In this document: positions 1-32,505 of the stretch, in pieces | Numbering within the stretch: the first letter of the stretch is position 1 | Layout: each line of letters begins with the position of its first letter | Assembly: GCA_023475025.1 (NCBI GenBank) | Contig: JAMCWB010000058.1 | Span: forward strand, 3,331-35,835 | DNA from: Gammaproteobacteria bacterium | GTDB taxonomy: Bacteria; Pseudomonadota; Gammaproteobacteria; Pseudomonadales; Pseudomonadaceae | Reading direction: 5' to 3' | DNA length: 32,505 bases | Notes under the pieces: generated by a model | What the model was told of the DNA's origin: nothing | What the model saw: the letters and a program-made list of their open reading frames with translations, nothing else | Database searches by the model: none | Position numbers and translations under genes: made by a program

Positions 1-838
1 CAGTTTTCCACCAGCGGCTGCAGCAGGGCGATCTGCCGTTTGGCGGTGAGTACCGCCTCGTGGGCGCGGTTGAGGTCGTCGAAATGGCGGATCAGCGCCT
101 GGATGCGTTCCTCCACCGGGAACTCTTCGAGCATGTGTTCACGCACGAAGTCGGTGAGATTGCCTACCGACTTCATTGATACGGTCTGGCTGAACAGCTC
201 CAAGGCCTGGTCGTTGTCGATGCCGAAGCGTCGGCGAAAGGCGGCGCTGTAGGCCGGGAAGCTGGGTTCCAGGGTCACCCCCGGCAACTCGCGCAGGCGC
301 TTGCGCAGGGCATTGAGGTCGCTGCCGAAGTGGGCGAAGTGCTCGTTGATGGTCAGGGCGCGGTCGGCGACGACATAGAAGCGGTCCGGCTGGCCACGGC
401 TGTCGGTAATGTAGAACACCTGGGCCAGGGTGACGTGCTGGTCGTAGCCCTCGTTGTAGAAGTGGCCGAGGATCACCGAGTAGCTATTGTGGTCGCGCAG
501 GGCCACCGGTTTGGCGTTGACGCCGGCCTCGCTGCGTTCGGACTTGTAATAGCCGAGCACATAGGAGCGCAGGGTGCGTTCCCGCGCCTCGGCGCCGGCG
601 GCCTTGTTGTAGGCGATCTTCTGTGCCGGCACCAGCAGGGTGGTGATGGCGTCGACCAGGGTGGATTTGCCGGAGCCGATATCGCCGGTCAGCAGGGCGT
701 TGTCGCCGCCGGTGGGGAAGCGCCACACGCGCTGGTTGAAGGTGCCCCAGTTGTAGACTTCTATGTCATGCAGGCGGAAGCCGGCACGTTCGTCGCTGCT
801 GGCGAAGTCGAGCAGGGGCAGTATCCTGGGCTCATTCA
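1..838 (-). CDS. jetC: SMC-like ATPase subunit JetC/MksB, N-terminal part (cut by window edge)
   Basis: I translated this by eye from the minus strand. It begins MNEPRILPLLDFASSDERAG and stays open for 279 codons to the window edge. A P-loop (GDIGSGKST, residues 52-60) follows a short beta-rich start, as in the head domain of SbcC/SMC-like ATPases. The predicted coiled coil and C-terminal head lie outside the window. The start is fixed by an in-frame TGA two codons upstream and by a GGAGG box 9 nt before the ATG. It follows jetA and jetB in the same direction, the order of Wadjet type I operons and of mksFEB. In those complexes this subunit hydrolyses ATP and extrudes DNA loops. Whether the complex destroys plasmids (needs jetD) or organises the chromosome (MksBEF) cannot be read here. 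Confidence 0.8.
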
Positions 839-957
839 TCGGTCAGGCCTCCGGTTCATCGGGTATCTCCCAGTGACCGCTGCGTGTCGATCCGACCCGG
901 CGCAGCCGGCCTTGCCATGTGTTTGCAATTGCACGAGCCATGGCTGTTGCGCATCCG

Positions 958-1563
958 TCATGTGTTTTCTGCTCCATCCTTGAGCTGCGCGGCATACTCC
1001 GCGAGCCGTTGGTCGAACTCATTGAGCCACTGGGCGTCGATAAAGGCCTTGAGGATGCGCCGCACCTCGTACAGCGCCTCCTGCTGACCGCGCAGTTTGC
1101 GCAGAAAGCCGAGTTCGACCACCTTGCCGATATGGCTGTCGATACGGTCGATCAGCCGCGCTTCGTTGCTGCCTTCGGGCAGGAACAGGCGCAGCAGGTC
1201 GACCAGTTGCGCGCGGGACAGGATCAGCCGTGCATCGCCGCTGGTCGCATCGAACTCGGCCAGGCGCTTGCGCAGTAGTGCCAGCAGCAGGCTGACCGGG
1301 TAACTCAACTGGCGCCGGGGGATCAGCCGGGGCAGGCTGGTCTTGCCGTCATCGGCGTTCTCCTCCTGGCGCTGGCGCAGATAGGCGTAGCCCTCGGCCT
1401 CGTCGAGAATCAGTTCCAGGCCAAGCACACGGAGGTAGTCGCGCACCGCGGCCTGCTGCTCGATCAGGTTCTGCCAGGCCTGGGCGTCGTCCTCGTGATA
1501 GAGCACGCCCTTGAACAGGGTAATCAGCAGCAGGGACAAATCCGGGGTAGAAACGTCGGTCAT
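958..1563 (-). CDS. jetB: JetB/MksE-type kite subunit (DUF4194)
   Basis: This 201-residue protein begins MTDVSTPDLSLLLITLFKGV and has no signal peptide or membrane segment. Its size, position between a DUF3375 protein and an SMC-like ATPase, and winged-helix-like composition fit DUF4194, the kite subunit called JetB in Wadjet and MksE in MksBEF. Such subunits bind the kleisin and help clamp DNA. The start lies 7 bp after the jetA stop, so translation is probably coupled. The gap to jetC is longer, 119 bp, without another gene. The assignment rests on recalled family sequence and operon context, not on a search. Confidence 0.78.
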   Translation of the reverse strand: MTDVSTPDLSLLLITLFKGVLYHEDDAQAWQNLIEQQAAVRDYLRVLGLELILDEAEGYAYLRQRQEENADDGKTSLPRLIPRRQLSYPVSLLLALLRKRLAEFDATSGDARLILSRAQLVDLLRLFLPEGSNEARLIDRIDSHIGKVVELGFLRKLRGQQEALYEVRRILKAFIDAQWLNEFDQRLAEYAAQLKDGAENT

Positions 1564-1570
1564 GGCGGGC

Positions 1571-3007
1571 TCACTGGCTGAAGACGATCAGGGGTATGCT
1601 GGCGCGGCGTTGCCGGCCTTCGGCGTCGAGCCAGCTTATCAGTTGGGTCTGCCTCTCATCGAAGGCGCTGCGTTGATCGGCGCTGGCCAGCTCCAGCCAG
1701 GCGACCAGCTCCGCCAGACCCTGTTCCAGCGGATGACGCTGCAACAGCTCGCCGAGGCTGATCCGCGGCTGCTGGCGCAGCACCCGACGCAGGTTGGCGA
1801 GCAGGCGGGTCCTGTCGATATGGATCTGGTTGAACAGCGCATCGGCATCGCTTTGCGCCTGGCCTTCGAGCAGGATCTGCGCATCGATGCGCGGCTTCAG
1901 TGGAGGGCTGTACAGCGGCCGGTCCAGGGGCAGGTTGAGATCGACGCGGGTTTCCTCCAGTGCGGCGAGATCGGTGCCCGGAGGCTGGGCACGCAGGCCC
2001 AGAGCCTGGCTTTCGATGCCACGCAGCAGATGCATGATGCGTTTGTTTTCCAGCCAGGCCTGGTCGTCCAGGTAGCGGCGCAACTGCTCGGACAGCCGTG
2101 CCACGGTGCGCTGGGCGGCTTCGCCGGCTTCCAGCCAGTCGTAGTGCATGCGCAACAGGCGGCGGTCCGGCGCCAGACTCTGTACCGGCGCCAGCTCGAA
2201 GGCCTTGCGCAGCAGACTGGACAGTTCCTCCTGGCGTGACGGAGACATCAGGAATTCCCAGAAGGCGCGAAAGCTGCGGCCCTGGTCGGAGTCGCCGATG
2301 GCATCGCGCTCGCCGAAGATGTTCCCCAGCAGCTCTCCCTTGCCACCCTCCCAGGTGGCGATGCGCTCCCGCACTCCCCGGTCCAGATCACGGAAGTTCT
2401 GCTCCACCTCGCGGAAGTCGGCAAGCAGGCTGCGGGCACTGGCGCTGACCTCGAGAAAGCGCTCGCGTACCCGCGTCTCGTCCATCAGTTCCAGTTGGCC
2501 GGCCTTGATCCGGGCGATCTCGGCGTCCAGCCCGGCCTTGCGCTTTTCCAGTTCGGCGATGCGCGCCTGCGGGTCGCTTTCGCTGCCTTCGACCACTTGC
2601 CGGAGCAGATCGAAAATCGCCAGCAGGCGTGACTCGGTGCCGACGAACTGGCGCTTGCCCAGGCTGGCCAGCCATTCGATGGCTTTTTCCGTGGCGGCGG
2701 TCAGCTCGTAGTGGGCTTCATCACTGTCGCCCGGGTAGTATTTGCGCAGCCAGCCGTTGTCGTTGTCGGCCCACTCGTCGAGATAGGCACTGGCGGTGCG
2801 TGGGTAGCGGTTTTCCCCGAGGTTCTGCTGCAAGGCGTAAAGGGTATCGTCGAGCTTCGAGGCCAGGCTCGGTTGGTCCAGGCTGCGCTGATTGGGGGCG
2901 ACGAAAGTCTGTTCGAGAAAACTGATGATCAGCGGCGCATTGTCCGCTCGCAACAGCCGCCAGGCCGGATGCTGCTGGCGCAGGGCGACGAGTTGCGAGT
3001 AATCCAT
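1571..3007 (-). CDS. jetA: JetA/MksF-type kleisin subunit (DUF3375)
   Basis: This 478-residue soluble protein begins MDYSQLVALRQQHPAWRLLR. The N-terminal motif LRxQHPAWRLLR and the following stretch with FVAPNQRSL are typical of DUF3375 proteins, called JetA in Wadjet type I and MksF in condensin-like operons. The middle (about residues 150-230) is rich in charged heptad-like helices (ELEKRKAGLDAEIARIKAG), as expected of a kleisin linking SMC heads. The ATG is 18 bp downstream of the valS stop, with GGCAGGAGC as ribosome binding site and no room for a separate promoter. The gene is therefore probably read from the valS transcript or from a promoter inside valS. The function (plasmid restriction or chromosome organisation) depends on whether jetD follows jetC outside the window. 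Confidence 0.82.
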   Translation of the reverse strand: MDYSQLVALRQQHPAWRLLRADNAPLIISFLEQTFVAPNQRSLDQPSLASKLDDTLYALQQNLGENRYPRTASAYLDEWADNDNGWLRKYYPGDSDEAHYELTAATEKAIEWLASLGKRQFVGTESRLLAIFDLLRQVVEGSESDPQARIAELEKRKAGLDAEIARIKAGQLELMDETRVRERFLEVSASARSLLADFREVEQNFRDLDRGVRERIATWEGGKGELLGNIFGERDAIGDSDQGRSFRAFWEFLMSPSRQEELSSLLRKAFELAPVQSLAPDRRLLRMHYDWLEAGEAAQRTVARLSEQLRRYLDDQAWLENKRIMHLLRGIESQALGLRAQPPGTDLAALEETRVDLNLPLDRPLYSPPLKPRIDAQILLEGQAQSDADALFNQIHIDRTRLLANLRRVLRQQPRISLGELLQRHPLEQGLAELVAWLELASADQRSAFDERQTQLISWLDAEGRQRRASIPLIVFSQ

Positions 3008-3024
3008 GTTTTGCTCCTGCCGGT

Positions 3025-5874
<2,850 letters not shown>

Positions 5875-5941
5875 GGGTGCTCTGGCTGTCCGGTTGGTCG
5901 GGCGGCAAATGCCGGGCGACAATTATCGCAGAAAAGCGCCC

Positions 5942-5970
5942 ATTATAACGGGCTGAAGGCGTGCCGGCAC
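5942..5970 (-). promoter_or_regulatory. probable valS promoter
   Basis: On the minus strand a perfect TATAAT (5947-5942) lies in a small GCCC/GGGC dyad about 70 nt before the valS ATG, inside the gap after the small gene at 5979-6476. The -35 region at 16-18 bp spacing (TGCCGG or GTGCCG) is poor. It would give a leader of about 60 nt. Read-through from holC is a further possible source of valS transcript. Confidence 0.45.
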
Positions 5971-5978
5971 CCGCTGTC

Positions 5979-6476
5979 TCAGCGGTCTTGTTGCAGATGT
6001 TGCTGAATGACTTGCTCCAGCCTTTTATTCAGCCGACGTTGCAGCTCCTGCTCCAGGCTGGGCAGCATCTCGGCGAGCAACTCTTGCAGGATCAATTGGG
6101 CTTCGGTGTGCAAGCGGGTAGACAGTTGCCGCTGTTCGGCGTCGATACTGCCGCCAGGGTTGTCCAGTTGCGGCGCGAGCAGGCGATCCAGTTGCTGGCG
6201 CTCGGCAGCCAGCCTGGCCAGCGAGTCATAGGGCAGGAAGGGGTTGTGCGGTTTGCTGCCAGTCGCAGCAGTAGGTTGCTCGTGGACAATATCCTGCAAC
6301 AGCGGAATGTCCAGCTGAGCATCATTTACTTGGGCCGCCGCACTCGGCGTCAAGGGAGCGTAGGCGGTGCTGCTGGGTGGCGCAACGTCGGCATTCGGGT
6401 CCTCATCCAGCAGGTTGCGGATGGATTCGAGGTCTTGCAGCAGTCTGGAAGGTGCCGAACGGTCGCGCTCTGCCAT
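5979..6476 (-). CDS. hypothetical protein between holC and valS
   Basis: This is a 165-residue soluble protein beginning MAERDRSAPSRLLQDLESIR. The first half is proline- and alanine-rich and probably disordered. The last 60 residues form an amphipathic, glutamine- and leucine-rich helix (LEQELQRRLNKRLEQVIQQH). A gene of this size sits between holC and valS in Pseudomonas genomes, including P. aeruginosa. The function is unknown to me. The start is 3 bp after the holC stop, so the two are translationally linked. The C-terminal coiled coil suggests self-assembly or a protein partner, but nothing identifies one. Confidence 0.8.
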   Translation of the reverse strand: MAERDRSAPSRLLQDLESIRNLLDEDPNADVAPPSSTAYAPLTPSAAAQVNDAQLDIPLLQDIVHEQPTAATGSKPHNPFLPYDSLARLAAERQQLDRLLAPQLDNPGGSIDAEQRQLSTRLHTEAQLILQELLAEMLPSLEQELQRRLNKRLEQVIQQHLQQDR

Positions 6477-6479
6477 GAT

Positions 6480-6911
6480 TCATTGCACCGTCTGGATCGG
6501 GTGAGTCTGCAAAGCATAGCCTTTATCGCGGTAAAAGCGAAAACGTTCCCGCGCCGGCAGGCGCACCGGATCATGCTCGATAACGATTTCCGCCAGGCGA
6601 CGAAAGCGACTGAAAAAGGCCGGCTGCTCATCACTCAGGTTGATCAGCAGGTCATGCTGCAATCCGGGATCCTCAGCACAGCTGCAGACCACCGGATTGC
6701 GGCTATCCTGCGGGTCAGTGCCATGGGGCAAAAAGGCATCCTCGCGAAAGCGCCAGAGCTGCTCATCCAGCGCCATGACCTGATCTTCATCACTGCAATG
6801 CAGATAGACCTGATGTCCCTTGCTCCAGGCCTTGTAGGCCAGACGACAGGCGTAATCCAGCCGCGCCTCAGGCGCAGCGCTGGAAAGCAGGTAGAAGTCA
6901 ATGCGGGTCAT
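6480..6911 (-). CDS. holC: DNA polymerase III subunit chi
   Basis: This 143-residue protein begins MTRIDFYLLSSAAPEARLDY and has the HolC pattern: IDFYLL at the start, then ACRLAYKAWSKGHQVYLHC, and the later LINLSDEQPAFFSRFRRLAEIV segment. Chi belongs to the clamp-loader complex, pairs with psi (HolD), and connects the polymerase to single-stranded DNA-binding protein at the fork. Length agrees with the family (about 140-147). The gene follows pepA across a 122-bp spacer filled with a heptamer repeat and is itself followed almost without gap by the small hypothetical gene. The next gene after that is valS, as in other pseudomonads. Confidence 0.95.
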   Translation of the reverse strand: MTRIDFYLLSSAAPEARLDYACRLAYKAWSKGHQVYLHCSDEDQVMALDEQLWRFREDAFLPHGTDPQDSRNPVVCSCAEDPGLQHDLLINLSDEQPAFFSRFRRLAEIVIEHDPVRLPARERFRFYRDKGYALQTHPIQTVQ

Positions 6912-6930
6912 GGGCGCTCGCTGTGCTCGC

Positions 6931-7026
6931 TAGGCTTAAGGCTTAAGGCTTAAGGCTGAAAGCTGGAAGTTTGAGATTAGTGCTGATGCTGGAAGCAGCG
7001 GCTAACCTGAGCTTCCAGCTTCCAGC
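6931..7026. repeat. heptamer repeat element A, between pepA and holC
   Basis: The left arm (6933-6970) is a run of GGCTTAA units passing into GGCTGAA and GCTGGAAG. After about 40 bp comes the right arm (7010-7026), GCTTCCAGCTTCCAGC, which is the complement of the GCTGGAAG unit, so the element can fold back on itself. The last bases before the right arm (AACCTGA) resemble the end of the core of elements B and D, but the rest of the core differs. It lies directly downstream of the pepA stop and upstream of holC. Confidence 0.75.
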
Positions 7027-7033
7027 CGCTTTC

Positions 7034-8554
<1,521 letters not shown>

Positions 8555-8630
8555 TTAACCGATAATACGCCCCATGACGTTGCAAGTGGGGCGCTGCGAG
8601 CAACAAAATCTGTAGAAAAACCTTTCCAGC

Positions 8631-8679
8631 AGCGGTGGTCTTTCCGGTCATGTCAGCATTCTGGCCTATTACCACCGCT
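8631..8679 (+). other. inverted repeat in the lptF leader region
   Basis: AGCGGTGGT (8631-8639) and ACCACCGCT (8671-8679) are exact complements separated by 31 bp. The right arm ends 7 bp before the AAGGA ribosome binding site of lptF (8687). It may be a fold in the lptF 5' leader or an operator dyad in the pepA/lptF divergent region; I cannot tell which. Confidence 0.4.
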
Positions 8680-8697
8680 TGAGCCAAGGACCCGATC

Positions 8698-9804
8698 GTG
8701 ATTGTTTTTCGCTACCTGAACCGCGAAATCCTGCAGACCCTGATTGCGGTCAGTGGAATACTGTTGCTGATCATCATGAGCGGGCGCTTTATCAAGTACC
8801 TGGCCCAGGCGGCGGCCGGGCAACTGGATGCGGGCATCCTGTTTCTGATCATGGGTTACCGCTTGCCTGACTTTCTGGTGCTGATTCTGCCGCTGGGCAT
8901 GTTCATCGGTATTTTGCTGGCTTACGGGCGCATGCACCTGGACAGCGAAATGACCGTGCTGTCTGCCACCGGTATCAGTGAGCGCAGGATTCTGCTCTAT
9001 ACCCAGGGTGCCGCGCTGCTGGTCATGTTTTGTGTCGGGGTGCTCAGTTTCCTGTTGGCGCCGGCCGGGGTGTACAAGACCCAGCAGCTGTTCAATGAGC
9101 AGGATGCCATGACCGAGTTCGATACCCTGGCTGCCGGGCGTTTTCAGTCCATTGGTCGGGCTGCCCAGCGGGTTACCTACGCAGGCGGATTGAGTGACGA
9201 CCGCACCGAACTGCAGGATGTGTTTATCGCCGAACGTCTGGGCAGTGGTGCCGATGCCCGTATCGGGGTGCTGGTGGCCGAGTCGGGCCGGCAGCAAATG
9301 AATCCGGATGGCAGTCGTTATCTGGTGCTGTTCGATGGCTTTCGCTATGACGGCCGCCCGGGTGCCGCGGATTTTCGCACCATCGGTTATGAGAGTTACG
9401 CCGTGCTCCTGCCGCGTCCTGAGGTCGTCACTGAAGTGACGGACCGTGAAGCCATGCCAACGCGCAGCCTGCTGGGTAGTGACGATCTGCGTTTGCAGGC
9501 GGAGTTGCAGTGGCGCATCGCGATCCCCTTGCTGGTCCCTATCGTGGCTTTTTTTGCTGTTCCGCTGGCGCGGGTCAATCCGCGGCAGGGGCGCTATCTC
9601 AAGCTGCTGCCGGCCATTCTGCTGTACATGAGCTATCTGGCGCTGTTGATTACCGCCCGGAGCTGGATGGAGGAAGGGCGTACCCCGGCCTGGATCGGTT
9701 TGTGGTGGGTGCATGTGCTCTTCGTCAGTATCGGGGTGGTGCTCAATCGCCAGGCGCTGTGGCTGCCACGTGCGCGTGAGGAGGTCAGTCATGCGCCGGC
9801 TTGA
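8698..9804 (+). CDS. lptF: LPS export ABC transporter permease LptF
   Basis: This 368-residue inner-membrane protein begins with GTG (IVFRYLNREILQTLIAV). Its layout is that of the YjgP/YjgQ family: three hydrophobic segments near the N-terminus (about residues 12-32, 55-80 and 97-125), a large periplasmic beta-jellyroll domain, and three more segments near the C-terminus. With LptG and LptB it pulls lipopolysaccharide out of the inner membrane and feeds the LptC-A-D bridge. AAGGA lies 7 nt before the GTG. The 3' end overlaps lptG by 14 bp, implying coupled synthesis of the two half-permeases. Confidence 0.95.
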   Translation: MIVFRYLNREILQTLIAVSGILLLIIMSGRFIKYLAQAAAGQLDAGILFLIMGYRLPDFLVLILPLGMFIGILLAYGRMHLDSEMTVLSATGISERRILLYTQGAALLVMFCVGVLSFLLAPAGVYKTQQLFNEQDAMTEFDTLAAGRFQSIGRAAQRVTYAGGLSDDRTELQDVFIAERLGSGADARIGVLVAESGRQQMNPDGSRYLVLFDGFRYDGRPGAADFRTIGYESYAVLLPRPEVVTEVTDREAMPTRSLLGSDDLRLQAELQWRIAIPLLVPIVAFFAVPLARVNPRQGRYLKLLPAILLYMSYLALLITARSWMEEGRTPAWIGLWWVHVLFVSIGVVLNRQALWLPRAREEVSHAPA

Positions 9805-10855
9805 TCGCTATATTGGCAGCGCCGTGCTGTTCAGTATTCTGGTGGTGTCGCTGATCATCCTCGGTCTGGATGTGCTCTTTGCTTTTATCAATGAGCTGGA
9901 CGACCTGCAGGGCAGTTATGGCGCTATGCAGGCGTTGGGCTACGTCCTGCTGACTGCGCCGCGGCGCTTCTATGACATGTTGCCGCTGGCGGCACTCATC
10001 GGTTGTCTGGTGGGTCTGGGTACGCTGGCGAGCAATTCCGAACTGACTGTGATGCGTGCTGCCGGTGTGTCACTGACGCGGATCATTACTGCGGTGATGA
10101 AGCCTTTGCTGGTGCTGATGCTGGCCGGGGTGCTGATCGGCGAGTATGTCGCGCCCTGGAGCGAGAACCAGGCCGAGAGTCGTCGCGCCGTTGCACAAAG
10201 CAGCGGTGAGGCCGTCAGCTCGTCGCGCGGTTTGTGGCACCGTGAAGGCAATGACTTTATCCATATCAATGCGGTGCAGCCCAGCGGTGTGTTGCATGGC
10301 GTCACCCGTTATCGCTTTGATGACCAGCGTGATCTGCTTGAGACCAGCTTTGCCCGCCGCGCTACGGTGCAAGCCGATGGTTGGCGGGTGGAGGATGTCG
10401 AAAGCACCTTGTTCCAGGCGGATGGGCGTACCGAGATTACCACCAGCAATGAGCAGAGCTGGGCGCTGGAGCTGACACCGGAATTGCTCCGCGTCGTAGT
10501 GCTCGATCCGGATGTGCTGCCGATGAGCGGGCTGTGGGAATACCAGCAATACCTGGCCGAGCAGGGGCTGAACAACAGCCTCTACTGGCTGTCTTTCTGG
10601 AAGAAACTGTTCCAGCCGTTAGCAACTATTGCCCTGGTTTTCGTTGCCATTTCCTTTATTTTTGGCCCGTTACGCTCGGTGACGCTGGGGCAGCGCGTGT
10701 TTACCGGGGTGCTGGTCGGCTTCAGTTTCCAGATACTGCAGGACCTGCTCGGTCCCTCAAGCCTGGTATTTGGTTTTTCGCCCTTGATTGCTGTGCTGGC
10801 ACCGATTCTCGGTTTGCTGCTGATGGGTGCCTGGCTGATACGGCGTGCCGGTTGA
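9791..10855 (+). CDS. lptG: LPS export ABC transporter permease LptG
   Basis: This 354-residue inner-membrane protein begins MRRLDRYIGSAVLFSILVVS and is the partner of LptF. It has the same six-segment layout with a central periplasmic domain (about residues 125-260), and the conserved early stretch LGLDVLFAFINELDDL typical of LptG. The family motif NELTVMRAAG appears as NSELTVMRAAGVS near residue 80. The ATG at 9791 lies inside the lptF coding end with GAGG 6 nt upstream, and matches the family start better than longer in-frame extensions. The nrd control region follows. Confidence 0.95.
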   Translation: MRRLDRYIGSAVLFSILVVSLIILGLDVLFAFINELDDLQGSYGAMQALGYVLLTAPRRFYDMLPLAALIGCLVGLGTLASNSELTVMRAAGVSLTRIITAVMKPLLVLMLAGVLIGEYVAPWSENQAESRRAVAQSSGEAVSSSRGLWHREGNDFIHINAVQPSGVLHGVTRYRFDDQRDLLETSFARRATVQADGWRVEDVESTLFQADGRTEITTSNEQSWALELTPELLRVVVLDPDVLPMSGLWEYQQYLAEQGLNNSLYWLSFWKKLFQPLATIALVFVAISFIFGPLRSVTLGQRVFTGVLVGFSFQILQDLLGPSSLVFGFSPLIAVLAPILGLLLMGAWLIRRAG

Positions 10856-10905
10856 TGCCTGACCTGTCGCCAATGTAAAGATTTTACCGGCTGCACAGAC
10901 GTGGC

Positions 10906-10968
10906 TTGTATCCGCTATTTTATCTGTATATAGTGATTTCAATCTTGGCTGTCCACCACATGTAGTGT
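10906..10968 (+). promoter_or_regulatory. nrdA promoter with two NrdR boxes
   Basis: TTGTAT (10906-10911), 17 bp, then TATAGT (10929-10934) makes a good sigma-70 promoter with a start near 10941. TATCTGTATATAGTGA (10921-10936) covers the -10 and matches most of the NrdR consensus (ACACWATATATWGTGT). CCACCACATGTAGTGT (10953-10968) is a weaker second box. The boxes start 32 bp apart, three helical turns, which is the usual spacing of NrdR box pairs. NrdR would repress transcription when dATP/ATP levels signal enough dNTPs. Confidence 0.7.
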
Positions 10969-10969
10969 T

Positions 10970-11132
10970 GCCTTTGCGCAGCTACAGGGGTGGACGGGAA
11001 TCCGGTGAGAATCCGGAACTGACGCGCAGCGGTATTGGGGAACGAGGGTAGCCGCATGACACTGGCCACAGGCCGGGAAGTCGCTACCTGAGGCGAATCA
11101 CTGATTCACACCCCTGAGTCCGAAGACCAGCC
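10970..11132 (+). promoter_or_regulatory. cobalamin (AdoCbl) riboswitch upstream of nrdA
   Basis: The leader contains the ordered landmarks of a cobalamin riboswitch. These are GGGAATCCGGTGAGAATCC from about 10995, ACTGACGCGCAGCGGT after it, GGCCGGGAAG near 11071-11080, and a B12-box-like GAGTCCGAAGACCAGCC ending near 11132. It lies between the nrd promoter and nrdA. The logic known from nrdAB of Streptomyces coelicolor is that B12 switches off the B12-independent reductase when the B12-dependent NrdJ can work. NrdJ itself is not in this window. No T-run follows, so control may act on translation or RNA stability rather than by an intrinsic terminator. Confidence 0.85.
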
Positions 11133-11199
11133 AGGAGGAGAAGCTACGGCTTCTGAACTGCACCTTCGCGACTCAAGGTGAGCAGCGTGAGCCTCCTGG
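11131..11199 (+). promoter_or_regulatory. three-hairpin structure after the riboswitch aptamer
   Basis: CCAGGAGG (11131-11138) is complementary to CCTCCTGG (11192-11199). Inside are two perfect 6-bp hairpins: AGAAGC/GCTTCT (11139-11154, TACG loop) and CACCTT/AAGGTG (11161-11180). Together they would form a three-way junction. The left outer arm starts within the end of the aptamer (GACCAGCCAGG), so ligand binding and this fold could exclude each other. This makes it a candidate expression platform. Confidence 0.5.
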
Positions 11200-11269
11200 T
11201 ACTCTGTCCGGGTGCGCACCTGTTTACGCGAAGGCAATGGAATTCAACGCGTATACAGGAAAAATCATC

Positions 11270-14035
11270 ATGTCTGCTTCTGCTCTTGCTGCTGCCTCCC
11301 CTGCCGCTGCAGCCGATACCCATACTCTGCAAGTGATCAAACGCAATGGCACCCTGGTGGGTTTCAATGCGTCCAAGATCAGTGTTGCCGTGACCAAAGC
11401 CTTTCTTGCTGTTCAGGGGGATCAGGCAGCAGGCTCGGTGGCGCTGAATACGGCCGTACGCGAGGTGACTGAACAGGTCGTGCAAGCTATCGGCCGACGT
11501 TTGCAGGCTGGCGGCAAGGTGCATATCGAAGACATTCAGGACCAGGTCGAACTGGCACTGATGCGTGCCGGCGAGCAAAAGGTTGCCCGTGCTTACGTGC
11601 TCTACCGTGAAGAGCAATCACGCAAGCGTGCGCTGGATGCGCCGATGGAAGCGCACCCGCACCTGACAGTGAAAAAGGCCGATGGCAGCACGGCGCCGCT
11701 GGACCTCGGGCTGATGAAGCTGCAGGTGGAACAGGCTGCGACTGGTTTGCAAGGTATTGATGCGGCGTCATTGCTCGAGGATGCACTGCGCAATCTGTAT
11801 GACGGCATCGAAGCAACCGAAGTGCTGGAAGCGCTGATCATGACGGCACGCAGCCGTATCGAGCAGGAGCCGGATTACAGTCAGGTCACCGCGCGTTTGT
11901 TGCTCGAGCAACTGCGGCTGGAAGCAGCCCTGGCGCTGGGTTTGCCACAGAATCAGAGTCTGGCCGAGCTGTATCCGCAGGCGCTGGCCGCCTTCGTTGA
12001 TGCCGGCGTTGGTTACGAATTGCTGGATGAGGGCATGCTCAGTTTCGATCTGCCACGCCTGGCTGATGCACTGCGCCCTGAGCGTGACCTGCAGTTTGGC
12101 TTTCTTGGTCTGCAGACTCTGTATGACCGCTATTTCCTGCACTGGAACGATACCCGGCTGGAGCTGCCGCAGGTATTCTTTATGCGCGTGGCCATGGGCT
12201 TGTCACTGCGTGAAGACGACCCCAATGCGCGCGCCATCGAGTTTTACCACCTGCTGTCGAGCTTTGATTACATGGCCTCGACGCCAACACTGTTCAACAG
12301 CGGCACCCGGCATTCACAGCTGTCGTCCTGTTACCTGACCACAGTGCAGGATGATCTGGAAGGGATTTACGGCGCGATCAAGGATAACGCCCTGCTGTCT
12401 AAATGGGCTGGCGGTCTGGGCAATGACTGGACCCCGGTGCGCGCCCTGGGTTCTCGCATCAAGGGCACCAATGGCCAGAGTCAAGGCGTGGTGCCTTTCC
12501 TCAAGGTGGTCAATGACACCGCCGTGGCGGTCAATCAGGGTGGCAAGCGCAAGGGTGCTGTCTGTGCTTATCTGGAAAGCTGGCACCTGGATATCGAGGA
12601 GTTTCTCGAACTGCGCAAGAACACTGGCGACGAGCGTCGCCGCACCCATGACATGAACACCGCCAACTGGGTGCCTGACCTGTTGCTGGAGCGCGTGCGC
12701 GATGATCGTGACTGGACCCTGTTCTCGCCCAGCGACGCGCCGGACCTGCATGACCTCTATGGCAATGCCTTCCGAACCCGTTACGAGCATTACGAGGCAC
12801 AAGTGGCAGCGGGCAAGATCAAGCTGTTCAAGCAAATCCCGGCCAAGCAGCTGTGGCGCAAGATGCTCACCGTGCTTTTTGAAACCGGCCATCCGTGGAT
12901 CACCTTCAAGGACCCATGCAACCTGCGCTCACCGCAGCAGCACACCGGCGTGGTACACAGCTCCAATCTGTGTACCGAAATCACCCTGAACACCAGCGCC
13001 GAGGAAATTGCCGTATGCAACCTGGGCTCGGTCAACCTGGCCGCTCATATCCGCGACGGCAAACTGGATGTCGAGCGCCTGGAACGCACCGTCAATACCG
13101 CTGTGCGCATGCTCGACAACGTTATCGACATCAACTTCTACGCCGTCCCCCAGGCGCGCAACGCCAACCTGCGTCACCGCCCGGTCGGCCTGGGCCTGAT
13201 GGGCTTTCAGGATGCCTTGTACCAGCTCGGGTTGCCCTATGCCTGTGCCGAAGCGGTAGAGTTTGCCGATACCAGCATGGAGCAGCTGAGCTACTTTGCC
13301 ATTCTCGCCTCGGCGCAACTGGCCGCCGAGCGCGGGGCCTATGAGAGCTACGAAGGTTCCTTGTGGCAGCAAGGCATTCTGCCGATTGACTCGGTGGGTC
13401 TGCTACAGGAAAACCGCCGGCCCGGCGAGTTGGTCACAGACCAGCAAAGCCAGCTGGATTGGGCACCGGTACGTGACCTGGTGGCCCGTCATGGCATGCG
13501 CAACAGCAACGTAATGGCGATTGCCCCGACCGCGACCATCTCCAATATCGTTGGCGTTTCCCAGTCCATCGAGCCGGCTTATCAGAACCTGTTCGTCAAA
13601 TCCAACCTGTCCGGCGAATTCACCGTGGTCAACCCGTCACTGGTGCGTGACCTCAAGGCGGTCGACCTCTGGGACAAGGTCATGGTCAACGACCTCAAGT
13701 TCTACGACGGCAGCGTGCAGCAGATCGAGCGCATGCCGAAAGAGCTCAAGGCCCGCTATGCCACCGCGTTTGAAATCGACGCGCGCTGGTTGGTGGAGGC
13801 CGCTGCGCGCCGGCAGAAATGGCTGGATCAGGCGCAGAGCCTGAATCTGTATATGGCCGAACCCAGTGGCAAGAAGCTCGACGCGCTCTACCAGCTGGCC
13901 TGGGAACGTGGCCTGAAAACCACCTATTACCTGCGCTCGCTGGGCGCTACCGGCGCCGAAAAATCCGCCCCGGTAGCGGCACCGCAGCCGCAGGTATGCT
14001 CGATCGATAATCCGGATTGCGAGGCCTGCCAGTAG
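11270..14035 (+). CDS. nrdA: class Ia ribonucleotide reductase, alpha subunit
   Basis: This 921-residue enzyme reduces ribonucleoside diphosphates to deoxy forms. An N-terminal ATP-cone (LQVIKRNGTLVGFNASKISVAV, from about residue 22) is followed by a second, degenerate cone-like unit (about residues 125-215), as in P. aeruginosa NrdA. The active-site residues are in place: Cys354 in SSCYLTT and Cys583 in AVCNLGS (the disulfide pair), and Asn566, Cys568 and Glu570 in NLCTE. The C-terminus ends in the redox pair CEAC followed by Q. An upstream in-frame ATG at 11237 exists, but the ATG at 11270 has AGGAAA 8-9 nt before it. Transcription and leader control are described in the upstream entries. 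nrdB follows after an unusual 340-bp spacer. Confidence 0.97.
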   Translation: MSASALAAASPAAAADTHTLQVIKRNGTLVGFNASKISVAVTKAFLAVQGDQAAGSVALNTAVREVTEQVVQAIGRRLQAGGKVHIEDIQDQVELALMRAGEQKVARAYVLYREEQSRKRALDAPMEAHPHLTVKKADGSTAPLDLGLMKLQVEQAATGLQGIDAASLLEDALRNLYDGIEATEVLEALIMTARSRIEQEPDYSQVTARLLLEQLRLEAALALGLPQNQSLAELYPQALAAFVDAGVGYELLDEGMLSFDLPRLADALRPERDLQFGFLGLQTLYDRYFLHWNDTRLELPQVFFMRVAMGLSLREDDPNARAIEFYHLLSSFDYMASTPTLFNSGTRHSQLSSCYLTTVQDDLEGIYGAIKDNALLSKWAGGLGNDWTPVRALGSRIKGTNGQSQGVVPFLKVVNDTAVAVNQGGKRKGAVCAYLESWHLDIEEFLELRKNTGDERRRTHDMNTANWVPDLLLERVRDDRDWTLFSPSDAPDLHDLYGNAFRTRYEHYEAQVAAGKIKLFKQIPAKQLWRKMLTVLFETGHPWITFKDPCNLRSPQQHTGVVHSSNLCTEITLNTSAEEIAVCNLGSVNLAAHIRDGKLDVERLERTVNTAVRMLDNVIDINFYAVPQARNANLRHRPVGLGLMGFQDALYQLGLPYACAEAVEFADTSMEQLSYFAILASAQLAAERGAYESYEGSLWQQGILPIDSVGLLQENRRPGELVTDQQSQLDWAPVRDLVARHGMRNSNVMAIAPTATISNIVGVSQSIEPAYQNLFVKSNLSGEFTVVNPSLVRDLKAVDLWDKVMVNDLKFYDGSVQQIERMPKELKARYATAFEIDARWLVEAAARRQKWLDQAQSLNLYMAEPSGKKLDALYQLAWERGLKTTYYLRSLGATGAEKSAPVAAPQPQVCSIDNPDCEACQ

Positions 14036-14048
14036 GTTCGCGCTGCAT

Positions 14049-14163
14049 AGCGAGCGCGCTGCTGTCTGTTTCAGGACACGCCACGCAAGTACATCCCTGT
14101 AGGGCTCGACTGTGGCCATCCATGGCCACAGACGGTCCTGATACAGGCAGCAGCACGCTCGCT
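14049..14163 (+). repeat. structured intergenic repeat N1 (nrdA-nrdB spacer)
   Basis: Outer arms at 14049-14077 and 14135-14163 are complementary at 26 of 29 positions. The interior (about 14074-14137) holds a CCCTGTAGGG mini-dyad and the palindrome TGTGGCCATCCATGGCCACA (14111-14130). The interior, but not the outer arms, reappears in inverse orientation in N2. It lies just after the nrdA stop. Confidence 0.8.
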
Positions 14164-14199
14164 TTTACGTCTGCAGTGTCTTCGGGTAAGAGATTGACA

Positions 14200-14313
14200 G
14201 GCGCTGGCCGGGTAGCCGGGTCCAAGACCGTCTGCAGCCATGGATGGCTGCAGTCGAGCCCTACAGGGACGTGCTCGCGGGCGTGTCTTGGACCCGGCTG
14301 CGCGGCCAGCGCC
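14200..14313 (-). repeat. structured intergenic repeat N2, inverse copy of N1
   Basis: Outer arms at 14200-14226 and 14287-14313 pair at 25 of 27 positions but are unrelated in sequence to the N1 arms. The interior, read on the minus strand, carries the same order as N1: GACACGCC, TCCCTGTAGGGCTCGACTG, a palindrome around CCATCCATGG, then AGACGGTC. The palindrome flanks differ from N1 (CTGCAG in place of TGTGG/CCACA) but pair with each other in both copies. Confidence 0.8.
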
Positions 14314-14375
14314 CAACACCTAGCACAACAGCTGACCAACACCACTCAAGTGACATCAACAAAGAGGTCAACACC

Positions 14376-15425
14376 ATGCTCAACTGGGACGATGAACCCA
14401 AGCAAGCCGTCAGCAGCAGCGGCCCCGCGCCGGTCAATGTCAATGACAAGCGGGTGATCAACGGCGATACCGATATCAACCAGCTGGCGCCCTTCAAGTA
14501 TCCCTGGGCCTGGGAATACTTCATGAACGCCAACAAGAACCACTGGACGCCGCTGGACGTCAACATGGCGCAGGACGTGCACGACTATCACCACCGCCTG
14601 ACCCCGGCGGAAAAACACGTGTATGAAAACGTACTGGCCTACCTGACCACCTCGGACATCCTCGCCATGCGCAATATCGGCCTGGCAGTGATGGAAAAGA
14701 TGAGCGCGCCGGAGCTGCAGATCTATCAGGCCCGTCAGGTGTATGAAGAAGCGCTGCACACCTGGACCTACCAGCACTGCATCGAAACCCTGAACCTGGA
14801 CCAGAGCGAGATCTACAACCGCTACCGTGTGGTGCCGGAAATCAACGGCAAGATCCAGCTGGCCAATCGCCGTCTGGATGCGGCCATGCGCCCGAACATG
14901 AACCTGCGTAACCGTGATGATCTGGAAGAATTCATCATGTCCTACCTGTTCTTTGCAGCCGTGTTCGAAGGTTGCTGGTTCTACAACGGCTTCAGCCCGA
15001 TCTTTGCCCTGCAGCGGCGCGGCCTGATGCGCGGCACCGGCGAACAGTTGCAGTACATTCTGCGCGACGAAGCCATGCACTTCTCCTTTGGCCTGAAAGT
15101 GGTCAACCAGATTCTGGAAGAGGAAAATATCAGCCTCGACCCGAAAGCCGTCAGCGAGATGTGGCAGGAGTCCGAGGCAGCGGAAACCACCTACGCCAAC
15201 TTCATCCTGCGGGAGCCGATCCTGGGCTATTCGGCGGAGTACCACAGCGAGCAGTTCCGCTTTGTGGCTAACCGTCGGGCGCGCACTGTGGGTATGCCGG
15301 AGCCTTATCCGGGCGCGCGCAACGTCTCACCCTGGCTGGACGAGCAAGCGACCATGCGCAAGGAAAAGAACTTCTTTGAAACCCGGGTCATCGAGTATCA
15401 GACCGGCGCCCAGCTGGAGTGGTAA
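14376..15425 (+). CDS. nrdB: class Ia ribonucleotide reductase, beta subunit
   Basis: This 349-residue di-iron protein generates the tyrosyl radical used by NrdA. Iron ligands can be placed: Asp94 (LTTSDILAM), Glu125 and His128 (EEALHTWTY), Glu198 (VFEGCW), and Glu232 and His235 (RDEAMHF). The radical tyrosine is Tyr132, four residues after His128, so this is an ordinary class Ia beta. The ATG at 14376 has AGAGG 8 nt upstream; longer in-frame extensions run into the N2 repeat and are rejected. No ferredoxin-like yfaE follows. The next gene is convergent only 21 bp away. Confidence 0.97.
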   Translation: MLNWDDEPKQAVSSSGPAPVNVNDKRVINGDTDINQLAPFKYPWAWEYFMNANKNHWTPLDVNMAQDVHDYHHRLTPAEKHVYENVLAYLTTSDILAMRNIGLAVMEKMSAPELQIYQARQVYEEALHTWTYQHCIETLNLDQSEIYNRYRVVPEINGKIQLANRRLDAAMRPNMNLRNRDDLEEFIMSYLFFAAVFEGCWFYNGFSPIFALQRRGLMRGTGEQLQYILRDEAMHFSFGLKVVNQILEEENISLDPKAVSEMWQESEAAETTYANFILREPILGYSAEYHSEQFRFVANRRARTVGMPEPYPGARNVSPWLDEQATMRKEKNFFETRVIEYQTGAQLEW

Positions 15426-15446
15426 ACCGGGCGCGGTTAGCTGCTG

Positions 15447-16817
15447 TCAGCTGACCACCTGGTAGCAGGGCTCGTAGGCCATACCGCTCGGCAGCTTCAT
15501 GCGCTGCTGGGCGACAAAGGCCTGCAGCAAGGCATCCAGTGGCTCCATGATGCTGCGCTCACCGCGAATCTGGTAGGGGCCATGCTGCTCGATCAGGCGA
15601 ATGCCGCGATCCTTGACGTTGCCGGCGACAATGCCGGAAAACGCTCGGCGCAGGTTGGCTGCCAGTTCATGCTTGGGCAGGCTGGCACTGAGCTGCAGGT
15701 CGGCCATGTTGCTGTGCGTCGGGTCAAAGGGTAGCTGGAACTCGCTGGCGATCTTCATTCGCCAGTTGAAATGAAAGGCATCGCGCTGGTCGCAGCGAAA
15801 ACGGGTCACTTGCTGCAGACCGCGGCTCATGGCCATGGCAACTGCGCCCGGGTCATCGATGATCACCTCGTAGCGCGACTGTGCCTCGGCGCCCAGGGTG
15901 GCGCCGACAAAGTCATCCAGTTGCTCGAGATAGGCTGCTGCCCCCACAGGTCCGGTCAACACCACGGGGAAGGGCAGGTCGGTATTGTCCGGATGCAGCA
16001 GGATGCCCAGCAGGTAGAGAAACTCTTCTGCGGTGCCCACGCCGCCCGGGAAAACAATGATGCCGTGACCGACGCGAACGAAGGCTTCCAGACGTTTTTC
16101 GATATCCGGCAGGATCACCAGTTCATTGACGATGGGGTTGGGGGCTTCGGCCGCAATGATGCCTGGCTCGGTCAGGCCCAGGTAGCGGCCATCGCTGATG
16201 CGCTGCTTGGCGTGGGCTATAGTTGCGCCCTTCATCGGCCCTTTCATGACCCCCGGGCCACACCCGGTGCAGATATCCAGCCCGCGCAAGCCCAGCTCAT
16301 GGCCCACTTTCTTGCTGTACTTGTATTCCGCCTGATTGATCGAGTGACCGCCCCAGCACACCACCATGTTGGGCTCCACGCCGGGGCGCAGGGTGCGGGC
16401 ATTGCGCAGCAGCTGGAACACATACTCGGTGATGCCTGCAGAGGTATCGGGAATGGTGCGTGGCCGCCCGGCATCAATCTCGGTGTAGACGATGTCACGC
16501 AGGGCACTGAACAGCATTTCCCGGGTGCTAGCGATCATTTCACCGTCGACAAAGGCATCGGCCGGGGCGTTGAGCAATTCCAGGCAAACGCCGCGATCCT
16601 GTTGATGAATACGTACATCAAAGTCAGCGTGGGCTTCCAGGATGGTCTTGGCGTTGTCGATCTGCACCCCGGTATTGAGGATGGCCAGGGCACATTGACG
16701 GAACAATCGATAGGTGCTGCCAGAACCGACTTGACTCAGTTGCTGTACTTCCAGTTGCGACAGGGTTTCCAGACTACCCTTGGGGTAGACGGTGATATTG
16801 ATGGTGTTGCCTGACAT
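15447..16817 (-). CDS. ppnN: pyrimidine/purine nucleotide 5'-monophosphate nucleosidase
   Basis: This 456-residue cytosolic protein has the three-part layout of PpnN (YgdH): an N-terminal domain, a central LOG/Rossmann domain with CWGGHSI (about residues 153-159), GCGPGVMKG and PGGVGTAEE (nucleotide and catalytic loop), and a C-terminal domain. The family cleaves the glycosidic bond of nucleoside 5'-monophosphates to free base and ribose phosphate, and in E. coli is controlled by (p)ppGpp. Length agrees with E. coli (454). GGAAG lies 6 nt before the ATG. It is convergent with nrdB, so the window places nucleotide breakdown beside deoxynucleotide synthesis; shared regulation is not shown. Confidence 0.94.
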   Translation of the reverse strand: MSGNTINITVYPKGSLETLSQLEVQQLSQVGSGSTYRLFRQCALAILNTGVQIDNAKTILEAHADFDVRIHQQDRGVCLELLNAPADAFVDGEMIASTREMLFSALRDIVYTEIDAGRPRTIPDTSAGITEYVFQLLRNARTLRPGVEPNMVVCWGGHSINQAEYKYSKKVGHELGLRGLDICTGCGPGVMKGPMKGATIAHAKQRISDGRYLGLTEPGIIAAEAPNPIVNELVILPDIEKRLEAFVRVGHGIIVFPGGVGTAEEFLYLLGILLHPDNTDLPFPVVLTGPVGAAAYLEQLDDFVGATLGAEAQSRYEVIIDDPGAVAMAMSRGLQQVTRFRCDQRDAFHFNWRMKIASEFQLPFDPTHSNMADLQLSASLPKHELAANLRRAFSGIVAGNVKDRGIRLIEQHGPYQIRGERSIMEPLDALLQAFVAQQRMKLPSGMAYEPCYQVVS

Positions 16818-16876
16818 TGTTTGCTTCCGGCCAATGGGTGATGCCCCATAGTAGCATTGCTGCTGGCCGTCAGGAT

Positions 16877-16897
16877 GACGCTGGCCAGGCCAGCGTC
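16877..16897 (-). terminator. hairpin after the SH3 gene
   Basis: GACGCTGGC and GCCAGCGTC form a perfect 9-bp stem with a 3-nt loop, 9 bp downstream of the SH3 gene stop. No T-run follows on the minus strand, so it may only stabilise the 3' end. Confidence 0.4.
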
Positions 16898-16905
16898 GCC
16901 AGTCA

Positions 16906-17544
16906 TCAGACCCAGACGTCGCTGCTACTCTTCTTGCGCCGGGTAAAGGCCGGCAGGATCAGACCAACCAGTAGCCCCGCTCCGGCAATGCCGCCGCCAT
17001 AGACCATATAGCGCAACAGGACTTCCTGGCTTTCATCACCCAGGCGAGCCTGGGCGCTGCGCAGTTCTGACTGGGCTTCGGTGAGTTGGTTGTTCAGGGT
17101 CAGGCGCTGTGCTTCCAGCTCATCAATCAGCTGCTTGTGCGAGTCCAGGGTTTCCTGCATGCCTTGCACGCGGAGTTCCCAGCTGTCGTTGATGCTGTTG
17201 AGCTCGCTGCTCAGTTCGGCGAGCTCGGTCTCCAGTTGCGGGATGCGCTCAGCCTGGCCGGGCACATCCTGCAGGTCACTGGTGAGAATCCAGACACTAT
17301 TGCCTGACTCTGTGCGTACCTGGGTATAGCTGCCCTGGCGGGTGATCATCTCGACCGCCTCGCCAGCACGCAGGGTGCCGACAATACGATGGCCATCGGT
17401 TGGTCCGCTGCGAACATAGGTATTCAGGTTGTCACTGACCCAGCGGGCATTCTGGCTCGGCTCGTCGGCCTGGACCGGAGCCAGCATCAGGAGGCTGAGT
17501 GATAAAGGAAGAACAGACGCAAGCGTGATTCGTAATGAAGTCAT
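16906..17544 (-). CDS. TIGR04211-type SH3 domain protein, periplasmic with C-terminal anchor
   Basis: This is a 212-residue exported protein. A signal peptide (about residues 1-26, ending APVQA) is followed by a bacterial SH3b domain (about 32-92, including NTYVRSGPTDGHRIVGTLRAGE). Then comes a long coiled coil (about 95-175, LETELAELSSELNSINDSW) and one transmembrane helix (about 183-203), ending in a basic cytoplasmic tail (RRKKSSSD). This is the domain order of the TIGR04211/YgiM-like family found next to cell-envelope genes in gammaproteobacteria. The exact function is not known to me. SH3b domains often bind peptidoglycan peptides. Confidence 0.85.
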   Translation of the reverse strand: MTSLRITLASVLPLSLSLLMLAPVQADEPSQNARWVSDNLNTYVRSGPTDGHRIVGTLRAGEAVEMITRQGSYTQVRTESGNSVWILTSDLQDVPGQAERIPQLETELAELSSELNSINDSWELRVQGMQETLDSHKQLIDELEAQRLTLNNQLTEAQSELRSAQARLGDESQEVLLRYMVYGGGIAGAGLLVGLILPAFTRRKKSSSDVWV

Positions 17545-17714
17545 TATATTGGTCGCAATCAGGTTTCGGTGGTCGTCGATACCGGTGTCGGCGGATAAGT
17601 TTCAGCCAACTGACCCCGTGTTATCGGGCAAGTTCATTGCACCAGGGCGATTGGCTGAGCACAGGCATTATGCGGGCATGAAGCGCTGAGGGCAAAAGTG
17701 GCAATCTGCAAGCA

Positions 17715-17747
17715 CAGACAAGCCGGCCTGATTGGCCGGCTTGTCTG
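17715..17747 (-). terminator. strong hairpin downstream of the RDD gene
   Basis: CAGACAAGCCGGCC (17715-17728) pairs perfectly with GGCCGGCTTGTCTG (17734-17747) across a 5-nt loop, 14 bp after the stop of the minus-strand RDD gene. The following T-run is weak on either strand. The 17545-17714 stretch between it and the SH3 gene shows no gene I can support. Confidence 0.6.
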
Positions 17748-17761
17748 GGTGTGGCGTGGCT

Positions 17762-18256
17762 TTAGCGCCAGAGTTCTTTTGGCAGGGTCACCAGCTGGGT
17801 ACCCGAGGCGATGTCCTGCCAGGTGCGCGATCGTTTATCGAACAACATCCACCAGAAACCGAGGCCAGCGCAGGCAATGGCGGCAAAGCCGACCGTAAAG
17901 CGCAGCAAGGACTGCTTCCAGGTGATAGAGCGTCCATCGGGTTGCTGAGCGCGAACGCGCCATGCCTGCATGCCAAGGGTCTGGCCCTTCAAGGTCCACA
18001 TCCAGGCCAGGTAACCGAACAGACCCAGCAGCAGAATGACTGCCAGCAGGGGGTCACGATCCAGTGCGCCAGACTCGGACAGAGCCTGCAGTTGCTCTGC
18101 ACCATAGACCAGGCGCAGGATGCCCTGTTGATAGAACAGAGTCAGGCACATGACCAGGGCTATGCCCAGCAACCAGTCATACAGCAATACACCGAGGCGG
18201 CGCATCAGGCTGGTCGTCGGGAAATCGCCTGTGGGGGTGAGTTGCTTGACTGCCAT
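17762..18256 (-). CDS. RDD family membrane protein
   Basis: This 164-residue protein has the RDD layout: an N-terminal SLMRRLGVLLYDWLLGIA segment with the Arg and Asp of the motif at the start of the first membrane helix (about residues 20-42), a second helix (about 70-90), then TLGMQAWRVRA, and a third helix (about 122-143). The C-terminus has the second Asp motif (RTWQDIASGTQLV). RDD proteins are small inner-membrane proteins of mostly unknown role, some linked to ion or Na+/H+ transport. The stop of this gene precedes a strong hairpin. The HopJ-like gene lies 3 bp upstream, so they are probably co-transcribed. Confidence 0.88.
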   Translation of the reverse strand: MAVKQLTPTGDFPTTSLMRRLGVLLYDWLLGIALVMCLTLFYQQGILRLVYGAEQLQALSESGALDRDPLLAVILLLGLFGYLAWMWTLKGQTLGMQAWRVRAQQPDGRSITWKQSLLRFTVGFAAIACAGLGFWWMLFDKRSRTWQDIASGTQLVTLPKELWR

Positions 18257-18259
18257 GCT

Positions 18260-18595
18260 TCAGGCCCGCTTCAGCGGGGGCTGGGCAAAGCGTACCTTGC
18301 TCAGGCCGTGTTGCATCAGGGCGCGGATATTGGCGTGTGCATTACCCTCAGGATCGGCCAATACAGCCTGATAATGTTCGGCGAAGCAGTGCAGCGCCTG
18401 TTGATCGTTCAAGCCCTGATCCAGAGCCATGGCTAGCACCTTGCAGGAGCCCTGATTCTGTTCCGCTGTGTTATGCAGCGGGCCATTATCAAAGGCGCTG
18501 GGAGTGTAGTGATAATGCCGCTCGATAAAACTGAGCGTATCGGCAAAGGTATGCTCGGGCTGGCCGAGACGGGCAATAAAGGTTGCTGGGGTCAT
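18260..18595 (-). CDS. HopJ-family protein
   Basis: This 111-residue protein begins MTPATFIARLGQPEHTFADT and carries the family core FIERHYHYTPSAFDNG with NQGSCKVLAMAL. The family is labelled HopJ type III effector after a Pseudomonas syringae protein, but it is widespread in non-pathogens lacking type III secretion. Here no secretion signal or effector context is visible, so a housekeeping role is more likely. The ATG overlaps the stop of the DUF1244 gene as ATGA, showing translational coupling; an upstream in-frame extension is rejected because it would run through that gene. The function is unknown. Confidence 0.85.
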   Translation of the reverse strand: MTPATFIARLGQPEHTFADTLSFIERHYHYTPSAFDNGPLHNTAEQNQGSCKVLAMALDQGLNDQQALHCFAEHYQAVLADPEGNAHANIRALMQHGLSKVRFAQPPLKRA

Positions 18596-18885
18596 GAGTC
18601 TTTCGCTTTCTCGAAGGCGGCCAGCTGTTCCGGCGTTGCCTCTTTCTGGTATTTGTCTTTCCACACGCTGTAGGGCATGCCGTAGATAGCTTCGCGGGCC
18701 TCATCGGGCGTTACCTTGATATCCAGGTCGTCAGCTGCGGCCTTGTACCACTTGGCCAGGCAGTTACGGCAAAAGCCGGCGAGGGTCATCAGCTCGATAT
18801 TCTGTACATCCTTGCGGTTGTTCAGGTGAGCCAGCAGGGTACGGAAGGCGGCAGCTTCCAGTTCGGTGCGTTCTTGCTCGGTCAT
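18592..18885 (-). CDS. DUF1244 family protein
   Basis: This is a 97-residue, mainly helical protein beginning MTEQERTELEAAAFRTLLAH. A CxxC pair (Cys39, Cys42 in FCRNCLAKW) lies in the conserved stretch, followed by a region typical of DUF1244 (DEAREAIYGMPYSVWKDKYQ). The start is one of two adjacent ATGs, 18888 or 18885; GGAG fits the second best, at 6 nt. A TTG further up is also open. The 3' end overlaps the HopJ-family start by 4 bp. The function is unknown. Confidence 0.85.
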   Translation of the reverse strand: MTEQERTELEAAAFRTLLAHLNNRKDVQNIELMTLAGFCRNCLAKWYKAAADDLDIKVTPDEAREAIYGMPYSVWKDKYQKEATPEQLAAFEKAKDS

Positions 18886-18942
18886 CATGCACTCCAATAG
18901 GACGGGCGGCTGCTTGATAGTAGCAGAATAGAGCGAGTCTGA

Positions 18943-19060
18943 TTACAGCGGTTCAGGGTCGGCATCAGGAAAGGTCTCCACCTTGGCGCGCTGGAAAAGG
19001 AACCATGGTCAGTACCTTGACCCATTTAGGCAGGTAAAGGACTTTCTTTGAATCGATCAT
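18943..19060 (-). pseudogene. possible small or frameshifted ORF coupled to folM
   Basis: An ATG overlaps the folM stop as ATGA (19060-19057) and opens MIDSKKVLYLPKWVKVLTMV, continuing to a TGA at 18967-18965 (31 residues). In the next frame, from about 18999, a natural-looking tail (FQRAKVETFPDADPEPL) runs to a TAA at 18945-18943. A single extra base near the CCTTTTCC run would join the two into one protein of about 38 residues. It may instead be an intact 31-residue peptide, or chance. I recognise no family. Confidence 0.3.
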
Positions 19061-19734
19061 TTCAGGTGACGCCCGCCGTTGACGACTATGTTGGAGCCGG
19101 TCATGAAGTTGGCCTGCATGATGTAGTCAACGGTTGTAATGATGGGTTCTGAGCCCGGTTCAATGGCAATCCTGGATTTGCGCACTGTGCGGGCCTGATA
19201 GTCGGCATCGCTGCCTTCTTTCAGGTACAGCAAACCGGGAGAAATCGCATTGACGCGGACACTGGGCGGGAACAGTTTGGCAAAGGACAGGGTTGTGTTC
19301 AGCAAGGCGGTCTTGGCCGCGGCATAAGCGACATGATTTTTGCTGCCGCGCGTCGCGGTGTCATCGCATATATTGATGATATCGAAACGTGGAGCGCGGG
19401 TAATGAGTTCGCTGAGCGCCAGATTGATGCGTATTGGCGTACTCACGTGCAGCGCCAGCATGGCATCAATATTGTCCACCGTGTCATCCAGCCAGAGCGA
19501 GGCGTTATGGATGATGGCACGCAGGTTCGGATGCTGCTGCTTGACATGCTTGATCAGGGCCGCAACATCGTCAGCGCGGGTCAGGTCAGCGCACTGATAG
19601 TCCACACCTTTGATGGGCTGCCGCGGTGGCGTGCGGGATACGCCTACCACCTGGTAGCCGGCTTGTTGCAGGTGCGCAGCCAGGTCATGTCCGACACGTT
19701 TGTTACAGCCAGTCAGAAGGATTGATGCGGTCAT
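19057..19734 (-). CDS. folM: dihydromonapterin reductase, SDR family
   Basis: This 225-residue short-chain dehydrogenase begins MTASILLTGCNKRVGHDLAA. The nucleotide loop is TGCNKRVG (residues 8-15), the catalytic Tyr137-x3-Lys141 lies in VAYAAAKTALLN, and the C-terminus has the SDR ending TGSNIVVNGGRHLK. FolM reduces dihydromonapterin to tetrahydromonapterin, the cofactor of phenylalanine hydroxylase in Pseudomonas, and can reduce dihydrofolate weakly. In P. aeruginosa folM neighbours folE1 and folX. Here folE is directly upstream (gap 8 bp), but folX is absent from the window. The start ATG has a weak ribosome binding site, and a TTG at 19746 overlapping folE is an alternative. Confidence 0.88.
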   Translation of the reverse strand: MTASILLTGCNKRVGHDLAAHLQQAGYQVVGVSRTPPRQPIKGVDYQCADLTRADDVAALIKHVKQQHPNLRAIIHNASLWLDDTVDNIDAMLALHVSTPIRINLALSELITRAPRFDIINICDDTATRGSKNHVAYAAAKTALLNTTLSFAKLFPPSVRVNAISPGLLYLKEGSDADYQARTVRKSRIAIEPGSEPIITTVDYIMQANFMTGSNIVVNGGRHLK

Positions 19735-19742
19735 TGGCTGGA

Positions 19743-20297
19743 TCAACTGATCAGTTGCAGGAATTCCTGGCGCGTATTCACTGACTCACGGAACATGCCG
19801 AGCATGACCGAGGTGCGCATCAGTGAGTTCTGTTTCTGTACGCCTCGCATCATCATGCACATGTGTTTGGCTTCGATAATCACGCCAACCCCTTTGGCAT
19901 TGGTCACCGATTGCACTGCATTGGCAATCTGCAGGGTCAGGTTTTCCTGGATCTGCAGGCGGCGGGCATACATATCGACAATACGGGCAACCTTGGACAG
20001 ACCGACGACCTTGCCTTGTGGCAGGTAAGCTACATGGGCCTTGCCGATAAAGGGCAGCATGTGGTGCTCGCACATGGAGTACAGCTCGATGTCCTTGACG
20101 ATGACCATCTCGTCATTGTCCGAATCAAACAGCGCGCCGTTGACGATCTCATCCAGCGTTTGCTCATACCCGTGACAGAGAAACTGCATGGCTTTAGCAG
20201 CGCGCTTGGGCGTGTCTTTAAGGCCTCCGCGCTCCGGATCTTCGCCCAGATTGGTCAATATCTGGTGGTAGTTGTCAGTCAATTTGTCCAGGCTCAT
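19743..20297 (-). CDS. folE: GTP cyclohydrolase I
   Basis: This 184-residue enzyme makes dihydroneopterin triphosphate from GTP, the first step of folate and pterin synthesis. The zinc site is visible as Cys76 and His79 in [10 protein letters not shown] and Cys147 in KHMCMMMRG. This is the zinc-dependent IA type. The ATG at 20297 gives the family start [14 protein letters not shown]; a 15-residue in-frame extension is rejected. folM follows 8 bp later. The upstream spacer contains a long inverted repeat. In P. putida a folE copy belongs to the light-induced PplR regulon, and here the gene lies one kilobase from a PplR/LOV-like pair; light control is only inference. Confidence 0.96.
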
Positions 20298-20383
20298 GCT
20301 GATCTCGTCGTGGCTATCGATTGAGGGCAACAATGCTAGCACGCTTTATAAAACAGCGGGATGCATGCATTGCGCAATGTCAG

Positions 20384-20448
20384 GTTCAGGCCATGGCCAT
20401 CGACTACCGGGGTACCGCCGGCAAGGTAGTGATGGTCATGACCTGAAC
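20384..20448. repeat. long imperfect inverted repeat upstream of folE
   Basis: Left arm 20384-20408 and right arm 20425-20448 pair at 22 of 24 positions with one bulged base and a 16-nt loop containing GTACCGCCGG. Both mismatches are G:U wobbles if the plus strand is transcribed. The right arm runs into ACCTGAACACAGGT and then TATACT (20455-20460) and TGTACA (20462-20467). It could be a leader fold, a regulatory dyad or a dispersed palindrome. Confidence 0.6.
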
Positions 20449-20549
20449 ACAGGTTATACTATGTACAAAGCTTATGCAGTAATTGTTTTCTGTAAAAGTA
20501 TTGTGCTGAATATGTCAGCGTTTTTCGGGTTTATGGGTTGGAGGATGCC

Positions 20550-20837
20550 ATGCAGTTGTCTGCGTTGAAAAAGGCCCGCCAGCAAGAGGCTGGCTTGAGC
20601 GTAGAAATTATCAGTCACAGCTGCCTGGGCAAGTTTCTGGCCTCGGTGCGGCTGAGTGATGGGGGGCGGGTATTGTTGCGCGATCGTCGTGGCCAGCCTA
20701 AAGTCTGGCTGGCGCTGGATCGAGTAAAGCGAGATCTGGGTCGTCAGGGCATTACCGACAGCGAGCTGAACCTGTGTGTGGCTCAGGATGAAGTCATTCG
20801 CCAGCCGGGCATGCCGGCTCAGGTCTGGGATGCCTGA
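20550..20837 (+). CDS. small hypothetical protein, DUF6482-like
   Basis: This 95-residue protein begins MQLSALKKARQQEAGLSVEI. It has no signal or membrane segment. The central stretch (GGRVLLRDRRGQPKVWLALDRVKRDLG) resembles small Pseudomonas proteins I associate with DUF6482; I cannot confirm that without a profile search. GGAGG lies 5 nt before the ATG, and an in-frame TTG four codons upstream is unlikely as the start. It reads towards the DCC1-like gene (19 bp between the stops) and away from folE. The function is unknown. Confidence 0.75.
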   Translation: MQLSALKKARQQEAGLSVEIISHSCLGKFLASVRLSDGGRVLLRDRRGQPKVWLALDRVKRDLGRQGITDSELNLCVAQDEVIRQPGMPAQVWDA

Positions 20838-20855
20838 GCGGGCAGATAGTCATCG

Positions 20856-21284
20856 TCAGTCAGTCTTGTCGCGCTTGATCTCACACTGGCCGCTGCCGCA
20901 GCGCTCTTCACTGGGCATGGGCACCAGCCTGGCCAGCCCGGGACGCAGGCGACAAAAGCCCCGGTAGGCGGCTTGCCACAAGGGGCGTGCCCAGCGCCAG
21001 CGGAGTGGGCGGACCAGCCAGCCGAGACCGACGGCGCGGTAGCTCCAGTAGGTAGCATCAATACCGGTAACCAGGTGTTGGTCAGCAAATTGCGCATGCA
21101 GGCAATCCAGCATCTGTTCACGGCTGCGGCCAGGCAGAGGTGCCGTGGCTGCATCGCTGATGTCGATCAGCTGCAGGCGATCCGGGGTGTGGCGCCGGCG
21201 GAACATGCGGATCTCGCGCACGCAGAGAGGACACTCGCCGTCGTAATACAAGGTCAAGGGCCATTGTGGGCTGAAAGCAGCCAT
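20856..21284 (-). CDS. DCC1-like thiol-disulfide oxidoreductase (DUF393)
   Basis: This 142-residue protein begins MAAFSPQWPLTLYYDGECPL. The defining motif YYDGECPLC with the thioredoxin-like Cys18-x2-Cys21 is at the N-terminus, and a later RAVGLGWLVRPL segment fits the family. DUF393 proteins are predicted thiol-disulfide oxidoreductases of uncertain substrate. GAGG lies 9 nt before the ATG. The gene is divergent from the MerR/LitR-like regulator across 101 bp holding TGTACA-type repeats, so it is a likely target of that regulator. Confidence 0.85.
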   Translation of the reverse strand: MAAFSPQWPLTLYYDGECPLCVREIRMFRRRHTPDRLQLIDISDAATAPLPGRSREQMLDCLHAQFADQHLVTGIDATYWSYRAVGLGWLVRPLRWRWARPLWQAAYRGFCRLRPGLARLVPMPSEERCGSGQCEIKRDKTD

Positions 21285-21297
21285 AGTCGTGTCCTCA

Positions 21298-21327
21298 TGT
21301 AACAAAGTTCTGTACAATACCCGTACA
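21298..21327. promoter_or_regulatory. TGTACA-type repeats in the DUF393/MerR divergent promoter
   Basis: TGTACA (21311-21316), 5 bp, then CGTACA (21322-21327) make an 11-bp-period direct repeat, with a weaker TGTAAC at 21298-21303. GTACAAT occurs twice. The hexamer resembles the half-site of the P. putida PplR1 operator, whose published consensus has a 12-bp spacer; that spacing is not found here. This is a likely autoregulatory operator of the MerR protein. Confidence 0.5.
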
Positions 21328-21385
21328 ATCTAGGGTGTTGCCAGCCACAGGTAAAGTCACACGTTTGCAGGGTGCGTAAGTAAAT

Positions 21386-22348
21386 ATGACCGATGACAGC
21401 CAGGACGAATTTGCGCCGACCGGCACGCCGTTGGACGATGCCGATCTGTTTCCGATTCGTGAGGTAGCGCGAATGACCGGTGTCAATCCGGTGACCCTGA
21501 GGGCCTGGGAGCGCCGTTATGGGCTGTTGACGCCGCATCGTACCGAGAGCGGCCACCGTCTGTATTCCATGGCTGACGTTGAGCGGGTCCGCGCTGTCAT
21601 GGCCTGGATCGAACGTGGTGTGGCGGTGAGCAAGGTCGCCACCATCATTGATCGTACCCCGCGCCCCGAGAGCATGCCGCGCCCGTTGGCCAGTCCGCCG
21701 GCAGACCTGCCCCAGGGGTCGGAAATGGAGTCCTGGCAGAACCGTCTGGCGCAAGCGGCCAATGACGGCAATCTGCGTCAGCTGGACAGCATCTATGGCC
21801 AGCTGCATGCCAGCTTTCCGCTGGCAGTGGTGATCTGTGAGGTTTTGCGCCCGGTCTGGCAAAGCTTGCGTGGTAATTTGAACAGCCAGCCTGGTGTTGC
21901 CTGGCTACTGCTGGACAGCTTCCTGACTGCCCGTTTAACCCAGCGCGCAAGCTTTATGGCGGGTCATCGCCATGTGCTGCTGGTGAATTTATCGGGCCCG
22001 CAACAGCCCTTTGATCTGCTGTGTGCTGCCAGCCTTGTGGCTGCCACGGAAACGGATGTAGTGTGCCTGCGTGAAGCACCGCCGGTACTTGATCTTGCGG
22101 TATTGGCCGAGCGTACGGGGGCCGCGGCAGTGGTGCTGTTCAGTGATCGAGCGCAGGATACTGACATGCTGGCCAAGCAACTGCCGCGCCTGGAACAGTC
22201 ATTGGCATGTCCGTTGGTCATGCTCGGGGGCTGCTGTGAGGCGCAGGAGTCGGCGCTGGAAAAAGCGGGATTGCATGTGCTGGGTGAGATATCCAGTGCC
22301 TTGCCGCGCCGGCTGGCGGCCTTGTTGGCAGGGCGGCTGGACCATTGA
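21386..22348 (+). CDS. MerR-family regulator, LitR/CarH-like, class II (PplR type)
   Basis: This is a 320-residue protein. The MerR winged helix (about residues 22-90) contains FPIREVARMTGVNPVTLRAW, RYGLL and ESGHRLYS. A helical region and a Rossmann-like domain follow (about 130-310), as in B12-sensing LitR/CarH. The B12 ligands are missing: no W-x9-EH in the helical part and no DxHxxG in the Rossmann part (VNLSGPQQ occupies that place). That is the class II state, in which light is sensed by a partner LOV protein. A short LOV gene lies convergently 204 bp downstream. Family members control photolyase, folE and other light-induced genes. Its own upstream region has TGTACA repeats. The assignment to PplR is from recalled literature and context. 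Confidence 0.88.
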   Translation: MTDDSQDEFAPTGTPLDDADLFPIREVARMTGVNPVTLRAWERRYGLLTPHRTESGHRLYSMADVERVRAVMAWIERGVAVSKVATIIDRTPRPESMPRPLASPPADLPQGSEMESWQNRLAQAANDGNLRQLDSIYGQLHASFPLAVVICEVLRPVWQSLRGNLNSQPGVAWLLLDSFLTARLTQRASFMAGHRHVLLVNLSGPQQPFDLLCAASLVAATETDVVCLREAPPVLDLAVLAERTGAAAVVLFSDRAQDTDMLAKQLPRLEQSLACPLVMLGGCCEAQESALEKAGLHVLGEISSALPRRLAALLAGRLDH

Positions 22349-22393
22349 GACACATCTTGTTGCGAGCTTGGGGTGGTTATCTTTAACTTAAGC

Positions 22394-22430
22394 TATACAA
22401 AAAAAAGCGTACCTGTATATTGTTTGTACA
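22394..22430 (+). promoter_or_regulatory. promoter/operator-like element between merR and LOV genes
   Basis: TATACA (22394-22399) and TGTATA (22414-22419) form a dyad with 14 bp between. TGTACA (22425-22430) follows 5 bp after TGTATA. The TGTAYA-N5-TGTACA unit has the same spacing as the pair upstream of merR. TGTATAT could serve as a -10, but no good -35 is visible, which is usual for MerR-activated promoters. The surrounding sequence is unusually AT-rich. Confidence 0.45.
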
Positions 22431-22515
22431 TGGTTGGCGCGCAAGCACTAACCACTCTGATATACAGCTGCGCACCCCGGTAGCCGCCTTCCCCTTTGGG
22501 CTACCGGGGTTTTTT
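22427..22515 (+). ncRNA. candidate small RNA between merR and the LOV gene
   Basis: Downstream of the promoter-like element, a transcript starting near 22427 would run about 90 nt to a strong terminator. A 5' hairpin (TGGTT/AACCA, 22430-22453) and the terminator stem leave a C-rich loop GCCTTCCCCTTTG exposed, a common shape for RNAs that pair with ribosome binding sites. No open reading frame of note is present. I do not recognise a named family. The alternative is a long merR 3' UTR. Confidence 0.4.
22475..22515 (+). terminator. intrinsic terminator
   Basis: CCCCGGTAGCC (22475-22485) pairs perfectly with GGCTACCGGGG (22499-22509) across a 13-nt loop, and six T follow (22510-22515). The T-run is on the plus strand, so it ends merR or small-RNA transcription, not the LOV gene. 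It is 127 bp beyond the merR stop. Confidence 0.9.
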
Positions 22516-22552
22516 ATGTCACCCGTTTTGCTGCATCAGTAGCTGAGAATAT

Positions 22553-22993
22553 TCAGTTGGTGCTTTTGCCCTGTTTGAGCTGGAGTAGTTCTTCCTGTAA
22601 CTCCTCGACCCGTTGCTGGGCTTCTACCTGCTCGGTGACATCTTTCTGAATCCCGATAAAGTAGGTCAGCTGGTCGGTTTCGTTATACACCGGCGTGATC
22701 GACAGTTCGTTCCAGAACATGGAACCGTCTTTGCGGTAGTTGCGCAGCACCTGGCGGCAGGGTTTGCCGGCCTTGACGGCCTCACGGATGGCGTGCAGGC
22801 CTGGCTGATCACGGTCGCCCTTTTGCAGGAATCGGCAATCCTGATAGAGGATGTCTTCCGAGCTGTAGCCAGTCAGGTCCTCAAAGGCCTTGTTGACGTA
22901 GATCAGAATGTTGTCGTCACCTTCCTGTTCAGCAACCACAATGCCGTCATTTGATGCGTTGACGACAAGTTGCAGTAATTTGGCATTGATCAT
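22553..22993 (-). CDS. short LOV-domain blue-light photoreceptor (PpSB-LOV type)
   Basis: This is a 146-residue protein: one LOV/PAS domain (about residues 15-118) with N- and C-terminal helices and no output domain. The photoactive cysteine is Cys53 in YQDCRFLQ, at the same number as in P. putida PpSB1-LOV. Asn-containing flavin motifs (NYRKDG, WNELSITPV, YFIGIQKDVT) are intact. Arg61, which contacts the FMN phosphate, is kept; residue 66, Arg in PpSB1-LOV, is Leu. The C-terminal helix (EQVEAQQRVEELQEELLQLK) should mediate dimerisation. In P. putida such proteins are needed for light induction through PplR regulators, and a PplR-like gene is adjacent here. GGGGGAAG lies about 10 nt before the ATG. 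Confidence 0.95.
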   Translation of the reverse strand: MINAKLLQLVVNASNDGIVVAEQEGDDNILIYVNKAFEDLTGYSSEDILYQDCRFLQKGDRDQPGLHAIREAVKAGKPCRQVLRNYRKDGSMFWNELSITPVYNETDQLTYFIGIQKDVTEQVEAQQRVEELQEELLQLKQGKSTN

Positions 22994-23117
22994 TGCAACA
23001 GTCTTCCCCCTGAATTAGAACCACATTCTATCGCATAAGTCTGGACTGTCTAGGCTGCAAAATTCGCTGAGTACGGCATAATGCTCCGCAGAATCCAACC
23101 TGCAGGAGCCGAAGACG

Positions 23118-23570
23118 ATGCGCTTGACCCTTTTGACCGGCACGGTATCCGGCACAGCTGATATGGTGGCGGATGCCGCCGAAAGCCTTCTGACCGAAGC
23201 CGGAGTGGCGGTTACCCGTTTGAGCGGTGCCAATGTGGAAGAGTTCCTTGCCAGTGCGCCGGAGGCCATTCTCGTGGTGACAGCAACAACCGGTATGGGC
23301 GAGGTGCCAGACGATCTGTTGCCGTTACAACTGGAACTGAATGACCGCTTTCCGCTGCTGACCGGGATTCCCTTTGGCGTTATTGCCTTGGGTGACTCCT
23401 CCTATGATGACACCTTCTGTCAGGGTGGCCGCGATATGCGCGACCTGTTGCTGGAGTTGCAAGCTGGCGAGGCGCTGACGATGCTGGAGCTGGATGCCAG
23501 TGAAACGGTCAATCAGGACGAAGACGCCGGCCCCTGGGTGGCCGACTTTCTCCAGGCGCTGGGCCGCTGA
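23118..23570 (+). CDS. flavodoxin (MioC-like)
   Basis: This is a 150-residue flavodoxin-fold protein. The FMN phosphate loop TGTVSGTAD is at residues 7-15, TTGMGEVPDD forms the second flavin loop, and ALGDSSYDDTFCQGG the third. This is the MioC/short-flavodoxin pattern seen in Pseudomonas. It should carry electrons in the cytoplasm; the partner is unknown. AGGAG lies 9 nt before the ATG. The stop codon directly abuts that of the convergent Crp/Fnr gene. Confidence 0.92.
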   Translation: MRLTLLTGTVSGTADMVADAAESLLTEAGVAVTRLSGANVEEFLASAPEAILVVTATTGMGEVPDDLLPLQLELNDRFPLLTGIPFGVIALGDSSYDDTFCQGGRDMRDLLLELQAGEALTMLELDASETVNQDEDAGPWVADFLQALGR

Positions 23571-24326
23571 TCACCAGTCGGCCGGCAACTCCCCGCTGGC
23601 AATGCGGGTCAGCGCTGGCTCATCCAGAATGACAATCTGTCCGTAGCTGACCCGCAGCCAGTTGGCCTGCTCCATGCGCTTGAGCAGCTTGTTCACGCTC
23701 TGGCGTGAACTGTTGAGCATCAGGCCCAGGGATTCCTGGGATAACTGAACGGCCAGATGGGTGCCATCGGGCTCGGTCTGGCCGTAGTTGTGCGCATGCA
23801 TCAACAGGCGCTTGACCAGGCGCGCTGGCAGCGGCAGCAGGGCGCTGTCTTCCTGCATGGCAAAGGTTACTCGCAAGCGCCGACACAGCAGGCGCATAAA
23901 TAGCGGGTATAGCTCCGGATGCCGTTCCAGCAACTGCTGAAAATGCTGTCGCGACAGAAACAGCAGTTCGGTATTGCCGCTGGCGTGGGTGTCGTGCGAG
24001 CGGGGCAAGCCATCAATCAGCGAGATCTCACCAAACCAGCTACCGGGGCTCAGAATGGCGAGCACCGCTTCACGACCATCCAGGCCGATATTGCTGATGC
24101 GGGCTGCGCCAGTAATGACGCCGTACAGGCCGTCCGGCAGGTCGCCTTTGGCGTAGACGGTTTCACCATCAGCCAGGTGACGACGGCGTACCTGGGCGCG
24201 TATGTCATTGATGACGCGTTCAGGCAGCTCGCTGAACCAACGGTTTTTTTCCAGCAGCCGGGCCAGTGGTGCATCAGTGCTGTTGTCTGACAATGTAAGA
24301 TTCGAGACAGTCCGCTTCGCAGTCAC
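23571..24326 (-). CDS. Crp/Fnr-family transcriptional regulator
   Basis: This 251-residue protein starts with GTG, with AGGAG 8 nt upstream. A cyclic-nucleotide-binding-like domain (about residues 28-145) has GSWFGEISLIDGLPRSHDTHA in the place of the cAMP pocket of Crp (GE and RS are present). A C-terminal winged helix (about 165-240) includes LSQESLGLMLNSSRQSVNKLL as the recognition unit. There is no N-terminal cysteine cluster, so it is not an oxygen-sensing Fnr. The ligand and targets are unknown. It is divergent from the aldolase-hydrolase pair across 105 bp and could control it. Confidence 0.92.
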   Translation of the reverse strand: MTAKRTVSNLTLSDNSTDAPLARLLEKNRWFSELPERVINDIRAQVRRRHLADGETVYAKGDLPDGLYGVITGAARISNIGLDGREAVLAILSPGSWFGEISLIDGLPRSHDTHASGNTELLFLSRQHFQQLLERHPELYPLFMRLLCRRLRVTFAMQEDSALLPLPARLVKRLLMHAHNYGQTEPDGTHLAVQLSQESLGLMLNSSRQSVNKLLKRMEQANWLRVSYGQIVILDEPALTRIASGELPADW

Positions 24327-24431
24327 CGTCTAGACTCCTTGTATGACTTGATCGCGACAGTATGCCGCATACGCTGCAGATGTCGATGTGTCAGCTGACG
24401 ACAACACGATTGATTGCACGAGGAGTTGCCC

Positions 24432-25205
24432 ATGAATGCCGAACAGAAACTGCCGCAAATGAGCGTCAAGGACCAGGTCAGTGCCGAGGAATGGCAGACT
24501 CGGGTTGATCTGGCCGCCTGCTACCGCCTGGTTGCCATGTATGGTTGGGATGACGTGGTATTCACCCATATTTCCGCCAAGATTCCCGGCACCGAAGAGT
24601 TTCTGATCAACCCCTATGGTTTGATGTTTGAGGAAATCACTGCCTCCAATCTGGTGAAGATTGATCTGCAGGGTAATGTGCTGATGGACACCCCTTACCA
24701 GATCAATCCGGCCGGGTTCACCATTCACAGTGCGGTACATGAAGCCCGTCACGATGTGACCTGCGTGCTGCATACCCATACCAACGCGGGTGTTGCCGTA
24801 TCAGCGCAGAAAGACGGCTTGTTGCCGATTTCCCAGCAGGCGTTGTTCGTGCTTTGCAGCTTGTCCTACCACGATTACGAGGGTGTTGCCCTGCGTGAAG
24901 AGGAGAAGGTACGCCTGCAGGCTGACCTGGGTAACACCATGAGCATGATTTTGCGCAATCATGGCCTGATGACCTGCGGTCGCAGTGTTGCTGAGGCCTT
25001 TTCGAATATGTACATCCTGCAGCGTACCTGTGAAATCCAGATTCAGGCCCAGGCTGGTGGTGGTGAACTTATTCCGATCCCGCAGCAGATTCTCGATGGC
25101 GCCAAGGAAAGCATGCGCAAGGTCACTCACGGCTCGGGTGCCAATCTGGCCTGGCCGGCCCTGATGCGCAAGATCCAGCGGGTCAACCCGGGTTTTGATC
25201 AGTGA
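24432..25205 (+). CDS. class II aldolase/adducin-family protein
   Basis: This 257-residue cytosolic protein begins MNAEQKLPQMSVKDQVSAEE. Metal-binding histidines are visible as His114 and His116 in VLHTHTN and His177 in RNHGLMTCG. THISAKIPG and the EITASNLVKID stretch complete the fold of the FucA/AraD/adducin family. All three zinc ligands are kept, so it may be a real aldolase or epimerase; the substrate is unknown, and many homologues are merely annotated as family members. The ATG has GAGGAG 6 nt before it, so the longer in-frame TTG start is rejected. The stop overlaps the hydrolase start (GTGA). Confidence 0.9.
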   Translation: MNAEQKLPQMSVKDQVSAEEWQTRVDLAACYRLVAMYGWDDVVFTHISAKIPGTEEFLINPYGLMFEEITASNLVKIDLQGNVLMDTPYQINPAGFTIHSAVHEARHDVTCVLHTHTNAGVAVSAQKDGLLPISQQALFVLCSLSYHDYEGVALREEEKVRLQADLGNTMSMILRNHGLMTCGRSVAEAFSNMYILQRTCEIQIQAQAGGGELIPIPQQILDGAKESMRKVTHGSGANLAWPALMRKIQRVNPGFDQ

Positions 25206-26116
25206 GAACAGCCTTGACGGGTATCGCCCTGGAGGATTGGCTGGTCCGTTCCAGAACCTTTGACTATCGAGGCCAGACAATCCGTTACTGGACCTCGGGG
25301 CAGGGCGAGCCCCTGTTGCTGATTCACGGTTATCCGACAGCCGCCTGGGACTGGCATTACCTGTGGCAGCCACTGGCCGAGCGGTATCAGGTGATTGCCT
25401 GTGACATGATAGGTTTCGGTCACTCGGCCAAGCCGCAGGAATATGCCTACAGCCTGCAGGATCAGGCCGATCTGCAACTGGCATTGCTGGACTATCTGGG
25501 TGTTCGTCGTTGTCATGTGCTGGCGCATGATTACGGCGACAGCGTGGCCCAGGAATTACTCGCACGTGACCATGAAGGACCACAGCGGCTGGATTCCATG
25601 TGCTTTCTCAATGGTGGCCTGTTTCCGGAAACTCATCATCCGGTGCTGCTGCAGAAGTTGCTGCTCTCACCGCTGGGTTTCTTCTTTGCCCGTATGAGCA
25701 GTCGTCCGCGGCTGGCCAAGTCGTTGCGTGAGGTATTTGGTGCTGGCACCCAGCCCTCGGATGAGGAGCTGGATACTTTCTGGCAGCTGATTGCCCATGA
25801 CAATGGCCAGGCGATAATGCACAAGCTGATTCGCTATATTCCGGAGCGGCGGGTGTATCGGGAGCGCTGGGTTAACGCCATGCAGCAGACCAATGTGCCC
25901 ATGCGGGTGATTGATGGTGCCGATGATCCGGTGTCCGGCGCCCTCATGGTTGCCCGCTACCGCGAGCTGGTGCCCGAAGCGGATGTGGTCATGCTGGAAG
26001 ATATTGGCCATTATCCGCAGATCGAGGCGCCGGCGGCAGTGCTCGACGCCTATCTGCAGTTCCGGGACAAGCTGCAGGCGGCCAGCAGGCAGCAGCGGGT
26101 TGCTCAGGCCGGCTGA
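25202..26116 (+). CDS. alpha/beta hydrolase, MEST/PEG1-like
   Basis: This 304-residue protein starts with GTG overlapping the aldolase stop by 4 bp, so the two are coupled. The oxyanion stretch HGYP (residues 42-45), the nucleophile elbow [12 protein letters not shown] with Asp110, a putative acid at Asp241/242 and His270 in IGHYPQIE give an Asp-nucleophile hydrolase of the epoxide hydrolase/haloalkane dehalogenase class. HDYGDxVAQELL and [18 protein letters not shown] are very like the vertebrate imprinted protein MEST/PEG1. The substrate is unknown in both. No signal peptide or membrane helix is evident. The 3' end overlaps convergent yaaA by 13 bp. Confidence 0.9.
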
Positions 26117-26880
26117 TCGCGCAGGAACACCAGCTTGTCGGCTGATGAGCTGGTGGCGTCGTAGTAATAACCGTCCAGATTGAAATCTTTCAGTCCTTCC
26201 GGGTCCTGCAGGCGTTCCTTGATCACATAGCGAGCCATAAGGCCGCGGGCTTTCTTGGCGTAGAAGCTGATGATCTTGTACTGACCGTTCTTCTGATCCT
26301 TGAACACGGTATCAATCACGCGCGCCTTGAGTGCCTTGGGTTTGACCGCGCCAAAGTATTCCTGCGAAGCCAGGTTGAGCAGTACGTCATCACCCTGGGC
26401 GGCCAGATCCTGATTCAGCCATTCACTGATGCGCTCGCCCCAGAACTGGTACAGGTCTTTGCCGCGTGGGTTGCTCAGTTTGGTGCCCATCTCCAGCCGG
26501 TAAGGTTGCATCAGATCCAATGGGCGCAGCAGGCCGTAGAGGCCAGACAGCATGCGCAAATGATCCTGGGCAAAGGCAAAGTCGTCAGCATCGAAACTTT
26601 CGGCATCCAGCCCGGTATAGACATCGCCCTTGAAGGCCAGCACAGCCTGCTTGCTGTTCTTCGGTGTCGGCTTGGGCTCCCAGCTGCCATAGCGGGCAAC
26701 ATTCAGACTGGCCAGCTTGTCTGACAGCTTCATCAGCTCGGCAATAGCCTGCGGTGATTGTTCGCGCAGCACCTCGATCAGCTGCTCGCTGTGCTCGAGA
26801 AAACGCGGCTCAGTGGCCTGATCGATAACCGGCGGGGTGTCGTAATCCAGCGTTTTGGCTGGGGAAATGACCAGCAACAT
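26104..26880 (-). CDS. yaaA: YaaA, peroxide stress protein
   Basis: This 258-residue protein begins [20 protein letters not shown], the hallmark of the YaaA/DUF328 family, and has the same length as in E. coli. [16 protein letters not shown] and [10 protein letters not shown] are further family stretches. In E. coli YaaA is induced by OxyR and limits free iron and DNA damage under peroxide, and the fold binds DNA. GGAGG lies 7 nt before the ATG; a 13-residue upstream extension is rejected. The upstream spacer (26881-27184) is a G-rich tract followed by heptamer repeat element B. Confidence 0.95.
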
Positions 26881-26940
26881 AGGCAGCCTCCTTAATCTGA
26901 TAGACCTATTATGCCGCAAGTCTGGCCTCGGCGGATGTAT

Positions 26941-27024
26941 GGGGGTGATAGGGGAGGGCTATTGGCGGGGGGAGGGGGAAGTTGGAAGCTGGACGCTGGA
27001 AGTGGGGGAGGGGTGGGGTAAGGG
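26941..27024 (+). other. G-rich tract with quadruplex potential
   Basis: Five G-runs of three to six bases lie at 26941-26978. A compact set (GGGGG, A, GGGG, T, GGGG, TAA, GGG) lies at 27004-27024, with loops of one to three bases. Both are on the plus strand, between yaaA and phoH. The tract is strikingly purine-rich against its surroundings. Confidence 0.6.
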
Positions 27025-27033
27025 TTGTGGTAA

Positions 27034-27175
27034 GGGCTGAAGGCTGAAGGCTGAAGGCTGGAAGCTGGAAGCCTTGTAATTGTGTGGGTGGCTTGATTCT
27101 GGGTTGATAGCTTAACAACCCACCCAGATCCTGATACTTCCAGCTTCCAGCTTCCAGCTTCCAGCGCCGCAGGCC
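27034..27175. repeat. heptamer-armed repeat element B
   Basis: The left arm (27035-27071) holds GGCTGAA units, then GCTGGAAGCTGGAAG. A core (about 27072-27137) follows, beginning TTGTAATTGTGTGGGTGGC and ending ACCCACCCAGATCCTGATA. The right arm (27137-27164) is CTTCCAG repeated, complementary to the GCTGGAA units. The core itself contains the dyad TGGGTGG/CCACCCA. It is followed directly by the phoH stop. The same core is seen in element D. Confidence 0.85.
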
Positions 27176-27184
27176 TCCGGTCTG

Positions 27185-28567
27185 CTAGAGGTGTGATTCG
27201 GCGTATTCGGCGAGTATTGAGCGTGGTACGCCTTGCAAGTGAATGTGGACGCCGTGGGGGAAGTCTTTGAAGCATTCGGTGAGGTAGGTGAGGCCGGAGC
27301 TGGTGGCGTTCAGGTAGGGCGTATCTATCTGTGCCAGGTTGCCGAGGCAGACGACTTTTGAACCGTTACCGGCGCGGGTGATGATGGTCTTGATCTGGTG
27401 CGGGGTCAGATTCTGGCTTTCGTCGATCAGGATGAAGCTTTGCTGGAAGCTGCGGCCGCGGATGTAGTTCATGGATTTGAATTGCAGGGGGACGCGGTCA
27501 AGGATGTAGTCCACACTGCTGCGGCTGCATTCATCGTCCATGTGCAGAGCTTCCAGGTTATCAGTGATGGCACCCAGCCAGGGCTCCATTTTCTCTGCCT
27601 CGGTGCCGGGCAGAAAGCCGATATCCTCGTCCAGACCCTGAATGCTGCGGGTGGCGATGATGCGTCGATAGGTCTTGCTGACCATGGTCTGTTCGATGGC
27701 GGCGGCCAGTGCCAGAATGGTTTTACCCGAGCCGGCGGCGCCGGTGAGATTGACCAGGTGGATGTCCGGATCGAGCAGGGCATACATGGCCAGCGCCTGA
27801 TAGATGTCCCTTGGCCGCAGGCCCCAGGCCTGTTGGTGCAGTAAGGGCTCCCGGTGCAGGTCGCGTAGCTCGACCTGTTCACCATTGATCTGTTTGACCC
27901 AGCCAACAAAACCCTGTTCATCGATGATGAAATCATTCACATGCAGGGGCGGCAAGCTGTCCTGGCGTTGCAGACGGTGGATGGTCTGGCCGTTGAGCTG
28001 CGTGGTCTCGACCCGGTTGACGCTATCCCAGAAGGAGCCTTGAACCTGGTGGTAACCCTGCGCGAGCAGGGAAATATCGTCGAGCAGCTGGTCGGTATGG
28101 TAATCCTCGGCGTCAATGCCGCAGGCGCGGGCCTTGAGCCGCATATTGATATCTTTGGAGACCAGGACGATGCGTCCTTCGGGGTGGCGGTTCTGTAGCT
28201 GGCAGAGCTGGTTGATGATCTTGTTGTCGTTGAGGTCGTTGGGCAGGCAGTGTGCGGGAAGCGGGGCTTTGTCCATCAGGATGGCAAGGCTACCCATGTC
28301 ACCCAGTTTGTCGCGGCTGATGGGTACGCCTTGTTCGACCTGGTCGGGTGGTGCGTCGGCGAGGGTTTTGTCGATCAGGCGGATGGCCTGGCGGCAGTCG
28401 GCGGCGGTGCTGGATTTGCCGGATTTGAGTTTGTCGAGTTCTTCCAGGACGGTCATCGGGATGATGACCTGGTGTTCTTCAAAGTTGAGTAAGCCGTTGG
28501 GGTCGTGGATAAGGACGTTGGTGTCGAGTACGTAAAAGGTGGGTCGTGTGACGTTGCACGCTTCCAT
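27185..28567 (-). CDS. PhoH-family ATPase with N-terminal PIN domain
   Basis: This is a 460-residue protein. A PIN nuclease domain (about residues 10-150) starts FYVLDTNVLIHDP with catalytic Asp15. It is joined to a PhoH ATPase domain (about 240-460) with Walker A GAAGSGKT (276-283) and Walker B FILIDESQ (378-385). This is the single-chain PIN-PhoH type, proposed to act as an RNA helicase-nuclease; its biological role in Pseudomonas is unclear. The ATG at 28567 is chosen over an in-frame TTG six codons up. The stop lies close behind repeat element B. Confidence 0.93.
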   Translation of the reverse strand: MEACNVTRPTFYVLDTNVLIHDPNGLLNFEEHQVIIPMTVLEELDKLKSGKSSTAADCRQAIRLIDKTLADAPPDQVEQGVPISRDKLGDMGSLAILMDKAPLPAHCLPNDLNDNKIINQLCQLQNRHPEGRIVLVSKDINMRLKARACGIDAEDYHTDQLLDDISLLAQGYHQVQGSFWDSVNRVETTQLNGQTIHRLQRQDSLPPLHVNDFIIDEQGFVGWVKQINGEQVELRDLHREPLLHQQAWGLRPRDIYQALAMYALLDPDIHLVNLTGAAGSGKTILALAAAIEQTMVSKTYRRIIATRSIQGLDEDIGFLPGTEAEKMEPWLGAITDNLEALHMDDECSRSSVDYILDRVPLQFKSMNYIRGRSFQQSFILIDESQNLTPHQIKTIITRAGNGSKVVCLGNLAQIDTPYLNATSSGLTYLTECFKDFPHGVHIHLQGVPRSILAEYAESHL

Positions 28568-28956
28568 AGGCCTGGTACCTCGCAAGGTCGATTTTCCCTG
28601 GCGACACAGCGCTGCAATGCCGCCTGCGACGGCGCATCCGAACCTGGTCTGTGCAGGTTGGTTGATGCACCGTTACCCGGTTTTACCCCGATAACGATGA
28701 CCTTAACAAGCGTTAAAAAGAGAATTTCGTAACCTGACGAATGACCCTGTGCGGTAGCAAAAAAACAGGGTTATAGTGGAAGGCCAAGTCGGTAATCTAT
28801 GTCTGGACTTGGGTCTCGAACTGATGGGTGCACCACCTGCACCACCATCCCTGGCTATCGACGGTCATATGCAGGTGGCTGGCAAAACTACTTGCTGGTC
28901 GCGTGCCACGACGCTTCAATGCCTTCAGCCTTCAGCCTTCAGCCTTCAGCCTCCAA
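28568..28956. other. 389-bp spacer between rhlB and phoH
   Basis: I find no convincing gene here. It contains two small dyads: TTAAC/GTTAA around 28702-28715, and ACCCTGT/ACAGGGT around 28744-28771 (the latter holding an A-run). The solitary heptamer array C is at its right end. The phoH promoter is presumably in the AT-rich part near 28690-28780. Confidence 0.5.
28921..28951. repeat. solitary heptamer array C
   Basis: Four copies of the unit GCCTTCA in tandem, ending GCC (GGCTGAA on the minus strand), start 6 bp beyond the rhlB stop. No complementary arm or B/D-type core is present nearby, so this is a lone arm of the heptamer family. Confidence 0.85.
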
Positions 28957-30504
28957 CTACCGCCGTGGTCGACCACCGCCATCACGCCGCCCGCTGGCGC
29001 GCTTGCGGTTGCGGGCAGCGGCTTCTGCTTGCTCCGCTTCATTGGCATCGCTGGCGGCGCGCTGCTCGGCTGTTTGCTGGCGTTGCGGCAAGGCCTTCAA
29101 GTAGCGCTCTTCTGGTGGGATGCATTCCAGCTTGCCACCGAGCAGTTCTTCGATGGGCGGAATCTGGAAAGCATCGTCTTCACCGGCAAAGCTGATCGAG
29201 GTGCCCTTGGCGCCGGCACGACCGGTGCGGCCGATGCGGTGCACGTAATCTTCCGGGTCTTCCGGCAGGGTGAAGTTGATGACATGACTGATGCCGTCGA
29301 TATGAATGCCGCGCCCGGCGACATCGGTGGCTACCAGTACCCGTAGCTTGCCGTTCTTGAAGTTGTCCAGGGTACGCACGCGCTTGTTCTGGGGGACGTC
29401 ACCGGACAGTTGCGCGGCGTCGATGCCGTGGCGTACCAGGCGCTCCTGGATACGGCGCACTTCATCCTTGCGGTTGGCAAATACCATGACCCGCTCCAGA
29501 TCCAGCTGGGTGACCAGGTTGTACAGCAGCTTGAACTTGTCGCTGCCGCTGACGGCATAGACCAGCTGGGTGACATTTTCCGAGGCGGGGCGTTCGGGTT
29601 CGATCTCGACGATGGCGGGGTTGACCGTCCATTGCTGCGCGAGGTTCATCACGTCATCGCTGAAGGTGGCAGAGAACAGCAGGGTCTGACGGTCGCCCTT
29701 GCGCGGGGTCTGGCGAATGATCTGACGGACCTGGGGAATGAAGCCCATATCCAGCATGCGGTCGGCTTCATCCAGCACCAGGATTTCGATCAGGTCCAGA
29801 TGGACTTCGCCCCGGTTACAGAAGTCGAGCAGGCGACCGGGTGTAGCGACCAGGATGTCGCAGTAGCGCTGTTCCAGCTGGCGCAGCTGCTTGTCGATAT
29901 CCATGCCGCCGACAAAGGTCATGACGTTGAGGTTGCAGTGCTTGGTCAGGCCTTCGGCATCACTGGCAATCTGCATCACCAGTTCACGGGTTGGCGCGAT
30001 GATCAGTGCCCGCGGTTCGCCCATATAGCGCTCATCCGGCGGCGGGGTGTCGAGCAGCTGGGTGATGGTCGAGATCAGGAAGGCAGCGGTTTTGCCGGTG
30101 CCGGTCTGGGCGCGGCCGATGGCGTCCTGACCGATCAGGGTCTTACCGAGCACTTCGGCCTGAATCGGGGTGCAGTAGCTGAAGCCCTGATCGTGAATCG
30201 CACGCATCAGGCTGTCAGCCAGGGGAAAGTCATGGAAGCGAGTCTTGCCGTCAGCGACGGGTACCTGAAAGTCCTGCAGATTCCAGGGTTTTGCTGGTGG
30301 GGCTGCAGGCGCTTTGCGTGGGTGACGTTTGGGCTTGATCGCTGGGGCGGCTTTGTCAGTCTGTTTGGCCGCCGGCTTGCTGGGCTTTTGTGGCGCGTTG
30401 TTGCGCTGGCTGGCTTGTTTGTCTTTGGCCAGCATTTGCTCCAGTGTGTCTTCTTCCAGGGGCTCCCCGGGCTTGTTGAACAGTTTCTTCAGTGCTTTCA
30501 GCAC
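28957..30504 (-). CDS. rhlB: ATP-dependent RNA helicase RhlB, DEAD-box
   Basis: This is a 515-residue helicase. A basic, proline/alanine-rich N-terminal extension (about residues 10-75) precedes the core. The Q motif is [10 protein letters not shown] with CTPIQ, motif I AQTGTGKT (132-139), DEAD 245-248, SAT 278-280, and motif [12 protein letters not shown]. The C-terminal tail (about 460-515) is rich in Glu, Ala and then Arg ([12 protein letters not shown]). This layout fits pseudomonad RhlB, which unwinds RNA and works with the degradosome. The GTG at 30504 gives the family start (V/M)LKALKKLF; a TTG eight codons upstream is rejected. Confidence 0.92.
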
Positions 30505-30600
30505 AGGCGTCTCTCGGCAGTTGATCAATAAAATGATCGCATCAGTGTACTGGAGCCGGGGGCCAACTCCAAGCGCTGAAACTGCCGTGATTGCTGGGCT

Positions 30601-31260
30601 TCAGATATCCAGCTGCTGGTTTATCCAGAGGCGGATATCGTTGATTTCTGCCGGGCAGACCTCGTGGGCCATGGCGTATTCATGCCAGCTGACCCGGTGG
30701 CCAACCGCCTGCAGGCGCTCAAAGGCTTCACGGCCCATGGCTGGCCGCACCATATCGTCATGCCGGCCGTGGGCGAAGAAGATATCCAGCGCTGGCGGGT
30801 TGTTGTTGTCCTCAAGCAGGGTGTCCAGGGTCGGGCCATAAGTCGACAGGGCCATGACGCCGGCCAGCGGCCACTGGTTCTGGGCTGCAGCGTGAAGTAC
30901 CACGGCACCACCCTGGGAGAAGCCGGCCAGCACGATGCGGTTGAGTGCGATGCCGTCAGCCAGCTGGGCTTCGACCAGCTCCTTGACGCCGTCGGCGGCG
31001 CTTTGCATATGCTGGTGGTTGATCGCGCGGGCCGGTGACATGCCGAGGATGTCATACCAGCAGGGCATCGGCAGACCACCGTTGATGGTGACCGGGCGGG
31101 TGGGCGCCTGGGGGAAGATAAAGCGCACGCCGTGGTTGGCCGGCAGGCCCAGCATTTCTACCACGGGCACAAAGTCGAAGCAGTCGGCCCCGAGGCCATG
31201 CAGCCAGATGACGCAGGCAGTGGCGGGACGGGTGGGTTCGATAATGTGCGGGGTGGTCAT
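30601..31260 (-). CDS. carboxylesterase, EstB/phospholipase type
   Basis: This is a 219-residue alpha/beta hydrolase of the carboxylesterase 2 family. The oxyanion stretch HGLGAD is near residue 20. The nucleophile serine is in GFSQGG (about residue 115), Asp in HGRHDDMV (about 168) and His in MAHEV (about 200). The family hydrolyses short-chain esters, and some members act as lysophospholipases or protein thioesterases. AGGAG lies 5 nt before the ATG. A homologous esterase gene lies near rhlB in P. aeruginosa as well. Confidence 0.92.
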   Translation of the reverse strand: MTTPHIIEPTRPATACVIWLHGLGADCFDFVPVVEMLGLPANHGVRFIFPQAPTRPVTINGGLPMPCWYDILGMSPARAINHQHMQSAADGVKELVEAQLADGIALNRIVLAGFSQGGAVVLHAAAQNQWPLAGVMALSTYGPTLDTLLEDNNNPPALDIFFAHGRHDDMVRPAMGREAFERLQAVGHRVSWHEYAMAHEVCPAEINDIRLWINQQLDI

Positions 31261-31281
31261 GGGCGCTCCTGGGCTGCAGCG

Positions 31282-31357
31282 GCAAGCTGCAGGCGATAAT
31301 CGGCAAAAACGTTTCGGTGGCTATTTTAACCCGTTTTGGCGTTTGCTTGCAGCTTGC
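31282..31357 (-). other. inverted heptamer-type arms between efpL and the esterase
   Basis: GCAAGCTGCA (31282-31291) is the exact complement of TGCAGCTTGC (31348-31357). The right side contains two GCTTGCA units, a further variant of the heptamer family. Between them is a second short dyad (AAAACG/CGTTTT). It could serve as a terminator or attenuator between the two genes. Confidence 0.55.
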
Positions 31358-31365
31358 AGGTTGTT

Positions 31366-31932
31366 TCAGGCGCGTGACATGAATTTACCGGTGTCGGTAT
31401 TGATGCGCACCACTTCGCCGGTTTCCAGGTATTCAGGGATCTGGATTTCCAGCCCACTGGCAAAGGTGGCGGTTTTGGTGCGCGCACTGGCGGAAGAGCC
31501 CTTGATCGCTGGCGGGGTTTCCTGAATCGGCATTTCGACCACCGCGGGCAGTTCGACGCCGACCAGATTGCCTTCGACCACCAGGCCATAGAGGCCCTGA
31601 ATACCATCGTGCAGGTAGGGCAGCTGCTCCTCGATCTGCCCGGCGCTAAGGGTGAACTGGGCAAAGTCTTCGTTATCCATGAAGGTATAGCCTTCGGCAT
31701 CCTGATAGAGGAACTGGATGGCGCGCTTCTGGAAGTCGATCGGCGTCAGGAAGTCATCCCCGGTCAGACTCTGGTCGAGCTTCTGTTTGGTCTGTACGTG
31801 GTTGAAGCGCACCTTGTACAGGGTAGTGCCGCTGCGCGAGGAAGGGCTCTTGACGTCGATGTTGGAGACGATATACGGCTGGCCGTTGATCTGGATGATC
31901 TGGCCTTTTTTCAGTTCGGCAGCTTTGGGCAT
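31366..31932 (-). CDS. efpL: elongation factor P-like protein EfpL (YeiP)
   Basis: This is a 188-residue, three-domain EF-P paralogue, beginning MPKAAELKKGQIIQINGQPY. The loop that reaches the peptidyl-transfer centre is SPSSRSGTTLYK with Arg33 at the tip. This matches E. coli EfpL/YeiP (SPTARGAATLYK, Arg33) rather than true EF-P. The C-terminal IKGSSASARTKTATFASGLEIQIPEYL is also YeiP-like. The protein relieves ribosome stalling, in E. coli on a broader set of motifs than EF-P. Longer in-frame extensions upstream run into repeat D and are rejected. Confidence 0.93.
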   Translation of the reverse strand: MPKAAELKKGQIIQINGQPYIVSNIDVKSPSSRSGTTLYKVRFNHVQTKQKLDQSLTGDDFLTPIDFQKRAIQFLYQDAEGYTFMDNEDFAQFTLSAGQIEEQLPYLHDGIQGLYGLVVEGNLVGVELPAVVEMPIQETPPAIKGSSASARTKTATFASGLEIQIPEYLETGEVVRINTDTGKFMSRA

Positions 31933-32009
31933 CGGGGTTGCTCGTGGTGGTGATGGTGGTGGCGGGTATTTTCTAGCTTCATGCAAAAAGCGGCAAGGGG
32001 TACTTGCTG

Positions 32010-32210
32010 GGGCTGAAGGCTGAAGGCTGAAGGCTGAAAGCTGAAAGCTGAAAACTGGAAGTCGTATTTTGGTGTGGGTGGTTTTTTCTTGGGCGCTGAA
32101 TGCTGAATGCTTAAGGCTGGAAGTCGAATGCTTGTGTGAGTGGCTTGATCCCGGCTTGACAGCCCAGCCACCCACCCAAACCCTGACGCTTTCAGCTTTC
32201 AGCTTTCAGC
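32010..32210. repeat. heptamer-armed repeat element D (with a duplicated left half)
   Basis: The first left arm (32010-32061) has CTGAAGG units changing to CTGAAAG and then CTGGAAG. A partial core (GTCGTATTTTGGTGTGGGTGG) follows. A second left arm lies at 32094-32123 (GCTGAAT twice, GCTTAAG, GCTGGAAG), then a full core (about 32124-32187) similar to that of element B. The right arm (32188-32209) is GCTTTCA repeated three times, complementary to the GCTGAAA units of the first left arm. Confidence 0.85.
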
Positions 32211-32230
32211 GTTCGGGTTTCTGCCCTGCC

Positions 32231-32505
32231 GTCATGGCGAAGGCCGTAGGCCTGTGGCCATCCATTTTGACCTGGGTTGAGTGCACTCAACTGGATCGCC
32301 ACGCCGCTGCGCGGCTCGCGATGACGCAGAGAGTGTGACAAGGCAGCAGCCGTTGCCACCGTCATGGCGAAGGCCGTAGGCCTGTGGCCATCCATTTTGA
32401 CCTGGGTTGAGTGCACTCAACTGGATCGCCACGCCGCTGCGCGGCTCGCGATGACGCAGAGGGTGCGACAAGGCAGCAGCCGTTGCCACCGTCATGGCGA
32501 AGGCC
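32231..32505. repeat. 130-bp tandem repeat at the window end
   Basis: Copy 1 is 32231-32360, copy 2 is 32361-32490, and copy 3 begins at 32491 and is cut by the window. Copies 1 and 2 differ only at 32332/32462 (A/G) and 32336/32466 (T/C). Each unit holds a perfect 14-bp palindrome TTGAGTGCACTCAA and a half resembling the widespread GTCATnGCGAG-type intergenic repeat, in reverse (GGATCGCCACGCCGC, then CTCGCGATGAC). No gene is supported in 31933-32505. Confidence 0.95.

Follow-up and report, generated by a model that had tools for sequence, protein, structure and literature searches.

Between the genes for a class II LitR-like regulator and a convergently transcribed short LOV protein, a likely blue-light photoreceptor, the DNA analysed here (32,505 nucleotides, hereafter the window) carries a conserved RNA element that lies directly behind a group of LitR half-sites. 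We consider it probable, though well short of certain, that these half-sites stand before a light-derepressed small RNA (sRNA) of ~88 nt, predicted from sequence at 22428..22515 (+ strand) with its start inferred from a -10-like hexamer. The arrangement of litR, LOV, folM and folE, its response to light and the anti-repressor mechanism are already known from the available sections of a 2022 report (PMC9758184); what is new is the element. In the portions of the literature available to us, the LitR/short-LOV switch is described as a controller of protein genes and, if the predicted RNA output is true, blue-light control in heterotrophic bacteria would reach the post-transcriptional level.

The conserved core of the element (22468..22515, + strand) consists of CTGCGC (22468-22473), a 12-pair terminator stem (arms 22474-22485 and 22499-22510), a C-rich loop and a T-run, i.e., it joins a Rho-independent terminator to a conserved structure, as would be looked for in an sRNA. 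Upstream, the half-site array TATACA / TGTATA / TGTACA (22394..22430, + strand) overlaps a weak promoter-like match, TATACA-N16-TATATT (22394-22421; 9/12), and sigma-70-like matches near the element number four in the region vs 1.4 in shuffles. The original prediction made no mention of this array and element (22394-22515), the most unusual feature of the module. The fold z-score for 22423-22515 is -3.47. Seven of the 12 stem pairs vary on both sides, giving 18 cells, vs a shuffled mean of 5.6 (0/500 as high) and at most 5 cells in slid controls; over 49 matches (45 distinct) the stem gives 69 cells vs 25.6 in shuffles (0/500 as high), and the covarying pairs taken alone number seven, a value reached in 36/500 shuffles and so not outstanding. 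CTGCGC precedes the stem in 46/49 matches, a conservation partly built in by the construction of the model, and the stem letters are near-fixed; the CCCC loop is present in 37/49 (12/12 in the genus) and missing in 12. The leader of 40-43 nt is unconserved (identity 0.267) and its folding across 11 genomes ranges from z -4.92 to +0.25, clearly better than shuffles in only some, so a conserved two-hairpin RNA with a covarying leader hairpin was rejected and only the core is claimed.

Among 11 genus genomes, identity is 0.829 within the element but falls to 0.267 and 0.25 in its two 45-nt flanks, third codon positions of LOV reaching 0.553; by this sequence comparison the element is conserved above the neutral level, a sign of selection. 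One strong copy was found in each of 12/37 genus genomes (model R1), and model R2 recovered the element in 59/398 family genomes, belonging to 5/19 genera; all 59 belong to the 307/398 in which a LOV search at E 1e-40 gave a match (tables compared by eye). The element is nevertheless dispensable judging from its distribution, because it is missing in 13 of the 24 genus litR loci counted, and 339/398 family genomes gave no element at E 1e-4 under strict filters. A dispersed repeat was discarded as an explanation: the core pattern occurs once in its own genome at up to three mismatches (reversed control 0), and R1 and R2 each give one strong copy per element-bearing genus genome. Seven out-of-family matches among 12 (32-35 bits) have no CTGCGCA beside the stem, look like chance terminators and were set aside. 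The litR-LOV gap of 20 LOV loci (11 from element-bearing genomes, nine from others) was also searched for a second copy, an idea likewise dismissed, with only one locus, L205 (G506), scoring E <0.01 at 23.1 bits.

A link to acyl-CoA dehydrogenase (ACAD) genes suggests where the element came from. It follows an ACAD gene in 33/59 genomes; in the other 26 no intact ACAD separates it from the half-sites, which lie upstream at a distance of no more than ~230 bp. Searching by protein, independently of the RNA model, found ACAD orthologues in 35/398 genomes, 33 with the element beside the open reading frame (ORF) and two, G730 and G748, without it. At least two half-sites stand within 150 bp upstream in 30/30 ACAD loci counted, an inspection that left out G694 and G706 (ACAD plus element); in other genera the element is the conserved 3' end of an ACAD gene with LitR-type half-sites upstream. 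In two genomes, G650 and G607, ~1.6-1.7 kb is missing while both ends of the deleted ACAD survive: the promoter and gene start on one side, and the gene end with the element on the other, are collinear with the intact units of relatives. The number of losses is 9 or 10 under Dollo, depending on the root, 8 with nodes below 80% contracted, and Fitch gives 8 changes, on a single-locus tree (six proteins, 39 genomes), which sampled 14/33 genomes with element and ACAD and 25/26 without ACAD, and scored G543 and G506 as ACAD, though each also has an ACAD-free copy. The ACAD unit was found at several places, and its transfer could lower the loss count. From these sequences, several lineages appear to have lost the ACAD coding part by deletion and kept the half-sites and element; we infer such a loss in the window's genus, and light control of ACAD in other genera.

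In our reading the element is a predicted light-derepressed sRNA that has become detached from an mRNA 3' end more than once. The fuller proposal, a new family of light-switched sRNAs born repeatedly by deletion of a light-controlled ACAD coding sequence, which fused an operator-promoter to the 3' element of the mRNA and left intact, half-deleted and finished sRNA stages coexisting in living genomes, is one we hold tentatively, at a little under an even chance. If it is true, one could read the origin of an sRNA gene from an mRNA 3' end in the series that runs from intact ACAD through deleted ACAD with both ends to bare half-sites and element. CpxQ and SdhX are sRNAs derived from 3'UTRs, in which a conserved mRNA 3' end carries its own terminator. 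The element resembles them in this respect, and differs in that many genomes have no coding part and that operator half-sites lie directly before the element. Its C-rich loop within a strong CCCCGG terminator stem is also like that of ErsA (Pseudomon-1, RF01719), whereas its upstream part differs; a copy of ErsA was rejected, as the element scores 24.2 bits over the full model vs a gathering score of 50 and a 73-bit RF01719 match lies elsewhere (G000:C5:21795-21916).

A conserved terminator could, however, serve the litR or ACAD mRNA alone, the element then being only the intrinsic terminator of litR (of ACAD elsewhere), with half-sites left over from an ACAD promoter since lost, and no functional RNA. 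This fits the terminator anatomy, the presence of a gene upstream in both settings and the ACAD remnants, which show deletion. Yet nothing obliges an ordinary terminator to retain CTGCGC or a near-fixed stem, even if the model favours both, and relics should decay, whereas at least two half-sites within 200 bp after litR are held by 11/11 element-bearing genus loci vs 1/13 lacking the element, 12/13 of the latter having fewer than two (Fisher p 4.8e-6, kinship uncorrected). Moreover, in L182 and L183 only 8 nt separate the end of a half-site from CTGCGC, and there is nothing else there to control. We regard a terminator without an RNA product as unlikely, albeit a serious contender.

The genes on either side of the predicted sRNA are those of a likely blue-light switch. 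The regulator (21386..22348, + strand) has the N-terminal MerR helix-turn-helix of LitR proteins (PF13411, 4.3e-17). Its residues 9-290 align with CarH (PDB 5c8d) and show no histidine at the ERHE stretch, which we take to hold the B12 ligand in CarH. Only MerR domains exceed the Pfam cut-offs and a Pfam search at E up to 0.01 found no B12 domain, in agreement with a class II LitR, whose C-terminus is without the B12-binding histidine motif, as originally predicted. PmlR2, for which the accessible text of PMC9758184 gives a weak B12-binding_2 match, differs in this point. The convergent gene (22553..22993, - strand) encodes a PmSB-LOV-like protein of 146 aa with no other domain and Cys53 within YQDCRFLQ. 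Residues 1-140 match 'Sensory box protein' structures, 7r5n (7.4e-69) and also 3sw1, the latter presumably PpSB1-LOV; a LOV core, a photoactive-type cysteine, N-cap and J-alpha with no effector domain point to a short LOV photoreceptor.

Upstream of litR lie genes for a DUF393/DCC1-like thiol-disulfide oxidoreductase (20856..21284, - strand; PF04134, E 1.1e-20; alternative start 21317), a DUF6482-like ORF, folE and a FolM-like protein. The DUF6482-like ORF (20550..20837, + strand, 95 aa; start could be 20538) bears that name only as a likeness, its PF20090 match of 12.8 bits missing the cut-off of 23.5 (18.5 bits in the L054 homologue), and has tblastn matches in L053-L055, L059, L060, L062, L063, L066 and L073. 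GTP cyclohydrolase I is encoded by folE (19743..20300, - strand; TIGR00063, 257.4 bits; alternative start 20342). The neighbouring short-chain dehydrogenase (SDR; 19057..19746, - strand), dihydromonapterin reductase-like, scores 244.3 bits against the NF005066 equivalog cut-off of 249 and is filed only as FolM-like; it is matched at 80 and 82% in L054 and L055, 58% in L073 and 33-43% in the remaining genus loci with a match. All the genes named in the original prediction, including the convergent litR and LOV, are thus present. The order of pterin genes, litR (+) and LOV (-) recurs in genus relatives and other genera, and as such the grouping is, on gene order, more than chance; presence of the cluster in related genomes was one of the checks originally proposed, and synteny of the LitR/LOV module extends beyond close relatives, over several genera.

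This is the PplR/PpSB-LOV (PmlR2/PmSB-LOV) type of module, the pairing suggested beforehand. In Pseudomonas mendocina NBRC 14162, according to the available part of PMC9758184, a class II LitR likewise adjoins a Cys53 short LOV, with folM and folE alongside and TGTACA-type operators; PmlR2 is the repressor and PmSB-LOV the anti-repressor. The window departs from that region in having folE ahead of a diverged FolM-like SDR, with 159 bp between the latter and DUF1244, too short for folX; the same sections mention no RNA element in the litR-LOV interval. P. putida KT2440, in the accessible parts of PMC9758184 and PMC8508746, pairs the LitR-type repressors PplR1-3 with the short LOV regulators PpSB1-LOV and PpSB2-LOV, with the operator consensus T(G/A)TACA-N12-TGTA(C/T)A and induction of phrB, ufaM, folE and cryB. 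The operator type is similar in the window, whose draft genome has one short LOV and two LitR-type paralogues.

Half-sites, counted as T[GA]TACA or TGTATA, reach 6.10/kb in the pterin promoter (37/37 loci with at least one) and, over the 150 bp that precede litR, 9.82/kb (34/38 loci); eight control regions gave 0 to 1.04/kb. A LitR-type site, TGAACA-N12-TGTACA, one mismatch from the published consensus, lies between folE and the DUF6482-like ORF (20444..20467), its TGTACA at equal offset in L054 and L055, and two half-sites, TGTACA-N5-CGTACA, occupy the divergent region between DUF393 and litR (21311..21327), with TGTACA at equal offset in L053-L055. Judged by sequence, these are of the class II LitR operator type. 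The proposed local light regulon is supported in part, the DUF393, folE/folM and DUF6482-like intergenic regions all bearing half-sites, and DUF393 and the DUF6482-like gene have a likely place in it; the arrangement itself is not new, and FolM, put forward as a newly assigned part, had already been described with litR, LOV, folE and their light response in P. mendocina in 2022 (PMC9758184, sections available). It might be supposed that this known module is all there is, i.e., that the folE/folM, DUF393 and litR promoters, which do carry half-sites, are regulated, that pterins contribute to photolyase or hydroxylase cofactors, and that the litR-LOV gap is idle. The same sections report 1.6-3.3x higher folM/folE in light, with the folM promoter bound by PmlR2. 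It is the gap between litR and the next gene, however, that has the top half-site density of all regions counted (10.81/kb, 23/35 loci), and we find this restricted reading of the module improbable.

Under the sRNA reading, in the dark LitR would occupy the half-sites at 22394-22430, overlapping the promoter-like match, as well as those in front of folE/DUF6482 and DUF393. On exposure to blue light a Cys53-FMN adduct would arise in LOV, which would then bind LitR and release it from DNA, as shown for the P. mendocina homologues (PMC9758184, available sections). Base pairing would be the sRNA's mode of action, CUGCGC and the C-rich loop being candidate seeds. That the transcript instead codes for a small peptide is very improbable. 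A short frame does begin in the window with an ATG (22430) at the last half-site, L053-L055 have short frames at the equivalent place and L182 has an ATG just before the element. The frames of the window and L053-L055, however, share neither sequence nor end point, no ATG occurs from the last half-site to the stem in L148 and L183, and conservation falls on linker and stem; a peptide as main product was rejected.

Elsewhere in the draft genome, the P. putida consensus with one mismatch allowed gives 15 matches per strand vs four for the reversed pattern. Contig C39 holds two of the three perfect sites, at ~1.0 and 2.3 kb from the gene of the second LitR paralogue; the genes there probably include RudS, PhrB and UfaM, identities read from gene order and likeness.

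The genes named in the original prediction were found in the window (G000:C41:3331-35835, from a draft genome of 3.1 Mb in 71 contigs) where it had placed them. litR (21386-22348, +) encodes a MerR-type regulator of which residues 9-290 of 320 align to CarH (5c8d, 3.1e-19), and this alignment agrees with the claim that B12 ligands are lacking, the histidine being absent at the ERHE stretch of CarH. The convergent LOV gene (22553-22993, -) encodes a 146 aa protein with Cys53, residues 1-140 of which align to solved 'Sensory box' protein structures. folE is followed by a diverged FolM-like SDR, and the 159 bp from this gene to DUF1244 are too small for folX. This order with the diverged SDR was seen in the window (19057-20300) and in L054, L055 and L073, while most other loci read have folM-folE instead, with folX present where looked for. 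A HopJ-family protein (PF08888; 18260-18595, -) and the DUF1244 gene show conserved synteny with the pterin genes in different genera, and a cobalamin riboswitch (10929-11149, +; 86.5 bits) shares the window with the LitR that lacks the B12-ligand histidine.

A like arrangement of pmlR2, pmSB-LOV, folM, folE and folX is described for P. mendocina in the accessible part of PMC9758184, where PmlR2 is a repressor in the dark and PmSB-LOV under blue light binds the N-terminal part of PmlR2 and inhibits its DNA binding, a mechanism requiring Cys53. There, light induces folM 2.4-2.5x and folE 1.6-3.3x, and barely alters pmlR2 (1.4-1.5x) and pmSB-LOV (0.9-1.1x). Some of the same light-controlled genes are named in the available portions of PMC8508746 and PMC11417400, the latter calling class II LitR B12-dependent, which the accessible part of PMC9758184 does not. 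Because this arrangement and its light response are published, the module, including FolM and FolE, is not new. DUF393 and the DUF6482-like gene are likely members of the LitR regulon, as they share half-site-dense regions.

LitR-type half-sites (T[GA]TACA and TGTATA) were counted in 38 loci, 25 from the window's genus and 13 from other genera, with five genus loci of divergent LOV/LitR order excluded. Densities were 6.10 per kb in the pterin promoter (at least one in 37/37 loci), 9.82 in the 150 bp upstream of litR (at least one in 34/38) and 10.81 between litR and the next gene, where half-sites were present in 23 of 35 loci, each with at least two. Control densities were far lower, both in ORFs (litR 0.03, LOV 0.27, folE 0.15, ald 1.04, DUF1244 0.64, mioC 0.06) and in gaps (LOV-mioC 0.23, crp-ald 0). 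Together with the P. mendocina work, these half-sites suggest that the window promoters are under LitR/LOV control. DUF393 lies beside LitR in at least 9 of 30 genus loci, a lower bound from tblastn with one query, and also in some loci of other genera.

No operator would be required between two convergent genes, yet in the litR-LOV gap three half-sites (22394, 22414, 22425) overlie a sigma-70-like match, and CTGCGC and a strong terminator (22468-22515, +) come next. From these features the element is predicted to be transcribed on its own, as an RNA of ~88 nt (22428-22515, +) which includes a fourth TATACA. The chief alternative, that a terminator and a relic promoter are all that is left here, loses weight given that the element is conserved and the half-sites have been retained. 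The element occupies this position in 11 genus loci including the window, and a twelfth genus copy lies on a contig without litR. Across the 11 loci, mean pairwise identity was 0.829 for the element but only 0.267 and 0.25 in the preceding and following 45 nt, respectively, with LOV third codon positions at 0.553; this contrast points to selection on the element. At least two half-sites lay within 200 bp of litR in 11/11 element-bearing and 1/13 element-lacking genus loci (Fisher 4.8e-6, uncorrected for kinship; six of 30 loci excluded, five of divergent order and one cut off).

CTGCGC is kept in 46/49 matches, and CCCC stands in the loop in 37/49 and in 12/12 from the window's genus; from the conserved CUGCGC and, in that genus, the C-rich loop, we infer that the RNA may act by base pairing. 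In 16 sequences, 7 of 12 stem pairs vary on both sides; 1/500 shuffles reached this count, and slid controls gave 0-3 such pairs. Across the 49 matches (45 distinct), in an alignment fitted to the model, the seven two-sided pairs were unremarkable (36/500 shuffles as high), whereas covariation cells stood out, numbering 69 against 25.6 in shuffles (0/500 as high). Identity with ErsA, the best Rfam match, was rejected: the element scores only 24.2 bits, below the gathering threshold of 50, and the genome has a 73-bit ErsA match at another site. An RNA in a LitR/LOV locus was not found described in the accessible literature searched, most subscription journals lying outside its coverage.

An RNA model of 11 sequences (R1) matched 12 of 37 genus genomes, with a single strong copy each (64-82 bits). 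Among 390 genomes from the order it gave 12 matches, namely the own genome, four family members (38-44 bits) and seven outside the family (32-35 bits) which look like chance terminators. A model of 16 sequences (R2) matched 59/398 family genomes in 5/19 genera, all 59 being among the 307/398 with a LOV match at E 1e-40 when the two tables were compared. In five genus relatives (L077-L081) LOV and LitR are divergent, near phrB/RudS-like genes; no pterin-gene match was found in the 18.6-19 kb fetched, nor an R1 match genome-wide. An HD-GYP-looking gene lies between litR and LOV in the genus relatives L056, L061, L063, L069, L073 and L133 (Pfam on L056 only, DUF3391 and HD domains; tblastn for L133), and several genomes of genus group g24 have a PilZ-like gene instead (L132 7978-8607; 22.3 bits, cut-off 22.5). 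Such neighbours could possibly link light to c-di-GMP.

Outside the window's genus, the element is often found 3' of an acyl-CoA dehydrogenase (ACAD) gene of ~592 codons. This gene was sought by protein, to avoid selection by the RNA model, and was found in 35/398 genomes, with E-values no higher than 1e-290 and identities of 83-100%. By comparison of coordinates, an R2 match adjoins the ACAD ORF end in 33 of the 35; G730 has a different terminator at the 3' end, and no R2 match was found in G748. TGCGC[AT] starts 7-59 nt past the last sense codon in 29/30 loci read. All 30 have at least two half-sites within 150 bp upstream of ACAD, as a result of which the gene looks, by sequence, like a LitR target; of five further ACAD genomes, G227, G595 and G748 also have upstream half-sites, and G694 and G706 are outside the count.

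The remaining 26 of the 59 element-bearing genomes (genus groups g1, 12; g149, 4; g151, 2; g24, 8) have the element without ACAD, and none is in the list of 35 protein matches. All 26 have half-sites within ~230 bp upstream of the element with no intact ACAD between. A half-site starts 21 bases before CTGCGC in G577 (L148) and ends 8 nt before it in L182/L183, where the RNA could therefore hardly exceed the element in length. The upstream region in G650 and G607 is collinear with relatives' intact units over two separate segments, one covering the promoter and the start of the gene, the other the end of the gene and the element, with ~1.6-1.7 kb missing between them; G543 and G506 hold both forms. 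On a tree of six litR-locus proteins from 39 genomes, the state without ACAD required 9-10 losses (Dollo; 8 with weak nodes contracted) or 8 Fitch changes, though transfer of the ACAD unit could lower the loss count.

On contig C39, the same genome encodes a second LitR paralogue in a putative cluster of RudS, LitR, PhrB, SDR, FAD oxidoreductase, DUF1365 and UfaM-like genes (L051 6966-14851), tentatively assigned by gene order and likeness to the accessible parts of PMC9758184 and PMC11417400. C39 carries two of the genome's three perfect PplR1-type sites (L051 14865 and 16222), ~1.0 and 2.3 kb from the second litR, and its cluster is likely the main light operon of the genome. A perfect LitR-type site, TATACA-N12-TGTATA, immediately follows a reading frame that contains a GGDEF stretch (L008 1501-1524; G000:C53:47666), and a second LOV-like domain (48% identity) lies within a 573-aa frame (L094; G000:C12:11796-12170).
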